Part shown: piece by piece, positions 1-64,000 of the stretch
Layout: each line of letters begins with the position of its first letter
Numbering within the stretch: position 1 is the first letter of the stretch
Assembly (NCBI GenBank): GCA_025054935.1
Contig: JANWZD010000003.1
Location: forward strand, 1 to 64,000
Reading direction: 5' to 3'
DNA: 64,000 nucleotides
From: Dehalococcoidia bacterium
Lineage (GTDB): Bacteria; Chloroflexota; Dehalococcoidia; SpSt-223
Made by a program: the position numbers and the translations under genes
Notes under the pieces: generated by a model
Told to the model about the DNA's origin: nothing
What the model saw: the letters and a program-made list of their open reading frames with translations, nothing else
Database searches by the model: none

Positions 1-1617
1 CTGAGCGTTTTTGACATCTTTTATCCTTCTCCGACTGGATCGCTGATAGTACTTTTTATTTTAGGCGCCTCGTTTCTTTTTCGGAAATATTGGTATCTTG
101 CTGTCGTTTGTGTCTTGCCTCTTCTTCTGCTAGAGATTGCTGCCTTTAGTATATATCCTCTTGTTCCGAGATTGGTATTGTTTATGGCACCGCTTCTATC
201 GATCTGTATCACATTTGGATTATTTTCGATCCTCAATTCTCGCCTTGGCTTCCTTCCTCCTGCTATTCTTCTCTTTCTCATTATAACTCCCCCGTTTTTT
301 ATAACATTGGAACGAACTATAAATCCTTACTATGTGCATGAGATGCGTCCAGCTCTAGAAGTTCTTGCCCGTCATTTTCGCCAGGATGACATTATCTATG
401 TTACTTTGTCTGCAGAAGCAACATTCTCTTATTATGCTCGTCAGCTTGGCATTCCAAGGAGCCAGGCCATTATCGCCAGAAAGGAGATGGACTCTGAGCA
501 GTTAGCTTCTGTTCTTAATCAGAATCGGCGCACTTGGATTATTTGGTCATGGGCTCCAGACGCCGAACGTGTTTGGCTCGATCGAGTGCTATCGAATGAG
601 GAGGAGCGCTTTTTCGTCAGTCGGAGTCAATATCCTCTAGTAGTCCGATATTTTCTCTTCCCGAAAGCGGTGCCGTTCGAGCCGTCGCTTCTCGAGATTG
701 GAGGCTGGTTGCCAAAATCTGCCTCGCTTCTTGATCCAGAGGGGGAACGGCTCCGTCTTCAGCGGGTGATTGACTCTGGTGTGGACATCAAGAGTCGGGC
801 GGAAGCTGCGCTTGCTCTCGCAGAGCTTGAGCAGCGGTTTGGCAACCGGTTAGCGATGCGAAGGGCCTTGGTCCGTGCTGTCGAAGCCGAAGGTTCTGGC
901 GCTCTTGCCTTTGAAGCCGCGCGCCGCCTTGCTCGCGATTTTGCGGCAGAGGGCGATTTGTCCCGTGCGCTTGCGTGGTATCGCGAGGCTGCCAAACGCA
1001 TGCAGCCGTGGACCGGTCTCGCCTATGCTGAAGCGGCTGGGGCTGCGCGGTCGGCTGGCGATCCGCAGACCGCCGCGCAGTTTGCCGAGGAGTCCATTGT
1101 GGCCTATCGCACCCAGCTGCAGGACCCCAACGTGCCGGGATTGCTCAGACAGGTCGGCGAGCTGCTTGCCGCTGTCTACGAGGAACAGGGGCGACGAACT
1201 GCAGCCGAGTGGGCGCGATATGCCGCGGATCGTGTCACGCCTGCTGAGGCGCGGCTGCCGGCCGACCCCGCGCCGGCGACCCGGCTTCACCTTGCTTCCC
1301 CGGTTAGTGGCTCCGGCGCCGGCGGCGTGCGTCGTCTCGGTGCCGGCGAGACACTCCGCTATGCACCGGCGCTTGCGACGGAAGGAGTGCTGCGCATCGA
1401 TACACGCGGAGAGGCCGGTGCCCCGCTGCTGCGGGTTGTCGTCCGTCGGGCGGTGAGCGGCGATCTCGTTCGCGAGTTGACCGTGACAACATCGCCGAGC
1501 GGCGAAATCACTCTCTTGTCAGTTCCGAGCGGTGAGCAGCTGACGGTCGAGCTTGTCGGGGAGCCGACGAGCGGGGCGGCAGGCAGCATTACCGTCTTTG
1601 AGGTTGTGCTCGCGTAG
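1..1617 (+). CDS. Membrane glycosyltransferase-like protein, 5' partial, with soluble repeat-rich C-terminal domain
   Basis: The frame is open from base 1, so the true start lies outside the window; 538 codons are visible. The first ~100 residues contain at least three hydrophobic segments, the end of a polytopic membrane domain. A soluble region of about 130 residues follows. Residues ~260-410 are Ala/Leu/Arg-rich helical repeats resembling TPRs, and the last ~100 residues look like a beta-rich domain. This architecture (membrane core plus outside soluble domain) fits ArnT/PMT-like lipid-linked sugar transferases seen in polysaccharide loci, but the catalytic N-terminal part is not visible, so function is inferred. 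Bases 1-700 are AT-rich with ATT/AAT/TTT-heavy codons, while the C-terminal half is GC-rich like the rest of the window. That suggests a mosaic or recently acquired gene. Confidence 0.6.
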   Translation: MSVFDIFYPSPTGSLIVLFILGASFLFRKYWYLAVVCVLPLLLLEIAAFSIYPLVPRLVLFMAPLLSICITFGLFSILNSRLGFLPPAILLFLIITPPFFITLERTINPYYVHEMRPALEVLARHFRQDDIIYVTLSAEATFSYYARQLGIPRSQAIIARKEMDSEQLASVLNQNRRTWIIWSWAPDAERVWLDRVLSNEEERFFVSRSQYPLVVRYFLFPKAVPFEPSLLEIGGWLPKSASLLDPEGERLRLQRVIDSGVDIKSRAEAALALAELEQRFGNRLAMRRALVRAVEAEGSGALAFEAARRLARDFAAEGDLSRALAWYREAAKRMQPWTGLAYAEAAGAARSAGDPQTAAQFAEESIVAYRTQLQDPNVPGLLRQVGELLAAVYEEQGRRTAAEWARYAADRVTPAEARLPADPAPATRLHLASPVSGSGAGGVRRLGAGETLRYAPALATEGVLRIDTRGEAGAPLLRVVVRRAVSGDLVRELTVTTSPSGEITLLSVPSGEQLTVELVGEPTSGAAGSITVFEVVLA

Positions 1618-1776
1618 AAGGGCACGGCGAGGGCAACGCCTGCGCTCGCTTCTGGTTGCTGCCGCGCATCTCTTGCTTCACCAGGGCGCTACTAGGGACG
1701 GCTTGCTTTTCTCGTGCTTGTGCCCTCACAAGTGCTCGTGAAGCGACTTGCCGTAGCAAGCGCGCGAGTGGCTATC

Positions 1777-1785
1777 TGCTATGAT
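1777..1785 (+). promoter_or_regulatory. Extended -10 promoter for the paaK-like operon
   Basis: TGCTATGAT is a good extended -10 (TGn-TATGAT). No clear -35 is seen. It lies 25 bases before the GTG at 1811. It also argues against the ATG at 1781, which sits inside the -10 box. Confidence 0.5.
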
Positions 1786-1810
1786 CGGCCGGCCGCAAGG
1801 AGCAGAGCAA

Positions 1811-3169
1811 GTGCGTCGTCACGCCGATCTCGACAATCCTGTCTACGTCGCTTGGACAGCGTTTCTGCGCGAGGCGGAGCAGTGGTCGGAGGATGAGATT
1901 GCGGCGTACCAATTGCAGCAGCTGCGCGAGATCGTTCGCCACGCCGCTATGCAGACGACCGGCTATCGCCGGCGCTTTGAGGAAGCAGGGGTCGATCCTG
2001 ACAGCATCCAGCACCTTGACGACATTCGGCGGCTGCCGATGATCGACAAGGAGACGCTGCGCGACCATCTCGAGGAGTTCTCGGCGCCGTGGCCTGGACG
2101 CGAGTATGTCACCACCGGGGGCAGCACCGGCATCCCCTTCGGTTTTTACCGCAATCCCGATGCCTTCGCGCGAGAGCTCGCCTCGAAAGCGCACCAGTAT
2201 TACCGCATTGGCTGGCGCGAGGGCGACCCGCAATTGGTCTTCCGCGGGCTTCCCATCGACAGCCCGGATCATATGGAATTCGTTGAGCGCTTTAATGAGC
2301 TCCGCTGCTCTTCGTATCACCTCATTCCTGAGGTGATGGAGCAATATCGTCAACGAGCGCTTACGTATCGGCCGAAGTGGCTGCGCTGCTATCCCTCCTC
2401 TGGCACGCTCTTTGCTCGCTGGCTGAAGGAGAGTGGCCGGGAGTTTCCCCCAATCCAGGGTATTCTCTGTGCCTCGGAAAATCTGTACGACTATCAGCGT
2501 GACCTTCTGCGCGAAGTGTTCGGCGCGCGCGTGTTCAGTCATTATGGGCATTACGAACTCGCAGTCCTTGCCGGCTATTGCGAATACGAAGATACCTATC
2601 ACGTGCTTCCATTTTATGGTTATGCTGAACTAGTCGATCGAGCGGGTAATCCCGTAACGACTCCTGGTCAGGTAGGCGAGATCGTCGCAACTTCATTCTT
2701 GATGAAAGCCACCCCATTCATTCGCTATCGAACGCGCGATTTTGCCGTTTATGGCGGTCGAGGGTGTCGATCGTGTGGTCGGCCATATGATATCTGGACG
2801 CGTATTGAAGGCCGCCTGCAGGAGTTCATCGTCACGGCGACTGGTCGTCTGATCTCGATGACTGCGATCAACTTTCATGATGACATTTTCGATGCAGTGC
2901 AGCAGTTCCAATTCTATCAGAATGCGCCAGGGCGCGTGACGTTGCGCCTTGTTCCTCGTCCGGAAGGGGTGAGTGAAGAAGTTCTCGCTGATATTCGCCG
3001 TCGACTGTTGGTCAAGCTTGGGAACGATGTCGACCTGACATTCGAGCTCGTTGAATCGATCCCGCTAACGAAGCGAGGAAAGCATCGATTTCTAATCCAG
3101 GATCTTCCGATCGCTGATCACGACGCAGGCGATCTGTCTGTCTGGGAGGTCGCTGGAGCCGCAAAGTGA
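1811..3169 (+). CDS. PaaK/CapK-like adenylate-forming ligase
   Basis: A 452-residue member of the phenylacetate-CoA ligase / CapK superfamily. The ATP-binding loop TTGGSTGIPFGF lies near residue 101, SHYGHYE (the position of the Y-G-x-T/S-E motif) near 243, and the RYRTRD motif near 305. A GCRSCGRP pair of cysteines follows and may bind zinc, as in CapK proteins. In surface-polysaccharide loci these proteins are presumed to activate a carboxylic acid as acyl-AMP for transfer to a sugar; the substrate here is unknown. I chose GTG 1811 because AAGGAG sits 8 bases upstream, whereas ATG 1781 lies in the promoter. The stop overlaps the next gene's GTG by four bases, so it is the first gene of a three-gene operon. 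Confidence 0.8.
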   Translation: MRRHADLDNPVYVAWTAFLREAEQWSEDEIAAYQLQQLREIVRHAAMQTTGYRRRFEEAGVDPDSIQHLDDIRRLPMIDKETLRDHLEEFSAPWPGREYVTTGGSTGIPFGFYRNPDAFARELASKAHQYYRIGWREGDPQLVFRGLPIDSPDHMEFVERFNELRCSSYHLIPEVMEQYRQRALTYRPKWLRCYPSSGTLFARWLKESGREFPPIQGILCASENLYDYQRDLLREVFGARVFSHYGHYELAVLAGYCEYEDTYHVLPFYGYAELVDRAGNPVTTPGQVGEIVATSFLMKATPFIRYRTRDFAVYGGRGCRSCGRPYDIWTRIEGRLQEFIVTATGRLISMTAINFHDDIFDAVQQFQFYQNAPGRVTLRLVPRPEGVSEEVLADIRRRLLVKLGNDVDLTFELVESIPLTKRGKHRFLIQDLPIADHDAGDLSVWEVAGAAK

Positions 3170-4677
3170 TTGACGTCGCAATTGCTCGCCTGTCTGCGGC
3201 ACAGTATCCGGCTTCCCCGCCCTATTCGCCCTCAGAGCGATATCCAGAGTATCCCTTCTCTGATCAAAGCGAAGAGCCAAACCTTGTCTATGCGGGGGTG
3301 CGCGAACTCTTCCTCCGCCTTGGGTACGACCAGGACCGAGCAGGGCTGCCGACGTGGAATCCGCTTGGCTGGCTGATTGAACCAGGCATGACCGTTGTCC
3401 TCAAACCAAACTGGGTGCTTAGCCGTCACAAGGAGGGGAAAAGCCTCTACGCGATAGTGACCCATCCCGCCGTGCTGCGCGCCATCGCCGACTATTGCTG
3501 GATCGCGCTGCGCGGCCGAGGACGCCTGCTGATCGCCGATGCGCCACAATACGACTGCAATTTCAGTGAGTTAATGGAGGCGACACGTCTTCCGGACGTC
3601 GTGGAGTTCTACCGTGCTGCTGGTGGTCCGGCGGTTGAGATCCTCGACCTCCGACGCTACTGGTCACGCTGGAAGCATTTTCCATCGTTGCTCGAGCCGC
3701 TCCCGGGTGATCCTGCCGGAAGCCTCCTCGTTGATCTTGGCGCCCGGAGCGCGCTCTACGGCAAGCCTCATCCCGAGAAGCTCTATGGTGCGGTCTATCA
3801 TCGCCAAGAGACGATCGCCCATCATCGGGGGGCGCGTCATGAATATGAGTTATCTCGCTCTATCCTAACAGCAGACGTCGTTATCTCGGTTCCAAAGCTG
3901 AAAGTTCATAAAAAAGTCGGGGTGACCCTCAATGCGAAAGGACTAGTCGGGATCGCGACGAATAAAAACTACCTTGTCCACTATACGCTCACTCCTCCAA
4001 GCCAAGGAGGAGATCAGTATCCTGATGGACTGTTTAACCCGCTTGAGCGTGCCCTGATTATGCTTGAGCGCTGGATGTACGATCATCTGCTCGCTCCGCG
4101 CAAGCGTCCGCTTGAATATCTTCATCGTTCTATCTACGCCATTCACAATCGTACTACCCGCCGTCTTGGGCTCAAAGTGCAGGAGTGGAAACGCCAGCTC
4201 GATGCCGGCAATTGGTATGGGAACGACTCTGCCTGGCGAATGACGCTCGATCTCCTGCGCGCCTTCCTCTTCGCCGATCGCGACGGCGTGCTCTGCGACA
4301 CCCCCCAGCGGCGCGTGTTTTCCGTGGTCGACGGCGTGATCGGCGGCGATGGATGTGGACCGTTGACTCCCGATCCTGTGCCGGCTGGAGTGCTCCTTGG
4401 CGGTCCGAACCTTCTTGCCGTCGACATTGTGGCAACACGGCTGATGGGGTTCGATCCTTCCAAGGTGCGCGTGCTTTCGGCGGCTCTCGCTGACCCGTAT
4501 TTCGACTTTGGCCTCCGCGCCGTCACCGACATTCGCGTCCTCACAGATGACCCAGCGTGGGCGAGCTGTCTCACTGACCCGAGCAGCCGGTTTCTCGGCT
4601 TTCGCCCTCATCCCGGCTGGGTCGGCTATCTTGAGGTCCAAGACGCGTCAGCGGCCGTGGCGGAACAAAGGCTTTAG
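3166..4677 (+). CDS. DUF362 domain protein
   Basis: 503 residues with the features of DUF362: an early VVLKPNWV segment, a central ADVVISVPKLKVHKK segment followed by LNAKGLVGI, and a late VVDGVIGGDGCGPL glycine-rich stretch. The family's biochemistry is poorly defined. Many members carry ferredoxin-type cysteine clusters; none is visible here. The GTG start overlaps the upstream stop (GTGA), and the stop abuts the UDP-sugar dehydrogenase gene, so it is translationally coupled on both sides and probably works in the same sugar pathway. The family call is firm; the role is not known. Confidence 0.8.
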   Translation: MIDVAIARLSAAQYPASPPYSPSERYPEYPFSDQSEEPNLVYAGVRELFLRLGYDQDRAGLPTWNPLGWLIEPGMTVVLKPNWVLSRHKEGKSLYAIVTHPAVLRAIADYCWIALRGRGRLLIADAPQYDCNFSELMEATRLPDVVEFYRAAGGPAVEILDLRRYWSRWKHFPSLLEPLPGDPAGSLLVDLGARSALYGKPHPEKLYGAVYHRQETIAHHRGARHEYELSRSILTADVVISVPKLKVHKKVGVTLNAKGLVGIATNKNYLVHYTLTPPSQGGDQYPDGLFNPLERALIMLERWMYDHLLAPRKRPLEYLHRSIYAIHNRTTRRLGLKVQEWKRQLDAGNWYGNDSAWRMTLDLLRAFLFADRDGVLCDTPQRRVFSVVDGVIGGDGCGPLTPDPVPAGVLLGGPNLLAVDIVATRLMGFDPSKVRVLSAALADPYFDFGLRAVTDIRVLTDDPAWASCLTDPSSRFLGFRPHPGWVGYLEVQDASAAVAEQRL

Positions 4678-4688
4678 TGGAGAGAAGA

Positions 4689-6026
4689 ATGACGAGGCTG
4701 TCCATTATCGGCCTCGGCAAGCTCGGGCTTTGCCTTGCTGCTTGCTATGCCGAGCGCGGCTTTGAGGTTCTCGGGGTAGACCTTGAGCAGCGCGTCGTCG
4801 ACCATGTCAACGCTGGAACTGCTCCGTGGTTTGAGCCAGGGCTGGATGAACTGCTGGCGCGACACGGCGGGAAGCGGCTCCGTGCGACAACGAGCCATCA
4901 GCGGGCAATCGACGAGACAGAGGTGACCATTGTCTTGGTCGCTACTCCAAGCAATCCTGATGGGAGCTTTTCGAACCGTTTTGTTGAAGCGGCGCTCCGA
5001 TCATTAGGTGAAGCGTTTCGTCGAAGTGAGAAATCGTATCACCTCTTTGTGATCAGCAGTACAGTGATGCCGGGTTCAGTGGAAGGGTCGTTCATCCCAA
5101 TCCTTGAAGAGACTTCAGGTCGTAAGTGCGGAGTCGGCTTCGACGTCTGTTACGACCCGGACTTTGTTGCGCTCGGTAATGTCATCAAAGGATTTCTTCG
5201 TCCTGATCTTGTAGTAATTGGCGAGAGCAGCCCTGCTGCGGGCGAGCGCGTTGCCGCTTTGCATCGGCAGTTATGCGAAAATAACCCTGCTATTTCGCGA
5301 ATGTCGATCATTAGTGCTGAGGTCGCGAAGGTCTGCCTCAACGCCTATATCACGCTCAAGATCAGTTTTGCCAATTCGGTCGCGAACTTGTGCGAGCATC
5401 TTCCTGGTGCCGATGTCGACGCGATCACGCGGGCGATCGGTGCTGATCGTCGGATCTCCCCTTACTATTTCCAAGGCGGTCCGAGCTATGGGGGAACATG
5501 TTTCCCACGAGATACCCGCGCGTATCTCACCCTTGCCGAGCGTCTCGGCGTCCAAGCGGAGCTTGTCCGCGCTGTCGAACAGGTGAATCGATACCAAGAT
5601 GCACATCTTGCTGCTGTCGTTCGTGAGGCGCTTGCAGCTCACTCTGCAGAGCGTCGTACGGTCGGTATTCTTGGATTAGCTTTCACTGCGAACACACCCG
5701 TCGTCACCGAGTCGCCTGCAATCAAACTGATCCCTGCATTGCTTGCGGATGACGTGCGGGTTGTTGCCTATGATCGGCTAGCTATTGACAATGCGCGAGT
5801 AATCTTTGGCAGTGCTGTTGAGTATGCGAGTAGTGCGGCGGCTTGTCTTGCTGAGGCAGATGTAGTAGTTCTGACCCTCCGTGACCAAGAGCTTGTTGAC
5901 GCGTTGATGCATTATTCCGATGGCCGCAGGCGCATCGTTGTTGACTGCTGGCGCCAACTCGATCCGCAGCATATGCCAGAAGCGCTGACTGTTGTCGCTC
6001 TGGGCCGCTATGGCAATAAAAGATAA
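4689..6026 (+). CDS. UDP-glucose/GDP-mannose dehydrogenase family protein
   Basis: 445 residues. An N-terminal NAD-binding Rossmann fold has GLGKLGLCLA near residues 7-16. The middle carries the conserved lysine region of the family, and the catalytic cysteine is in GGTCFPRD (about Cys271). The C-terminal UDP-binding domain contains GLAFTANTPVVTESPA. The enzyme would oxidise C6 of a nucleotide sugar twice to a uronic acid, feeding a capsule or exopolysaccharide; UDP-glucose versus UDP-N-acetylmannosamine cannot be decided. An in-frame GTG at 4677 overlaps the upstream stop, but ATG 4689 has GGAGAG about five bases upstream and starts directly at the Rossmann fold, so I prefer it. Confidence 0.85.
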   Translation: MTRLSIIGLGKLGLCLAACYAERGFEVLGVDLEQRVVDHVNAGTAPWFEPGLDELLARHGGKRLRATTSHQRAIDETEVTIVLVATPSNPDGSFSNRFVEAALRSLGEAFRRSEKSYHLFVISSTVMPGSVEGSFIPILEETSGRKCGVGFDVCYDPDFVALGNVIKGFLRPDLVVIGESSPAAGERVAALHRQLCENNPAISRMSIISAEVAKVCLNAYITLKISFANSVANLCEHLPGADVDAITRAIGADRRISPYYFQGGPSYGGTCFPRDTRAYLTLAERLGVQAELVRAVEQVNRYQDAHLAAVVREALAAHSAERRTVGILGLAFTANTPVVTESPAIKLIPALLADDVRVVAYDRLAIDNARVIFGSAVEYASSAAACLAEADVVVLTLRDQELVDALMHYSDGRRRIVVDCWRQLDPQHMPEALTVVALGRYGNKR

Positions 6027-6148
6027 CTCGGGGCTGTCCAACATCGAACGGGAAAAGCCGAAATTAGGACAAGTTCTATTATCGTGAGAGAGGGTGATTG
6101 CATCTCGTTTGAGAATTGGTGCTACTCTTCTCCGGAGATTTTCCCCTT

Positions 6149-6742
6149 ATGCGCATAATGATGCTCAACCATAATACGGCGTTTGGTGGAGGTACCTTTT
6201 TCCGGGCATTCCACGCTGGCCGTTATTTGGCGCGTTTTGGGCACACTGTGACCTTGCTTACCATCTCTCCGCGCGCTCGCTGGACGGTTCGCCGGGTGGA
6301 GCGCGATGGAGTGACAATTGTCGAAACGCCGGACCTGCTCTGGGGCGTCGGTCGGACTGGCTGGGACCTGTTTGATACGCTTGTCCGCCTTTGGCTTGTA
6401 CGTCAGGCAGAGGTCGACGTTGTGCACGCTTGGGACTGTCGGCCTGTAGTTATTCTTCCGGCATTGCTTGCTCGGCGCCGTCTTGCGGACAAGGGAGGGC
6501 GCCTCGTGATTGATTGGGCGGACTGGTGGGGTCGGGGCGGAACTCAGGCTGAACGTCCTGGGCGAGCAAAGCATCTGTATGGTCGAGTTGAGACATTCTT
6601 CGAGGAGGCCTTTCGCACTCGGGCCGATGGTACGACGGTGGCAAGCCTAGCGCTGGCTCGGCGCGCGGATTGCTGCCGTCTAGAAACCCTCTCAGGTTTA
6701 GCGGCGGTGTGTCATCGGTTGAGCAGAGAGCATAGATACTAG
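6149..6742 (+). pseudogene. GT4 glycosyltransferase, N-terminal half only
   Basis: 197 codons match only the N-terminal Rossmann half of a GT-B glycosyltransferase: a glycine-rich GGGTFFRAF loop, GRYLARFGHTVTLLT, then VDVVHAWDCRP and DWADWWGRGG. The frame ends near the domain boundary after a stretch unlike the family, and the donor-binding C-terminal domain with its EX7E motif is absent. About 40 bases further on, a convergent GT2 gene ends. This looks like a gene truncated by rearrangement inside the polysaccharide locus. GGAG lies 11 bases before ATG 6149. A catalytically active product is unlikely. Confidence 0.7.
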
Positions 6743-6781
6743 GTGAGTAGTGAGAGGCTCTCTCGGGGCTCCTCAAGGTCC

Positions 6782-7618
6782 TTAGAGACGAAGAAAGGGA
6801 GAGCGCTTTCTTTCTAGGCGTCGCGTTACGCGCCGGAGAAGGTAGTCCCAATCGCCTTGGATCACGTAATAGCCAAAGCGACGTGCCCGCGCAGCGGCAC
6901 TGAGAACCGGATAGGTCCACCGCGGCAGTCTCTTCCACGAGCCGAGATAGCGCTGGCGAATCGTATCGTGGCTGACCTCGATAGCTCGATAGGCTCCAGA
7001 GAAGTATTGGGAGCCTAAATGGGCGCGATAGTTGCCGAGGATACGTGGAATGAATCGAGCGTTAGCGATTCTTGCCGCCCGATAGATGAGATCGGTGTCG
7101 AAGTTATAGTCTACGAAGCGAATTCCGCCAATGGCGTCCCATAAGCGTCGGCGGAAGAAGGCCGCATGGTTCTGAAAGGGCAAGCCGTCGAAAAGCGCCA
7201 AACGGCTGCGTGTTAGCGGAACAAATTTCAAGACATCGATCTCGCGGCTGTGCTCGTCGACAAGCCGGATGTTGCCATAAACAAGGTCGATCTCCGGATG
7301 GCGGTGGAAGATCCGCATCACTTTGCCGAAGACCCACGGCTCGTAGTAGTCGTCCGCGTTCTGCCAGGCGACGATCTCGCCGGTCGCGCGGTCGAACCCT
7401 TTCTTGAGCGCGTAGCGGTGGCCCTCGTCCGGTTCACTCACCCAGTAGGTGATCCGCGAGGAATACCGACGGAGGATCTCGACAGTCTCGTCGGTGCTGC
7501 CGCCGTCGATCACCAGATACTCAATCTTCGGGTAATCTTGGTTGACAACCGACAGGATGGTCTGCTCAATGAACCGGCCATGGTTGTAGGAGGGCGTGAT
7601 GATCGATAAAGTGAGCAT
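6782..7618 (-). CDS. GT2 family glycosyltransferase
   Basis: 278 residues with a GT-A fold: SIITPSYNHGRFIEQTILSV at the start, IDGGSTDET, SEPDEG, and WQNADDYYEPW, whose DD is the DXD metal and nucleotide-sugar site. FQNHAAFFRR and DTDLIYRAA follow. It transfers a sugar to a growing surface glycan; donor and acceptor are unknown. The start at 7618 is supported by GGAG six bases upstream; an upstream in-frame ATG at 7657 lacks this. It is transcribed against the flanking gene fragments, and a TATACT -10 lies at 7644-7649 on the minus strand. Confidence 0.85.
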   Translation of the reverse strand: MLTLSIITPSYNHGRFIEQTILSVVNQDYPKIEYLVIDGGSTDETVEILRRYSSRITYWVSEPDEGHRYALKKGFDRATGEIVAWQNADDYYEPWVFGKVMRIFHRHPEIDLVYGNIRLVDEHSREIDVLKFVPLTRSRLALFDGLPFQNHAAFFRRRLWDAIGGIRFVDYNFDTDLIYRAARIANARFIPRILGNYRAHLGSQYFSGAYRAIEVSHDTIRQRYLGSWKRLPRWTYPVLSAAARARRFGYYVIQGDWDYLLRRVTRRLERKRSPFLRL

Positions 7619-7643
7619 TTTTACTCCAAGATAAGCAATGGAG

Positions 7644-7649
7644 AGTATA
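7644..7649 (-). promoter_or_regulatory. -10 box TATACT for the GT2 gene
   Basis: TATACT on the minus strand, 25 bases before the start codon in the AT-rich divergent region 7619-7756. No convincing -35 was found. Confidence 0.35.
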
Positions 7650-7756
7650 CTAGTCACCCTAGTCTTTCATCGCTGGTGAATATTTTATGTTAATATCTCC
7701 CTCGAGGAAGCCGTGTAGGCGGGATAGAGAGGTATCGAAATATATCGGAGGAGAAT

Positions 7757-8752
7757 ATGAGCTTCGGGATACATATCAAGGACGTAGCATGGTATGACTT
7801 GCCCTTGCTCTGGCTGATACCACGATCTCCGAGCGGTCGACTTCGAGAACTGCTTATTGCTCGATATGGCTCGCGGCTTCCTCGCCAAGAAGCGCTTGCG
7901 TTATGTTCGTTCGAGGACCTGCGCTTTCATATGTATGTCCGCTCTTCAGACGAAGTAGGAAAGCATCTTCTTCTTGCAGGATTTTTAGAGCCGTATACCT
8001 CATATCTAATTTGTAATCTTCTGCGTCCGGCTGCGACCTTTCTTGACATAGGCGCAAATGTTGGATACTTCACAATTCTCGCAGCGCTTACTCAACCCCA
8101 TTGCCGTGTCGTTGCGGTAGAGCCAGTTCCGGACACTTACTCGTTATTGGAGAAAAATAGTCTGATTAATAATCTTCAGAATATCGTATTGATCAATGCT
8201 GCTCTGGGGGATGCTACTGGAAAAGCCGTGATGCGTCTTGCCAATGACTCAGGCTTGGCGGCAGTTGCGCCTACATACCCAGACGGGGCGTGGGGATCGT
8301 CGGGAGACAACCAGTCAGTTGAGGTGGAACTGACAACGGTTGATGCATTATATCAGGAGAGGCACATCTCTCCTGTTAAGCTGGTGAAGGTCGATGTCGA
8401 AGGGTATGAACAATACGTTTTTCGAGGAATGTCTCGGGTTATTCAGCAGGATCGTCCGATCATCATTGCAGAGATGGAAGATCGGTGGCAGCAACGATAT
8501 CAATACAACCTCGATCACGTTGTCCGGCAATTCTCGATGTATGAATATGAACTTTTTGCTCTTAGCCGTTATGGATTTCTGAGTCGCGAAGAAGTTGGTC
8601 GTTATCCTGGAATCGAGAACTATGTGCTGTCGCCAATGGAACGGCGATCAGAAGTCCTTCGCGGGGCAGCCCGCGCGTATGGTTCATGGGGGCGCCTCAA
8701 GGCAAAACTGCGGCGATATGCGCTGCCATTCTGGAGGCGCCTGCGTCGATAA
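7757..8752 (+). CDS. FkbM family methyltransferase
   Basis: 331 residues. The SAM-binding core begins with FLDIGANVGYFTI near residue 95, followed by VVAVEPVPDT and a late KVDVEGYEQYVFRGM motif; all are typical of FkbM methyltransferases, which O-methylate sugars or other small alcohols. GGAGGAG precedes the ATG. Codons are distinctly AT-rich (ATT, AAT, TTA, ATA) compared with the genes from 10 kb onward, so recent transfer is likely. It sits in the polysaccharide locus and probably decorates the glycan. Confidence 0.85.
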   Translation: MSFGIHIKDVAWYDLPLLWLIPRSPSGRLRELLIARYGSRLPRQEALALCSFEDLRFHMYVRSSDEVGKHLLLAGFLEPYTSYLICNLLRPAATFLDIGANVGYFTILAALTQPHCRVVAVEPVPDTYSLLEKNSLINNLQNIVLINAALGDATGKAVMRLANDSGLAAVAPTYPDGAWGSSGDNQSVEVELTTVDALYQERHISPVKLVKVDVEGYEQYVFRGMSRVIQQDRPIIIAEMEDRWQQRYQYNLDHVVRQFSMYEYELFALSRYGFLSREEVGRYPGIENYVLSPMERRSEVLRGAARAYGSWGRLKAKLRRYALPFWRRLRR

Positions 8753-8790
8753 AATTTCAGTCGCCGCAATTTTTGTTAGCTCTTTTCTCA

Positions 8791-10161
8791 TTATGTTCTA
8801 AGTAGGCGCAATTCTCGCGAGATCAAGAATGGAAGAAGCCAGCTCATTACCAGAAGACGGCCAAGGCATTGGGAAGCTGCCATTCCTGCGAGGCCGAATA
8901 AAGGAACGAGAATAGCGCTGATGCCGATGAGGACAACTGCGCTGAGGGCAAAGACTCCGGCGCATAACCACGGCCGGTTGAGACCCATCAAAACACAGTA
9001 ATGGAGATTGTCCCACGCATCGATGGCGAGAAAACATCCTGATAAGGCCTGAAACGCAAGTGTCGGAGCGACATCTGGAGTGATCCAGCGAGCGATAACC
9101 GGCTCGCCGGCGATCGCAATGCTGAGTCCGGCCACGGTGCCAAGCCCCATTACGGTGAGGCGGGTTCGGCGATAGATTGCAAGTATCCATGAGATATCGC
9201 GGCGGGCGCGCGCGTCCGCAATCGCAGGCCAAAGTGGCGTCGTGATCATTGTGACAAGCCCGATCGCAATAACGATCACCTGGCTCATGACAGCATAGCG
9301 TGCTGCATCTTGCGGTCCAACAATCCGTCCCACCAAGAAGGCGCCATACTGATGAAAGACATACGCTGCGAGCTGGCCGATAAAAAACGCTCCTCCGGTC
9401 GAAAGAAGGCTGAGGGCGACCTTCAAGCTGATTGCATTCCATCGCGGAATGAGATAGGGGCGACGAACGACCAGAGAAATTCCGTTAGCCACTCGCGTCA
9501 AGGCCATGGAGCCGTAGATTACAACGATTAGGATAACGACAGTGCTCCACCGCGGGATTACAAGAAGGAGCAAGGCGATCGTGAGGAGATTGCCGGCGAT
9601 AGTCCAGAGATTTGACAGGTATTGGTTCTGGTACCCTGCCTGTGCCGCATCGACGACTGTTGAAACCAGATAAATGGCGAGCAAAATGCTCATGGCGATA
9701 AGGCCGTGGGTCAATTCTGTCTCATAGGCGAGAAGCTGCGAACCAAAAAGCCCTGGTATTCCAATGCTGGCGACTAGAGCAGCAGTAATCGCCAATGCCA
9801 GCCCTGCTGCTGCGCTCATCAGCAGCGCCGCGGTTGTCACAAGGCGTCGCTCTGCGTCCGGTCCTCCAGCGCCGCTCGCTAGCCGAAGCGTCAATCCCGG
9901 GCCAATCCCGACCCCGGACATCGTGATCCACGAAAGCGCTCCCGCCAGCACCGCATAGACACCATAGAGCTCGGCTCCAAGCGCCCGGATCGCTACCGGC
10001 ATCGCGACCAGTTGGAGAATGCTCGACACGCCTTTCGACGCCAGCGAGGTGAGAAGGGAGCGGCTGAGCTGCCGTGTCCGCCATGCCGCGGCGTCGTCCC
10101 CTTCGCTCACAACCAGCCGGCGCAGCCGCGCAGGCAGCCAAGCAGTGAGCCGCGCGCTCAT
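8791..10161 (-). CDS. Wzx-like polysaccharide flippase (MOP superfamily)
   Basis: 456 residues with about 12-14 hydrophobic segments. The order and spacing match the oligosaccharide/lipid flippase (MATE-MOP) superfamily: an N-terminal ASKGVSSILQLVAMPVAIRALG segment close to the usual first helix, then paired helices to the C-terminus. It would flip lipid-linked repeat units across the membrane for surface polysaccharide assembly. ATG 10161 has an AAGGA site just upstream; an in-frame open stretch extends to 10323 but is arginine/serine-rich shadow coding. It starts 22 bases after the stop of the methyltransferase gene upstream, so the two are an operon. Confidence 0.8.
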   Translation of the reverse strand: MSARLTAWLPARLRRLVVSEGDDAAAWRTRQLSRSLLTSLASKGVSSILQLVAMPVAIRALGAELYGVYAVLAGALSWITMSGVGIGPGLTLRLASGAGGPDAERRLVTTAALLMSAAAGLALAITAALVASIGIPGLFGSQLLAYETELTHGLIAMSILLAIYLVSTVVDAAQAGYQNQYLSNLWTIAGNLLTIALLLLVIPRWSTVVILIVVIYGSMALTRVANGISLVVRRPYLIPRWNAISLKVALSLLSTGGAFFIGQLAAYVFHQYGAFLVGRIVGPQDAARYAVMSQVIVIAIGLVTMITTPLWPAIADARARRDISWILAIYRRTRLTVMGLGTVAGLSIAIAGEPVIARWITPDVAPTLAFQALSGCFLAIDAWDNLHYCVLMGLNRPWLCAGVFALSAVVLIGISAILVPLFGLAGMAASQCLGRLLVMSWLLPFLISRELRLLRT

Positions 10162-10183
10162 TCCGTCCTTCCCGGCGCGGCGG

Positions 10184-11056
10184 TCAGCGCGGTCGGCATT
10201 CGAACCGGTCAGCGTAGGGCGCAAACTCGCGCTCAAAGTACTGCACCAGCTCCGCCGGCGCCATCTCCAGCCAGCGCTCGTCGTTATACCAAAAGAGCGT
10301 GCGGCGCTCCGCCCGCTCAACATAGCCCGCGCGGTACGCCTCCTCCGCGCTTACCGCCGTCAGCCCAAATTCTCGGGGAACAAAAAAGGCGTTGCAGTAT
10401 TCCACCCCTGTGAGCACATAGTCATACTTCGCGGCAAGACTGACCAGCGCGCTCAAGCTGCACCCGTAGAACGCCCCCCGCGGGTAGACCGCGCCAGGAC
10501 GCCACCGCACCGCAAAATGCACCGGCGGCGGCATCTTCTCATTGAACTCCGAGCACACCACCGCCGGCCGATACCGGCCCCAAATCGCCTCAAGCACGTC
10601 GTAGTCGTAGCTGTCGATGTCGAGGCTGAGCACCCCAAACGACGGCGGCGTGTCGAAAGCGGCAAGAAGCGCGGTCACATTGGCGGGCGTGACCGCGCAG
10701 CGCACCAACGCCACCTCGCGAAGCCGGTGATAGGCGAGGCTGAGACCCGCAAACCGGGTCGGCTCCACCTCGATCGCGACGCCGCGCCATCCCTCCTCGA
10801 ACAGCCGCCGGCAGTTCGACAGCCGCACCCCATCCGAGGCGCCGATGTCAACGCAAAACCGGCTGGAGGTCCCCGTGCGCCGGACCAGATCCGCGATAAT
10901 CACCTCTTCGTCGTGCTGCGAATAGCGCGGCCGCTCCCCTGCACGTCCCGGCCGGCGCAGCGCAGCGCGGAGCGCGTGGCGCATCCCGCGGAAAAGCAAG
11001 ACGGGCAGGAGAGGAAGTCCCGTCATCTCAAGTGCCGCACGAAGGCTCTGGTCCAT
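10184..11056 (-). CDS. FkbM-like SAM-dependent methyltransferase
   Basis: 290 residues. A SAM site FCVDIGASDGVRLSNC is followed by GVAIEVEPTRF and VLSLDIDSYDY, the FkbM-type pattern; the C-terminal ~100 residues are aromatic-rich and family-specific. It probably methylates a sugar in the same locus. The start is uncertain: ATG 11056 gives a product of usual length but has no clear ribosome site, and the open frame continues to 11317. It reads into the flippase gene in the same direction. Compared with the FkbM gene at 7757 it is GC-rich, so the two were probably acquired separately. Confidence 0.7.
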   Translation of the reverse strand: MDQSLRAALEMTGLPLLPVLLFRGMRHALRAALRRPGRAGERPRYSQHDEEVIIADLVRRTGTSSRFCVDIGASDGVRLSNCRRLFEEGWRGVAIEVEPTRFAGLSLAYHRLREVALVRCAVTPANVTALLAAFDTPPSFGVLSLDIDSYDYDVLEAIWGRYRPAVVCSEFNEKMPPPVHFAVRWRPGAVYPRGAFYGCSLSALVSLAAKYDYVLTGVEYCNAFFVPREFGLTAVSAEEAYRAGYVERAERRTLFWYNDERWLEMAPAELVQYFEREFAPYADRFECRPR

Positions 11057-11354
11057 CGCCGTCGGACTGCGCAGGCAAGTCGCCGCCGGATTATAGTTGC
11101 CGCGCTTTCCCCAACGCGGAGCAGCGCCTCGCTCTGCCGTCCCGAGCGAAAACGGCCCCTTCGCGCCCGGCGCGGCGCCGCTCCCCGCTACGCGACGGCG
11201 GCACAGCTGCCGACCAAAGAAGTGGTGGGCTATCGGGAGGATGATGATGAGACGCAAGAACGCTCCGCCGACGGAGGAAGAGCGAAAACCGCTGGCGCCG
11301 CTCGGCCAGACCTGCAATAGTCACCGCAGAAGAGCGCGCGCCGAGAGAAACGAC

Positions 11355-12725
11355 GTGGAGATCAGCGCCTGCCTCGTTCCCCGCGCAAGCTCCCTCGCGG
11401 CGGCGATGACGGCGATCGAGCGGGCCCAGACCGGCCTCGCCCTCGTCGTCAACACCGACGGCGCGCTCGTCGGCGTCCTTTCCGACGGCGACATCCGCCG
11501 CGCGATCATCGCCGGCGCGCACCCCCACGACCCCATCGAGCGCTTTCTCACCGCCGACGTCCTCGCTCTGCCCGCGGCCGCAGCGGTCGACCAGCGCCGC
11601 GCGCTCGGAGAACATCCCTCCTTTCTGGCACGGCGGCCCCGCTGGATCCCGCTCCTCGACGAGCGCGGCCATCCGCGCGGTCTCCTCCCCCGGGCCGAGG
11701 TGGAGCCCCGCGCCGCCGCCGTCCCGGAGCCGCCTCCCCTCATCACCGTCTTCGGCGGGGCCGGCTATATCGGCAGCGTCCTCGTCCGCCAGCTGCTCGA
11801 CGACGGCTATCGCGTTCGGGTTTTCGACCATGTCTACTACGACAAGACGTCGTTGGCAGACGTCGCCGCGCATCCCCGCTTTGAGATGGTAGTCGGCGAT
11901 GTCCGTCATAGCGACGAAGTGGTCCCGGCGCTGGTCGGCGCCGACGCGGTTGTCCACCTTGCGGAGCTGGTCGGCGACCCGCTCTGCGCCCACGACCCGC
12001 TGATGACCCTCCAGATCAACTATCTCGCGACGGCGACGCTCGTCCTCGCCTGCCGCTATCTTCAGCTCAACCGCTTTGTCTATATCTCCTCCTGCAGCGT
12101 CTACGGCGCAAGCGCCGACCCCGACGCCATCCTCACGGAGGAGTCTCCCCTCAGCCCCGTCTCCCTGTACGCCAAACTGAAGATCGAGGCCGAACGCGTC
12201 ATCGCCCAGCACCTCCACGACGCCTTCGCCCCCTGCATTCTTCGCCTTGGCACGGTCTTTGGGCTCTCGCCCCGCCCCCGCTTCGACCTTGTCGTCAACA
12301 CACTGACCGCCCAAGCCGTGAACGAGCGCGCGATCGCAGTCTTCGGCGGCGACCAGTGGCGGCCGCATGTCCACGTCAGCGATGTCGCCCGCGCTATCCG
12401 CTGCTGCCTTCTCCTCCCTCTCGAGACCGTGCGCGGCGAAGTGTTCAACATCGTCACCGAGAACCTCACCGTCGACCAAGTCGCTGCCCTCGTCGCCGAG
12501 GAAGTGCCGGGCACAGTCATCAATCGCAGCGAGACCACCGTCGACCGCCGCAACTATCGCGTGTCGTCTGAGAAGGCGCGCCGCGTCCTCGGCTTCGACC
12601 CGCGCATCTCCGTCCGCGAAGGCATCCGCGAAATCGCCGCCGCGCTTCGCTCCGGCGCTATCACCAACTACGCCGACCCTCGCTACAGCAACATCTTGGC
12701 GTTCACCACGAAAGGAGGGGCGTAA
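11355..12725 (+). CDS. CBS-domain / NAD-dependent epimerase-dehydratase fusion
   Basis: 456 residues from GTG 11355. Residues ~1-120 are a CBS pair: LALVVNTDGALVGVLSDGDIRRAI is the standard first repeat seen in front of sugar nucleotidyltransferases, and a weaker second repeat ends in GLLPRAEV. Residues ~130-456 are an extended short-chain dehydrogenase: FGGAGYIGS near 134, a serine-rich YISSCSVYG segment, and YAKLK with Tyr272/Lys276. It probably modifies a nucleotide sugar, with CBS sensing a nucleotide. An alternative start at ATG 11247, behind GGGAGG, would add about 36 basic residues. The next gene starts one base after the stop. Confidence 0.75.
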   Translation: MEISACLVPRASSLAAAMTAIERAQTGLALVVNTDGALVGVLSDGDIRRAIIAGAHPHDPIERFLTADVLALPAAAAVDQRRALGEHPSFLARRPRWIPLLDERGHPRGLLPRAEVEPRAAAVPEPPPLITVFGGAGYIGSVLVRQLLDDGYRVRVFDHVYYDKTSLADVAAHPRFEMVVGDVRHSDEVVPALVGADAVVHLAELVGDPLCAHDPLMTLQINYLATATLVLACRYLQLNRFVYISSCSVYGASADPDAILTEESPLSPVSLYAKLKIEAERVIAQHLHDAFAPCILRLGTVFGLSPRPRFDLVVNTLTAQAVNERAIAVFGGDQWRPHVHVSDVARAIRCCLLLPLETVRGEVFNIVTENLTVDQVAALVAEEVPGTVINRSETTVDRRNYRVSSEKARRVLGFDPRISVREGIREIAAALRSGAITNYADPRYSNILAFTTKGGA

Positions 12726-12726
12726 A

Positions 12727-13938
12727 ATGGCCCACTCACTCGTCGCCCGCCCCGCTATCGAGGGAGGATCCCCCGTCCGCGACACGTTCTTGCCGATCGC
12801 TGTCCCTCATATCGGCCCCGAAGAGAAAGCCGCTGTGATCGCCGCCCTCGAGAGCGGCTGGCTGTCGACCGGGCCGCAGGTATTTGAGTTCGAGCGGCAG
12901 ATGAAGGCGTATGTGGGCGCAAAACATGCCGTCGCGCTCAATTCCTGCACCGCCGGCCTCCATCTCGCGCTCGTCGCCGCCGGCATTGGCCCCGGCGATG
13001 AAGTGATCACGACGCCCCTTACCTTCACTGCCACCGCGAACGTTGTCCTCCACGTCGGCGCGACGGTCGTCTTCGCCGATATCGATCCGCACACCGGCAA
13101 TCTCGATCCCGCTGCGGTCGAGCGCGCCCTCACGCCGCGCACCAAGGCGATCATCCCGGTGCATTACGCCGGCTATCCCTGCGACATGGAAGCCTTCGAC
13201 GCCCTAGCCGCCGGCCGCGACATCCTGCTCGTCGAAGATGCCGCCCACGCGATCGGCAGCCGCGTCAACGGCGTTCCTGTTGGGGCGGCCGCCCACCGGG
13301 TCGCCGTGTTCAGCTTCTACGCCACGAAGACGCTCACCACCGGCGAAGGCGGGATGCTCGTCACCGGACGCGACGACCTTGCCGAGCGGGTGCGTCTCCT
13401 CAGTCTCCACGGCATCTCAAAGGACGCCTGGAAGCGTCATTCCGCCGCCGGCTCGTGGTACTACGAGGTCTTGGCCCCCGGCTACAAGGACAACATGGGC
13501 GAACTTGCGGCCGCCCTCGGGCTCGCCCAGTTGGCAAAGCTTGAGCGCTTCATCGCTCGCCGCGAGGCGATCGTCCAGGCCTACAACGCCGCCTTTCGCG
13601 ACCTCGAGGCGTTCCTGCTGCCAGCCGAACATCCAGCAGTGCGTCATGCGCGCTACATTTATCCCCTGCGCTTGCGGCCGGGCGCGCTCCGCATCTCCCG
13701 CAACCAGTTCATCGACGCGCTGCGCGCCGAGAACATCGGCACCAGCGTCTACTTCATCCCCGTCCATCTCCATCCCTACTACCGGACGACGTTTGGCTAC
13801 CGGGAAGGCGACTATCCGCAGGCTGAAGCATTCTCGGCCTCGTCCGTGGCGCTGCCGCTCTTTCCGGATATGGGCGACACCGACGTCCAAGACGTGATCG
13901 ACGCCGTCACCCGGCTGGTCGCCTATTACCGCCGCTAG
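12727..13938 (+). CDS. DegT/DnrJ/EryC1/StrS family sugar aminotransferase
   Basis: 403 residues with a PLP fold type I. HAVALNSCTAGLHLAL forms the phosphate-binding loop, VEDAAHAIGS holds the cofactor Asp, and SFYATKTLTTGEGG carries the PLP lysine (Lys201). It transfers an amino group to a keto-sugar nucleotide, giving an amino sugar for the surface glycan. An AAAGGAGG ribosome site lies inside the end of the preceding epimerase gene and ATG follows one base after its stop, so the keto-sugar-forming and aminating steps are tightly coupled. Confidence 0.9.
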   Translation: MAHSLVARPAIEGGSPVRDTFLPIAVPHIGPEEKAAVIAALESGWLSTGPQVFEFERQMKAYVGAKHAVALNSCTAGLHLALVAAGIGPGDEVITTPLTFTATANVVLHVGATVVFADIDPHTGNLDPAAVERALTPRTKAIIPVHYAGYPCDMEAFDALAAGRDILLVEDAAHAIGSRVNGVPVGAAAHRVAVFSFYATKTLTTGEGGMLVTGRDDLAERVRLLSLHGISKDAWKRHSAAGSWYYEVLAPGYKDNMGELAAALGLAQLAKLERFIARREAIVQAYNAAFRDLEAFLLPAEHPAVRHARYIYPLRLRPGALRISRNQFIDALRAENIGTSVYFIPVHLHPYYRTTFGYREGDYPQAEAFSASSVALPLFPDMGDTDVQDVIDAVTRLVAYYRR

Positions 13939-14024
13939 CGCAGGGCGCCGCCGCGCCTCCCGCCGCAGTCGTCGCCCGCCCCGCCGATCGCGAATAATCC
14001 CGTCATGAAGCAGAGGGCCGACCG

Positions 14025-15698
14025 GTGACCCGTAGACGCCCCCTTCCTCGCCTGCCGACAGGGGTCCGCCTCCTCGGTTCCTGCTGGCGGCCGCTTGCGC
14101 TCGGCACGCTCGCGATGATGGCAGTGGGCAGCCTCACGCTGCTGCTCGCCGGCCACGTCGGCGCCGCGCTAAGCTCCCTGCCCGCGCTCGACCCCAGCCG
14201 CTGGCTGCCCGTTGCCGGCCTCCTCGCAGCGCGGACAGCGCTCGCGCTCGCCGGAACGGCCCTCCTCGGCTACACCGCCAACGAGTTCTCAACCGCGCTC
14301 CGCCTCGCTCTCCTGCGCCGCTCCCTCAACGCTCCGCTCGCCTTTCACGACGCCCGCTTCTCTGCCAACCTCGTTTCGGTCTTCGTCGCCGATATCGGCA
14401 TGGCTCAAGAACTGCTGCGCGTGGTGCTCCCCGCGCTCGCCCAGCACGTGCCCACCATTCTCGTCGCCTGGGTCGTCCTCCTTGTCGTCGACCCGCACCT
14501 CGCGCTTGGCCTCGCCGCCCTCGGAGCGCCGACTGTCCTCGGGATCGCGCTCCTCGGCCGCGGCATTCGTCGGACAACGCTCGCTGCCCAAGAGACCGTC
14601 GGCCAATTAGCGGTTGTCGCCAGCGAGAGCGTCAGCGGGATCCGGACGCTCAAAGCGCTCGGCGGCCAGCACTTCATGATCGAACGGTTCACCCGCCTTA
14701 CGCGGCAGCTCGATACGTGGCGTCGCCGCCGAACGGTGCTGAATGCACTCCTCGACGGCCTCGCCCCTGCGGGCATCATCATCGTCGCCATCGCCGGCGT
14801 CTTCCTTGTTCATGCCGAGCTCGCCGCCGGCCGGCTGACCACCTCCGCGCTCCTCACCTTCGCCTCGTTCGCGGCGGTGCTCGGCGCCAGCCTGTTTGCC
14901 GTCGTGCGCGCCTATGCCGGCCTCGAGCCCGTGATCGGCGCGATGCGCCGCGTGATCGCCCTCCTCGATGCCGCAGACGACGAGCCGACGGCAGGACAGC
15001 CCTTCCAGCGCGGTGCGGGATGCCTAACGCTCGACCGCGTCTCGTTCCGCTATCCAAACGGCGGCGGCATCCGCGAAGTGTCGCTCACGCTCGCGCCGGG
15101 CGAAGTGGTCGCCCTCGTCGGGCCGAACGGGGCGGGCAAGTCGACGCTTGTCAGCCTGCTCCTCCGCTTCTATCCGCCCGACGAAGGACGGATCCTGCTC
15201 GACGGGCAAGAGGCGCGGGAAATTGCGCTCGCTGAGTGGCGGCGCCAGTTCGCGCTCGTCACCCGCGACCCCGCGCTCTTTGCGGTCTCGATCGCCGAGA
15301 ATATCGCCCTCGGCCGTCCCGGGGCGACCGAAGCCGAAGTCCGCGCCGCCGCCGAAGCGATGCGGCTCGATGCGCTCATCGACCGTCTGCCGGCGGGGCT
15401 GCACGCTCACGTCGGCGAGAATGGGGTCCAACTCTCCGCCGGACAGCGGCAGCGTCTCGTACTGGCGCGCGCCCTCCTGCAGGATCCCCTCATCGTCATC
15501 TTCGACGAAGCGACCACCTCACTCGACCGCGAGAGCGAGCAGGCGCTGCGCGAGGCGGTGGCACGCTGGGCAGGCCGGCGGACGATCATCCTCATCTCTC
15601 ACGGTTCCCTCGACGGCTGGCCGATCACGCGCCAGATCCGGATGGAGAATGGCACGATTGTCAGCGACGAGCCGGTCCGCCCGCTGACGCCGGTCTGA
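14025..15698 (+). CDS. ABC transporter, fused membrane and ATPase domains (exporter type)
   Basis: 557 residues. An N-terminal transmembrane domain (about six helices, residues ~25-320) is fused to an ATPase domain with Walker A LVGPNGAGKST near residue 365, the signature LSAGQRQRLVLARAL and Walker B LIVIFDEATTSLD. This is the MsbA/MdlB-like exporter layout, working as a homo- or heterodimer. It lies 86 bases after the aminotransferase and could export a product of the polysaccharide locus, but its substrate is not visible. The GTG start has AGAGGG upstream. The H-loop region is short and the C-terminus ends just after it. Confidence 0.8.
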   Translation: MTRRRPLPRLPTGVRLLGSCWRPLALGTLAMMAVGSLTLLLAGHVGAALSSLPALDPSRWLPVAGLLAARTALALAGTALLGYTANEFSTALRLALLRRSLNAPLAFHDARFSANLVSVFVADIGMAQELLRVVLPALAQHVPTILVAWVVLLVVDPHLALGLAALGAPTVLGIALLGRGIRRTTLAAQETVGQLAVVASESVSGIRTLKALGGQHFMIERFTRLTRQLDTWRRRRTVLNALLDGLAPAGIIIVAIAGVFLVHAELAAGRLTTSALLTFASFAAVLGASLFAVVRAYAGLEPVIGAMRRVIALLDAADDEPTAGQPFQRGAGCLTLDRVSFRYPNGGGIREVSLTLAPGEVVALVGPNGAGKSTLVSLLLRFYPPDEGRILLDGQEAREIALAEWRRQFALVTRDPALFAVSIAENIALGRPGATEAEVRAAAEAMRLDALIDRLPAGLHAHVGENGVQLSAGQRQRLVLARALLQDPLIVIFDEATTSLDRESEQALREAVARWAGRRTIILISHGSLDGWPITRQIRMENGTIVSDEPVRPLTPV

Positions 15699-15748
15699 GC
15701 CGGCGCGAGCGCCCCGCCTCTCGCCGCTGGGTGCCCGTGCCGCCCGCC

Positions 15749-15757
15749 TGCTACGAT
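15749..15757 (+). promoter_or_regulatory. Extended -10 promoter
   Basis: TGCTACGAT (TGn-TACGAT) lies 126 bases before the ATG of the oxidoreductase gene in an otherwise gene-free gap. No clear -35. Confidence 0.35.
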
Positions 15758-15883
15758 GACCCTCCCGGGGAGGCGAGAGCGAAGGGGAGAGCGGCCGGCA
15801 TCGCGCGGACGCAGCGCTCTCGCCGGCGCCGCGCGCAGCGGCGAGGAGGCGTCCCCGGCGAGAGACCAAGAAAGGGAGCGACG

Positions 15884-16849
15884 ATGCGAGCAGTCGTCTT
15901 GCGCGAGTATGGCGGCCCAGCAGCGCTGCGCGTGGAGGAGGTCCCCATTCCCGAGCCCGGACCAGGCCAGGTCCGGATCCGCGTTCATGCTTCGGCGATG
16001 AACAACTCCGATCTCCAAACGACCGAGGGACGCTACGGACGGCCGCCTCTTCCCCGCATCATGGGGCAGGAAGCCGCCGGCATCGTCGACGCGCTTGGCG
16101 AGGGCGTCACCGCCCTGCAGCCGGGAATGCGCGTCGTCGGACACGTCTGGGAGAGCTGGGCCGAATACGCGGTCGCTCCAGCGCAGGAGCTCGTTCCGCT
16201 GCCGGAGGCGGTTTCGTTCGAGGCAGCAGCGACCCTGCCGATCGCCTCCTACACCGCCAGTATGGCGCTCGTCAGCGCGGCGCGCCTGCAGCCGGGCGAG
16301 TGGGTGCTTATCAGCCCGGGGACCGGCGGCGTAGGAGTGATCGCAGTGCAGCTCGCCCAGCTTCTTGGCGGCCGCGTGATCGCGACGACCTCGGCAGCGG
16401 CGAAACGTCCTCTCCTGAGCGAACTAGGCGCGCAGCTTGTGCTCAACTGGGCGACTGACGACGTCGTCGCCGAGGTTCTCCGAGCGACCGCCGGCGAGGG
16501 GGTGCCGGTCGCGCTCGACGGAGGCGGCACCGTCACCTTCGCGCACTGCCTCGCCTCGCTCACCAATGCCGGCCGGCTCGTCGTCTACGGCTATACCACG
16601 GGGATGGAAGCGACGGTGCCGATCGGCCGCCTCCTTACGCGCAATATCACCATCTTCGGCATCGCGATTTGGACCAACCCGGCCTACTGGGACAATGTGG
16701 CGTTCTTCCGAGAGCGGGTCCTGCCGGCAGTTGCGGCGGGACAGATCCGGACGATCGTCGAGAGCGTGGTCCCGCTTGAGCACGCCGGCGACGGTCTTCG
16801 GCTGCTTGCCGAGCGGCGTGTCAGCGGCAAAGTGGTTATCACGCCGTAG
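15884..16849 (+). CDS. Quinone-oxidoreductase-like medium-chain dehydrogenase (zinc-independent)
   Basis: 321 residues of the zeta-crystallin/QOR branch of medium-chain dehydrogenases. The N-terminal GroES-like domain has MNNSDLQTTEGRY where zinc enzymes have catalytic cysteines, and no structural zinc cysteine cluster is present. The NADPH-binding fold has GTGGVGVIAVQLAQ. It would reduce quinones or alpha,beta-unsaturated carbonyls with NADPH; the substrate is unknown. AAAGGGAG lies six bases before ATG 15884. It stands alone between the exporter and the moxR operon. Confidence 0.85.
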   Translation: MRAVVLREYGGPAALRVEEVPIPEPGPGQVRIRVHASAMNNSDLQTTEGRYGRPPLPRIMGQEAAGIVDALGEGVTALQPGMRVVGHVWESWAEYAVAPAQELVPLPEAVSFEAAATLPIASYTASMALVSAARLQPGEWVLISPGTGGVGVIAVQLAQLLGGRVIATTSAAAKRPLLSELGAQLVLNWATDDVVAEVLRATAGEGVPVALDGGGTVTFAHCLASLTNAGRLVVYGYTTGMEATVPIGRLLTRNITIFGIAIWTNPAYWDNVAFFRERVLPAVAAGQIRTIVESVVPLEHAGDGLRLLAERRVSGKVVITP

Positions 16850-17016
16850 GGCGTTCCCCCATCCGCGCGAAGCCTCGATGTGCGGGCGGAAGGCTCCTGA
16901 ACAGAGAGAACAGCGCCACTGCCGACGCAGAAATGGCTATCCTGAAACTTTGGGGCGAACCGGAGATAGGGAAAAGCGACGCTGGCGCAGCGGCGGGCGT
17001 TCCCGGGTGAGGGTGT

Positions 17017-17025
17017 TGATATAAT
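17017..17025 (+). promoter_or_regulatory. Extended -10 promoter of the moxR operon
   Basis: TGATATAAT carries a perfect TATAAT hexamer preceded by TGn. It lies 81 bases before the preferred TTG start at 17106. Confidence 0.55.
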
Positions 17026-17105
17026 CGATCCAGCTTGCGCCCCGGGTGCCCGGGTTGGCGCACCATCAATCCTTCCGTGCGCCCGCCACGGAGAGGGGGC
17101 TGCTC

Positions 17106-18059
17106 TTGGACCAGGCTGCGCTACTGGCCGAGAACGTTATTACAAACGTTGAGCGAGTCATCATTGGGAAGCGGCGGGAAGTCGAGCTCGCTCTCCTCGC
17201 CGTGATCTGCCAAGGCCACCTCCTCGTTGAGGACGTTCCCGGCGTCGGGAAAACGACGCTCGCCAAGGCGATTGCCCGCTCGCTCGGCTGTACCTTCCGC
17301 CGTATTCAGTTCACGCCCGACCTGCTGCCGAGCGATGTCACGGGGGTCTCGATCTACAACCAGAAGAGCGGGGAGTTCGAGTTTCGGCCGGGCCCGATCT
17401 TGGCGCAAATCGTGCTCGCCGATGAGATCAATCGCGCCACTCCCCGCACCCAATCGGCTCTTCTCGAGGCGATGGAAGAGCGCCAGATCACGGTCGACGG
17501 CCGCACCTACCCGATGCCGCGCCCCTTCCTCGTGATGGCGACCCAGAACCCCATTGAGTATGAAGGCACGTTTCCGCTGCCCGAGGCGCAGCTCGACCGC
17601 TTCATGATGCGCATCTCGCTCGGCTACCCGAGCCGAGAGGATGAAATCGCGGTGCTCGATGCTCACCGCACCAGCCAGCCCATCGAGTCGATCAGCCAGG
17701 TGATCGACACTGAAGGCCTCCTGCAGCTGCAGGCAGCGGTCCAGCAGGTGCATGTCGACCGCGCGATCAAGGAGTACATCGTCGCCATCAATGAGGCGAC
17801 CCGTCGTCATCCTGAGGTCTATCTTGGCGCCTCGCCCCGCGGGTCGCTCGCTCTCCAGCGCACCGCCCAAGGCCGGGCGCTCCTTCAAGGCCGCGATTAT
17901 GTCACGCCAGATGACATCAAAGCACTTGCCGAGGCGACATTGGCGCACCGGCTGATCATCAGTCCGTCGGCGCGGATCAAGAACGTGAGCGCGCGCGCCA
18001 TCATTGCGGAGGTTATCGACAGCGTGCCTGTCCCTGGCGCGCGAGTTCGGGCAGGCTGA
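17106..18059 (+). CDS. MoxR family AAA+ ATPase
   Basis: 317 residues. Walker A PGVGKTT lies near residue 46; [18 protein letters not shown] is the MoxR insertion, [21 protein letters not shown] is Walker B plus sensor region, and [22 protein letters not shown] is the family hallmark. MoxR ATPases act as chaperones that activate VWA/DUF58 partner complexes. The start is TTG 17106, six bases after GGAGAGGGGG; a GTG at 17046 in the same frame has no such site. It is the first gene of a moxR-DUF58-transglutaminase operon; its stop overlaps the DUF58 ATG by one base. Confidence 0.9.
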
Positions 18060-19267
18060 TGGGGCGCAACTGGCTGTTTGCTGTAGCCCTGCTGACGGCG
18101 AGCGTCGTGCTCGCTGTCGCCACGGGCTACAACCTGCTCTGGAAAGCCGTGTACTTCTTCCTGTTCTTGATCGCGCTCTCATGGGCGTGGACATGGCTGA
18201 ATGTGCGAGATATTGAGGTGCGTCGGGACGGCCCAGAGCAGCGCGCCCAGATCGGCCAGACAATCAGCGAGCGCATCACGGTCCGCAATCGGAGCTGGCT
18301 GCCCAAGCCGTGGATCGAAATCCGCGACCATTCCACCCTTCCCGGCCATCAGGCGAGCATGGCAATCAACCTTCCTGCCCATGAGCGCCGCACCTGGCGC
18401 ATTAGGACCCCCTGCACTCGCCGGGGGCGGTTCTCTCTTGGGCCGCTGACCGTGGTGGCGACAGACCCCGTCGGGCTGTTCCGCCGCGAGCGGCAGCTCG
18501 CCGGCTCAGGCACGCTGCTGGTCTATCCGCGCACGGTGCCCCTGCCAAACTTCACCCTGCCGGGCGGGGAGCTGTCCGGCGAGAGCCGGATCAAAACGCG
18601 CACCCATGCCGTCACGCCGAACGCGGCTGGCATCCGGGAATACGCGCCGGGCGACAGCTTCAACCGCATCCACTGGCCATCGACAGCGCGCACCGGCCGC
18701 ATCATGGTCAAGGAGTTCGAACTCGATCCCTCCAGCGAAGTCTGGCTGGTGATCGACATGCAGCGCGAGGTGCAGCTCGGCGAGGGCGACGACTCCACGG
18801 AAGAGTACGCCATCACCATTGCCGCATCGATCGGACGCCGCCTCATCGAGACGAACCGCTCGGTCGGGCTCATCGCTTATGGGGCCACTCACGAGGTCAT
18901 CCACACCGACCGCGGCGACCGCCAGCTGCAGAAACTGCTCGAGACGCTGGCGCTTGTTCATGCAACGGGCATCGTGCCGCTCGCCGAAGTGATCGCGGCC
19001 GAGAGCACCCGCTTCGGGCGCAATTCGACCCTTGTCGTTATTACCCCCTCCACCGATGAAGGCTGGGTGCGGTCGCTTCAGCATCAGACCCATCGCGGGG
19101 TCCGCGCAGTGGCGATCGTCCTCGAACCGGTCACCTTCGGCGGCGAGACCGAGGTGATCCACCTCCTCGGGAGCCTCGCCGCCGCGGATATTCGCACCTC
19201 GCTCGTCAAACGGGGCGACGACCTCGACCAAGCCCTCTCTGCCCGGGCGAGCCATCGGATGGTCTAA
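18059..19267 (+). CDS. DUF58 domain protein
   Basis: 402 residues. Two N-terminal hydrophobic segments (residues ~5-45) anchor it. A region with WLPKPWIEIRD follows, then the DUF58 core with IREYAPGDSFNRIHWPSTAR, and a VWA-like fold with VWLVIDMQ in place of a full MIDAS motif. DUF58 proteins pair with MoxR ATPases in envelope-related complexes. The ATG overlaps the moxR stop. Its own stop is ten bases before the transglutaminase gene. The family assignment is clear; the exact role in this organism is not. Confidence 0.88.
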   Translation: MGRNWLFAVALLTASVVLAVATGYNLLWKAVYFFLFLIALSWAWTWLNVRDIEVRRDGPEQRAQIGQTISERITVRNRSWLPKPWIEIRDHSTLPGHQASMAINLPAHERRTWRIRTPCTRRGRFSLGPLTVVATDPVGLFRRERQLAGSGTLLVYPRTVPLPNFTLPGGELSGESRIKTRTHAVTPNAAGIREYAPGDSFNRIHWPSTARTGRIMVKEFELDPSSEVWLVIDMQREVQLGEGDDSTEEYAITIAASIGRRLIETNRSVGLIAYGATHEVIHTDRGDRQLQKLLETLALVHATGIVPLAEVIAAESTRFGRNSTLVVITPSTDEGWVRSLQHQTHRGVRAVAIVLEPVTFGGETEVIHLLGSLAAADIRTSLVKRGDDLDQALSARASHRMV

Positions 19268-19277
19268 CGGAGGCGCC

Positions 19278-21800
19278 ATGAGCACCATCGCAGCGCGTTT
19301 CGGCGCAGACTCAGTCGGCGAACTTCTGCTCTCCGCGCTTCGCCGTCTCTGGCCGCGAGAAGGCTTCCTCACCGTCGCCCTGCTCTTCTTCACGATGCTG
19401 AGCGGCGTCTGGTCAGTTGAGGCCGCCGGCTGGGTCGACCGGCTGCCGCCGCTCGGCCTCGTGCTGCTCGGCGCAACGGCGATGGGGTTCGTCTTCGCCA
19501 AAACCCGCCTCCAATGGTGGCTCTGTCATCCGGTCGGGCTGCTCTACGGAACCGTCGTCTCTGTCTGGGCGACAACCTCCCTCATTCCGCTGGAGGAGCT
19601 GAGCGACCGGATTGTCGACCTGATCATCCGGCTGAACGCTTGGGGCTATGCCGCGCGGACCGGCGGCTACAACACCGACGCCCTCGTCTTCGTCTTTTGG
19701 GTCTGCGCCCTGACCTGGCTGATCGGCTACTTCTCAACGTTCGTCGTCTTCCGCCTCCACCGCGTCTGGCTGGGCATTCTGCCCAGCGGGGTCGCCATCC
19801 TCTTCAACCTGCGGTTTGCCCCTCCCCAAGCGACCGTCTGGTTTTTCTTCTATCTCGCCTTCGCGCTCCTGCTGCTGGTGCGGTTCAACGTCTTCCAGCA
19901 GCACGAACGCTGGAAGCGCGCGCGCGTCGACTTTCAAGAAGGGCTCGGCTTAGGGTCGCTGCCCGAGATGTCGCTCTACGCGCTGCTCATCTCGCTCTTC
20001 GTCTGGCTGATGCCCTCGGGCGGCGTGGCGCCGCTCATCTCAGAAGTGTGGAATGCCATCACCGGGCCTTACAACGACTTCGCAGTCGAGTTCAACCGGC
20101 TCTTCGCCAATCTGAATACGACCCAAGAAGGCCCGTCGACCACCTTCAGCCGCGCGCTCATCTTGAAAGGGCCGATCAAGCTCGGCAGCGCGGTCATCAT
20201 GTATGTCCAAGCAGACCAGCCGATCTATCTTCGGGCGACGGTTTACGACATCTACAACGGCCGCGGGATGATCACGGGGGAAAAACAGACCCTCAACTTT
20301 CCGCCGGGCGCCGAGGCGCCTCCGCCGACGAAAGACTATCGCTCGCGGAAGGAGCTGACGCAGAAGGTGACGCTCCGCGCGACGCCAGGGAACGCGATCT
20401 TGGCAGGCGGCATTCCCCTGCGCGCCAGCCAGCGTGCCGTCGCCGAGGTTGACAAGCCCCTCTCCTACTTCTTGTCGCTCGACGACACCTCGACCGACTC
20501 CTCGCTGCCGGCCCAAGTGCGCAGCGCGGCGCCGCAGATCCGCGAGGTGTTCCTGCGCTTGCGCCAAGAGGGCCGGCTCGGCGCCTCTCCTGCAGACTTG
20601 CCGGCGGAGATCGCGCGCTCCCTGCCCAACGATCTCCGCGTTGCAAACTATTTGCTCCGCGAAGGCCGCGTTGCCGGCCTCGAGCTGCAGTTCGTCAGCC
20701 CCTATCCGATCGATTTCACCTCTGTGCGGGCGCCGGGGCGCGGGCGCGCGCCCAGTCAATACTCCGTCGTCTCCTCGGTCTCGATCGCGTCAGAGCGGGA
20801 GCTGCGCAACGCCAGCACCGACTATCCCGGGTGGATCACTGAGCGCTATCTCCAGCTTCCGCCGAACGTGCCCGAACGCGTGCGCCGCCTCGCTCAAGAG
20901 CTGACTGCCGGCGCGACCAATCCGTACGACAAAGCGACCCGGATCCAAGATTACCTGCGCTCCTTCCGCTACAACGAGAACATCGAGGCACCTCCGCCGA
21001 GTGTCGACCCAGTTGAGCATTTCCTGTTCACGATGCGGGAAGGCTATTGCGACTACTTCGCCACCGCAATGGTCGTCATGCTCCGCTCGCTTGGCATTCC
21101 GGCCCGGATCTCCGCCGGCTATTTCACCGGCGAGTTCGACTCAAACCGCGGCTACTACCTTGTGCGCGAGGCGAACACCCATGCCTGGCCGGAGGTGTTC
21201 TTCCCTGACTATGGGTGGATCGAGTTCGAACCGACGCCGTCCCGTCCTCCCATCCCCCGCGGCGCCGGGACTGATGACGGCGACGCGATGACGAGCGGCC
21301 CCTCAACTGCGGCAATGCCGGGTGACCTCGAAGATCCCGGCTTCATCGAGGATGACTTCGGGCTCGGGCTGATCGGCGGCGACGTCGAGGAGGAAGGCGC
21401 TCCCATCTTGCCGCTTCTGCTGCTGACCCTGCTCGCCCTTACTGGCGCCGGCGGCTGGTACTTCTGGCAGCGCGGGCTGCGCGGGCTGACCAGCGCCAAC
21501 CTAGTCTACGCGAAGGTGACCCGCTTGGCCGCGATTGCGTACCGCCCTCAGCGCGAGGCCGAAACGCCGGTCGAGTACGGCCGGGCATTAGCCTCCCTCC
21601 TTCCGGGCCGCGAACGCGCCGTCGCTCAGGTAATGGACGGCTACACCGCCGCCCGCTACAGCCGCACCGGCCCCACGCTGGCTGAAACCGTCCGTCTCCG
21701 TCGTGCGTGGCAGGAGCTGCGGAGCGCGCTGCTGCTCCTTATCGCGAAACGACCGTTCCGTCTCTTGCTCCGCCGGCGCTTCTTCCGACCGCCGCGCTAG
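19278..21800 (+). CDS. TgpA-like membrane transglutaminase
   Basis: 840 residues. N-terminal helices (residues ~20-260, about six) are followed by an extracytoplasmic region with a transglutaminase core: GYCDYFATAMV (Cys591), NTHAWPEV (His635) and FPDYGWIEFEPTP (Asp644) form the Cys-His-Asp triad. One more helix near residue 715 and a C-terminal DUF4129-like tail complete the usual TgpA layout. It probably cross-links or cleaves peptides or proteins at the outer face of the membrane. GGAGGCGCC precedes the ATG. Third gene of the moxR operon. Confidence 0.9.
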   Translation: MSTIAARFGADSVGELLLSALRRLWPREGFLTVALLFFTMLSGVWSVEAAGWVDRLPPLGLVLLGATAMGFVFAKTRLQWWLCHPVGLLYGTVVSVWATTSLIPLEELSDRIVDLIIRLNAWGYAARTGGYNTDALVFVFWVCALTWLIGYFSTFVVFRLHRVWLGILPSGVAILFNLRFAPPQATVWFFFYLAFALLLLVRFNVFQQHERWKRARVDFQEGLGLGSLPEMSLYALLISLFVWLMPSGGVAPLISEVWNAITGPYNDFAVEFNRLFANLNTTQEGPSTTFSRALILKGPIKLGSAVIMYVQADQPIYLRATVYDIYNGRGMITGEKQTLNFPPGAEAPPPTKDYRSRKELTQKVTLRATPGNAILAGGIPLRASQRAVAEVDKPLSYFLSLDDTSTDSSLPAQVRSAAPQIREVFLRLRQEGRLGASPADLPAEIARSLPNDLRVANYLLREGRVAGLELQFVSPYPIDFTSVRAPGRGRAPSQYSVVSSVSIASERELRNASTDYPGWITERYLQLPPNVPERVRRLAQELTAGATNPYDKATRIQDYLRSFRYNENIEAPPPSVDPVEHFLFTMREGYCDYFATAMVVMLRSLGIPARISAGYFTGEFDSNRGYYLVREANTHAWPEVFFPDYGWIEFEPTPSRPPIPRGAGTDDGDAMTSGPSTAAMPGDLEDPGFIEDDFGLGLIGGDVEEEGAPILPLLLLTLLALTGAGGWYFWQRGLRGLTSANLVYAKVTRLAAIAYRPQREAETPVEYGRALASLLPGRERAVAQVMDGYTAARYSRTGPTLAETVRLRRAWQELRSALLLLIAKRPFRLLLRRRFFRPPR

Positions 21801-21874
21801 CCCTGCCCGGCGCGCTGCGGGACCTCAGCAGTCGCCTCAATTCGTGGAAATTCCCTATCATTGACGCTATCCAC

Positions 21875-21883
21875 TGGTATCAT
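21875..21883 (+). promoter_or_regulatory. Extended -10 promoter giving a leaderless marR transcript
   Basis: TGGTATCAT (TGn-TATCAT) ends six bases before ATG 21890, so transcription should begin at or next to the start codon. No ribosome site precedes the ATG. A TTGACG at 21861-21866 is too close to the -10 to be its -35. Confidence 0.5.
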
Positions 21884-21889
21884 CGTCAC

Positions 21890-22384
21890 ATGATCGTTGA
21901 CAACGCGCTCAGCCTGCCCGCGGCGCTCCTCGAGTCCGATGCCTATCTGCTCGGGCGGGTGCGGACGCGCCTGATTCGCCGGCTCGCTGAAGAGCATGCG
22001 GCGCTTGGGCTGCGGATCGGGCAGGGCGTCATCCTGATCTGTCTCGAGGAGCTGGGCCCGCTCAGTCAGCGCGACCTCGCCCAGCTGCTCGATGTCGACC
22101 CAAGCGATCTGGTCCGTCACCTCGATGACCTTGAGGCAGGGGGCTTCGTCGAGCGGCGGCCGGACCTCTCCGACCGTCGTCGCAATCTCCTCGTTATCAC
22201 TGCGCCGGGGCAGATGCTGCGCCGCCGCTATGAAGCGATGATCGCTCGCGTCGAGGAGGAAATCTTCGGCGTCCTCGAGCCTGACGACCGCCTGACGTTC
22301 CGCCGTCTCCTCCGCCGCCTTGCCACTGCGCCTGCGGCGGCGGACGCGGCCCAGATGAGAGAAGCGCGGGAGGGAGAGCGCTGA
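21890..22384 (+). CDS. MarR family transcriptional regulator
   Basis: 164 residues with a winged helix: GPLSQRDLAQLLDVDPSDLVRHLDDLEAGGFVERR is the recognition-helix region (residues ~48-85), followed by the wing DLSDRRRNLLVIT and a C-terminal dimerisation helix. The fold and spacing match MarR proteins, which repress nearby genes and release DNA on binding small phenolics or after oxidation. The ATG follows a -10 box by six bases with no ribosome site, suggesting leaderless expression. The stop overlaps the ATG of the flavin monooxygenase gene by one base, so that enzyme is the likely co-regulated target. Confidence 0.85.
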   Translation: MIVDNALSLPAALLESDAYLLGRVRTRLIRRLAEEHAALGLRIGQGVILICLEELGPLSQRDLAQLLDVDPSDLVRHLDDLEAGGFVERRPDLSDRRRNLLVITAPGQMLRRRYEAMIARVEEEIFGVLEPDDRLTFRRLLRRLATAPAAADAAQMREAREGER

Positions 22385-23463
22385 TGGATATCGGGATTTC
22401 GCTGACGCCCAATCGCAACCGGGGCGCTGACCCGCATGAGGCGGTGCGCCATCTTGTCTGGGCGGCGCGCTACGCCGACGAGCACGGCTTCGACTACATC
22501 TGGAGCACAGAGCATCATTTTACTGATGTTGCGTTCAGCAGTTCGCCGAGCGTGATCCTCAGCCACTATGCCGCGATCACCGAGCGTGCCAAGCTGGGCT
22601 ACGCGGTGGCGATCCTGCCCTTTCATCATCCCATCCGGCTTGCGGAAGACCTCGCCTGGATCGACAACTTCTCGAACGGCCGCCTCGTCGGCGGCGTCAG
22701 TCCGGGATGGGCGGCGTACGAGTTCAGCGTCTTCGGCATCCCTCTCGAAGAGCGGCGCGAGCGGTTCCTCGAAGCGCTTGCCATCCTCCGCAAGGCGCTG
22801 GCGGGCGGGAAGTTCAGCCATGAAGGCCGCTTTTGGACGATCCCCGAGACGCGGCTGATGCCGCCGCCGCTCCAGCCGGGGGGACCAAAGTTCGTCTCGG
22901 CGACCACCTCGCGCGACGGGCTGATTCAGACCGCCAAGCTTCGCATCAGCCCGCTCCTCGGCTTCGACCCGCCGTCTGGCCTCCGCGAACTGCGCCAGCT
23001 CTATATCGACGCGGCGCGCGAGGACGGCGCGACGGAGGAAGAGCTGGCCGACCTGCTCACGCGGTTCGGCGCGCTCCGGCGCGTCATCATCCGCGACCGC
23101 GACGAGGAGGCGGAAGAGGAGGCGCTCGAAGCGGCGGGCGGGTTTGCGGCAAGCTCGGCCACGCTGCGGGTCGATGCGAGGACCGGCCAGCCGGTCGAGG
23201 GGATTGTTCGGCGCCGCGGCGACGCCGATGCCGGCAAGGACCCGCGGCAGTCCTATGCCTTCCAAGGCACCCTGTGGGGAACGCCCGACACGGTAGTCCG
23301 CCGGCTCCTCGAACTGCGCGAGGTCGGGCTTGGCCATGTCGTCCTGCAGTTTCACAGCCCCACCCGCGATCCCGACGGGGTGAAGGAGAACATTCGCCGG
23401 TTCGCGCGCGATGTGCTCCCGGCCTACCGTGCCGCAACGCGCGCTCTCGCCGCGGTTCGCTGA
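22384..23463 (+). CDS. Luciferase-like flavin-dependent monooxygenase (LLM class)
   Basis: 359 residues in a TIM-barrel of the bacterial-luciferase-like family: WSTEHHFTDVAFSSSPSVILS, AILPFHHPIRLAEDLAWIDN and GRLVGGVSPGWAAYEF are characteristic. It would use reduced FMN or F420 and oxygen to oxidise an unknown organic substrate. Translationally coupled to the preceding marR gene, so a substrate-responsive two-gene operon is plausible. Confidence 0.88.
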   Translation: MDIGISLTPNRNRGADPHEAVRHLVWAARYADEHGFDYIWSTEHHFTDVAFSSSPSVILSHYAAITERAKLGYAVAILPFHHPIRLAEDLAWIDNFSNGRLVGGVSPGWAAYEFSVFGIPLEERRERFLEALAILRKALAGGKFSHEGRFWTIPETRLMPPPLQPGGPKFVSATTSRDGLIQTAKLRISPLLGFDPPSGLRELRQLYIDAAREDGATEEELADLLTRFGALRRVIIRDRDEEAEEEALEAAGGFAASSATLRVDARTGQPVEGIVRRRGDADAGKDPRQSYAFQGTLWGTPDTVVRRLLELREVGLGHVVLQFHSPTRDPDGVKENIRRFARDVLPAYRAATRALAAVR

Positions 23464-23770
23464 TCGCGCGCTCCACTCGCGGGCAGCCGCCGGACCGCGA
23501 CGACAGCGGTTGTGGGGCGCTGCGCGCTCTTCTTTGGGAGAAGAGCACAAAAATCAGGACCCTCGGCCACGGTCCTAGGACTCGCCGGGCGCGAAAATAG
23601 CGACGAAGTACCAAGTGAACCCAATGGGGGCTGCCGGCTGTCGCCCAAAACGGCTCCCCATTTTGGGCTAATATTGTACGCTAGGGTGCCGAAGCCCCTG
23701 AGGACAGGGAAAAGGGTACCCGCAATAACACCGCCGAGCTGCAGCGCAGGCGGTTCGGCTGAGGACCGTC
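23464..23770. other. 307-base gene-free stretch with two hairpins
   Basis: No coding sequence is convincing here. It holds an AGGACC/GGTCCT stem (23556-23576) and a GCCCAAAA/TTTTGGGC inverted repeat (23643-23668), followed by AT-rich TAATATTGTACG that could be the promoter of the PAS-domain gene. Confidence 0.5.
23643..23668. repeat. Perfect inverted repeat GCCCAAAA-N10-TTTTGGGC
   Basis: Eight-base arms around a ten-base loop, directly before an AT-rich possible -10 (TAATAT, 23669-23674). It could be an operator, or the terminator of the upstream operon; there is no T-run after the stem on the plus strand. Confidence 0.5.
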
Positions 23771-25258
23771 GTGAGGATGAGGAGGAATCGGTCTCAGCGC
23801 GGCCTCGCGAACGCTCGCTCTCCTCGCCGGAGCGGGTGGCGCTTTCGGCGATATCTCGGCAGCGCCCTCCCGCCTGCCCTCGACCATGTCATCGCGCTCA
23901 TCCCTGACCCCTTCCTCATCGTCGGTCTTGATGGGCGCATCCTCGGGTGGAACGCTGCGGCCGAGCGACTGTACGGCTACGCGGCGGAGGAGATCATCGG
24001 CGCCTCGATCGTGCGCTTGGCGCCGCCTGGGCATCCTGACGATCTCGCGCTCGCGCTCGACCGCTATTTTCAAGGCCTGCCTCCTCAGCCGGTCGAGACC
24101 GTCCGCCTCCGCAAGGACGGCACGCCGCTGGCGGTGCGCATCACGCTCTCCCCAGTCCGCTCGCGCGCCGGTCGCTTGACCCGCATTGCCGTGCTTCACC
24201 GCGCGCTGGCTGATCCTCGCGGCGTCCTCTCCGAGCACGACGACCAGCTCGCGCAGGCGGTATTAGACGGCGCTCCGGTCGGCGTTCACTGGGTCCGCGA
24301 AGACGGCACGATCCTCTGGGCCAACCGCGCCAAGCTCGAAATGCTGGGCTACGCCGCAGACGAATACATCGGGCGGAACCTTGCTGAATTCGCGGTTGAC
24401 CCAGACGCAGTGCGAACGGCGCTCGGTCGGGTCCGAGGAGGCGACGTCCTCCGGAATGTCGAAATCGGCTTGCGCGCCAAGAATGGCGCCCTCCGGACGA
24501 TGCTCGTCAGCTCAACTGCCTGCCGCCAGGGTGATGCCTTCGTTCACACCTCCTGTTTCAGTGTCGATATCACTGAGCGGAACGACGCCGACGCTCAGTT
24601 GCGCGCGCGGGAGCAGCAGTTCCGCACCGTGGTCGAGAAGGCGCCGGTCTTCATTTGGATGACCGCGCCGGACGCCACAATCACGTTCCTCAGCCGGCCG
24701 TGGTTCGACTTCACGGGCCGGCCGCTCGATGAAGCGTTTGGCGACGGCTGGGTCGCCGCTATTCATCCAGATGACCTTCCCGCCGTTCTCGATCGGTATT
24801 GCCAGGCATTCGACCGCCGTGAGCCCTACGTCGTTGAATACCGCCTCCGGCGCCGCGACGGCGCCTATCGCTGGATGCTCGACCGGGGCATGCCGCTCGT
24901 TGACCCGGCGGGCGAATTTGCCGGCTATCTTGGCGCGGCGGTCGACATTACGGAGTTCCGCGAAGCGGCGGAGGAGCGAGCGCGCGCGGCTGCGCGCGAC
25001 GGCCGGGTTGAGGGCGTGCTCCTGACGGCGCGCGAGATGTCTCACCTGCTCAACAACAGCATCACGAGCGCCATCGGGAGCTTGGAACTGCTCGCCTACG
25101 ACCCGACCAACGAACGGTATCAGGCGCTGATCCCCGGCGCACTCGCTAGCCTCGAGACGGCGGCGCGCTACCTGCGCGATCTTCAGAACATCGTCCGGGT
25201 CGAGACAAAGCAGACCGCGGTCGGCGAGGCACTCGACCTCGGCCGCTCGACCGCCTAG
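23771..25258 (+). CDS. Triple-PAS protein with histidine phosphoacceptor box but no ATPase domain
   Basis: 495 residues. Three PAS domains are visible: about residues 35-135 (WNAAAERLYGYAAEEIIG), 150-275 (WANRAKLEMLGYAADEYIGRN) and 280-395 (FLSRPWFDFTGRPLDEAF, ending with the PAC-type YLGAAVDITEFREAAEE). After a short coiled coil comes REMSHLLNNSIT, which matches the H-box of HxLNN-type histidine kinases, and GSLELL. The protein ends about 70 residues later with no N, G1 or G2 box of an HATPase domain. It may be phosphorylated by a separate kinase or act as a phosphotransfer or sensor adaptor. GTG 23771 or ATG 23777 could be the start. Confidence 0.75.
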   Translation: MRMRRNRSQRGLANARSPRRSGWRFRRYLGSALPPALDHVIALIPDPFLIVGLDGRILGWNAAAERLYGYAAEEIIGASIVRLAPPGHPDDLALALDRYFQGLPPQPVETVRLRKDGTPLAVRITLSPVRSRAGRLTRIAVLHRALADPRGVLSEHDDQLAQAVLDGAPVGVHWVREDGTILWANRAKLEMLGYAADEYIGRNLAEFAVDPDAVRTALGRVRGGDVLRNVEIGLRAKNGALRTMLVSSTACRQGDAFVHTSCFSVDITERNDADAQLRAREQQFRTVVEKAPVFIWMTAPDATITFLSRPWFDFTGRPLDEAFGDGWVAAIHPDDLPAVLDRYCQAFDRREPYVVEYRLRRRDGAYRWMLDRGMPLVDPAGEFAGYLGAAVDITEFREAAEERARAAARDGRVEGVLLTAREMSHLLNNSITSAIGSLELLAYDPTNERYQALIPGALASLETAARYLRDLQNIVRVETKQTAVGEALDLGRSTA

Positions 25259-25385
25259 CGCCTGCCAGAAAGCGTCCGCCTGCCGGAGAAGAGCGTCCTC
25301 GCCGCCGCTTCTTCGTCGCGCAAGGCTGGCGGGGGCATCGCGCTGCCGAGAGGTGTCTCGGACAAGCGCTCGGCGAGAAGTGTGC

Positions 25386-25667
25386 CTACGGCCGTCCGCG
25401 CCGCCGGAATGGCAGGGTCATGCCGAACAGGATCCCGCCGACCAGCCCGAGATAGAGCGCAGCAAAGAGGAGGAAGAAGAGCGTGGCGACCGGGCCGCTT
25501 GAAGCGCCGGTGAGGGCATGCGCCGCGCTCTTCGCTGCCAGACCGGGGAGATAGAAAAAAAGCTGGCCGCCGGTCGCGACGAGCCAGACTGCCAGGGCAA
25601 AGAGCGCCAGCATGCTGGCGGCGCGAACGACCCAAAGCAGCAGCCGCACGAGACGAGTATCCCCCAT
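25386..25667 (-). CDS. Small membrane protein, two helices
   Basis: 93 residues with two clear hydrophobic segments (residues ~8-30 and ~58-82), positive charges before the first helix and a basic RRRGRP tail. This composition fits a small integral membrane protein. I do not recognise a family. It has no strong ribosome site and stands alone between a PAS protein and a divergent membrane glycosyltransferase gene, so it could still be chance coding. Confidence 0.45.
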   Translation of the reverse strand: MGDTRLVRLLLWVVRAASMLALFALAVWLVATGGQLFFYLPGLAAKSAAHALTGASSGPVATLFFLLFAALYLGLVGGILFGMTLPFRRRGRP

Positions 25668-25758
25668 TGCGAGCGGTCACGCAAACGGTCAAGCGGCTGA
25701 TTCCTGCGCCGCTCTCGCGCCGGCGCCCGGAACGCCTGAACTCCCCCTGCCCTTCCCC

Positions 25759-25788
25759 CTGACTGAAGTGGGAAGAAGCTACTACACT
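25759..25788 (+). promoter_or_regulatory. Promoter with short or no leader for the membrane glycosyltransferase operon
   Basis: CTGACT (-35, 25759-25764), an 18-base spacer and TACACT (-10, 25783-25788). The GTG start is at 25797, eight bases after the -10, so the mRNA is leaderless or nearly so. Confidence 0.5.
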
Positions 25789-25796
25789 CACGGGCT

Positions 25797-28001
25797 GTGA
25801 CCCGAACGCGCTGGCTTCTCGGGACAATCGTCGGGCTCTTCCTCGTGCTCGCGCTCGGCTATTCGGTCGTCATCCCGCCGTTCGAGGCGACGGACGAGGT
25901 CTCCCATTTCGAGTACGCCCAATTTCTGAAAGCGCACGGCCGTCTGCCCCGCCAGTCGCACGACCGCAGCCAGCTCGAGAACGTCGTCGCGCACAACCCG
26001 CCGCTCTACTACATCGTCGTCGCGCTGATCACAACCCCGGTCGACGCGAGCGATCTCGCCCGGATCGCTCCGCTCAACCCGGATTTTGTCTGGGGCGACC
26101 TCAACGCCGGCGGACCCTTCGTTCATCTGCACGATCCTGCGGCGGAGCAGTTCCCGTGGCGTGGCGCTCTCCTCGCGCTCCATTTGGCGCGGCTCGTCTC
26201 GGCGGCGGCGGGGGTTGGCTCGGTCATCGGCGCCTATCTCATCGGCCGGCGTCTCCTTCGGAGTGAGGCCGGGGGCTTGGCCGTCGCTGCGCTGCTTGCT
26301 TTCCTCCCCTCCTTCCTCTTCACGTCGGCGACCGTCCACAACGATGCGCTCGTGACGATGTTCGGCATCCTTGCGCTCGCTCGCCTGCTGGCACTCGCCG
26401 AGGAAGATGGGCGCTGGCAGCAGTGGGGGATCGCCGGCGCCCTCATCGCCGGCGCTGCCCTGAGCAAGGTCGTCGGCTTTCTGCTGCTGCCCCTCGTCGG
26501 TCTCGTCGCGCTCTTCGTGTGGCGGCGCCGCGGTCTGCGGCCGGCGCTCGGCGGCGCCGCCCTCGCCGGCGGCACGGCGCTGGCTCTGACGGCGCCGTGG
26601 CTCGCGTGGAACCTTGGCAACTACGGCGAGCCGTTCGGCTATCTGCTCTTCTCGACCAATCCGCTCTTTCCGATCCGCGATGAGCCGCTGCCGCTGCCCC
26701 GCATCATCGACGACATGGGGCCCCGCTCCCTGCTTTTCCTGACCTCGCTGCTCGCGTTCGGCTATATGGACCGGTTTGGGCCCCCCTGGCTGTACGATCT
26801 CGGCCGCCTCGCTGTTCTGCTGGCGATTGGCGGGCTGCTTCTCCGGCTGGCGCGCTGGCCAGAAGGGTCGGCGCGCGCCCTCGCCCGCCCTGCTGTCATT
26901 GTCGGCAGCGCCGCGCTCGCCCTCTTCCTCCTCGCGCTCGGCCGCTATATCCAAACCTTTCTCTCTGGCGGGCATGGCCGCTATCTCTTTCCGGTGGCGC
27001 CGGTGATCCTCGCCGGACTGGTCGCGGGCTGGAGCGCGCTGCTGCCGCAGCGAGCGCGCTCGCTGGCGCTCGCCGCCGTGGCGAGCGGCGTGGCGCTGCT
27101 TGCCCTCGCGACCCCGTTCTTTGTTATCGCGCCCGGCTACGCGCTTGCCGGGGAAGTGAGCGCGGAAGCGGCGGCGGCGCTCCCGCAGGAGCCGATCGCG
27201 CGCTTTGGAGACGCGATCGAACTCGTCGCCGCTGCAGTCGCGCCGGCGACGGCGCGCCCGGGCGAGCCGGTAACAGTCGCGCTGACGTGGCGCGCTGCAG
27301 CGCCGGTTGGGCGGAGCTATCACGCGTTCGTTCAGCTTGTGGGGCCGGCAGGAGGAGCAGGCGGCGTGAACGCGGCACCAGGCGGCGGGCTGGCGGCGAC
27401 GGTCCGCTGGCGGCCGGGCGTTGTCATCGCCGACCGCCTTGCGGTGCCGGTGGCGGCCGATGCTCCGCCGGGGCTCTATGAGGTGTGGACGGGGTTCTTT
27501 CATCCGTCCAGTGGCGAGCGGCTGCCGGTCACCGCGGGAGGCGACCGCGGCGGCGCGACGGTTGTCGGGCGTGTCAAAGTGCCGCCGCCAGCGAGTGACC
27601 CGCTTCCTGTGCCGCTAGGCGTGGTCTATGGGAACGAGATCCTGCTGGAGGGACGGGGAGAGCTCCCAGAGCGGTTGCTCGGAAGCGAACTGGCGGTTTC
27701 CCTCGCGTGGCGGGCTCTCGCGCGGCCGACGGCAGACTACAGCCTCTCGCTCCAGCTCGCGGGCCCGACCGGCCTCGTCGCTCAGGTCGATGGCCCGCTC
27801 GGCGGCGCTCTCCCCACCTCGGCGTGGGAGCGGGAGGAGCGCATCGTGACACGCAGCACCCTCCCGCTTCCCGCCGCCCTGCCGGCGGGAACTTATACCC
27901 TGCACGCAATCGTCTATCGCTTGGCGGATGGAAGCCGTCTGCGCGCTGGCGCGAGCGACGATGCGCCGCGGATCGCGGATGTGACGGTCGGGAGGCCCTG
28001 A
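25797..28001 (+). CDS. PMT/DUF2142-like membrane glycosyltransferase with C-terminal beta domains
   Basis: 734 residues. The N-terminus has one helix followed by PPFEATDEVSHFEYAQ, the acidic first loop typical of DUF2142/PMT-like glycosyltransferases, where Asp/Glu take part in catalysis. About ten more helices reach residue ~455. Residues ~470-734 are soluble with two repeated beta-sandwich-like segments, each with a GEPVTVALTWRA or SELAVSLAWRAL strand, probably outside the cell. It would use a lipid-linked sugar to glycosylate a surface acceptor. It starts an operon: the next gene's ATG overlaps its stop. Confidence 0.78.
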   Translation: MTRTRWLLGTIVGLFLVLALGYSVVIPPFEATDEVSHFEYAQFLKAHGRLPRQSHDRSQLENVVAHNPPLYYIVVALITTPVDASDLARIAPLNPDFVWGDLNAGGPFVHLHDPAAEQFPWRGALLALHLARLVSAAAGVGSVIGAYLIGRRLLRSEAGGLAVAALLAFLPSFLFTSATVHNDALVTMFGILALARLLALAEEDGRWQQWGIAGALIAGAALSKVVGFLLLPLVGLVALFVWRRRGLRPALGGAALAGGTALALTAPWLAWNLGNYGEPFGYLLFSTNPLFPIRDEPLPLPRIIDDMGPRSLLFLTSLLAFGYMDRFGPPWLYDLGRLAVLLAIGGLLLRLARWPEGSARALARPAVIVGSAALALFLLALGRYIQTFLSGGHGRYLFPVAPVILAGLVAGWSALLPQRARSLALAAVASGVALLALATPFFVIAPGYALAGEVSAEAAAALPQEPIARFGDAIELVAAAVAPATARPGEPVTVALTWRAAAPVGRSYHAFVQLVGPAGGAGGVNAAPGGGLAATVRWRPGVVIADRLAVPVAADAPPGLYEVWTGFFHPSSGERLPVTAGGDRGGATVVGRVKVPPPASDPLPVPLGVVYGNEILLEGRGELPERLLGSELAVSLAWRALARPTADYSLSLQLAGPTGLVAQVDGPLGGALPTSAWEREERIVTRSTLPLPAALPAGTYTLHAIVYRLADGSRLRAGASDDAPRIADVTVGRP

Positions 28002-28633
28002 TGCGCTGGTGGGTTGGGTGTCTCGTCGGGGGACTGCTTGCCTGTTTTGTCTGCGCCTGTCTTGGCGGCGGTCTCGCGCTGGTGGCGGCGCAAGGCGGCG
28101 GCGCCCAAGCGTTCGGACAGCTGCGGGTTCCCGGTGCAGCGCGCGACCCTGTCATTTCGGCGGAGGCGGCGGCCTCCTTTGACCGCAAGGTCACCGAATT
28201 TAACCAGCAGTTAGCGCGTCGGGGCGCCCAGCCAGCGACTGTGACCCTCACCGCTGATGAGGTGAGTTCGCGGCTGGCGACCGCGCCCGAGCTGAATGAG
28301 CTCCGGCAGGCAGGCTTCGAGCTGGTCCGTCTTGTTGTCGACTTCCGCGACAATCGCGCCCATTTCGCGGGGCAGGTGCGGATGACCGACGGCGGTCAGA
28401 CGTTTGGCGTCACCGGCAGGCTGAACGCAGTGCCGGTGCGCGGGGGGAATGCGGTCCGGTTCGATTTCGATGAGCTGAACTTGGTCGGCCTGCTCCCCAT
28501 TCCGATCCCGCTGACAGGCTTCATTAACAACAGCATCCCGGCGGCAGACCGCGAGGTGGAGCTGCCGTTCATCCTCGAGTCGATCCAGATGGCGAATGGC
28601 CAGTTGACAATTGTCGCCCGGCCGAAGGCATGA
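28001..28633 (+). CDS. Exported membrane-anchored protein, possibly LmeA/DUF2993-like
   Basis: 210 residues with a single N-terminal hydrophobic anchor rich in Cys and Gly (residues ~4-30), then a soluble domain outside the cell. The region with TLTADEVSSRLA, VVDFRDNRAHFAGQVRM and VTGRLNAVPVRGGNAVRFDFDE resembles the alternating-strand pattern of DUF2993 (LmeA-type lipid-binding) proteins, but similarity is weak by eye. The ATG overlaps the upstream stop by one base and the stop overlaps the cobU ATG by four bases (ATGA), so it is in the middle of an operon. Function not known. Confidence 0.6.
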   Translation: MRWWVGCLVGGLLACFVCACLGGGLALVAAQGGGAQAFGQLRVPGAARDPVISAEAAASFDRKVTEFNQQLARRGAQPATVTLTADEVSSRLATAPELNELRQAGFELVRLVVDFRDNRAHFAGQVRMTDGGQTFGVTGRLNAVPVRGGNAVRFDFDELNLVGLLPIPIPLTGFINNSIPAADREVELPFILESIQMANGQLTIVARPKA

Positions 28634-29124
28634 CGCTCACCCTCATTCTGGGCGGTGTTCGCAGCGGCAAAAGCGCGTACGCCGAGCAGCTGATCGCCGG
28701 TCCGGCGGTCTACGTGGCGACACTGCGCGCCGACGATGAGGAGAGCCGTCTGCGCATCGAGCGTCACCGGGCGCGTCGCCCGGCGCATTGGCGAACGGTG
28801 GAAGCGGTCGACCAGATCGCGAAGCGCGTCGCCGCCGAGCCGGACGGCACGGTGCTGCTGGATGGCTTCGGGCTCGTTGTCGGCGCGGCGTTGGAGACGG
28901 CTGCCCCCGCGCAGCGCGTTGCGGCCGAGGTGGCCGGCATTGTCGAGGCGAGCCGCCACCGCGATTGGATCGTCGTGTCGGAAGAGGTAGGGCTGTCGCT
29001 CGTTGCGCCAACCCCGCTCGGCCGGCAGTTTCAGGACTTGCTCGGAGAAGCAAATCAGGCGCTTGCCCGCGCTGCTCGCCGCGTGGTCTTGGTCGTCGCG
29101 GGGCGGACGGTGGAGTTGGCATGA
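28630..29124 (+). CDS. cobU: Adenosylcobinamide kinase / adenosylcobinamide-phosphate guanylyltransferase
   Basis: 164 residues, usual CobU size. GGVRSGKSAYAEQL is the P-loop, VYVATLRADDEE the second conserved element, RIERHRARRPAHWRTVE carries the histidine that becomes GMP-modified, and WIVVSEEVGLSLVAP is the signature near the C-terminus. It phosphorylates adenosylcobinamide and then transfers GMP, the penultimate steps of cobalamin nucleotide-loop assembly. It overlaps both neighbours by four bases. No other corrinoid gene is in the window apart from the pduX-like gene, suggesting salvage. Confidence 0.93.
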   Translation: MTLTLILGGVRSGKSAYAEQLIAGPAVYVATLRADDEESRLRIERHRARRPAHWRTVEAVDQIAKRVAAEPDGTVLLDGFGLVVGAALETAAPAQRVAAEVAGIVEASRHRDWIVVSEEVGLSLVAPTPLGRQFQDLLGEANQALARAARRVVLVVAGRTVELA

Positions 29125-30008
29125 CAGTGTGGACGCCTGCTACCGCAGGCGAACTCGTGCAGGGCATGATCGACGGGATTCATGTCCATGTCAGCGCGCC
29201 GATAGATTGGTATGTTGCGGCCGAGATGGATCTCGATGGCCGGCCGCTGCGTGGGCCGACGGGGCGGCCGAAAGCGCTCGCAGCGCTCCGAACATTCCTC
29301 GAACGCCGCGGGCTGCCGGCGCGCGGGATGCTGCGGCTCTGCTCGACTGTTCCGCCCGGCAAGGGGTTGGGAAGCAGCACCGCAGATATCGGCGCAGCAC
29401 TGTTCGCCGCGGCGCGTGCCTTTGGGGTTGCTCTCAGTGCTGAGGAGGCAACGCGCCTCGCGTTGACCGTCGAGCCCACGGACGGCTCGCTCTTTCCCGG
29501 AATTGTCGTGTTCGACCATCGAGACGGCCGCTGGCTGGAGCCGCTCGGCGACCCCCCGCCCGTCGCGGTTGTCCTCCTCGACCCGGGCGGCACAGTCGAC
29601 ACCGTTGCCTACAATGCCGTCGACCGGTCGGCGGCGCTTGCGCGCCATGAGCCGCAGACCCGCGAGGCGGTGGCGATGGTGCGCGCGGCGCTGCGCGCGG
29701 GCGATGTCGCGCTGTTGGGGGCGGCGGCGACGCTCAGCGCGACGACCCACCAAGCGCTGCTGCCGAAGCCGCTGCTCGCCCCGGCGCTTAGCGCGGGCCG
29801 TGAAGCGGGCGCGGTCGGGGTCTGTGTTGCGCACTCCGGCACCGCGATCGGCATCCTGTTCGATGCGCGGCGCGCTGACGCCGAGGCAGCATGCCGCTGG
29901 ATCGCGCGGCGGCTTGGCTGCCCGGCGCGCCTGGTCCGGCTCGTCTCGGGGGGACCGCGCTTCTCTCGCGCGGAGGTAGCGTCCGGCGCGCTCCTTCCCG
30001 TATCATAG
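29121..30008 (+). CDS. GHMP kinase, PduX-like L-threonine kinase
   Basis: 295 residues of the GHMP kinase superfamily: an N-terminal PATAGELVQGMIDG, the ATP loop VPPGKGLGSSTADIGAA and a C-terminal GVCVAHSGTAIGI. This set matches PduX, which phosphorylates L-threonine on the way to the aminopropanol linker of cobalamin. Adjacency to cobU (four-base overlap) supports that role over homoserine or mevalonate kinases. Substrate assignment is by motif and context only. Confidence 0.85.
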   Translation: MTVWTPATAGELVQGMIDGIHVHVSAPIDWYVAAEMDLDGRPLRGPTGRPKALAALRTFLERRGLPARGMLRLCSTVPPGKGLGSSTADIGAALFAAARAFGVALSAEEATRLALTVEPTDGSLFPGIVVFDHRDGRWLEPLGDPPPVAVVLLDPGGTVDTVAYNAVDRSAALARHEPQTREAVAMVRAALRAGDVALLGAAATLSATTHQALLPKPLLAPALSAGREAGAVGVCVAHSGTAIGILFDARRADAEAACRWIARRLGCPARLVRLVSGGPRFSRAEVASGALLPVS

Positions 30009-30086
30009 GCCGGGCCGCCAGCTTGCTCGACCCATCCCGACCCCGCGACGCGGTCGACCACTCCATCACCCGAAAGGGATGAGTTC

Positions 30087-31172
30087 GTGCATATCGCGAT
30101 TATTGGTCAGCCGCTGAGCGGCAAGAGCACCGTGTACGAAGCGCTGACCGGCGTGATCAGCGAGCCGGTGGGCAGCGGTCCGCCGCTCAGCGCGGTCAAG
30201 GTGCCGGACCCGCGCTTGGATCGGCTGACCGCGATGTTCCAGCCGAAGCGGAAGGTGCCGGCGGAGATTTCGTTCGCCGATGTGCGCGTTGCCGGCGCGG
30301 CCTTCACCAAGACTGAAGGGCTCTCCGCCGCGTACGTCGAACAAATCGCCAAAGCAGACGCCCTGCTGCTCGTGGTCCGCGCCTTTCCCGACGAGTCGGT
30401 GCCTCACCTTGAAGGCACCATCGACCCCTGGCGCGACCTCGCGACGATGCTGGACGAGCTTGCCTTCACCGACCAGCTGCTTCTCGAGAAGCGCTTGGCG
30501 CGCATTGCCGAGATGGTCGGGAAAGTGAAGCCGGCCGAGCGGGAAGCGATGGAGCGCGAGCGCGCCCTCTTGCGCCGGCTGCTCGACGGGCTCGAGGCGG
30601 GCATGCCGCTTCGCGATCAGCAGCAGGATGAGGACGAACGGAAGCTGACGCGGCACTACCGCTTTCTGACCGCGAAGCCGTTGCTGGTGGTGATCAACCT
30701 CGGCGAGACCCAGCTCGACCGCGCGGCGGCATTCGACGCCGAGCTTGCGGGCCGGCTGCGGGGCGGCGCAGTGCTCGGGGCGAGCATCGCCGGCAAACTC
30801 GAGCGCGAGCTGGTCCAGCTGGAGGGTGCCGAAGCGCGCGAATTCCGCGAAGCGCTCGGCCTCGCTGAGCCGGCGCGAGACCGGATCATTCGCGCCGCCT
30901 ATCGGCTGCTGGGACGGATCTCGTTCTTCACGGTCGGACCAGACGAGTGCCGCGCCTGGACCATCCCCGCGGGGACCCTCGCGCCGCGGGCGGCGGGGGC
31001 GGTTCACAGCGACTTCGAACGCGGCTTCATTCGCGCCGAGGTCGTCCGCTACGAGGATCTCGTGGCGGCGGGCAGCCTCGCCGAGGCGCGCAAGCGCGGT
31101 TTGCTCCGGTCGGAAGGCAAGCAGTATGTCGTCCAAGATGGCGACGTGATCGAGTATTTGTTCAATGTCTAA
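30087..31172 (+). CDS. YchF/Obg-related P-loop GTPase with C-terminal TGS domain
   Basis: 361 residues. IAIIGQPLSGKST is the P-loop, FADVRVAG the switch region, and VVINLGETQLD sits where the YchF nucleotide motif NxxE lies, so ATP rather than GTP may be used. The last ~85 residues, from ISFFTVGPDECRAWTIPAGT to VQDGDVIEYLFNV, form a TGS domain as in YchF. These proteins associate with ribosomes in stress responses. GTG 30087 follows AAAGGGATGA. The end overlaps the next gene by eight bases. Confidence 0.85.
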   Translation: MHIAIIGQPLSGKSTVYEALTGVISEPVGSGPPLSAVKVPDPRLDRLTAMFQPKRKVPAEISFADVRVAGAAFTKTEGLSAAYVEQIAKADALLLVVRAFPDESVPHLEGTIDPWRDLATMLDELAFTDQLLLEKRLARIAEMVGKVKPAEREAMERERALLRRLLDGLEAGMPLRDQQQDEDERKLTRHYRFLTAKPLLVVINLGETQLDRAAAFDAELAGRLRGGAVLGASIAGKLERELVQLEGAEAREFREALGLAEPARDRIIRAAYRLLGRISFFTVGPDECRAWTIPAGTLAPRAAGAVHSDFERGFIRAEVVRYEDLVAAGSLAEARKRGLLRSEGKQYVVQDGDVIEYLFNV

Positions 31173-31668
31173 TCCGGAGAGCGGCTACGATATCCGCCTC
31201 GCCCGTCCTGAAGATGTGCCGCGGCTACGCCAGATCCGCGTCACTGCTGCCAATCCGGAAGGCAAGCCCGGACGGAAAGGCTTTGCCGACGCGATTGACC
31301 GGGGCGAGGTGCTGGTGATGGAGCGCGTCGACGGACGCGGGGAGCCGGAGCTGCTCGGGTTCATCGAGTGGCGCAGCCGGACCGACGGTTCGGTCACGAT
31401 CCGTGATTTTGGCACGGTTGGCGATGCGCCAGAACCGGTCATCATCAAGCGGCTCGTGCGCGAGATGCTGCGCAGCGTGCCGGCGCGTCCCGGCGAAGTC
31501 ACCCTCAAGCTGCGCGCCAACCTCGAGCCGTGGACCTCGATCGTCCAAGAACTGCCTGGCTTCACGGTCAGCGAGCGCGAATTCAGCCGCGGCGTCTGGT
31601 GGACGATCTGGGTGTGGACGGGGGAGCCGCCGCCGCGCCGTCCTGAGCGCGCTTCCCGCCGCCGCTAG
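31165..31668 (+). CDS. GNAT-like acetyltransferase
   Basis: 167 residues. YDIRLARPEDVPRLRQIR is the N-terminal strand-helix of GNAT acyltransferases; ELLGFIEWRSR and SVTIRDFGT fit the central strands. The acetyl-CoA pyrophosphate loop is degenerate, so the call is moderate. It overlaps the YchF-type gene by eight bases and is co-transcribed. The C-terminus is arginine-rich. Confidence 0.6.
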   Translation: MSNPESGYDIRLARPEDVPRLRQIRVTAANPEGKPGRKGFADAIDRGEVLVMERVDGRGEPELLGFIEWRSRTDGSVTIRDFGTVGDAPEPVIIKRLVREMLRSVPARPGEVTLKLRANLEPWTSIVQELPGFTVSEREFSRGVWWTIWVWTGEPPPRRPERASRRR

Positions 31669-31800
31669 AGAACACCCTGCGTCCCAGAACTCCCCGAACG
31701 CGTTTTCCGCGCAGAGAACTCCACCCACAACGCGCTCCTGAGGCGGGGAGACCCGAGAGTAGAGTTCGCGTCTTCGAGCCGTTCAATTGTCGGGTTGAGC

Positions 31801-31806
31801 TATCAT
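31801..31806 (+). promoter_or_regulatory. -10 box TATCAT for the cas3 remnant
   Basis: TATCAT lies 31 bases before ATG 31838, in an AT-richer patch after the acetyltransferase gene. No clear -35. The strong AGGAGGA ribosome site follows at about 31829-31835. Confidence 0.4.
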
Positions 31807-31837
31807 CGGCCTGAGCGCAAGCAGGCAGGAGGACGCG

Positions 31838-32242
31838 ATGCTCGATCTCGACTTAGCGACGCTGCTGCAGGTGTGGGGAAAGACCGACCGCTCGAAGCCG
31901 CATCCGCGCCCGTTCCATCCGCTCCTCTGCCATCTCATCGATGTCGCGATGGTCGCGCTGGCGCTTTGGGAGGAAGGGCTCACCTCGGCGCGAACCACGT
32001 GGCTCGCCCAAGCGCTTGGTCTCGCGCCGGCCGATGCCGGACGCTGGGTCGCGTTCCTTGCGGGAGTGCATGATCTTGGTAAGGCAACCCCCGGCTTTCA
32101 GGCGAAGGATTCGGGGGGCGAACAGCGTCTCCGCGCCGCGGGCCTCCTCGACGCCGTCGTTGCTGAAGCGCCGCACGGCCTGCTCTCCACCGACCTGCTG
32201 CGCAGGCTGCTGGTCGGGTTGTCCCCACGCACGTGGGGGTGA
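31838..32242 (+). pseudogene. cas3: Type I-E cas3, truncated to part of the HD nuclease domain
   Basis: 134 codons. VWGKTDRSKP near residue 12 and HPLLCHLIDVAMVALALW match the start of type I-E Cas3 (the W-G-K-S/T motif and first HD histidine), and FLAGVHDLGKATPGFQAK is the HD motif with catalytic His-Asp. A full Cas3 would continue with the rest of HD and a superfamily 2 helicase, about 750 more residues; here the frame runs into a CRISPR repeat at 32218 and stops at the TGA within it. A promoter and a very good ribosome site (AGGAGGA) are intact, so a short product may be made, but it cannot unwind DNA. No other cas gene is in the window. Confidence 0.8.
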
Positions 32243-32246
32243 ACCG
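32218..32246 (+). CRISPR. Single type I-E CRISPR repeat (29 bases), no array
   Basis: The 29 bases have the type I-E layout: a GTTGT lead, a perfect CCCCACG/CGTGGGG stem with a CA loop, and the GGGTGAACCG 3' handle. I found no second copy or spacer in the window. It lies exactly between the cas3 remnant and the start-less ABC ATPase gene; its internal TGA ends the cas3 frame. Confidence 0.75.
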
Positions 32247-32293
32247 CGGTCGATGGCCACGGCCTCGTCATCCGCTACGCGGCTCGGCTTGCC

Positions 32294-33025
32294 TTGCATG
32301 ACGTCTCGGTCCGGCTGCGAGAACGCGCAATCACGGCGCTCGTCGGGCCAAACGGCTCGGGGAAGTCGACGCTGCTGCGGACGATGGCGCGCCTCCTTCA
32401 GCCAGAACGCGGGGTCGTGCTGCTCGACGGCCGCGCGATCACCTCTCTCCCGACCCGCGAGGTCGCCCGCCGCCTCGGGGTTCTGCCCCAAGCGCCATCT
32501 GCGCCGGCCGGCCTGACAGTCCGCGAACTGGTCGAGCAGGGGCGTTTCCCCTACCTCGGCCCCCTTCGGCTGCCGGGTGCGCGCGACCGCGAGGCAGTTG
32601 ACCGAGCGCTCGAGATGACGGAACTGACCGCCTTTGCCGACCGGCCGCTCGACACCCTGTCCGGCGGAGAGCGGCAGCGGGCGTGGATCGCGCTCGTCCT
32701 CGCGCAGGATCCTGCCGCCCTCTTGCTCGATGAGCCGACGACCTATCTCGACATCGAGCATCAGCTCCAGGTGCTCCAGCTGCTGCGGCGGCTGCCGGAG
32801 GAGCGGGGCATGACCATTGCCGTTGTGCTCCATGATCTCAATCACGCGAGCCGCTTCGCTGACCGGATTGTCGTCCTTCAGGAGGGCAGGGTCGTAACGG
32901 AAGGGCCGCCCGAGACGGTCGTCACCGCTGAGGTGCTCGCGCAGGTGTTTCGCGTCCGGGCGCATCTCCTGCACGACCCTGTTTCGGGACGACCGGCGTT
33001 TCTGCCGCTCGCCACGCTCAAGTGA
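32294..33025 (+). CDS. FecE/BtuD-type ABC transporter ATPase lacking its natural 5' end
   Basis: 243 residues from TTG 32294: Walker A LVGPNGSGKSTLLR, Q-loop GVLPQAPSAP, signature TLSGGERQRAWIALVLAQ, Walker B ALLLDEPTTYLDIEHQ and H-loop VVLHDLNHA. This is the iron-siderophore/cobalamin/haem importer ATPase type. Family members begin about 15 residues earlier, and those codons are readable in frame from 32249 (VDGHGLVIRY), but no start codon lies between them and the CRISPR repeat. So the gene lost its first few codons at the repeat junction. No permease or binding protein is adjacent. A shortened protein may be made from TTG 32294 but would lack the first beta strand. Confidence 0.75.
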   Translation: MHDVSVRLRERAITALVGPNGSGKSTLLRTMARLLQPERGVVLLDGRAITSLPTREVARRLGVLPQAPSAPAGLTVRELVEQGRFPYLGPLRLPGARDREAVDRALEMTELTAFADRPLDTLSGGERQRAWIALVLAQDPAALLLDEPTTYLDIEHQLQVLQLLRRLPEERGMTIAVVLHDLNHASRFADRIVVLQEGRVVTEGPPETVVTAEVLAQVFRVRAHLLHDPVSGRPAFLPLATLK

Positions 33026-33229
33026 CACGCCCTTCCCTCGGCTGTCGCCGCGCTGCGCACCGGTATGGGCATCCCGCTCACGCCGGTCGAGCAGCATCCC
33101 GCGCCAAGCGCCCGCATGCGGCAGCGAGAAGACGCGGCGCTCAACGGCAGGCCGCGCAAGCGGTCCGCCCTTCAGGAGCAGCAGGAAAGACGCGCAGCGA
33201 TCGGGGGGAGCGACAAAAGAAGGAGAGGC

Positions 33230-33306
33230 TGGTGGGCGATACTGGGCTCGAACCAGTGACCTCGTCGGTGTGAACGACGCGCTCTGACCAACTGAGCTAA
33301 CCGCCC
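33230..33306 (-). tRNA. tRNA-Val (anticodon CAC)
   Basis: The minus strand folds into a full cloverleaf: acceptor GGGCGGT/ATCGCCC (one G-T pair), D arm GCTC...GAGC, anticodon stem CGTCG/CGACG with loop TTCACAC (anticodon CAC, reading GUG), and T arm ACTGG-TTCGAGC-CCAGT. The 3' CCA is encoded. Length is 77 bases with CCA. Confidence 0.95.
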
Positions 33307-33341
33307 AACGCAACCAGTATAGCTCAACCGTCGTGGCCGGC

Positions 33342-34730
33342 TCAAGCCGAGGCGGCTCGATATGCCTCGATCGCCCGCTGACGCGACTCGTCAAGGTCAA
33401 CGATCGGGGCCGGATAGTCGACCCCGATACGGCAGCCTACCTCCGCTTGAAGGGCAGCCGGCATCCGCCACGGCTGATGAATGAAGCGCGTCGGCACATT
33501 CCGAAGCTCAGGCACCCACCGGCGGACATAGAGTCCCTCCGGGTCGAACCGCTCCCCTTGCAGGATCGGGTTGAAGACCCGGAAGTAGGGCGCCGCATCG
33601 GTCCCCACGCCCGCTGTCCATTGCCAGCCGCCATTGTTGCTCGCAAGGTCGCCGTCCACCAGATGCGCCATGAAATGCGCTTCGCCAATCCGCCAATCGA
33701 CGAGCAGCTGCTTGGTCAAAAACGAGGCAACGATCATCCGCGCGCGGTTGTGAAGAAATCCCGTCGCCTCCAGTTCCCGCATCCCCGCGTCAACGACCGG
33801 GAAGCCGGTGCGCCCTGCTTTCCAGGCGGCGATCGCGTCGGGGTCGTTGCGCCAGCGGATCGTTCGGAACCGCGGCTGGAAAGCCTCCCTGCGCACCGTC
33901 GGGAAGTGGAACAGGATGGAGGCGAAAAACTCTCGCCAAATCACCTCGCTCACAAACGTGGGGCTGGCCGCGCCGCGCTCGGCGACTTCAAGGGGAGAGA
34001 GTAATCCCCAGCGCAGGTCTTGGGAGAGCCGCGAGGTCGCCGGGCGTCCCAAATCGTTGCGGTTGGCTGCGTAGCCGGCGAGCCCAACAGCGAGAAACCG
34101 CTCCAGCCGCGCCCGCGCCGCCGGCTCGCCGCCCGGCAGGATGGATGCGGTCGGCGGGGCGATGCCAAGGTCAGCGCAGGAGGGGAGCGTCCCGGGATCA
34201 AGGTCGCGTGGCGTGCGCAGCTGCCCCGGCGGCGGAAGCACTGCCCGCCGCGGCAATGCCTCCCACTGCCGCCGGAACGGCGTGTACACCGTGTAGGGGG
34301 TGCCGTCCGGTTTGCAGACGTCCTCGGGCTCGTGGACCAGCACGCCCGGAAACTCCTGCAGCGGCACCGCCCCAAGCGCCCGCGCTACCGCCCGATCGCG
34401 CCGTCGCCCATAGGGGGCATAATCTCGCGAGATAAAGACGGCGCTGGCGCCGCTCTCGGCAGCGAAGGCGGGCACGACCGTCACGGGGCGTCCGCGCCGG
34501 AAGTGGAGCCGACTGCCGCGGGCGCGCAGCGATTCATCAAGCGCGCGCAGCGACTCTAGCAGGAATGCCACCCGGTTCGGCGACGGCCACCGACCGGTGA
34601 GCAGGGCGTCGTCGAACACAAAGAGCGGGACAACTTCCTCGGCGGCGTCGCACGCCGCGGCCAGCGCGGGCAGGTCGTGCAGACGCAGGTCGCGGCGGAA
34701 CCAGAGCACCGCGCGCGCGATCCGGCTCAT
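33342..34730 (-). CDS. phr: Deoxyribodipyrimidine photolyase
   Basis: 462 residues. The N-terminal antenna-binding Rossmann domain begins with LWFRRDLRLHDLPAL. The C-terminal FAD domain has SRLSQDLRWGLLSP, VWREFF-type VIWREFFASILF, the WKAGRTGFPVVDAGMREL motif, the HNRARMIVASFLTKQLL helix and NNGGWQWTAGVGTDAAPYFRVFNP. This set matches class I CPD photolyases, which split UV-induced pyrimidine dimers with blue light. The ATG overlaps the stop of a 69-codon ORF (ATGA), placing it third in an operon headed by a MarR regulator. Confidence 0.93.
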   Translation of the reverse strand: MSRIARAVLWFRRDLRLHDLPALAAACDAAEEVVPLFVFDDALLTGRWPSPNRVAFLLESLRALDESLRARGSRLHFRRGRPVTVVPAFAAESGASAVFISRDYAPYGRRRDRAVARALGAVPLQEFPGVLVHEPEDVCKPDGTPYTVYTPFRRQWEALPRRAVLPPPGQLRTPRDLDPGTLPSCADLGIAPPTASILPGGEPAARARLERFLAVGLAGYAANRNDLGRPATSRLSQDLRWGLLSPLEVAERGAASPTFVSEVIWREFFASILFHFPTVRREAFQPRFRTIRWRNDPDAIAAWKAGRTGFPVVDAGMRELEATGFLHNRARMIVASFLTKQLLVDWRIGEAHFMAHLVDGDLASNNGGWQWTAGVGTDAAPYFRVFNPILQGERFDPEGLYVRRWVPELRNVPTRFIHQPWRMPAALQAEVGCRIGVDYPAPIVDLDESRQRAIEAYRAASA

Positions 34731-34936
34731 AGCACGCTCACGGCCGGCGCTCCCGGGCGCCGGCCATCGCGCTGCGGCAGACCGGGGCGCGAATAGTCGC
34801 CGGCGTGCGGCCATGCAGCAGTCGGGTATCCCCCCGCATCGTCGGCTGGGATGCTCGCGGTCGCTTCCTGCTTGGCCGGCGCGGCGCGCTGCGGCTCGAG
34901 GAAAGCGCACGCCGCGCCATGATGCTGCCCTATCAC
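34727..34936 (-). CDS. Small protein of unknown function between marR and phr
   Basis: 69 codons starting at a GTG that overlaps the marR stop (GTGA) and ending at a TGA that overlaps the phr ATG (ATGA). Perfect coupling at both ends is hard to get by chance and fills an otherwise unexplained 202-base gap between two operon genes. The product is Ala/Gly/Pro-rich, with no hydrophobic helix and a C-terminal AGDYSRPGLPQRDGR segment. No family recognised. Confidence 0.5.
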   Translation of the reverse strand: MIGQHHGAACAFLEPQRAAPAKQEATASIPADDAGGYPTAAWPHAGDYSRPGLPQRDGRRPGAPAVSVL

Positions 34937-35565
34937 CGGCGGGGCCGGTGACCGTCAGGCTCCGCGACGCTCGCGCCGATGGGGGTGTGTTTCGGACAGT
35001 CAAGCTGCGTTTCGGCGTCGCTGAGCGAGAGACGGAAGTACCGGCAATAGTGGGGGCGCGTCGAAGCGGGCGAGGCATTCGGCTGAAAGAAGACACAGCC
35101 GGGACACGGCTCGCTCAAGAGGAGATAGCCGGCCGCGGCCAGCTCAAGGCTGAGCATCTCGAGCGCCTGTTCGAAGACTGAGCGCTGGTCCGCCGGCAGC
35201 CGGTCGAGGGCGCGCTCGAGGGCTGCTTGGCCGCGCAGCAGGGTCTCGAACGCCTGGCGTCCGCTCTCGGTCAGCTCGAGGAGCGTCACGCGCCGGTCAT
35301 CCGGTTTGGCCCGCCGGCGGACGAGCCCGCGCCGCGCCAAGCCGTCGACGACCCCGACCGCTGTCGCGTGGCTGGCGCCGAGCATGCGGGCGAGCGTGCC
35401 GATCGAAGCGACATCGGGACGCGTGCGCCCGCAGAACAGGATCGTCTGCGCTTGGACGGGGGTGAGGCCAAGCGCCTCTCCCTCGGCAAGCGAAAGACGC
35501 TTGACCGCTGCGACCAGCCGTGTCAGCGAGCGGGCGGCTCGCGACGGAGGGGCGATGTCGACCAT
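34933..35565 (-). CDS. MarR family regulator with C-terminal four-cysteine tail
   Basis: 210 residues. Residues ~1-145 are a standard MarR winged-helix domain (SIGTLARMLGASHATAVGVVDGLARRGLV recognition region, then a KPDDRRVTLLELT wing). Residues ~150-195 add a tail with Cys154, Cys157, Cys174 and Cys190 (PCPGC...HYC...LDCPKH), which looks like a metal or iron-sulphur site and could sense oxidants or light-derived stress. It heads the operon with a 69-codon ORF and photolyase. An imperfect palindrome sits nine bases before its ATG, consistent with autoregulation. Confidence 0.85.
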   Translation of the reverse strand: MVDIAPPSRAARSLTRLVAAVKRLSLAEGEALGLTPVQAQTILFCGRTRPDVASIGTLARMLGASHATAVGVVDGLARRGLVRRRAKPDDRRVTLLELTESGRQAFETLLRGQAALERALDRLPADQRSVFEQALEMLSLELAAAGYLLLSEPCPGCVFFQPNASPASTRPHYCRYFRLSLSDAETQLDCPKHTPIGASVAEPDGHRPRR

Positions 35566-35573
35566 GGGCGTCC

Positions 35574-35591
35574 TTGTGTAGCTCTACTCAA
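35574..35591. promoter_or_regulatory. Palindromic operator upstream of marR-phr
   Basis: TTGTGTAG-CT-CTACTCAA is an 18-base palindrome with one mismatch, the size and TTG...CAA ends common for MarR-family sites. It lies 8 bases upstream of the marR start codon and about 65 bases from the rplS promoter on the other strand. Confidence 0.55.
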
Positions 35592-35651
35592 GGTTCATCT
35601 TACTGAAAGAATAAGGAAGTGTCCAATCAGTCGTCTCAAGACGCAGCAGCA

Positions 35652-35660
35652 TGCTACAAT
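35652..35660 (+). promoter_or_regulatory. Extended -10 promoter for rplS
   Basis: TGCTACAAT (TGn-TACAAT), 83 bases before the rplS ATG. No clear -35. Confidence 0.55.
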
Positions 35661-35700
35661 CCTCGGTCAGGATGATCAGCGCCGGCGCGCGCTGTGCCCT

Positions 35701-35717
35701 GAGGCAAAGACTGCCTC
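35701..35717 (+). promoter_or_regulatory. Hairpin in the rplS leader
   Basis: GAGGCA-AAGAC-TGCCTC is a perfect six-pair hairpin with a five-base loop in the predicted 5' untranslated region, 26 bases before the ATG. It could be an autoregulatory ribosomal-protein leader; this is inference. Confidence 0.35.
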
Positions 35718-35743
35718 CGTCTCACTCCCGTAAGGTTGGAACA

Positions 35744-36175
35744 ATGGATATCCGGAATTTGCTGCAGGTCGAGCCGAAGGAGTTGCCGCAGTTTCGGCCC
35801 GGCGACACCGTTCGGGTCAGTCTTAAGGTCGTCGAGGGGACCCGAGAGCGCATCCAAGTCTTCGAAGGGGTCGTCATTCGTCTGCGTCGCGGCGGGCCCG
35901 GCGATTCAACGTTCACCGTCCGCCGGATCGCCTCCCACAACATCGGCGTCGAGCGGACGTTCCTCCTGCATTCTCCCCGCATCGAGAAGATCGAAGTCGT
36001 CCGTTACGGCCGCGTTCGCCGCGCCAAGCTCTACTACCTGCGCAAGCTTCGCGGGAAGGCCGCCCGCATCAAAGAGCGGCCGCGTCCTCTCGCTGCGGCC
36101 GCCAACGCAAAACAGGCGCCCGCTGCTTCCGCAGATGCGGCGTCGGCCAGCGCGCCTGCCGAAGCGACAGACTAA
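35744..36175 (+). CDS. rplS: Ribosomal protein L19
   Basis: 143 residues. [29 protein letters not shown] and SFTVRRIS-type [18 protein letters not shown], then [24 protein letters not shown], are the conserved L19 core. A ~28-residue alanine-rich tail extends past the usual end. L19 sits at the subunit interface of the ribosome. The start at ATG 35744 follows TAAGGTTGGA. Usual neighbours such as trmD and rimM are absent; priA follows 11 bases later. Confidence 0.96.
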
Positions 36176-36186
36176 CCCCTTCCCAG

Positions 36187-38361
36187 ATGGCGACGAGGCG
36201 CCCGGCCTACGCGGCTGTCGCCGTCGATGCGCCGCCCGTCTTTCATACCCTGTTCTCCTATCGCATCCCCGACCGCTTGACCGTCGTTCCTGGCCAGGCG
36301 GTTGTCGTGCCCTTCGGTCCTCGGCTCGTCGCCGGCATCGTCGCCGCGCTTGAATGCCAGCCGCCGCTTGCTGAAATCCGCGACCTCGCCGCTGCCATCA
36401 GTGACGGCCCCCTCCTCACTCCTGCGCAAGTCGCCGTCGCCTGCTGGCTCGCGGAGCACTACCGCTGCCCGCCCTTCCTTGCGATGCGCCTCTGGCTGCC
36501 GCCAGACTTCCCCCGGCGCATCGATCCGGTTCTGCGGCTTGCCGTTGCGGAGGCGCCTCTCGACCCGCGCGAGCGGGCGGTGCGCGACGCGGTCGCAGCC
36601 GCTCCCGGCCTGCGCTTCAGCCGCCTCGTCGCTCGGGAGAGCGAAGGCCCGGTCTTGGTCATCGTCGAACGCCTGCTGCAGCGCGGGATCCTCACGCTTG
36701 AAATGCCGTGGCGCCGCCCTGCGGTGCCCGTGCCGTCCCAGCCGCCCGAGGGGGGCGCGCCTCAGCCGGCCTCGCCTCCCTCGCTCACGCCAGCCCAGCA
36801 GCGCGCGTGGCAGCAGCTCGCGCCGATCCTCGCCGCGGGGGGAACGGCTCTCCTCTTCGGCGTGACCGGTGCCGGGAAGACCGAACTGTACCTCCGCGCG
36901 CTCGACGCGGCGATGGCGCGCGGACGGCGGGGGGTTGTCCTCGTGCCGGAGATCGCCCTCACTCCCCAGCTCGCTGCCCGCTTCGAGGCGCGCTTTCCGG
37001 GGCGCGTCGCCGTGATCCACAGTCGGCTCGCCGTCCGCGAGCGTCGCCGGGCGTGGCAGCGCCTCGAGACGGGCGAAGCGGCAATCGTGATCGGGCCGCG
37101 CTCGGCGCTCTTTGCTCCGGTCCCTGACGTGGGGGTGATCATTCTCGACGAAGAGCACGACCCGAGCTTCAAACAGGGAGAGGCGCCGCGTTATCACGCT
37201 CGGGCAGTCGCTCGCCAGCTTGCTGCAGCGACTGGCGCAAGCGTGCTCTTCGGCAGCGCGACGCCCGCAATCGAGAGCTTTTACGCCGCGCAGCGCGGTG
37301 AGGTCGCGCTCGTCGAACTGGGGGAGCGATTTGGCGGCGTTCGGCTTCCCGAGGTGACGGTTGTCGATCTCCGGGCTGAACTGCGGGCGGGCAACCGCGG
37401 GATGTTCAGCCGCCTGCTGCGCGAGCGGCTTGCCGGGGCCCTCGCCCGACGCGAACAGGTGATCTTGTACCTCAATCACCGCGGTGCCGCGAGCGTCGTC
37501 CTTTGCCGCGACTGCGGCTACACCGCGCACTGCTCGCGCTGCGACACCGTGCTGACCTATCACGCCAGCCAGGAGCGACTGCTCTGCCATCTCTGCAACG
37601 CGCGGCGGCGGATCCCCATTGCCTGCCCCGCGTGCGGCAGCCGGCGCATTCGCTATCTCGGCCTGGGCACCGAGCGCGTCGTCGCCGAGGTAGAGGCGCA
37701 GTTTCCGGGCGCCCGTGTCTTGCGGCTCGACAGCGATGTCGGCGGTGCGGCGGAGCACGAGCGGATCCTGCGCGCCTTTGCGGCGGGCGAGGGCGACGTG
37801 CTCGTCGGAACGCAGCTCGTCGCCAAAGGGCTTGATCTCCCGGGCGTCTCGCTCGTTGGGGTCGTCAACGCCGATATCGGGCTCTATCTGCCGGACTTCC
37901 GGGCGCCGGAGCGCGTCTTTCAGCAGCTGACCCAAGCCGTCGGCCGGCCGGGACGGTCCGGAGGCGGCGAGGCGGTCATCCAGACGTACTCACCGGATCA
38001 TTATGTCATCCAAGCGGCGGCCCGCCACGATTATCTCGCCTTCTACGAGCACGAGATCGCTCATCGGCGTCGGCGGCGGTATCCTCCGTTCAGCCAGCTC
38101 GCCCGCCTTCTCTACGCCAACGTCAATGAGGAACGGGCGCGCGCCGCCGCCGCCGCGCTCCGCGCTCGGCTCGAGGCGCACCGCCGCGCCGAGGGGTGCG
38201 AGGTCGATATCCTCGGCCCTGCTCCAGCCTATTTCCGGCGGGTCCGCGGCCGCTATCGCTGGCAGATCGTCCTGCGCGGCGACGACGTGGCGGCATTCCT
38301 GCGCGGCGTTGCTGTCCCGCCCGCTTGGCAGGTCGACGTCGACCCGGAGAGCCTGCTCTAG
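36187..38361 (+). CDS. priA: Primosomal protein N' (replication restart helicase)
   Basis: 724 residues. The N-terminal 3'-DNA-binding domain begins near FSYRIPDRL. Walker A is LFGVTGAGKTE near residue 225, Walker B IILDEEHDPSFKQ near 321. Eight cysteines in four CxxC pairs (CRDC, CSRC, CHLC, CPAC; residues ~440-495) bind two zincs. LVGTQLVAKGLDLPGVSLVGVVNAD and AVGRPGRSG-type QAVGRPGRSGGG complete the helicase core. In most PriA proteins the last motif reads GRAGR; here it is GRPGR. It reloads the replication fork. Probably cotranscribed with rplS. Confidence 0.95.
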   Translation: MATRRPAYAAVAVDAPPVFHTLFSYRIPDRLTVVPGQAVVVPFGPRLVAGIVAALECQPPLAEIRDLAAAISDGPLLTPAQVAVACWLAEHYRCPPFLAMRLWLPPDFPRRIDPVLRLAVAEAPLDPRERAVRDAVAAAPGLRFSRLVARESEGPVLVIVERLLQRGILTLEMPWRRPAVPVPSQPPEGGAPQPASPPSLTPAQQRAWQQLAPILAAGGTALLFGVTGAGKTELYLRALDAAMARGRRGVVLVPEIALTPQLAARFEARFPGRVAVIHSRLAVRERRRAWQRLETGEAAIVIGPRSALFAPVPDVGVIILDEEHDPSFKQGEAPRYHARAVARQLAAATGASVLFGSATPAIESFYAAQRGEVALVELGERFGGVRLPEVTVVDLRAELRAGNRGMFSRLLRERLAGALARREQVILYLNHRGAASVVLCRDCGYTAHCSRCDTVLTYHASQERLLCHLCNARRRIPIACPACGSRRIRYLGLGTERVVAEVEAQFPGARVLRLDSDVGGAAEHERILRAFAAGEGDVLVGTQLVAKGLDLPGVSLVGVVNADIGLYLPDFRAPERVFQQLTQAVGRPGRSGGGEAVIQTYSPDHYVIQAAARHDYLAFYEHEIAHRRRRRYPPFSQLARLLYANVNEERARAAAAALRARLEAHRRAEGCEVDILGPAPAYFRRVRGRYRWQIVLRGDDVAAFLRGVAVPPAWQVDVDPESLL

Positions 38362-38599
38362 CCGGTTGACATGCCGGGTCAGCCGACCCCGCGCCACGAT
38401 CGCTGCGCCGATGATGCTGCCGATGAAACCGGCCGCCGCCCTCATGCCGGGCAGCGAAACGATGACGCCGACCCCTGCCCCGATGCGAGCGAGGATCAGG
38501 CTGCCGAACAGCGCCGCCGGGCGCCTGTCGCTGCCCGTGCGAACGCCCCTGCGGTCAAGCCGACGGCCGCCCCGATGAGGCCGCCAAGTCGAGGAGCAT
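38359..38599 (-). pseudogene. Frameshifted small glycine-rich membrane protein
   Basis: On the minus strand from ATG 38599, three successive frames each encode part of one plausible product: MLLDL in the first, GGLIGAAVGLTAGAFARAA in the second, then LFGSLILARIGAGVGVIV and AAAGFIGSIIGAAIVARGR in the third. Joined, they give an ~80-residue glycine-zipper protein with about three helices. Two single-base shifts are needed. It is either a decayed gene or a place with sequencing errors. Confidence 0.4.
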
Positions 38600-38650
38600 G
38601 ATGCCTGCTCTGCGCGGCGTTGCCTTCGGGAGCGGTGCGCCGCGGAGGCA

Positions 38651-39400
38651 CTAGGGGGTGGAGGCGTACGCCTCCTCCAGCGCGCGGCGGAGCTGCGACA
38701 GTTCAGCGGCGCGGTCGGCTACCTCGTCAAGCGCCTGCTCCATCCGCCCGCCGCGAATTTCCCGCGTCGCGCCGATCATCTGCACCTCAGCGTAGCTCGA
38801 GCCGAGCTGCGCCAGCATCGCTTGGATCTTTTGCTCCGCTTCGGCGACCAAGCGTTCGAGGCGCAGAAGATTGTCGAGATGGGCGCGGTCATGCTCGCTC
38901 AAGCGGCCGGCGCGCTGCTGCGCCCGCAGCCGCGCGAGGTCGCGCTGGATGAGCCTGTCGTGGCGAAACCGTTCGATGCTCACGCCGAGTTCGAGGATGA
39001 GCGCCGCCGGATTGTCGAACTGGGCGGTGATCATCTCGAGACTGGCGCGTAGCTCCGGCCGCGGCGCGGCGGCGACTGCCTGCCGGATCGCCTCGCGATA
39101 CTCTTGGGCGCGCTGGACCGCCTCGCGCAGTTCGCGCGTGCGCAGCCGGCGCAGGTCGAGGACGGGAGCGAGCGCTTCCTCAACCGCCCGTTCGTCGCGG
39201 AAAGTGGCCAGCACCATCGCCGCTGCCCCGATCAGCCCGAACCCCAGCCAGACGCCAAGCAGAACCGGCTGGCTATCGAAAAAGAGGATCGTCGCCGCGA
39301 TCCCGGCGCAGGCGACCAGCACGACAACCGCCGTCTGCCAGCGGCCGAGGGCATAGAGGACAAGAGCGACAGCAGCGCGGCGGGCAGTCTGAGGCGGCAT
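38651..39400 (-). CDS. Two-helix membrane protein with long coiled-coil domain (PspA operon)
   Basis: 249 residues. Two hydrophobic segments (residues ~20-65) are followed by ~170 residues of charged heptad-like helix (RRLRTRELREAVQRAQEYRE, and a C-terminal segment with MEQALDEVADRAAELSQLRRAL). No family recognised; a cytoplasmic coiled coil could contact PspA. The ATG overlaps the stop of the VWA protein gene by one base. Last gene of the four-gene PspA operon. Confidence 0.7.
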   Translation of the reverse strand: MPPQTARRAAVALVLYALGRWQTAVVVLVACAGIAATILFFDSQPVLLGVWLGFGLIGAAAMVLATFRDERAVEEALAPVLDLRRLRTRELREAVQRAQEYREAIRQAVAAAPRPELRASLEMITAQFDNPAALILELGVSIERFRHDRLIQRDLARLRAQQRAGRLSEHDRAHLDNLLRLERLVAEAEQKIQAMLAQLGSSYAEVQMIGATREIRGGRMEQALDEVADRAAELSQLRRALEEAYASTP

Positions 39401-41058
39401 CAGAACGCCTGCGAGAGCGTGCGGTACAGCTTGCGGATCGTCTCGGGGTCGCTCCGGTACGCTTGCCCGTTCGTCGACTCGGCGATGCGGCGGAGGACGT
39501 CGAATTCCGCCTCGCCGCCATAGGCGATGGTGACGACGATGACCGGAGTGCCGGTGCGGCGCATCCGCTCTTGGATCGCCGCGATCAGCCGGCTCGGGTC
39601 GCCCCGCCCGGCAACGAGCTCGCGGCGGCTGGCGTTTTCCTCGCCGTCCGTCATGACAAGAACGACGTTGATCCGGTCGGGCTCGCGCAGTTCGCTGACC
39701 CGCTGGACCCCAAAGTCGATCGCGTCGTAGAGTGCGGTGTTGCCGCCCGGGGTCATCGCCCGGATCGCCCGCTCGAGGTCGCCCCGGTTTTTCTCGAGAG
39801 TGTCGAGCGGAACTTGCTCGCGCGTCGCTGTCGAAAAGGTCGCAAAGCCGACGCGATCGCGCCCATCCTTGATCTGGTCGACGAACGAGAGGAGAGCATC
39901 GCGGGCGCGGGTAATGCGGTCGCCCTGCATGCTGCCTGAGACATCGGCGATCAGATAGATGTTCGCCGGCCGCTTGAGCAGCGCCCAAGAGTCGCGGATG
40001 CGTTCGAGCACCGGCGTGGCGGGCAGGACAAGGGAGGTGAACGGCTGGGCAGGGTCGACCCCGTTCTCGCGCTGAATTGGCGAAGTCCGCTCGTCGAGCG
40101 CAACTCTCAGGTCGGCAGGACGGTAGCCTGCGGCGAGGATCAGCTGCCCGGTCTCGGGACGGCTGAGATAGTCGGTGAAGGCGCGGTAAGCGCGGCGCTG
40201 CTCGGCGGTCAGCCACGGTCCCTCGAGCAGCGCCAGCGGATGGTCCAGCCAGAGACTGCCCTCCGCCGGATAGACGGCGACCAGCTTCTCGCCGCTGGTC
40301 CGCGTGTTGAACAGAATGACGAACTGCTCTTGGACGACAAAGGCGTCGAGGTTCCGCCTCTCGCCCGCCAGCAGCCGGGCGATCAGCTGGTCCTCGGTCT
40401 CCGCGCCGTACTGCTGGACGGTGCGCTGTATCCGGCGGACGAACTCCACCGTCTCAGGGCGCTCGATGTCTCGGAGCGAAAGGCGGGGCGGGTTGCCGGC
40501 GCCGGCATAAAACTCCGCCGTGACCGCAAGCAGCCCGCTCGCCGTCGCGGTCGACGGGTGGCTCCAGCGGAAGTTCGGGTCGCGCAGCGCCCGGTCCAGG
40601 ATCGTCGCCCAGCCGACCGGCCGAGCCGGGTAGTTGAACTCGCGGGCGACCCGCTCCCACATCGCGATGACGATCGGCGAGACGGCGTAGCGCGTCAGCG
40701 AGCTGGCGAGCCCGGGGGCATCCGGATTCTTCGTCTGCCAAGCGCGGTCGATCTGGTCGAGCCAGACTGCCGAGTCCGGGGAGACGGCGGCGAAGCGCCC
40801 GCTCGTCGCAAGCTCGATCAGGTCGTCCGGGTCGAACTTGACCGGCTCGATGCGGTAGGGCGTCCCCGAGCGGTTGAAGCCGTCTGCCAGCTGGCGAAAG
40901 AGGGTCTCTTTCTCCGGGGAGTAGCCGACCCGAAGGACGTTCGCGTCGCTGGCGCGCTGCTCGGGCGACGGCAGAAAGAGAATCGCCGCCATCCCACAGC
41001 AGAACAGGAGCGCGTTGCAGGCGAAGACGGCGATGAGGATCCAGCGGACGCTTCGCAT
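39400..41058 (-). CDS. Solute-binding domain fused to a VWA domain
   Basis: 552 residues. One N-terminal hydrophobic segment (residues ~6-28) acts as signal or anchor. Residues ~40-350 resemble a type 2 periplasmic binding protein (VLRVGYSPEKETLFRQLADGF, SRPETGQLILAAGYRPAD). Residues ~365-552 are a von Willebrand A domain: IYLIADVSGSMQGD carries the DxSxS MIDAS metal site (Asp372), GGNTALYDAI and VMTDGEEN complete it. The protein faces outward and could bind a ligand and a protein partner. It lies three bases after the stop of a separate binding protein gene. Confidence 0.85.
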   Translation of the reverse strand: MRSVRWILIAVFACNALLFCCGMAAILFLPSPEQRASDANVLRVGYSPEKETLFRQLADGFNRSGTPYRIEPVKFDPDDLIELATSGRFAAVSPDSAVWLDQIDRAWQTKNPDAPGLASSLTRYAVSPIVIAMWERVAREFNYPARPVGWATILDRALRDPNFRWSHPSTATASGLLAVTAEFYAGAGNPPRLSLRDIERPETVEFVRRIQRTVQQYGAETEDQLIARLLAGERRNLDAFVVQEQFVILFNTRTSGEKLVAVYPAEGSLWLDHPLALLEGPWLTAEQRRAYRAFTDYLSRPETGQLILAAGYRPADLRVALDERTSPIQRENGVDPAQPFTSLVLPATPVLERIRDSWALLKRPANIYLIADVSGSMQGDRITRARDALLSFVDQIKDGRDRVGFATFSTATREQVPLDTLEKNRGDLERAIRAMTPGGNTALYDAIDFGVQRVSELREPDRINVVLVMTDGEENASRRELVAGRGDPSRLIAAIQERMRRTGTPVIVVTIAYGGEAEFDVLRRIAESTNGQAYRSDPETIRKLYRTLSQAF

Positions 41059-41061
41059 CGT

Positions 41062-42228
41062 CTACTGCTCGTAGGTCCGGACGAACCAGTTCAGCAGCTC
41101 GACCACACCGCTGCGCGACGCCGGCCGCATCCGCGAGGCGCTCGGCACCTGCTCGCGGAAGCCCATCGCGCTCCAGCGGGCGATCAGGCTGCCCTCGACA
41201 TTCATCGGGACGTCCGGGTTGGCGGGCCGCAGCCCGTAGCGGAGAGCGTTCTGCTGCTGCTCCACCGAAAGGAGATAGCGCTTGAAGTCGAGGGCGGCGT
41301 TCTTCTCAGCGGCCGGCGTCTCCGGGCCCATGTAGATCGCGAAGGGGAAGTCAAACCACGTGATCGGGTCGGGATACTGGATGACGAGCGGCTCCTTCCA
41401 GCGGCGCTGCAGGCCCTCCATGTTGGTGAGGAGATACGCTTCGATCACCTGGCCGGCATCGCCGTTCGAGTAGCCGAACAGCAGCATGTTCTCGACCCCG
41501 AAAGGACTGAAGTCGACCACCGAGTCGAGCGTCTCGCGCAGCCACGTCTGGAATTGGGGGTTCTTGAGATCCTCGGTCGAAACGCTCGCCTTGCCGTAAT
41601 AGGCGCCGGCAGCGGCGACCATCGCGGCGAGGCCGGCAGGGTCGCGCTTCGGATGCGGAATGACGAGCTTGAAGCGGCCCCATTCCGGCTGGCCGCCGAG
41701 CGCCGCCCAGTTGCGGCTGAGAGCGGCATCATGGATATCGCGCCAATCGACAGCGCCGTCGGCGCCGTAGCGGGCGTTGAGCACGCGATAGCGCGACTCG
41801 AAGATCGCCCAGACCTGCGGCGACAGCGCTACCGGCTGGTCGCGGTATTCACCACCCGGCAGAAAGACGTCGCGGCCCAGCCGCTCAGCAACGGCGACAT
41901 TCGCTTGGCCGACCCAATCGCGGGTCTCCGCGAGCCACGCTGTCGGCACGCGGTCCCAATCGCCGCGCGACCACCGGTTGAGCGCAGACACGCCGTCCAT
42001 CGGGATCACGTCGATGGTGACCGGCGCGCCCTCGATCGTGGGGCGGGTGGCGTTGTAGCGCCGCGCGGCGTCGCTCACCCACGGCTCTGCAGGCAGTGCG
42101 GTGATGATCCGAACGGTGACCGGGCTCGGCTGCCCGGCGCGATTGGAGATGAAGACGACCGCCATCGCGCCGGCGATCAGCGTCGCGCCGGCAAGGAGCG
42201 CGAGAAGCAGGCGCGTCGGGGCGCGCAT
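41062..42228 (-). CDS. Exported solute-binding protein (PspA operon)
   Basis: 388 residues. A signal anchor spans residues ~6-27 without a lipobox cysteine. The rest looks like a type 2 binding protein: VRIITALPAEPWVSDAARRYN, ADGAVDWRDIH, KRDPAGLAAMVAAAGAYYG, then FDFPFAIYMG and ALDFKRYLLS. No ABC permease or ATPase is near, so an import role is unlikely; a sensor or partner role with the adjacent VWA fusion is more likely. Sequence repeats the N-terminal half of that fusion in layout. Confidence 0.8.
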   Translation of the reverse strand: MRAPTRLLLALLAGATLIAGAMAVVFISNRAGQPSPVTVRIITALPAEPWVSDAARRYNATRPTIEGAPVTIDVIPMDGVSALNRWSRGDWDRVPTAWLAETRDWVGQANVAVAERLGRDVFLPGGEYRDQPVALSPQVWAIFESRYRVLNARYGADGAVDWRDIHDAALSRNWAALGGQPEWGRFKLVIPHPKRDPAGLAAMVAAAGAYYGKASVSTEDLKNPQFQTWLRETLDSVVDFSPFGVENMLLFGYSNGDAGQVIEAYLLTNMEGLQRRWKEPLVIQYPDPITWFDFPFAIYMGPETPAAEKNAALDFKRYLLSVEQQQNALRYGLRPANPDVPMNVEGSLIARWSAMGFREQVPSASRMRPASRSGVVELLNWFVRTYEQ

Positions 42229-42239
42229 GGCGCTCCTTC

Positions 42240-42956
42240 CTAGCGCTCCCCGTCAGGGAGCTGGGGCGCTCCGCTCCGGCGGAGACCGAGCCGCGCTTCA
42301 CGGGCGGCAAGCTGCTGTTCGATCTCGTCGGCGCCGAGCACCGCGTCGATCCGCGCCTCCAGCGTGTCGCGGGCTGCTTCTTCCTTCCCTTGCGCCAACT
42401 CGAGCTCTTGGCGCGCCCGCTCGATCAGCGCATCGGTTTTGCTCTTGTCGCCGATGTCGCGGATGCCTTGCTGCGCTTTCAAGCGGAGTTCGCTCGCGCG
42501 CTTCTGTTCCAGCAGCGACACGAGTTCTTGCCGCCGCGCCCTCGTGATCTCGATCTGCGCCTGCAGCTTCGCCTTCGCGTCGGCCAGTTTCTCGGCTTCC
42601 TGCTGAGACTGCTGGAGGTTTTCACGGATGTCCTCGAGCAGCCCGAGTTTGGTATTCAGCACTGCTTGCCGGGCCGCCGCCAATGTGCGCTCTCCTTTTT
42701 GGAGCAGCCGGTCGACGTCGGAGTCGAGCTTCGCCACTTCTGCTTCGATCTCTTCAAGCTGGCGAGTCAACGTTCGAGTTCGGCCGCGCTCGATCCCTTC
42801 CGCCGTCTGCAGCGACTCGTACGCCTCGCCCATCCGGTTGAGGTACTCGTCGAAGACGGCGAGGCGGTTCATGCTGAGCGCCTTGTCGAGCACAGCGTTG
42901 ATGTTGGCGGAGATAAGCAGGCTGACGCGGTCGAGGATCGACGTATACCCGGCCAT
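42240..42956 (-). CDS. PspA/IM30 family membrane-stress protein
   Basis: 238 residues, almost all helix. ILDRVSLLISANINAVLDKA at the N-terminus and the long coiled coil (QLEEIEAEVAKLDSDVDRLL, LLEDIRENLQQSQQEAEKLA) match PspA/IM30/Vipp1 proteins, which form ESCRT-III-like polymers on stressed membranes. It is the first gene of a minus-strand operon with two solute-binding proteins, one carrying VWA. The start ATG is preceded by GGAGGGGG. Regulation by the adjacent NarL-type response regulator (43033-43719) is possible but unproven. Confidence 0.88.
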   Translation of the reverse strand: MAGYTSILDRVSLLISANINAVLDKALSMNRLAVFDEYLNRMGEAYESLQTAEGIERGRTRTLTRQLEEIEAEVAKLDSDVDRLLQKGERTLAAARQAVLNTKLGLLEDIRENLQQSQQEAEKLADAKAKLQAQIEITRARRQELVSLLEQKRASELRLKAQQGIRDIGDKSKTDALIERARQELELAQGKEEAARDTLEARIDAVLGADEIEQQLAAREARLGLRRSGAPQLPDGER

Positions 42957-43032
42957 TGGCGGCCCCCTCCCTGCCTGGCGTTCGCTCGTTGCTCAATTCT
43001 ACGCTGCCGGCAGCGGAAGGGGTCCTGCCTGG

Positions 43033-43719
43033 TTAGACTTCCTCGTTCTTGCGAGGCGGCGTGATCCCTTGGCGGACGGCGTACGTTGCGGCCTGAACGC
43101 GGTCGTTGATCTGGAGCTTCTTGAAGATCGTGCTGAGATAGTTCTTGACGGTCTTTTCGGAGAGATAGAGGGTTGCCGCAATCTCTTTGTTCGAGGCGCC
43201 AGTCGAAACGAGGCGCAGGATGTCGGTCTCGCGCTCCGTCAGTTGTTCGAGGCGCGAGGTGGCGGAGGAGCCGCTCGGCGCAAGGCGCTGAAACTCTCTC
43301 AGCAGGTTGCCGGCGATCGTCGGGTCGATCAGGGCGGCGCCGTTCGCGACCGCGCGGATTGCCGTCGTCACTTCGCTCGCGCGCGCGCTCTTGAGGAGAT
43401 AGCCGCGCGCGCCTGCCCGCACCGCCTCGAAAACATACTGGTCTTGCCGATACATGCTGAGAATAATGATCCCGACGTCGGGGAATTCCTTCAACACCTG
43501 TCGTGTCGCTGCAACTCCATCAACGACAGGCATGTTGATATCCATCAGAATGACATCAGGGTGCAGTTCGCGCACCCGGTCGTTCACTTCTGAGCCGTCG
43601 GCCGCTTCGCCAACGACCTCGATATCGGGCTCGACCTCAAGGAGTTGGCGAAGGCCTTGACGAACTAACGTGTGATCGTCGACGAGAAGCACACGAATCT
43701 TTTTTTGCTCCGCGCTCAT
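43033..43719 (-). CDS. NarL/FixJ-type response regulator
   Basis: 228 residues. The receiver domain has VDDHTLVRQGL, phosphoacceptor Asp60 in VILMDINMP, and the switch lysine in YLLKSARASE. The C-terminal LuxR-type helix-turn-helix has LTERETDILRLVSTGASNKEIAATLYLSEKTVKN. No partner kinase is adjacent. ATG 43719 is preferred; an in-frame start at 43764 would lie upstream, overlapping the -10 region. It is transcribed toward the PspA operon with a 76-base gap. Confidence 0.93.
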   Translation of the reverse strand: MSAEQKKIRVLLVDDHTLVRQGLRQLLEVEPDIEVVGEAADGSEVNDRVRELHPDVILMDINMPVVDGVAATRQVLKEFPDVGIIILSMYRQDQYVFEAVRAGARGYLLKSARASEVTTAIRAVANGAALIDPTIAGNLLREFQRLAPSGSSATSRLEQLTERETDILRLVSTGASNKEIAATLYLSEKTVKNYLSTIFKKLQINDRVQAATYAVRQGITPPRKNEEV

Positions 43720-43748
43720 ACCATCGCCGCCTCTTCGAAATTGCGTTG

Positions 43749-43777
43749 AGTATACCGATCGCACTCGTGAAGAGCAA
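43749..43777 (-). promoter_or_regulatory. Promoter of the response regulator
   Basis: On the minus strand: TTGCTC (-35, 43777-43772), a 17-base spacer and TATACT (-10, 43754-43749), 29 bases before the ATG. Confidence 0.55.
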
Positions 43778-43795
43778 TCAACACGAACGCCGATC

Positions 43796-44464
43796 TCAAC
43801 GGCGGGACCCTGCTCCGCGATCGGCGGAACTGTCGGCGCTCTCTCCTGCTTCTGCCCGCACGATAACCCGGAGGCTGTAGTCGCGAGTGCGGTAGTCGAA
43901 CATGCCGCCGCAGGTAATCAGGGTCACCGTCGGACGCGCCGTCGGGCCGAAGATCTGGGCGAGCGGCGCAGTCGCCGGCTCGACTGTCCAGACTTCCCGC
44001 ACGCGGAAGCGATGGGAGGCGCCGTCGCTGGCGATCGTTTCGATTTCATCCCCCGGTGTCAGTTCGCGAAGGCGGGCGAAGACGGCAAGACGACCGCCCC
44101 AATCGACATGGCCGGCGAAGACACTGTTGCCCGGCAAGCCGGGGGGGGCGCTTCCTTCATACCACACCACATACTCCCCGTTCGTCGGCAGAACCATCTC
44201 GCCCGCCGCGTCGAGGCCGACTTCCTGCACCCGCGCATCGACGCCGATCCGCGGGATCCGCAGCCGCTTCGGCGGCAAGAAGAGGGGGGCGATCACGGGC
44301 GTTCGCCGGGCGACAGGGGGGGACAGCGAGACGGTTGCGGTCGGAGGAGGAGGGCTCGCAGTCGGAGACGCTGCTGGCTGCGCAGGAGAGCGCTCGCCGC
44401 GGGCAGGAGCGCACGCACCGAGGAGAAGGGCGCTGCCAAGCGTGAGAAGGGCACGCCGGTTCAT
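43796..44464 (-). CDS. Sortase
   Basis: 222 residues. An N-terminal hydrophobic segment with LLLGACAP could be a signal peptide with lipobox. A Pro/Thr-rich linker follows, then the sortase beta-barrel: catalytic His119 in VFAGHVDWGG, Cys185 in LITCGGMFD and Arg in DYSLRVIV. It cleaves LPXTG-type signals and joins surface proteins to the envelope. Two LPRTG proteins are in the window: the gene two places upstream in this operon and the one at 59580-60227. It overlaps its upstream neighbour by four bases. Confidence 0.9.
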   Translation of the reverse strand: MNRRALLTLGSALLLGACAPARGERSPAQPAASPTASPPPPTATVSLSPPVARRTPVIAPLFLPPKRLRIPRIGVDARVQEVGLDAAGEMVLPTNGEYVVWYEGSAPPGLPGNSVFAGHVDWGGRLAVFARLRELTPGDEIETIASDGASHRFRVREVWTVEPATAPLAQIFGPTARPTVTLITCGGMFDYRTRDYSLRVIVRAEAGESADSSADRGAGSRR

Positions 44465-45300
44465 CGCTCTCCTTCGACGCGGAACGGGACATACGCAGCC
44501 CGGTCGCCTTGGCGGATGCTGACGTAGATCGTGCCCGTCGCCTGCTCCGGCAGGTGAACACTGCCGACGAAGGCGCCGGTTGGGCCAGCCCGCGTTCGTG
44601 CCAGTTCGCTCATTCCCTCTTCGCTCGGTGCTGGACCCCATCGGATCGCAATCTCGCCGCCTGGGGTCCAGTTCGCTCCCGAGATGGTGACGCGGCTGCC
44701 TCGCGGGCCGCTGCTTGGCGCCATCGTCATTCGGGGTTGGCTGTCGGCAGGCGGGTCAACCTGCAGCGGAGGACGCGAGAGCGCTGACGGCGTCGGAGAA
44801 GGAGTGGGGTTCGGCGTCACCGTTGCCGTGCTCGGGGCAGCGGGCGGAGTAGAGGGGCGCGTCGGCGGGAAGAGCGTGTAGGTGGTGACAGTGGGGTGCG
44901 GTGTCGTCATCGGCTGTGACTGGACAGTCGTTCGTGTGAACGGCCGCAAGAGGCTCGCCTCGAGGCTGATGACGAAGAGAACGACCGCCGCGATCAGCCC
45001 GACCCGAAGAAGAAAACCTCCCGAGAGCAGTGCGGGGAGGCGCCATCGCGGCCGTGCCGCCGGCGGGGCAGGAAGCGGCTCAGTTGACTCGCGCATCCCC
45101 ACCGCCAGCACATAGGCCGGACAGTTGACGTGATTGGCAGTCAGGCAGAACAGCCCTTGCTGGACCCGCGCAATTTCCGACCCGGTGCGCTTGGCGTAGC
45201 AACGGTGGCCTGGCCACGGGATCGACGTGCGCGTCCAGCGGTCGTGCTCGGTGCCGAGAAACTCGCAGGGCCGGTCGCGCTCACTCGCTGGGGCGGTCAT
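44461..45300 (-). CDS. Membrane protein with N-terminal four-cysteine module and extracellular Ig-like domain
   Basis: 279 residues. Residues 12-60 hold Cys12, Cys34, Cys52 and Cys60 with conserved-looking spacing (PCEFLG, GHRCY, FCL, NCPAY), probably a cytoplasmic metal-binding knot. One membrane helix spans residues ~80-107. A Thr/Pro-rich linker leads to an outside domain (SRVTISGANWTPGGEIAIRW), which looks like an IPT/Ig-type fold. Function unknown. It overlaps the surface propeller gene upstream and the sortase downstream by four bases each, so it belongs to the sortase system. Confidence 0.7.
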   Translation of the reverse strand: MTAPASERDRPCEFLGTEHDRWTRTSIPWPGHRCYAKRTGSEIARVQQGLFCLTANHVNCPAYVLAVGMRESTEPLPAPPAARPRWRLPALLSGGFLLRVGLIAAVVLFVISLEASLLRPFTRTTVQSQPMTTPHPTVTTYTLFPPTRPSTPPAAPSTATVTPNPTPSPTPSALSRPPLQVDPPADSQPRMTMAPSSGPRGSRVTISGANWTPGGEIAIRWGPAPSEEGMSELARTRAGPTGAFVGSVHLPEQATGTIYVSIRQGDRAAYVPFRVEGER

Positions 45301-46499
45301 GGCGCGCTCCTGCGCCATCGTGCGCCGAGGAGCACAAGCACGATGGCGAGGGGAAGGAGGATCGCGCTGCTGGGGGCGCTCCCGTCCCCGGTGCGCGGCA
45401 GCGCGGCGGGCAGCGGGGGAAGAGGCGGCGCGCTCGCTGGGCGCGGCTCTGCGCTTCCACTTGGGGCGCGGGGTACTGGCCGGTCCGGCTCGAGGGCGGG
45501 CGGCGTCGCAATACCGGGCAGCCCGCCGGGCAGCAGGTTCGGCTGGAGCGGCGAAATCGCGATGCCGGTTGGGTCCGGCTGGACGCGGATAACCGCTCGT
45601 ACCAGCTCGGTCGCGGGGTCAATAGCGGCGACGGTCGCGTCCCGCGCGTTCACCACATACAGCGTCCCTCCGTCAGGCGCGACCGCGATCGCGATAGGCA
45701 TGCGCCCGACGGCGAGCGTTGAACGAACGCGCCCCGCCTCAATGTCGACAAACGAGAGGGTGTTGTTCCCGCTGTTGGCAACGTAGAGCGTCCGCCCATC
45801 CGGCGCGATCGCGAGCGCGCTGGGCGCTTCGCCGACGGGGATCGTCGCAATGCTCTCTCGCCGCGCGAGGTCGATAAGGGTGACGCTGTTGCTCTGACGG
45901 TTAGCGACGAACGCCTGCCCAGGCGCGACGGCGAGAGCGGCAGCCCCCTCGCCGACGGGGAGCGACCCCACAACGCGACCCGAGACATCGTAGATCGACA
46001 GCGAACGCTCGCTTGGCACGAGGGCAAGGAGAAGATTTCCCCCCGGCGTGAGCGCAAGGGCGCTCGGCGGTCCAAGAGCGCCAAGGCTGCCGACCCGCGC
46101 TCCAGTGGCGGTGTCCATCACAAAGATCTGGTTCGAGGCGGCGCTCGCGATGTAGAGATAGCGGCCGGTAGGGTCGAGCGCGAGCGCCGCTGGCGGTCCG
46201 CCGACGGGATAGGTCTTGACCACCGAGTCGATCGGCGCTTCGATCACGGAGATGGTGTTGGACCCGCGGTTGGCGACGTAGGCAAAACGTCCGTCGCCGC
46301 TGTACACCACCGCCCGCGGGTCGAGGCCGACGTCGATTGTCGCAAGCACTTCATTCTCGGTCGCCGAGAGAATACTCACCTGATTCCCCGCGCCGTGGGT
46401 GACATAGATCGTGCCAACCCCATTTGCTGCGGCGAACGGAACAGCGGGGATGACGGCGAGCAGGACCAAGCCGAGGACGATGAGGACAGTTCGCTGCAC
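45297..46499 (-). CDS. Surface beta-propeller protein with LPRTG sorting signal
   Basis: 400 residues. A signal peptide is followed by about seven YVTN/NHL-type repeats of ~40 residues, each with a phrase like SALAIAPDGRTLYVANSGNN. A Pro-rich linker leads to LPRTG at residues 367-371, a hydrophobic helix and an RWRR tail: a complete sortase substrate signal. Such propellers serve as adhesive or structural surface proteins. GTG 46499 is preceded by GGAGAA. First gene of the propeller - Cys-module - sortase operon. Confidence 0.88.
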   Translation of the reverse strand: MQRTVLIVLGLVLLAVIPAVPFAAANGVGTIYVTHGAGNQVSILSATENEVLATIDVGLDPRAVVYSGDGRFAYVANRGSNTISVIEAPIDSVVKTYPVGGPPAALALDPTGRYLYIASAASNQIFVMDTATGARVGSLGALGPPSALALTPGGNLLLALVPSERSLSIYDVSGRVVGSLPVGEGAAALAVAPGQAFVANRQSNSVTLIDLARRESIATIPVGEAPSALAIAPDGRTLYVANSGNNTLSFVDIEAGRVRSTLAVGRMPIAIAVAPDGGTLYVVNARDATVAAIDPATELVRAVIRVQPDPTGIAISPLQPNLLPGGLPGIATPPALEPDRPVPRAPSGSAEPRPASAPPLPPLPAALPRTGDGSAPSSAILLPLAIVLVLLGARWRRSAP

Positions 46500-46634
46500 G
46501 GTGGGTTCTCCGCGAGAACTCGCCCGGATCGTAGCGAGGCAGCCGCTCCTTCCCTGTATCAGGAAATCCCCGAAACCGTGAGCCGCCGACCCTGACCGAC
46601 AGACCAAGCGGCCAAGCTCTTGAGGAGATGGCTG

Positions 46635-46643
46635 TGCTATACT
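46635..46643 (+). promoter_or_regulatory. Extended -10 promoter of the mre operon
   Basis: TGCTATACT (TGn-TATACT), 75 bases before the preferred mreB GTG. Confidence 0.55.
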
Positions 46644-46718
46644 CAGGCCGGCGACCGGCCGAAGAAGCGGGCCGTCGTTGACATTTCCGCGCGAGCTGCT
46701 GAGTCCGGGGCGCCGCTT

Positions 46719-47786
<1,068 letters not shown>

Positions 47787-47792
47787 GCGCTC

Positions 47793-48620
47793 GTGATCCG
47801 CGCCCGTGCTGCTGTTGGACCGCTGCTCTGGCTCTGCTTTGCAGTCATCGGGATCTGGGTGGCGAATAGCGGTGTGGCACGGCCAGTGTTAGGCGCCGCA
47901 TCGGCGGCCTTTGCGCCGGTCCAGCAGCTCCTGACCACCGTCGTGCAGCCGCTGGGCGCCCTTGTCCGCGGCGTGCTCGATGTTGGTGCCTCCCGCGAGG
48001 AGAACGAACGGCTCCGCCAGCTGGTCGATCGGCTGAATGCCGAAGTGGTGCGGCTCCAAGAGTCTGATATCGAAAACGAGCGGCTGCGGGCGATGCTCGA
48101 CTTTCGCCGGCGCAACCCGCAGTTCGAGCTGATGGCGGCACGGATCATCGCGATGGACCCGAGCAGTCCCGTGCGCTCGGCGACGATCGACCGGGGCGCG
48201 GAGGCAGGGATCCGGGAGGGCATGGTTGTCCTCAGCCCGGCAGGCAACTTGGTCGGACGAGTGGTGCAGGTCTGGCCGACAACGGCGCGCGTCCTCTTCA
48301 TTGTGGATTCGTCAAGTTCTGTCAACGCCTTAATCCAGCGCGCCGACTCGCGGGCGCTCGGCATCGTGAACGGCTTGCCCGGCGACCGCCTGCTGATGCG
48401 CTACCTCCCTCAGCAAGAGGAGATCCGGGCAGGCGATATCGTGGTGACCTCCGGGCTTGGCGAGAATTATCCCCGCGGCTTGCACATAGGCCAAGTTGTC
48501 GAGGTGAAGCGCAATCCGGTCGACCTGTTCCAAGAGGCGCGCGTTGACCCGGCGGTCAAGTTCTCGCGGTTGGACTCGGTCCAAGTGATTATGAATTTCT
48601 TTCCGGCCGGCTTGAATTGA
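47793..48620 (+). CDS. mreC: Rod-shape determining protein MreC
   Basis: 275 residues. One N-terminal helix (residues ~8-25), a coiled coil (EENERLRQLVDRLNAEV) and the two-barrel domain outside the membrane (ARIIAMDPSSPVRSATIDRG, VTSGLGENYPRGLHIGQV). MreC bridges MreB to PBP2 and RodA. The GTG start is six bases after the mreB stop. Confidence 0.95.
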   Translation: MIRARAAVGPLLWLCFAVIGIWVANSGVARPVLGAASAAFAPVQQLLTTVVQPLGALVRGVLDVGASREENERLRQLVDRLNAEVVRLQESDIENERLRAMLDFRRRNPQFELMAARIIAMDPSSPVRSATIDRGAEAGIREGMVVLSPAGNLVGRVVQVWPTTARVLFIVDSSSSVNALIQRADSRALGIVNGLPGDRLLMRYLPQQEEIRAGDIVVTSGLGENYPRGLHIGQVVEVKRNPVDLFQEARVDPAVKFSRLDSVQVIMNFFPAGLN

Positions 48621-49120
48621 CGACGGCGCTTATCGCGGTGCTCTTCCTCCTTGCGGTGGTGCTGCTGCACGTGACCGTTTTGCCCACGGTGCTGCCGACT
48701 ACCTTCCGTCCTGACGCGCTGCTGGCGGCGACAATGACGTGGGGCGCGCTTGCGGGCTACCGCCAAGCGGTCGCCGTTGGCGTGGTCGGCGGCTTTCTCG
48801 TCGACCTGTGGGGGGATGCCCCGATCGGGGTGACCGGCCTTCTCGTAGGCGCTGTCGCGTTCCTGACGGCCGTCGGCGAGATCCCGCTTGTCCCGGCGAA
48901 TGCCCTCTTCCCGCTGCTTGCCGCCTTTGTTGGCGAGCTCCTTGTGCAGGGGCTTCGGATTATTCTGTTCCAAGCGCTTGGGCGGCCGGTCGAGATCGTC
49001 GAGCCGATGCCGGCGCTTATTCTGCTCACCGCCGTCTCGACGGCGTTGCTGGCGCTCGGGTTCTACCCCTTTGCGCGCTGGCTCGACCGGCGGCGGCGGG
49101 GACCGCGTCTCGAATGGTGA
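48617..49120 (+). CDS. mreD: Rod-shape determining protein MreD
   Basis: 167 residues with five or six hydrophobic segments and the MreD-typical FRPDALLAATMTWGALAGYR and GFLVDLWGDAPIGVTGL loops. The TTG start overlaps the mreC stop (TTGA). Its presence between mreC and mrdA confirms the assignment despite low sequence conservation in the family. Confidence 0.9.
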   Translation: MTTALIAVLFLLAVVLLHVTVLPTVLPTTFRPDALLAATMTWGALAGYRQAVAVGVVGGFLVDLWGDAPIGVTGLLVGAVAFLTAVGEIPLVPANALFPLLAAFVGELLVQGLRIILFQALGRPVEIVEPMPALILLTAVSTALLALGFYPFARWLDRRRRGPRLEW

Positions 49121-49124
49121 GGCC

Positions 49125-51026
49125 ATGCTGACCACGCTCGGCGGCGGGACAAAGTTCAAATCGCCGAAGCGGCCGCGCCTCACTCCCGCGGCCGCAATCC
49201 GCCTCCGTTTCTGGGCGCTGCGCGCGGCGGTGTTTCTCCTTTTTGGCATCTTGATCGTTCAGCTGTGGCGGCTCCAAGTCGTCGAGGGGCGCGTCTATCA
49301 GACCCGCGCCGAGGTCAACCGGGTGCGCCTCCAAACGATCCCGCCAATCCGCGGCGTCGTCTTCGACCGAAATGGGCGGCAGCTCGTTCGCAATGTCCCG
49401 AGCTTTGTCGTGAGCGTGACGCCCTTCGACTTGCCGATCGATCAGCAAGCGCGGGTCGCTGAGCGCTTAGCGAAGCTGCTCAACATGCTGCCTGAGGATG
49501 TGGAGCGGCCGATCGCCCTGCGTCGGCTTCGCGGCGAAATCTTCCAGCCCGTCATTATCAAGTCGGGCATCGACCAGACCACGGCATTCATCATCGAGGA
49601 GAACAACGACAAGCTTCCTGGCGTCCAAGTGCGGACGGAGTCGGTACGGCAGTATCTCGGCGGGCCCATCTATTCCCACATTCTCGGCTATACCGGCCGC
49701 ATCACCGAGGAGGAGTATCAAGCGCTGCGCCATCTCGGCTATACCCTGAACGACCGCCTCGGCAAGACGGGGGTCGAGCTGACCTTTGAGCGCGTACTGC
49801 GCGGACAGCCCGGCAAAGAGCAGATCATCGTCAATGCGACCGGCCGCCAAGTTGGGGAGCTCGACTCGATCGCTCCCGTTCCCGGCGACAACCTAGTCCT
49901 CACCATCGACAGCGATCTTCAGAGCTTCGTCGCCGATGCTGTGCGGGCGACGATGGGCAACTCGAAATACGCAGTCGGGATCGTCATTCACGTCAAAACG
50001 GGGGAGCTGCTCGCCTTCGTCTCGCTCCCGGGGTATGACAACAATCTGTTCTCCGGACCCGTGCCAGAGAAAGAGTGGAATGAACTGCTGACTAGTCCGT
50101 CACGGCCGCTCGTCAACCATGGGATTAGCGACAATTTCCCCCCGGGCTCGATCTTCAAGCTGATCACGGGGGCGGCGGCACTCCAAGAGAAGATCGCCAC
50201 AGTCGATACCAAGATCTTTTCAAAAGGCTATCTTGAACTGCGCTCCGAGATCGACCCGCGCATTATTTACATCTTCCGTGACTGGGGCGCTCATGGATGG
50301 CTTGACTTCTATCAAGCGATGGCGCGCTCCGGCGATGTCTACTTTTACCAGCTTGCCGGCGGCCACTACGACTTTCCGGGGCTGGGGGCCGAGCGGCTCG
50401 CGGCCTATTCGCGCGCTTTCGGTCTTGGCGAGCCGACCGGCGTCGACCTTCCTGGCGAGGTCGGCGGGGTCGTTCCTACCCCGGCGTGGAAACTCCGGGA
50501 GTTCGGCGAGGAGTGGTACACCGGCGACACCTACAACATGGGGATCGGGCAGGGCTTCTGGGCGGTGACACCGCTCCAGATGCTGATGGTGGTGACTGCC
50601 TTCGCAAATGGCGGAGAACTCCTCCGGCCGCTGATCGTCAAAGAGATCCGCGATCCCAACAACAACGTCGTTCAGCGCTTCGAGCGAGAAGTCCGGCGGC
50701 GCGTTCCGGTGAGCGTCGACAATCTGAACGAAGTCAGCCGCGGAATGGTGCTCGGCGTGGAATGGGAGCAGGGAACAGCGCGCGAGGCTTTTGTTCCCGG
50801 GATGCGCATCGCGGCGAAGACCGGCACCGCCGAGTTCGGCCAGCGCGACCCGCGGACAGGCTGGTACGAGTCGCAGCACGGCTGGTGCTTCGCCTTCGGG
50901 CCGGTCGAAAACCCGGAGATCGCGGTCCTCGTCTTTCATGAGTTCGGCAGCGGCGGCCAAACGGCCGCCCCTGCTGTCGGGCGCATCCTCCGCTATTACT
51001 TCTCCCGCGGCCAGTTGGCGCGCTAG
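49125..51026 (+). CDS. mrdA: Penicillin-binding protein 2 (peptidoglycan transpeptidase)
   Basis: 633 residues. One N-terminal helix (residues ~30-48), the class B dimerisation domain with RGVVFDRNGRQLVRN, and the transpeptidase domain: SxxK with Ser342 in PPGSIFKLITG, SGD in place of the usual SxN (ARSGDVYFYQ), and KTGT with Lys565. It cross-links side-wall peptidoglycan with RodA. The ATG starts four bases after the mreD stop. Confidence 0.95.
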   Translation: MLTTLGGGTKFKSPKRPRLTPAAAIRLRFWALRAAVFLLFGILIVQLWRLQVVEGRVYQTRAEVNRVRLQTIPPIRGVVFDRNGRQLVRNVPSFVVSVTPFDLPIDQQARVAERLAKLLNMLPEDVERPIALRRLRGEIFQPVIIKSGIDQTTAFIIEENNDKLPGVQVRTESVRQYLGGPIYSHILGYTGRITEEEYQALRHLGYTLNDRLGKTGVELTFERVLRGQPGKEQIIVNATGRQVGELDSIAPVPGDNLVLTIDSDLQSFVADAVRATMGNSKYAVGIVIHVKTGELLAFVSLPGYDNNLFSGPVPEKEWNELLTSPSRPLVNHGISDNFPPGSIFKLITGAAALQEKIATVDTKIFSKGYLELRSEIDPRIIYIFRDWGAHGWLDFYQAMARSGDVYFYQLAGGHYDFPGLGAERLAAYSRAFGLGEPTGVDLPGEVGGVVPTPAWKLREFGEEWYTGDTYNMGIGQGFWAVTPLQMLMVVTAFANGGELLRPLIVKEIRDPNNNVVQRFEREVRRRVPVSVDNLNEVSRGMVLGVEWEQGTAREAFVPGMRIAAKTGTAEFGQRDPRTGWYESQHGWCFAFGPVENPEIAVLVFHEFGSGGQTAAPAVGRILRYYFSRGQLAR

Positions 51027-51035
51027 GGACGCCCC

Positions 51036-52142
51036 ATGGATGTTCGCGTTTGGCGCACGATGGACCCGCTGATTGTCGCCGCGATGGCGGGATTGATCGT
51101 TCTCGGGCTAGTCCTGATCTACAGCGCCTCTGCCACGGGGGAATGGGCGCGCGGGCCGCTTGTCGACCATCCCATGGTGCGCCAGCTGTTCTACGCCGCT
51201 ATCGGCTTCGGCGCTCTCCTGCTGGCCATGATGCTCGATTATCGTCTGCTCGGCCGGGCGGCGCCCGTCCTCTACGCGCTTGCTGTCCTCGCGCTCATCG
51301 CTGTCCTCGTCGTCGGCCAAGAGAGCTACGGCGCAAAGCGGTGGATCAACCTGCCAGTCGTTCAATTCCAGCCCTCTGAGTTCTCCAAGCTTGTGCTGAT
51401 CATCACCCTCGCCAAGTTCTTCGCTGACCGCGAAGGCTCGGTCCGCTCGCTGCGGACCTTGACGCTGTCGCTCCTGCTGGCGGTGATCCCGATGGGGCTC
51501 ATCTTCCTCGAGCCCGATGTCGGGACAACTCTCGTCGTCGGCGCGATCTGGCTGGGCATGGCGCTGATGAGCGGTATCCCGCTGCGCTATTTCGGGATAC
51601 TGACCCTTGCAGGGCTGATTGTGCTGCCGCTGATCTATGAGTTCGCGCTCCAAGACTATCAGCGCGCCCGCATCGAGACCTTTCTCGACCCTGAGCGCGA
51701 CCCGCTCGGCCGCTCCTACAACCTGATCCAAGCCGAGATCTCCATCGGGTCCGGCGGCTTTTTCGGGAAAGGGCTGATGGCCGGAACCCAAACGCAGCTG
51801 AACTATCTGCGCGTGCAGACTACCGACTTCATCTTCAGCGTTTTAGGGGAAGAACTCGGCTTTCTCGGCGGCGTCCTCTTGCTCGGCCTGTTCACGGTCA
51901 TCCTTCTGCGCGCGATTGGGGCGGCTGAGCGCGCCCGCGACCCGTTTGCGCGGCTGCTTGTGAGCGGCATCTGCATCATGCTCTTGGTTCAGACGACGAT
52001 CAACATCGCGGTCAACACGCGGCTGATCCCCGCGACGGGCGTGCCGCTCCCTTTCATCTCGGCAGGCGGCACCTCACTCATCACCTGCATGATCGCCATC
52101 GGCCTGATCGAGTCGGTGGCAGCGCGCCGGAGCCGCGGGTGA
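51036..52142 (+). CDS. rodA: Peptidoglycan glycosyltransferase RodA (SEDS family)
   Basis: 368 residues with ~10 helices. SYGAKRWINLPVVQFQPSEF, FLEPDVGTTLVVG and TTDFIFSVLGEELGF are the SEDS hallmarks, and the tail has GVPLPFISAGGTSL. RodA polymerises lipid II in the elongation complex with PBP2. Ten bases after mrdA. Confidence 0.95.
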   Translation: MDVRVWRTMDPLIVAAMAGLIVLGLVLIYSASATGEWARGPLVDHPMVRQLFYAAIGFGALLLAMMLDYRLLGRAAPVLYALAVLALIAVLVVGQESYGAKRWINLPVVQFQPSEFSKLVLIITLAKFFADREGSVRSLRTLTLSLLLAVIPMGLIFLEPDVGTTLVVGAIWLGMALMSGIPLRYFGILTLAGLIVLPLIYEFALQDYQRARIETFLDPERDPLGRSYNLIQAEISIGSGGFFGKGLMAGTQTQLNYLRVQTTDFIFSVLGEELGFLGGVLLLGLFTVILLRAIGAAERARDPFARLLVSGICIMLLVQTTINIAVNTRLIPATGVPLPFISAGGTSLITCMIAIGLIESVAARRSRG

Positions 52143-53086
52143 CGCTCGGCGTCCGCGAGACGACGGCGCGGGTCGTCGCCCGGGCTCGTCAGGTTCGGCT
52201 CGTTCCTGAAGCGGCGCAAGCGCTCGCCGCCGCAATCCAGTCCCTCCACCCAACCCCTCCGGCATGGAACGCGCGCTATCACTTGGTCGCGCCGCCCGCC
52301 ACGCTCGCCCAGTATCTGCTGCTGGTGGATGCGCTGAACTTTTCCTTCTGGGGCGAGCCGAAGTGGTCGATCGAGGATGACGGCGAACGGCTCGACGGCT
52401 ACTGGGCGTTGGCGGCAGCGCTCAAGCGGGCCATCCGCGACGGCGTCCCCCTCCTCGATGCCCGTTTCCTCGCCGACCTCGACCGCGCCACGCTCGCCGC
52501 GGTGCTGCGCGGCAATTGCGAAATCCCGATGCTTGAGGAGCGGCTGGCCAACGCCCGGGAGGTGGGGCGCGTGCTGGTCGACCGCTTCGAGGGCACATTC
52601 GCGGCTGCGATCGCGATGGCGGACGGGAGTGCGGAGGCGCTCGTGCGTCTGCTGGTGGACTCCTTTCCATCGTTCAACGACTGCGCCACCTACGACGGCG
52701 ACGAGGTCCGCTTCTACAAGCGGGCCCAACTCCTCGCTTCCGACCTTGCCGCCGCCGGCGCTGTTCCTCCGTGGCGTGACCGTGCAGCGCTGACCGTCTT
52801 TGCCGATTATCAGCTCCCGCGCGTGCTGCGTGCCTTCGGGGTGCTCGAGTACGCGCCGCCGCTGGCCGAGACGGTCGATGCTCGGCGAGAGATCCCGGCG
52901 GGCGCGCCCGAGGAGGTCGAGATCCGTGCGGCTACAGTTCAAGCAGGCGAGCTGATCCGGGAGGCCCTCGCAGCGCGCGGGCGCGCGGTCACCGCGGTGG
53001 AGGTCGACACCCTGCTCTGGACGATGGCCCAAGCCCCCTTGCCCAACGATCGTCCGTATCACCGCACGCGAACCATCTTCTACTGA
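52139..53086 (+). CDS. Queuosine 5'-phosphate N-glycosylase (queuosine salvage, DUF2419)
   Basis: 315 residues. DALNFSFWGEPKW, FPSFNDCATYDGDEVRFYKRAQ, TVFADYQLPRVLRAFGVL and the terminal RPYHRTRTIFY are hallmarks of the queuosine-salvage family, which releases queuine base from queuosine 5'-monophosphate for reuse in tRNA. The GTG start overlaps the rodA stop (GTGA). No tgt gene is in the window. Why a tRNA-base salvage enzyme is coupled to rodA is not apparent; it may simply have been captured at the operon end. Confidence 0.88.
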   Translation: MTLGVRETTARVVARARQVRLVPEAAQALAAAIQSLHPTPPAWNARYHLVAPPATLAQYLLLVDALNFSFWGEPKWSIEDDGERLDGYWALAAALKRAIRDGVPLLDARFLADLDRATLAAVLRGNCEIPMLEERLANAREVGRVLVDRFEGTFAAAIAMADGSAEALVRLLVDSFPSFNDCATYDGDEVRFYKRAQLLASDLAAAGAVPPWRDRAALTVFADYQLPRVLRAFGVLEYAPPLAETVDARREIPAGAPEEVEIRAATVQAGELIREALAARGRAVTAVEVDTLLWTMAQAPLPNDRPYHRTRTIFY

Positions 53087-53094
53087 CCTGTCGG

Positions 53095-53214
53095 TCAGCC
53101 TAGCGGCAGCGGGCCGCGGGCGCAGCTCGCCAGCAGCCAAACGCAGCCGAAGGTGATCGGGATCCCGGTCGCAAGCAGCAGCGCCCAGAAGCGGGCATCG
53201 CGCCGTCGTCGCAT
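53095..53214 (-). CDS. Tiny single-helix membrane protein
   Basis: 39 codons, too short for ordinary ORF cut-offs. The product has an MRRRRDARF basic start and one hydrophobic helix (about residues 9-30) containing two cysteines, with the stop just after. GGGAGAG sits five bases upstream of the ATG, a much better site than chance. It is convergent with the queuosine salvage gene. No family recognised. Confidence 0.45.
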   Translation of the reverse strand: MRRRRDARFWALLLATGIPITFGCVWLLASCARGPLPLG

Positions 53215-53372
53215 CGCGTCTCTCCCTCGAAGCGAGCAGGATCATGCCAGAGAGGCGAACGCGCCGGCCGAGGAGAGATCCGGCACCCAGAATACTGCGT
53301 ATACCTTGTAGCGGGCGAGGGGTGTGAGCCCGCGAGTCCGGTCTCGCAACGACGCGAGCGCGGAGGGCCGAA

Positions 53373-53588
53373 ATGCTGAACGTCTATTTCAAGAAGTGCC
53401 CCAAATGCCGCGGCGACCTTATTCGAAACTCGGTCGAGCAGGTCACGTCTTGTCTCCAGTGCTCGCGCATCTTGAGCGTTGCCGAGGAGGAGCGTCTTCT
53501 CGGCATTGCGCCGCCGCCGCCGCCGCGCTATGAGCCGCTGCCGCCGGCGAAACGTGGGCGCCCGCGCAAGAACCCGGTCGCTGCCTAG
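53373..53588 (+). CDS. Small zinc-ribbon protein with AT-hook-like tail
   Basis: 71 residues. Cys9/Cys12 (KCPKC) and Cys27/Cys30 (CLQC) form a zinc ribbon. A polyproline linker leads to KRGRPRKNP, an AT-hook core (GRP flanked by basic residues) that could bind the minor groove. GGAGGG precedes the ATG. A DNA- or RNA-binding role is inferred. Confidence 0.7.
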   Translation: MLNVYFKKCPKCRGDLIRNSVEQVTSCLQCSRILSVAEEERLLGIAPPPPPRYEPLPPAKRGRPRKNPVAA

Positions 53589-53729
53589 CGCCGCTGCGGA
53601 ATGGCAAACCGGCCTCTTCCCCACCATGCCGCGCGCGGCACCCTGCTTGCGCGCAGCCGCAGCATCGCCCAGACTTGACAGCCTGGAAGACGGGCTGATA
53701 GCGTTCGAGCGGTCTCACGGGGATCGCGC

Positions 53730-54503
53730 GTGCTTCTCGTCATCGACGTCGGCAATACAAACGTCGCCATCGGCGTCTACGTCGGCGATCAACTGCGGGC
53801 GCGGTGGCGGTTTGCGACCGACGTTCGCAAGACCCCCGATGAATACGCGGTCCTGCTCCGGGGCATGCTGCCCCCCAGCGGGATCCCGCTTGACGCGATC
53901 ACCGATGTCATTCTCTCGAGCGTTGTCCCTCCGCTCATCGGCACGATGATCCAGGTGTGCGAACAGCTCTTCCGCCTTCGGCCGCTCGTCGTCGAGGCGG
54001 GCATCCGCACTGGCATCCGGATTGTCTCCGAGCAGCCGCGAGAGGTGGGCGCCGACCGCATCGCGAACGCTGTCGGCGCCGTCCGCACCTACGGCGGCCC
54101 GGCAATCGTTGTCGATTTCGGCACAGCCACCACGTTTGACGCGATTTCGAAGGAGGGGGACTATCTTGGCGGCGCAATCGCGCCTGGGATCGGCATCGCC
54201 AGCGAAGCGCTCTTTGCCCACGCGGCCAAACTCCCCCGTATCGACCTTGTCCGCCCGAAATCGGTCATCGGCCGCAACACCGTCACCGCAATGCAGGCAG
54301 GCATCATCTTCGGCTATGTCGGCCTCGTCGATGGCCTCGTCGAGCGGATCAAGCGCGAACTCGGCGGCGAGGCGACCGTGATCGCGACGGGGGGGCTGGC
54401 CGAGATCATCGCGCGCGAGTCGACGACGATCGCCATCGTCGACCACGACCTCACCTTGACCGGCCTCTATCACCTCTATCATCTGAACCGGTCGCCCGCA
54501 TGA
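53730..54503 (+). CDS. coaX: Type III pantothenate kinase
   Basis: 257 residues. LLVIDVGNTNVAIGV is the N-terminal phosphate motif, SEQPREVGADRIANAVGA and VVDFGTATTFDAI the pantothenate and catalytic motifs, YLGGAIAPGI the third. CoaX phosphorylates pantothenate, the first step of coenzyme A synthesis. The stop overlaps the coaBC ATG by four bases. The GTG start has a weak ribosome site. Confidence 0.95.
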   Translation: MLLVIDVGNTNVAIGVYVGDQLRARWRFATDVRKTPDEYAVLLRGMLPPSGIPLDAITDVILSSVVPPLIGTMIQVCEQLFRLRPLVVEAGIRTGIRIVSEQPREVGADRIANAVGAVRTYGGPAIVVDFGTATTFDAISKEGDYLGGAIAPGIGIASEALFAHAAKLPRIDLVRPKSVIGRNTVTAMQAGIIFGYVGLVDGLVERIKRELGGEATVIATGGLAEIIARESTTIAIVDHDLTLTGLYHLYHLNRSPA

Positions 54504-55696
54504 GCGCGCTGCGAGGCCGCCGCGTTCTCCTCGCTGTCTGCGGGTCGATTGCGGCCTATAAGGCCGTTCAGCTCGCGAGCGACCTCGTCAAGGCCGGGGC
54601 GCTCGTCGACACGATCCTCACCGAGGGTGCGCTCCAGTTTGTCCAGCCGCTCTCTTTCCGCGCGCTGACCCATCGCCTTGTCGTCACCACCCTCTGGGAC
54701 CCGCATCATCCGAGCGGTGTCCTCCACGTCGACCTCGCGACTGCTGCCGAAGCGCTGCTGGTAGCGCCTGCGACCGCCGACACAATCGCCCGGCTCGCGC
54801 TCGGCCTCGCGGATGATCTGCTCGGCTGTGTCGCCTTGTCGACGACCGCACCGCTCGTGCTTGCGCCGGCGATGGAGTCGCACATGTTCCTCCATCCGGC
54901 GACCCAGCAGCACCTGACCGCCCTCCGCGAGCGCGGCGCCTTCATCATCGCCCCGGACGTTGGCCGGCTGGCGTCGGGGGCGAGCGGTATCGGGCGGATG
55001 GCCGAGCCGGCGGCGATCCTCGGCCATCTCGCGGCGGTGCTCGGACGGAACGGCGACCTCGCCGGCCGCCACATCGTTGTCACTGCCGGCGGCACGCGCG
55101 AGCCGATCGATCCCGTTCGCTACCTCTCCAATCGCTCAACTGGCAAGCAGGGCTACGCGATCGCCGAAGCGGCGCGGGATCGCGGGGCGCGGGTTACGCT
55201 GGTGACGAGCGCGTCGCTGCCCCCTCCGCCGGCGGTGACCGTCGTTGCGGTCGAGCGCGCCGAAGAGATGCTCGAGGCGGTGGCCGCTGCCTGCCGGGAT
55301 GCCGACGCCCTGATCATGGCGGCGGCGGTCGCTGACTATCGGGTTGCGGCGCCGGCGAGCGAGAAGATCAAAAAAGGCGCCGACCGGCTGACGCTCGAAC
55401 TGGTCAAGAACCCCGACATCTTGGCGTCGGTCCGCGGCGATTTCATCCGGGTCGGCTTTGCTGCTGAAACCGAGCAGCTGCTCGCTCACGCGGAAGAAAA
55501 ACTACGCGCAAAAGCGCTCGACCTGATCGTCGCGAACGACGTCTCTGCGCCCGACGCCGGCTTCGCGGTCGATACCAACCGGGTCGTGCTCGTCTCCCCA
55601 GAAGGAGCTGAAGCGCTGCCCCTTCTCAGCAAGCGCGAGGTGGCCGACCGCATTCTCGACCGCGTCGTCGCCCGCCTGCGCGCTCGCCGCGCTTGA
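54500..55696 (+). CDS. coaBC: Phosphopantothenoylcysteine decarboxylase / phosphopantothenate-cysteine ligase
   Basis: 398 residues. The N-terminal CoaC flavoprotein domain has VCGSIAAYKAVQLASDLVK, HVDLATAAEALLVAPATADTIARLALGLADDLL and APAMESHMF. The C-terminal CoaB ligase domain has VVTAGGTREPIDPVRYLSNRSTGKQGYAIAEAA and IMAAAVADYR and KIKK. It carries out steps two and three of coenzyme A synthesis directly after CoaX. Its stop overlaps the -35 of the ilvE promoter. Confidence 0.96.
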   Translation: MSALRGRRVLLAVCGSIAAYKAVQLASDLVKAGALVDTILTEGALQFVQPLSFRALTHRLVVTTLWDPHHPSGVLHVDLATAAEALLVAPATADTIARLALGLADDLLGCVALSTTAPLVLAPAMESHMFLHPATQQHLTALRERGAFIIAPDVGRLASGASGIGRMAEPAAILGHLAAVLGRNGDLAGRHIVVTAGGTREPIDPVRYLSNRSTGKQGYAIAEAARDRGARVTLVTSASLPPPPAVTVVAVERAEEMLEAVAAACRDADALIMAAAVADYRVAAPASEKIKKGADRLTLELVKNPDILASVRGDFIRVGFAAETEQLLAHAEEKLRAKALDLIVANDVSAPDAGFAVDTNRVVLVSPEGAEALPLLSKREVADRILDRVVARLRARRA

Positions 55697-55722
55697 GCCG
55701 CAGTCGGGGGGATACCTATAAT
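55693..55722 (+). promoter_or_regulatory. Promoter of ilvE
   Basis: TTGAGC (-35, 55693-55698), an 18-base spacer and perfect TATAAT (-10, 55717-55722). The -35 overlaps the coaBC stop codon. Confidence 0.65.
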
Positions 55723-55770
55723 CTCGGCAACGTGCGTCTGCCCAGCAGCGAAAGGGACGAGGTGGGAACG

Positions 55771-56709
55771 ATGAGACCGTATGCGTTTCTCAATGGCCAG
55801 TTCGTTGCCTTGGAGGACGCCAAGGTTTCTATCGCCACCCACGCCCTCCATTATGGGACCGGCTGCTTCGAGGGCATCCGCGGCAACTGGAACGATCAGG
55901 AAGAGACGCTCTACCTGTTCCGGCTGCGCGAACACTACGAGCGGCTGGCGCGCAGCGCGAAGGTGCTCAACATCAAACTCCCTTACAGCGTCGAGGAGCT
56001 CTGCGCGATCACCGTCGAACTGGTCGAGCGCAGCGGCTACCGCGAGGACGTCTACATCCGCCCCCTTGCCTTCAAAGGGGCGCCAGTGCTCGGCGTTCGG
56101 CTCCACGACCTGGAAGACTCGCTCGTGATCTTCGTCACGCCCTTCGGCAATTATCTCGATGTCGACGCCGGCATCAAAGTGTGTGTCTCCAGCTGGCGGC
56201 GGATCGATGACAACACCATCCCCGCGCGAGCGAAGATCGCGGGCGGCTACGTCAACAGCGCGCTTGCCCGCACCGAGGCCCATCTGAACGGCTACGACGA
56301 AGCGATCATGCTGAATCATGACGGCCATGTCTCGGAAGGGAGCGGCGAAAATATCTTCCTCGTCCGCGAAGGCCTCCTGCACACCCCGGGCATCAATGAG
56401 AACATTCTCGAAGGCATCACGCGCCACTCGGTGATGACGCTCGCGGCGAACGAGCTCGACATTCGCACGATCGAGCGCACTATCGACCGGAGCGAACTGT
56501 ACATTGCCGATGAGATCTTCCTCACCGGCACTGCCGCCCACGTCACGCCGGTGATCGAGGTCGACCGGCGGCCGGTCGGCTCCGGCGCGGTCGGCCCGAT
56601 CACGCGGCAGATCAGCAAGCTCTATTTCGATGTCGTGCGCGGCGTCAATAAGAAGTACATCGGCTGGTGCACGCCGGTCCGCCCGGCGCCGGTGGCGGCG
56701 GGCCGCTAG
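55771..56709 (+). CDS. ilvE: Branched-chain amino acid aminotransferase
   Basis: 312 residues of PLP fold type IV. HYGTGCFEGIRG, YIRPLAFKGAPVLGV, ARAKIAGGYVNSALA with PLP Lys155, and EIFLTGTAAHVTPVIEVD are IlvE hallmarks. It transfers amino groups between glutamate and the keto acids of Val, Leu and Ile. It follows its own promoter with a 49-base leader. AGGTGGG precedes the ATG. Confidence 0.92.
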   Translation: MRPYAFLNGQFVALEDAKVSIATHALHYGTGCFEGIRGNWNDQEETLYLFRLREHYERLARSAKVLNIKLPYSVEELCAITVELVERSGYREDVYIRPLAFKGAPVLGVRLHDLEDSLVIFVTPFGNYLDVDAGIKVCVSSWRRIDDNTIPARAKIAGGYVNSALARTEAHLNGYDEAIMLNHDGHVSEGSGENIFLVREGLLHTPGINENILEGITRHSVMTLAANELDIRTIERTIDRSELYIADEIFLTGTAAHVTPVIEVDRRPVGSGAVGPITRQISKLYFDVVRGVNKKYIGWCTPVRPAPVAAGR

Positions 56710-57698
56710 CCGGGGAGCGCGCGCCCATCACGACCGCCAAAACGGCTTCCGGCGCTCGCTCGGCACTGATTGCGGCACCGCCTGGCCGGCTCGTCGCGGC
56801 GCTGAGCGGTCTGGCTGTTCCCGCCGCGCTCATGGCGCCAGCGCTGCTTATTGTCTACCGGATCACAGTCACGCCGCCCTCGCTCGAACTGTTCTGGCTC
56901 GTCCTCATCCTGCTCGCGCTGGGCGGTGTCGGGTCGCTCTTCGCCTACTGGGCGATGTCGGCGCTTTTGCTCACCTACGAACTGAACGACCGGGCGCTGA
57001 TTATTCGGTGGGGGCTAGCGCATCAGGTGATCCCGCTGGAGCGCATCAGCGGAGTGATCGCCGGCGCTGAGCGGCCTCCCCCGACGCGCTTTTCGGGCGT
57101 GCGCTGGCCGGGCAACGCGGCGGGACGGGCGTTTGTCGAGGGCATTGGCCACGTGCTGATCTACGCCACCTACCGCACGCCGTCCCAGCTGCTCTATATC
57201 CAGACGCCAAGCGTCTCCTACGGCATCGCGCCCGCGGACGTCCATGCCTTCCAAGAGGCGCTGCAACGCCGGCTTCCGCCGCCTGCTCCGAGCGACAATT
57301 CCGGGCCCTTGACTATCCGCAGCCTCACCCGTCAGCTGCAGACGATCCGCTATGCCGGCCCGCTCAAGATCGGGATGCTCCACGATGCCGTCGCGATGGG
57401 GGTGACTGTCCTCGCGCTCGTCGCGAATGCCGCGCTCTTTGGCTACGTGCTCTACTACTACCCGACCCTGCCCGACCTGCTCCCGCTTCACTTCAATCTG
57501 CTCGGCGAGGTCGACTTTATCGGACCGCGCGGCGATGTCTTCCGCCTGCCCGCGATCGCTCTCGGCCTCTTCGCGCTCAATTTCACTGCCGCGACAGTGC
57601 TCTACGCTCGCGAACGGCTCGCCGCCTACATCGTGCTGTCCACCGGCCTGCTCGTCCAAGCGATCTTCTGGGTCGCGACGACGCGGATCGTTTACTGA
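56667..57698 (+). CDS. PH-like/DUF1648 membrane protein
   Basis: 343 residues from GTG 56667, which overlaps the end of ilvE by 43 bases; the start is uncertain, and the first ~35 residues look non-conserved. Two helices (residues ~45-100) are followed by a bPH-like beta domain (YELNDRALIIRWGLAHQVIPLERISGV). The C-terminus has helices and LLPLHFNLLGEVDFIGPR, the HFNxxGxxD motif of DUF1648. Function unknown; probably an integral membrane protein co-expressed with ilvE. Confidence 0.75.
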   Translation: MHAGPPGAGGGGPLAGERAPITTAKTASGARSALIAAPPGRLVAALSGLAVPAALMAPALLIVYRITVTPPSLELFWLVLILLALGGVGSLFAYWAMSALLLTYELNDRALIIRWGLAHQVIPLERISGVIAGAERPPPTRFSGVRWPGNAAGRAFVEGIGHVLIYATYRTPSQLLYIQTPSVSYGIAPADVHAFQEALQRRLPPPAPSDNSGPLTIRSLTRQLQTIRYAGPLKIGMLHDAVAMGVTVLALVANAALFGYVLYYYPTLPDLLPLHFNLLGEVDFIGPRGDVFRLPAIALGLFALNFTAATVLYARERLAAYIVLSTGLLVQAIFWVATTRIVY

Positions 57699-57699
57699 G

Positions 57700-58473
57700 C
57701 TACTCCTCGAAGCATCGCCCGTAGAGGATGAGGTCGCGCTCGACGACGGTCTCGCCGACGGGGCGCCCGAAGGCATACACCCCCCGCCGCCAGGGCGCCT
57801 CGCCGACACGCGCTTCGCCCTCTAGGGTCATCAGTTCGACGAGAAACCCGGGCCAGAGCGGGAAGGGCCCACGGTAGCCGCTCGGAATGCGCAGCAGGAA
57901 GGCGGCATCGGCAGCCCAGGGCGAATGCCTGCTTCGGCCGAACAATGCCGACGGCTCGCCCGGCACGCCGCGGATGCGCTTCTCTTCGATCCCGTAGCCG
58001 AGCGTCGAACGCACCCACGGCAGGTCGGCGGTGCGGACGTACATCGGCCGAACCTTGCGCGTTGTCCAGCGCTCATCGACGAGATACTGCCCGGGCCACG
58101 GCGACGGCGGGTCATCGAGATGGAACTTGACTGCCTCGCGACCGAACGAGATCAACTGCGTGCCGCCCCCGTCAGAATGCTCGTTGTTGCCGTACACCGT
58201 TCCTGCCGGACGATAGAGATAGTCGCCTTGCCGCATCGGGTGGACAAGGTCGAAGGCGAACTCTCCCTCATACATGAAGATCTCGTGGTCGCTGTCGGCA
58301 AAATGCGACTTCTCAGGGACGGCGAAGCCGGGAGGCGTGAAGAGGAGCTGCGAGAAGGCGCCGGTCTCAGGGTCATGGCTGAGGAGCAGGCGCTTCACTC
58401 CGCGCCCAGAGGGCGAAACCGTCCACTCCGCGGTTGTTGTATCGAGATAGGGAACGAACCGGTCTCCGCGCAT
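57700..58473 (-). CDS. Cupin-fold protein (possible bicupin)
   Basis: 257 residues. HFADSDHEIFMYEGEFAF resembles cupin motif 1 and GDYLYRPAGTVYGNNEH motif 2, with histidines and glutamate placed to bind a metal. A second, weaker cupin-like repeat follows (GPFPLWPGFLVELMTLEGEARVGEAPW...GVYAFGRPVGETVVE). No pathway is suggested by neighbours. GGAGGAG lies four bases before the ATG. Confidence 0.7.
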   Translation of the reverse strand: MRGDRFVPYLDTTTAEWTVSPSGRGVKRLLLSHDPETGAFSQLLFTPPGFAVPEKSHFADSDHEIFMYEGEFAFDLVHPMRQGDYLYRPAGTVYGNNEHSDGGGTQLISFGREAVKFHLDDPPSPWPGQYLVDERWTTRKVRPMYVRTADLPWVRSTLGYGIEEKRIRGVPGEPSALFGRSRHSPWAADAAFLLRIPSGYRGPFPLWPGFLVELMTLEGEARVGEAPWRRGVYAFGRPVGETVVERDLILYGRCFEE

Positions 58474-58655
58474 CGCTCCTCCATGCGTCGTCGGTCGGCG
58501 AGGATATGCGCTGCGAGCGGCCGTGATGCGCCTGCTGCGCAGCAGCCATGCTGAGCGCCGGTTGGACAGGCGCTCTCCGTTGCCCTAGACCATTCTGCCC
58601 GCTCACGATGGATACGATACTATCTTATATTGCTGTTCCCGAACCGAGGGGTCGA

Positions 58656-59576
58656 GTGATACCGACGTATGAAGCGATGCTGCTGCCGTTCCTGCGCCTT
58701 CTTGAGGATGGGAACGACCATACGTTTGCCGAAGTCCTCGAGTATCTTGCGCGCCATTTCGCGCTGACCCCCGCTGAGCGCGCCGCACTGCTGTCGAGCG
58801 GGAAGGAGAGACGCTTCGACTACCAAGTACGCTGGGCGCGGACGCATCTCAGTAAGGCGCTGCTGCTTGAGGCGCCGACGCGAGGCGTCTATCGCATCAC
58901 CGAGCGCGGACGGGCGGTGCTCCGCGAGAATCCGGGCAGGATCGATTTTGCGTTCCTCAACCAGTTTCCGGAGTATCGTAAGTTCCGTCGGTCCACCAGC
59001 AAGAACCGCCCGCATGCCGTGATCCGGGATCGCGCCGCCGCTTTGCCCCCGCTTGAGGAATCCCCTGAAGAAGCCTTGGCGCGAAGCTACCAAGCCCTCC
59101 GCGAGGCGCGCATTGCTGAGATCGTGGAGCGTCTGCAAGAGGTGAGCTCGGCGCGCTTCGAGCAAATCCTCGTCGACCTCTTGCTCGCCTTGGGCTACCG
59201 GGGGTCAAGATCGGAGTCCGGCCGAGCGATCGGCAGAAGCAACGATGGCGGCGTCGATGGAGTGATCGATGAAGATCGGCTCGGTCTTGATACGATCTCC
59301 GTCCAAGCGAAGCGGTGGCAGGGCGCTGTGCCGGTCGACGCGGTTCGATCGTTCGCTGGCGCGCTGATGGCGCATCGAGCGACGAAAGGCATTTTCATCA
59401 CCACCTCAGACTTCACCAAGGAAGCACGGTCGTACGTTGACAAGATCGACAAGCGGATCGCCTTGATCGATGGAAAACAGCTCGCGGGCTTGATGTTCGA
59501 TCATGATGTCGGGATGATCGGCACGGCGCGCTACGTCGTGAAGAAGCTCGACCCGAACGATTTCGCGGCCGGCTGA
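58656..59576 (+). CDS. mrr: Mrr-type restriction endonuclease
   Basis: 306 residues from GTG 58656. The N-terminal winged-helix domain begins IPTYEAMLLPFLRLL, as in Mrr. The C-terminal PD-(D/E)xK nuclease domain has FEQILVDLLLALGYRG, DGGVDGVIDEDRLGLD and SVQAKRW, with the D...QxK active site, then KGIFITTSDFTKEA. Mrr enzymes cut methylated DNA (type IV restriction). GAGGGG precedes the GTG; an upstream in-frame ATG at 58608 lies in AT-rich, promoter-like sequence. No methylase is nearby. Confidence 0.88.
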   Translation: MIPTYEAMLLPFLRLLEDGNDHTFAEVLEYLARHFALTPAERAALLSSGKERRFDYQVRWARTHLSKALLLEAPTRGVYRITERGRAVLRENPGRIDFAFLNQFPEYRKFRRSTSKNRPHAVIRDRAAALPPLEESPEEALARSYQALREARIAEIVERLQEVSSARFEQILVDLLLALGYRGSRSESGRAIGRSNDGGVDGVIDEDRLGLDTISVQAKRWQGAVPVDAVRSFAGALMAHRATKGIFITTSDFTKEARSYVDKIDKRIALIDGKQLAGLMFDHDVGMIGTARYVVKKLDPNDFAAG

Positions 59577-59579
59577 TGG

Positions 59580-60227
59580 TCATTGCGCTGCCCGGCGGCT
59601 CTGGCGAACTCGGAGCGCCAGCGCCACGCCAAAAGCGAGCGCCGCCCCTCCGACGAGAAGAAGCCCTGCATCGCCGCTGCGGTCGCCGCGGTAGGTGCCG
59701 TCGCCAGTGCGGGGAAGGCCGATCGTGGCCGTCGGCGTGCCGGGCGCGAGGGTAGCGGTCGGGGTGCCAACGGGGCGAGGCGGGGTGACAGTGGGTGTCA
59801 CCGTCCTGGTTGCCGTCGGCGTGCCCGGCCCCGGGGTCGGCGTGGCGGTGACCGGTGAGCCAGTCGGCGTGACTGTCCGGGTTGGGGTCGGCGTCGCGGT
59901 GCGGGTTGGCGTCGCCGTCGCCCCGCCGGGCGGTGTCGCGGTCGGGGTGAACGTCTGTGCCGGCGGGCGTGTCGGCGAGACGTACGGCGTCGGCGACGGC
60001 CCGGGCGGCGTCGGCGTCGGCGAGGGATACGTCTGCTGGAACGCCTCGAGGCGGCGCTCTCTTGGGGCTGGCTCGCAGGGGAGCGCCGCCTCGGGAGCGC
60101 TCTCCCATGGCAGGATGATCCCGACGCACCGGGCCGCTTGCGCTGCCGCAGGAACAAGGGCGGCCCACCACACGAAGGCGACCGGAAGCATCATCAGCAC
60201 GAGGGTCAGCAGCCGACGCCGATCCAT
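59580..60227 (-). CDS. Thr/Pro-rich surface protein with LPRTG sorting signal
   Basis: 215 residues. A signal peptide (residues ~1-30) is followed by a short Cys-containing segment and ~110 residues of Pro/Thr-rich low complexity (repeated TPT and PTAT units), probably a glycosylated stalk. LPRTG at residues 171-175, a hydrophobic helix and a RVRQSRR tail form a sortase signal identical in its LPRTGDG core to the propeller protein at 45297-46499. It is the second substrate for the sortase at 43796. Confidence 0.8.
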   Translation of the reverse strand: MDRRRLLTLVLMMLPVAFVWWAALVPAAAQAARCVGIILPWESAPEAALPCEPAPRERRLEAFQQTYPSPTPTPPGPSPTPYVSPTRPPAQTFTPTATPPGGATATPTRTATPTPTRTVTPTGSPVTATPTPGPGTPTATRTVTPTVTPPRPVGTPTATLAPGTPTATIGLPRTGDGTYRGDRSGDAGLLLVGGAALAFGVALALRVRQSRRAAQ

Positions 60228-60452
60228 CCCCTCACTTGCTCCTCCATTCAGCGGGGCATCATCGCCTTCGGAAGGCTAGCAGACAGCCTGCCGATCCCGA
60301 AAGTCTATCGGGCGAGCGCTTTCGATTGGGATCGAGAACAGCTTCGCGCCGGCGCGTTGCCGCGAGCATATCGGCCGGCGGAGGCCGCTTTGCCATCCCA
60401 GCCGAGGAGAGATGCCCGCTTCGCTGTCGTTGTGCCGGCCGAGCGTGGAGCG

Positions 60453-62822
60453 CTACACAGCGAGCTTGGCGATCGTTGCGCCCTCGCCGCCTTCGTTCAA
60501 GGCAGCCGGAGCCCATTCGCGGACCAACGGGTGGGCGGCAAGGTGGGTTCGAACGACCTGCCGCAGGGCACCGGTGCCTTTGCCGTGGATGACTCGCACC
60601 TCCGACAGGCCGCTGCGGTAGGCATCGTTCAAGTAGCGGTCGAGCGCTTCTGCCGCTTCGTCGGCGCGCCGGCCGCGCAGGTCGAGCTGCGTGCCCGGAG
60701 AGGGGGGCGGCGGTGGGAGCGTGACGCGGCGCTCGAGGTGCGCTCGCCGGTGCTCGCGCGCGGCCTCAGCAGCCGACATCGGCTCGAGATCGCGCAGCGG
60801 CGCCCGCACTTTCATCGTCCCCAGCCACACCTCGGCCTCTTCACGCTCGGGAAAGAGGGCAACAAGCTCGCCGACCTGCCCCAGGCGGGGCAGACGCACC
60901 GGGTCGCCGACACGGAGAGGACGGGTGCGAAGCGGTGCGCGTCGTGGGTGGCGGGGCCCCCCCGGACGGGGGGGAAAGGCCTGGCGCGCCGCCGCAAGCT
61001 CTGCTGCGGCCGCTGCTGCCGCATCGGCGTTGGTCGGCGACGCGGCGGCCGCTGCGGCGCGCTGCAGCGCGCGGAGCAGTTCGTCGGCCTCGCGCAGCAG
61101 CTCGGTTCGCGCTTCGTCGGCAAGGCGGTCGCGCTCGCGCTCGACCACCGCCAGCGCTTCCGCAAGCTTGGCCCGCTCCGCCTCAGCCTGGGCGGCGGCG
61201 GCGGCGGCGCGCTGGCGTTCTGCCGCAAGCGCATCGCGCTCGCGCTGCAGGTCGGCAAGGAGCCGCTCCACTTCCGCCTCGGTCGGCGAAACGAGCGTGC
61301 GCGCCTCCTCGATGATCTCGGGAGAGAGGCCGAGCCGAGAAGCAATGGCGAGCGCATTGCTTGCGCCGGGAGTGCCGAGGATCAGCCGATAGGTCGGCGC
61401 AAGGGTAAGGGGGTCGAACTCGACCGACGCATTGCGCACTCCGGGCGTTCCATGGGCGAACACTTTCACTTCGCTGTAGTGCGTGGTCGCGATTGTCGGG
61501 ATGCGGCGACGGACAAGATAGGCCAAGATCGCCCGCGCCAGCGCCGACCCTTCAGCGGGGTCGGTTCCTGCGCCCAGCTCGTCGAGCAGAACAAGGGTGG
61601 CCGGGTCAGCCTCCCGCAGGATCTCGACGATGGTCCCAATGTGCGAGCTGAAAGTCGACAACGACTGCTCGATGCTCTGCTCATCCCCGATGTCAGCCGC
61701 GACGTGGCGGAAAACGGGCACGGTCGACCCGGCGGCGGCAGGGAGAGGCAGGCCCGCCAAGGCCATCATCGTCAAGAGCCCGACCGTTTTGAGGGCGACC
61801 GTTTTGCCGCCGGTGTTCGGGCCGGTGATGACGAGCACGAACTCGTCGCTCGACAGGTCGACCGAGATGGGAACCGCCCGCTCTCCAAGCAGGGGGTGCC
61901 GCGCCTGACGCAGGTCAAGCTGCCACGGCGGGCGGACAGGGACAAGGCGCGGCCGCGTTGCGCCGAGCGCCTCGGCATACCGCGCTTTGGCGAGCTGAAG
62001 GTCGATCGCACCGAGGAGGTCAACGTTGGCGATGATCGCCGGCGCATGCTCGCCGACTTCCGCCGAAAGCCGGCGCATGATGCGCTCGATCTCCCGCTCC
62101 TCCTCGAGCTGGAGCTCGCGCCAGCGGTTGTTCAGGTCGACGATTTCCAGCGGCTCGAGAAAGACTGTCGCGCCGCTCGCCGACACGTCATGAATGATGC
62201 CCCGCACCTGCCCCTTGAAGTCTGCCTTGACGGGAACGACATAGCGTCCTTCCCGAACCGTGACAATGGGCTCTTGGAGCACCATCTTGCCGAGGGGAGA
62301 AGCAATGTACTGGTCGAGGCGGGCGCGGAGGTGATCGTGGGCAGCGCGCAATTCCGCCCGAATGCGGGCGAGCGGTGCACTTGCGCTGTCGAGCACCTCA
62401 CCGCGCCGGCCGATGCAGCGGGCAATCTCCTCTTCGACTGCGGAGCAGTCGACAAGGTCAGAGGCGAGCTCACCGAGCACTGGCAAGCGGTCGGCGAGCC
62501 GCATGAGCGTGGCGCGCAGCTGGCGCGCAGTCTGGAGGGTGGCGGCGATATCGAGGAGGACGAACGGCTCAAGCACGCCGCCGAGGGCGGCCTGACGGGC
62601 AGGCGCCCGCACATCGCGGGCGCTTCCAACCGAAATGCCTGGCTTCAGGCGGAGCAGGGCCCGCGCCTCTTCAGTCGCCTGCTGGGCGCGCTCAGCGGCA
62701 GGAAGCGTCCTCTCCGGCTGGAGCGCGAGCGCGAGTTCGCGGCTGACGGAGAACGAGGTCTGTCGGGCGAGCTGCTCGCGGATAGTATCAAATTCGAGGA
62801 GATGAAAAACGCGCTCCCTCAC
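60453..62822 (-). CDS. mutS2: MutS2 family ATPase/endonuclease
   Basis: 789 residues. Walker A VITGPNTGGKTVALKTVGL, the STFSSHIGTIVEIL motif, Walker B LVLLDELGAGTDPAEGSALA and IATTHYSEVKVFA are MutS-core motifs. A coiled coil and the C-terminal Smr nuclease domain (TQLDLRGRRADEAAEALDRYL, VRVIHGKGTGALRQVVRTHL) follow. MutS2 resolves recombination intermediates or splits collided ribosomes. GTG 62822 lies six bases after a TACAAT -10 with no ribosome site, suggesting a leaderless mRNA. Confidence 0.95.
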   Translation of the reverse strand: MRERVFHLLEFDTIREQLARQTSFSVSRELALALQPERTLPAAERAQQATEEARALLRLKPGISVGSARDVRAPARQAALGGVLEPFVLLDIAATLQTARQLRATLMRLADRLPVLGELASDLVDCSAVEEEIARCIGRRGEVLDSASAPLARIRAELRAAHDHLRARLDQYIASPLGKMVLQEPIVTVREGRYVVPVKADFKGQVRGIIHDVSASGATVFLEPLEIVDLNNRWRELQLEEEREIERIMRRLSAEVGEHAPAIIANVDLLGAIDLQLAKARYAEALGATRPRLVPVRPPWQLDLRQARHPLLGERAVPISVDLSSDEFVLVITGPNTGGKTVALKTVGLLTMMALAGLPLPAAAGSTVPVFRHVAADIGDEQSIEQSLSTFSSHIGTIVEILREADPATLVLLDELGAGTDPAEGSALARAILAYLVRRRIPTIATTHYSEVKVFAHGTPGVRNASVEFDPLTLAPTYRLILGTPGASNALAIASRLGLSPEIIEEARTLVSPTEAEVERLLADLQRERDALAAERQRAAAAAAQAEAERAKLAEALAVVERERDRLADEARTELLREADELLRALQRAAAAAASPTNADAAAAAAAELAAARQAFPPRPGGPRHPRRAPLRTRPLRVGDPVRLPRLGQVGELVALFPEREEAEVWLGTMKVRAPLRDLEPMSAAEAAREHRRAHLERRVTLPPPPPSPGTQLDLRGRRADEAAEALDRYLNDAYRSGLSEVRVIHGKGTGALRQVVRTHLAAHPLVREWAPAALNEGGEGATIAKLAV

Positions 62823-62828
62823 GCTTCG

Positions 62829-62834
62829 ATTGTA
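62829..62834 (-). promoter_or_regulatory. -10 box TACAAT giving a leaderless mutS2 transcript
   Basis: TACAAT on the minus strand, six bases upstream of GTG 62822. No -35 resembles the consensus. Confidence 0.45.
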
Positions 62835-62858
62835 GCGTGAGCGGTCGCCTCGCCTGCG

Positions 62859-63005
62859 TCAGCGCAAGAAAAGCCGCCCCGCGAGTAAAACGGTGGCCAC
62901 GCTTCCGAGGACAGCAGGATCCTCCCGCTGCAGCGCGAGCCCGGTCAGCGCGGCGCAGGCGACGGCTATGGAGGCAAGACCGACTTCAACCAGCGCGATC
63001 CGCAT
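62859..63005 (-). CDS. Small membrane protein upstream of mutS2
   Basis: 48 residues (51 if ATG 63014 is used). Two hydrophobic stretches span most of it (residues ~3-21 and ~30-46). GTGAGGATGA stands before the ATG at 63005. Same strand as mutS2. No family recognised. Confidence 0.45.
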   Translation of the reverse strand: MRIALVEVGLASIAVACAALTGLALQREDPAVLGSVATVLLAGRLFLR

Positions 63006-63333
63006 GACGCTCATCCTCACGATTGCGTTCGCTGCCATCCTAGGAACGAAAGCGCAAGAGGACGAGCACTTAACTGCGCGCAACGCTGCTTTTATATTGG
63101 ATATTGGTATCCAATTGCCGGGAAAGATAGGGAGCGCTGTATGCCCGGCTCGGCGAGCAGCGCGAGGCCGAATTCGGCTATAGTTTGAGGCGACTTGGAT
63201 CGCCGTGGCGACCGAGATCGACCGAGAGCACGCTCCCTCCTGACCCGCCTCTGGACCGTGCGTGGCCGGAAGGCAGCCCTGATCTCGCGATCCGCCTCGT
63301 CGGGCGTGTCCAGGACTCGGCGTGGAGGATCAC
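63006..63333. other. 328-base gene-free stretch before panD
   Basis: No convincing coding sequence. It holds a perfect 20-base palindrome in an AT-rich patch (63096-63115) and a possible TATAGT -10 at 63179-63184, 150 bases before panD. Confidence 0.5.
63096..63115. promoter_or_regulatory. Perfect palindrome ATTGGATA-TTGG-TATCCAAT
   Basis: Eight-base arms with a four-base centre. The TTGG...CCAA ends resemble GntR or TetR family operators. No regulator gene is adjacent within the window. Confidence 0.5.
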
Positions 63334-63696
63334 ATGTTCCGGCAGATGTTCCGGGGAAAGATTCACCGGGCGACGGTCACGAAGGCCGATGTCGATTACA
63401 TGGGAAGCATCACCATCGACGAGGCGCTGCTTGAGGCAGCCGATATCGCCCCCTACGAGCGGGTGCAAGTCGTTGACATCGACAACGGGGCGCGTCTTGA
63501 GACCTACGCGATCCCCGCGCCGGCCGGCTCTGGCGAAGTGCAGGTCAATGGCGCTGCCGCTCGGCTGGTCAATGTCGGCGACCGCGTCATCATCATTGCC
63601 TACAGCTTTGTGCCGGAGTCCGAAGTCCGGAACATCCGGCCGCGGGTGGTGCACGTCGACGCCCAGAACCGCCTGCTCGCTCCGCTTCCGGTCTAA
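63334..63696 (+). CDS. panD: Aspartate 1-decarboxylase proenzyme
   Basis: 120 residues. [24 protein letters not shown] contains the Gly24-Ser25 self-cleavage site that forms the pyruvoyl group; [30 protein letters not shown] and PRVVHVD complete the family. It makes beta-alanine for pantothenate. GGAGGA lies six bases before ATG. Along with coaX and coaBC in this window, it belongs to the coenzyme A route. Confidence 0.95.
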
Positions 63697-63758
63697 GGAC
63701 GCCTGCGCTCTCCCGGCGAGGAGAGTACGATCGCGCTACCTTGGCGTCGGAGCGAGCG

Positions 63759-64000
63759 ATGGCCTCTCTTCTTCTGCTTTTGCGGGTCGGCGTGCCGCGC
63801 GGAACTTCGTCTGAAGCGGTCTGGGAGGAGCTGCAGCGTCAGCCGGCGCTCCGGCGCGTGGCCGGCGCGCGGCTGTATCAGCCGTTTCGCGGGGTGTTCG
63901 AGCCGACCGAGTGGCTCTTCTGCGGCGAGGTCGAGGAGGAGATCCCGCCGCCTGCGCTTCCGGCGGAGCGGCTGCCGCTTCGCAAAGTCGAGGTCTATCC
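63759..64000 (+). CDS. Unknown protein, 3' partial
   Basis: 80 codons open to the window end. It starts MASLLLLLRVGVPRG; ATG follows GGAGCGAGCG. The visible part is Leu/Arg/Glu-rich with no signature recognised; the early hydrophobic run is too short for a certain helix. Confidence 0.45.
   Translation, partial: MASLLLLLRVGVPRGTSSEAVWEELQRQPALRRVAGARLYQPFRGVFEPTEWLFCGEVEEEIPPPALPAERLPLRKVEVY

What the first reader, a model, noticed from the sequence alone, without database searches (positions are those of the whole stretch)
31838..32320. Scar of a type I-E CRISPR-Cas locus: cas3 stub - one repeat - headless ABC ATPase
A cas3 reading frame with intact promoter and ribosome site breaks off after the first part of its HD domain, runs directly into a single 29-base type I-E repeat (32218-32246), and the next base begins the beheaded 5' end of a FecE-type ATPase gene that has lost its start codon and transporter partners. 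cas3 stub and ATPase are even in the same frame, separated only by the TGA inside the repeat. Two abrupt joins on either side of exactly one repeat suggest deletion through recombination at the array, an unusual off-target Cas1-Cas2 event, or an assembly join at a repeat.
Basis: partly seen in the sequence, partly recalled or inferred. Interest (0 to 1): 0.8.

Follow-up and report, generated by a model that had tools for sequence, protein, structure and literature searches.

The report
Contig skipping a CRISPR-Cas locus
A bacterial contig jumps from the start of a CRISPR immune gene, through one leftover CRISPR repeat, into a transporter gene that has lost only its start codon; most of the missing CRISPR genes lie on other small contigs of the same genome, so this is an ordinary lost or mis-assembled CRISPR locus and not a new system.

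Summary
Window 31838-32217 encodes the first ~126 residues of a type I-E Cas3. A 29-nt repeat follows (32218-32246), then a FecE-like ATPase frame lacking a start codon. "Scar with a lost cas3" needs correcting. In the same 93-contig draft genome, the end of a 3.2-kb contig (C33) carries the next part of cas3. In homologous Cas3 genes those two points lie 12-42 nt apart (median 30). C33 then enters cas8e. A 4-kb contig (C31) carries cas11-cas7-cas5-cas6-cas1-cas2 and an array with exactly this repeat. Contig C3 therefore skips a type I-E locus that the assembly largely still holds. Both flanks are collinear in two same-genus genomes, so the join is local and deletion-like, not a junction of distant loci. 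The transporter gene has lost essentially only its start codon; the repeat end GTGAACCG nearly equals the GTGACC start of its orthologue, which hints at microhomology. I favour a real deletion allele in a mixed population (~0.5) over an assembly or amplification misjoin (~0.4). Reads are needed to decide. There is no evidence for an off-target Cas1-Cas2 event. CRISPR-Cas loss by deletion is well known, so interest is low.

The parts
31165..31668 (+). left flank: conserved small gene, acetyltransferase-like by eye (no Pfam or NCBIfam hit); collinear in both same-genus genomes
31827..31832 (+). AGGAGG ribosome-binding site of cas3
   Evidence: read directly from the sequence
31838..32217 (+). 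5' part of type I-E cas3 (first ~126 codons, first half of the HD domain)
   Evidence: PF18019 E 3.3e-28, positions 1-113; 37-52% identity to Cas3 of complete I-E loci such as L077 and L069
32218..32246 (+). single 29-nt type I-E CRISPR repeat, in the orientation of the cas operon; ends the cas3 frame with an in-frame TGA
   Evidence: identical to both repeats of contig C31
32247..33025 (+). FecE-type ABC ATPase gene lacking its start codon
   Evidence: 73% identical to G001:C168:2984-3748
33230..33306 (-). right flank: tRNA-Val (CAC), followed by a photolyase gene; collinear in both same-genus genomes

Best explanation
This chromosomal position holds (or held) an ordinary type I-E CRISPR-Cas locus: cas3-cas8e-cas11-cas7-cas5-cas6-cas1-cas2-array. 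Contig C3 carries a deletion allele in which everything from cas3 codon ~127 to a repeat of the array is gone, and everything between that repeat and the start of the transporter ATPase is gone too, leaving one repeat between the two joins. The cas-gene pieces on C33 and C31 are the non-deleted version from other cells of the same source population. Shown: the parts, the homology, the continuation on C33, and the collinear flanks. Inferred: that the deletion exists in real molecules, that short direct repeats mediated it (GTGAACCG of the repeat against GTGACC at the ATPase start; GTTG at the cas3 side), and that it inactivates CRISPR interference from this locus.
For: The next part of cas3 (HD positions 121-207, helicase) starts at the very end of C33, 12-42 nt (median 30) beyond the C3 stub when mapped on 30 homologous Cas3 genes. 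C31 holds the other I-E genes and the same repeat. Left and right flanks of C3 are collinear and 7-9 kb apart in G001 and G002, so the join is local. G001 has a solitary cas6e, 52% identical to the C31 one, directly after the same left-flank gene. The repeat end matches the expected ATPase start almost exactly. The locus is broken at least twice in unique sequence within ~8 kb, against one contig per ~38 kb overall, as expected of a lower-copy variant. A 29-nt repeat alone cannot create the cas3|repeat contact in a graph assembly; some molecule or read with that contact is needed (general knowledge).
Against: No reads available. C33 begins within ~30 nt of the join, which a plain contig break would also give. 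C33's cas3 has its own ~57-nt gap and frameshift, so this region may be poorly assembled. The undeleted sequences at both joins are unknown, so microhomology is a guess. Both joins sit at the repeat edges, which needs two separate events or luck.
Confidence: 0.5

Rival explanations
1. Assembly or amplification artefact: the organism has an undeleted cas3, C33 and C31 follow C3's left part directly, and the join cas3-repeat-ATPase was made by the assembler, a gap filler or a chimeric amplified molecule at the CRISPR repeat.
For: C33 resumes cas3 about 30 nt after the stub. The end of C33 is a GC-only palindromic stretch (GCGGCCGCGGCC), prone to drop-out. Contig ends share no overlap. C33 has another internal gap. 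Local assembly errors lacking any read support, and failures at repeats, are documented for MAGs (PMC7111523).
Against: Flanks are collinear in relatives. Neither cas3 nor the ATPase is known to touch a repeat in an undeleted version, so two false contacts would be needed.
Confidence: 0.4
2. One deletion only: the array naturally ends beside the ATPase, whose start had been lost earlier, and a single deletion runs from cas3 to the last repeat.
For: Needs one new join; the repeat has the orientation of the cas operon.
Against: An array ending exactly at codon 2 of an otherwise intact ATPase frame would be odd, and the frame shows no decay over ~258 codons. The far end of the array was not seen (C31 stops in spacer 2).
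Confidence: 0.07
3. Atypical Cas1-Cas2 reaction: the integrase joined chromosome ends to both edges of one repeat.
For: Cas1-Cas2 acts at both edges of a repeat (established knowledge), and both joins lie at those edges to within the resolution set by unknown parental sequence.
Against: Normal integration puts DNA between two repeats and duplicates the repeat; one repeat between two unrelated broken genes is not the expected product. There is no second repeat, no spacer and no target duplication. Ordinary end joining explains the same structure.
Confidence: 0.03

Closest known systems
Type I-E CRISPR-Cas loci of Chloroflexota and other bacteria (e.g. L077, L072, L104)
   Same: Gene order cas3-cas8e-cas11-cas7-cas5-cas6-cas1-cas2-array, 29-nt repeat with a GTCCCCACGCACGTGGGGG-type core, 61-nt period, array 1-30 nt after the cas2 stop in many cases
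   Different: Here the locus is split over three contigs, and contig C3 skips everything between cas3 codon ~127 and one repeat
CRISPR-Cas loss by deletion within populations (S. epidermidis RP62a escapers, PMC3784566)
   Same: Partial or complete loss of the locus in a fraction of cells
   Different: Those deletions (66-306 kb) were mediated by IS elements, homologous regions or cassette excision; here neither is seen, and one repeat stays between the joins
Local assembly errors and misjoins in metagenome-assembled genomes (PMC7111523)
   Same: Abrupt join in coding sequence, with the continuation found on another contig
   Different: Cannot be shown here without reads

Membership tests
Type I-E CRISPR-Cas system (locus as a whole: C3 + C33 + C31) | Signature effector genes cas8e (cse1), cas11 (cse2), cas7e, cas5e, cas6e | tested here: met
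   TIGR02547, TIGR02548, TIGR01869, TIGR01868, TIGR01907 all above cut-off; cas8e and cas11 are incomplete at contig ends
Type I-E CRISPR-Cas system (locus as a whole: C3 + C33 + C31) | Cas1e and Cas2e of the E. coli type | tested here: met
   TIGR03638 379 bits, TIGR01873 79 bits
Type I-E CRISPR-Cas system (locus as a whole: C3 + C33 + C31) | Array of ~29-nt palindromic repeats with ~32-nt spacers next to cas2 | tested here: met
   two 29-nt repeats, one 32-nt spacer and part of a second on C31
Type I-E CRISPR-Cas system (locus as a whole: C3 + C33 + C31) | Complete Cas3 (HD plus helicase) in one open frame | tested here: inconclusive
   HD start on C3, HD end plus helicase on C33 with a ~30-nt unseen gap and a further ~57-nt gap with frameshift
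CRISPR-Cas loss by deletion | Deletion junction present in DNA molecules of the organism | not testable with these tools
   No reads are held; only assembled contigs
CRISPR-Cas loss by deletion | Flanks collinear with undeleted relatives | tested here: met
   G001 and G002 keep both flanks in order, though neither has this I-E locus complete at the site
Cas1-Cas2 off-target integration | Inserted spacer with duplicated target or repeat | tested here: not met
   one repeat, no spacer, no duplication at 32190-32300

The most novel reading that the evidence does not exclude
The two joins, both at repeat edges, arose by an atypical Cas1-Cas2 reaction or by another repeat-edge-specific process that removes CRISPR-Cas loci and leaves exactly one repeat.
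Probability: 0.03. Interest if true: 0.7.

Novelty: new member of a known kind. Interest (0 to 1): 0.15.

Why it matters
If the deletion is real, it is one natural example of a CRISPR-Cas locus in the act of being lost in part of a population, with a recognisable mark (one repeat between a cas3 start and another gene). If it is a misjoin, it warns that 'cas3 stub plus one repeat' in a draft genome should not be read as CRISPR loss before the other contigs are searched. Either way, an annotation saying that this organism lost this type I-E system would be wrong as it stands.

Tried and rejected
A random chimera of distant loci: rejected because both flanks are collinear in two same-genus genomes. 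The cas2|repeat contact on C31 as a second abnormal join: rejected, since in this lineage arrays commonly start 1-30 nt after the cas2 stop. A link between spacer 1 of C31 and the cas3 end (GACxTGCTGCGCAGG): 4 of 20000 random window 34-mers score as high and an equal hit lies elsewhere in the window, so it is treated as chance. Spacer 1 has no exact match in viral contigs. Contig-end overlaps as a clue to the assembler: none found for C31/C33. Contigs under 3 kb are masked as N, so the missing ~940 nt of cas8e/cas11 and any permease pieces could not be looked for there. One paper search gave nothing that I used.

Full report
What is there. The window is G000:C3:1-64000 of a draft genome of 3,574,269 bases in 93 contigs (96.8% complete, 3.9% contaminated). 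After a conserved small gene (31165-31668, acetyltransferase-like by eye; no family hit) and an AGGAGG site, an ATG at 31838 opens a frame that matches the first half of the Cas3 HD domain (PF18019 E 3.3e-28, profile 1-113). At 32218 a 29-nt type I-E repeat begins. The cas3 frame stops at the TGA inside it. Directly after the repeat, in the same frame by chance, lies a FecE-type ABC ATPase that runs to 33025 with no start codon before TTG 32294.

The rest of the locus is in the assembly. The repeat occurs elsewhere only on contig C31 (twice). C31 (4060 bp, all on its minus strand) encodes, in order, the end of Cse2/Cas11, then Cas7e, Cas5e, Cas6e, Cas1e, Cas2e, then repeat-spacer-repeat. Contig C33 (3202 bp) carries at its very end Cas3_HD positions 121-207, continues (on its minus strand) through the Cas3 helicase and runs out in cas8e. 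Mapped on 30 homologous Cas3 genes, the end of the C3 stub and the start of the C33 piece lie 12-42 nt apart, median 30. So C33 most likely continues the cas3 begun on C3. Between C33 and C31 about 940 nt of cas8e/cas11 are unseen, judged on L077; contigs under 3 kb are masked and may hold them.

Quality of those pieces. The C33 cas3 lacks about 19 residues around the region RGxYxALPTQATSNQM found in the compared relatives, with a frameshift. This is either a real lesion or another sign of poor assembly. C31's genes are intact apart from the cut cas11, and the direct contact of cas2 with the first repeat is normal: in many relatives the array starts within 1-30 nt of the cas2 stop.

The right-hand join. 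The ATPase has a 73% orthologue in same-genus genome G001 (C168), where it starts GTGACC and overlaps the end of a FecCD permease; an M48-like peptidase gene, read by eye, follows it. Aligned residue by residue, the window's frame matches it back to residue 2 (T), encoded by ACC; the last four bases of the repeat are ACCG. So only the start codon is lost, and the repeat end GTGAACCG is close to the expected gene start: a possible short direct repeat that mediated the join (inference). The nearest relative of the missing permease in the searchable contigs is 37% identical and has its own ATPase.

The join is local. In G002 and G001 the left flank and the tRNA-Val/photolyase right flank are collinear, 7-9 kb apart. 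G001 carries a solitary cas6e, 52% identical to the C31 one, directly after the left-flank gene, while its other I-E genes lie elsewhere (C146). G002 has a divergent I-E locus with a long array on another contig. This position has therefore probably hosted this I-E lineage in the genus, and the C3 structure looks like a deletion within one neighbourhood.

Deletion or artefact? For a real deletion in a mixed population: the collinear flanks; a 29-nt repeat cannot by itself make the cas3|repeat and repeat|ATPase contacts; and the locus is broken at least twice in unique sequence within ~8 kb in an assembly with one contig per ~38 kb, as a lower-copy variant would be. For an artefact: C33 resumes within ~30 nt of the stub, its end is a GC-only palindromic stretch, C33 has a further internal gap, no overlaps link the contigs, and local assembly errors without read support are known in MAGs (PMC7111523). 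I put ~0.5 on the deletion allele, ~0.4 on the artefact, ~0.07 on one deletion beside a natural array end, and ~0.03 on an atypical Cas1-Cas2 event.

Comparison with the known. The whole is a type I-E CRISPR-Cas locus by every signature gene tested, except that Cas3 could not be shown in one open frame. Loss of CRISPR-Cas loci by deletion within populations is well documented (S. epidermidis RP62a, PMC3784566), though there it was mediated by IS elements, homologous regions or cassette excision. Nothing here requires a new kind of system.

Noticed in passing
L017 (G000:C25:1-9194): A second type I-E locus with a different repeat (GGTCTCCCCCGCGCACGCGGGGATCGACC), a full-length cas3 frame and a protoheme farnesyltransferase-like fragment (by eye) at one contig end; possibly contamination of the bin.
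   Followed up: partly
L018 (G000:C19:577-8219): A type I-C CRISPR-Cas locus (cas3, cas8c, cas7c, cas1c) in the same genome, so CRISPR immunity is not absent from this organism.
   Followed up: partly
L067:2465-3181 (G001:C411): A solitary cas6e at the same chromosomal position in a same-genus genome, with no array or other cas gene found next to it.
   Followed up: partly
L016 (G000:C33), reverse-complement position ~540: Internal gap of ~57 nt with a frameshift in the cas3 helicase part, relative to all compared homologues.
   Followed up: partly
L005:52-83 (C31 spacer 1): Spacer TACTATTGACATGCTGCGCAGGGTGGTTATAA resembles the last bases of the cas3 stub (17 of 18, less two mismatches) and contains TTGACA and TATAAG 16 nt apart; the similarity is judged to be chance.
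   Followed up: partly
L072, L076, L096, L104, L141 and others: In this I-E lineage the array often starts only 1-30 nt after the cas2 stop, leaving almost no room for a separate leader; the leader may overlap the end of cas2.
   Followed up: no
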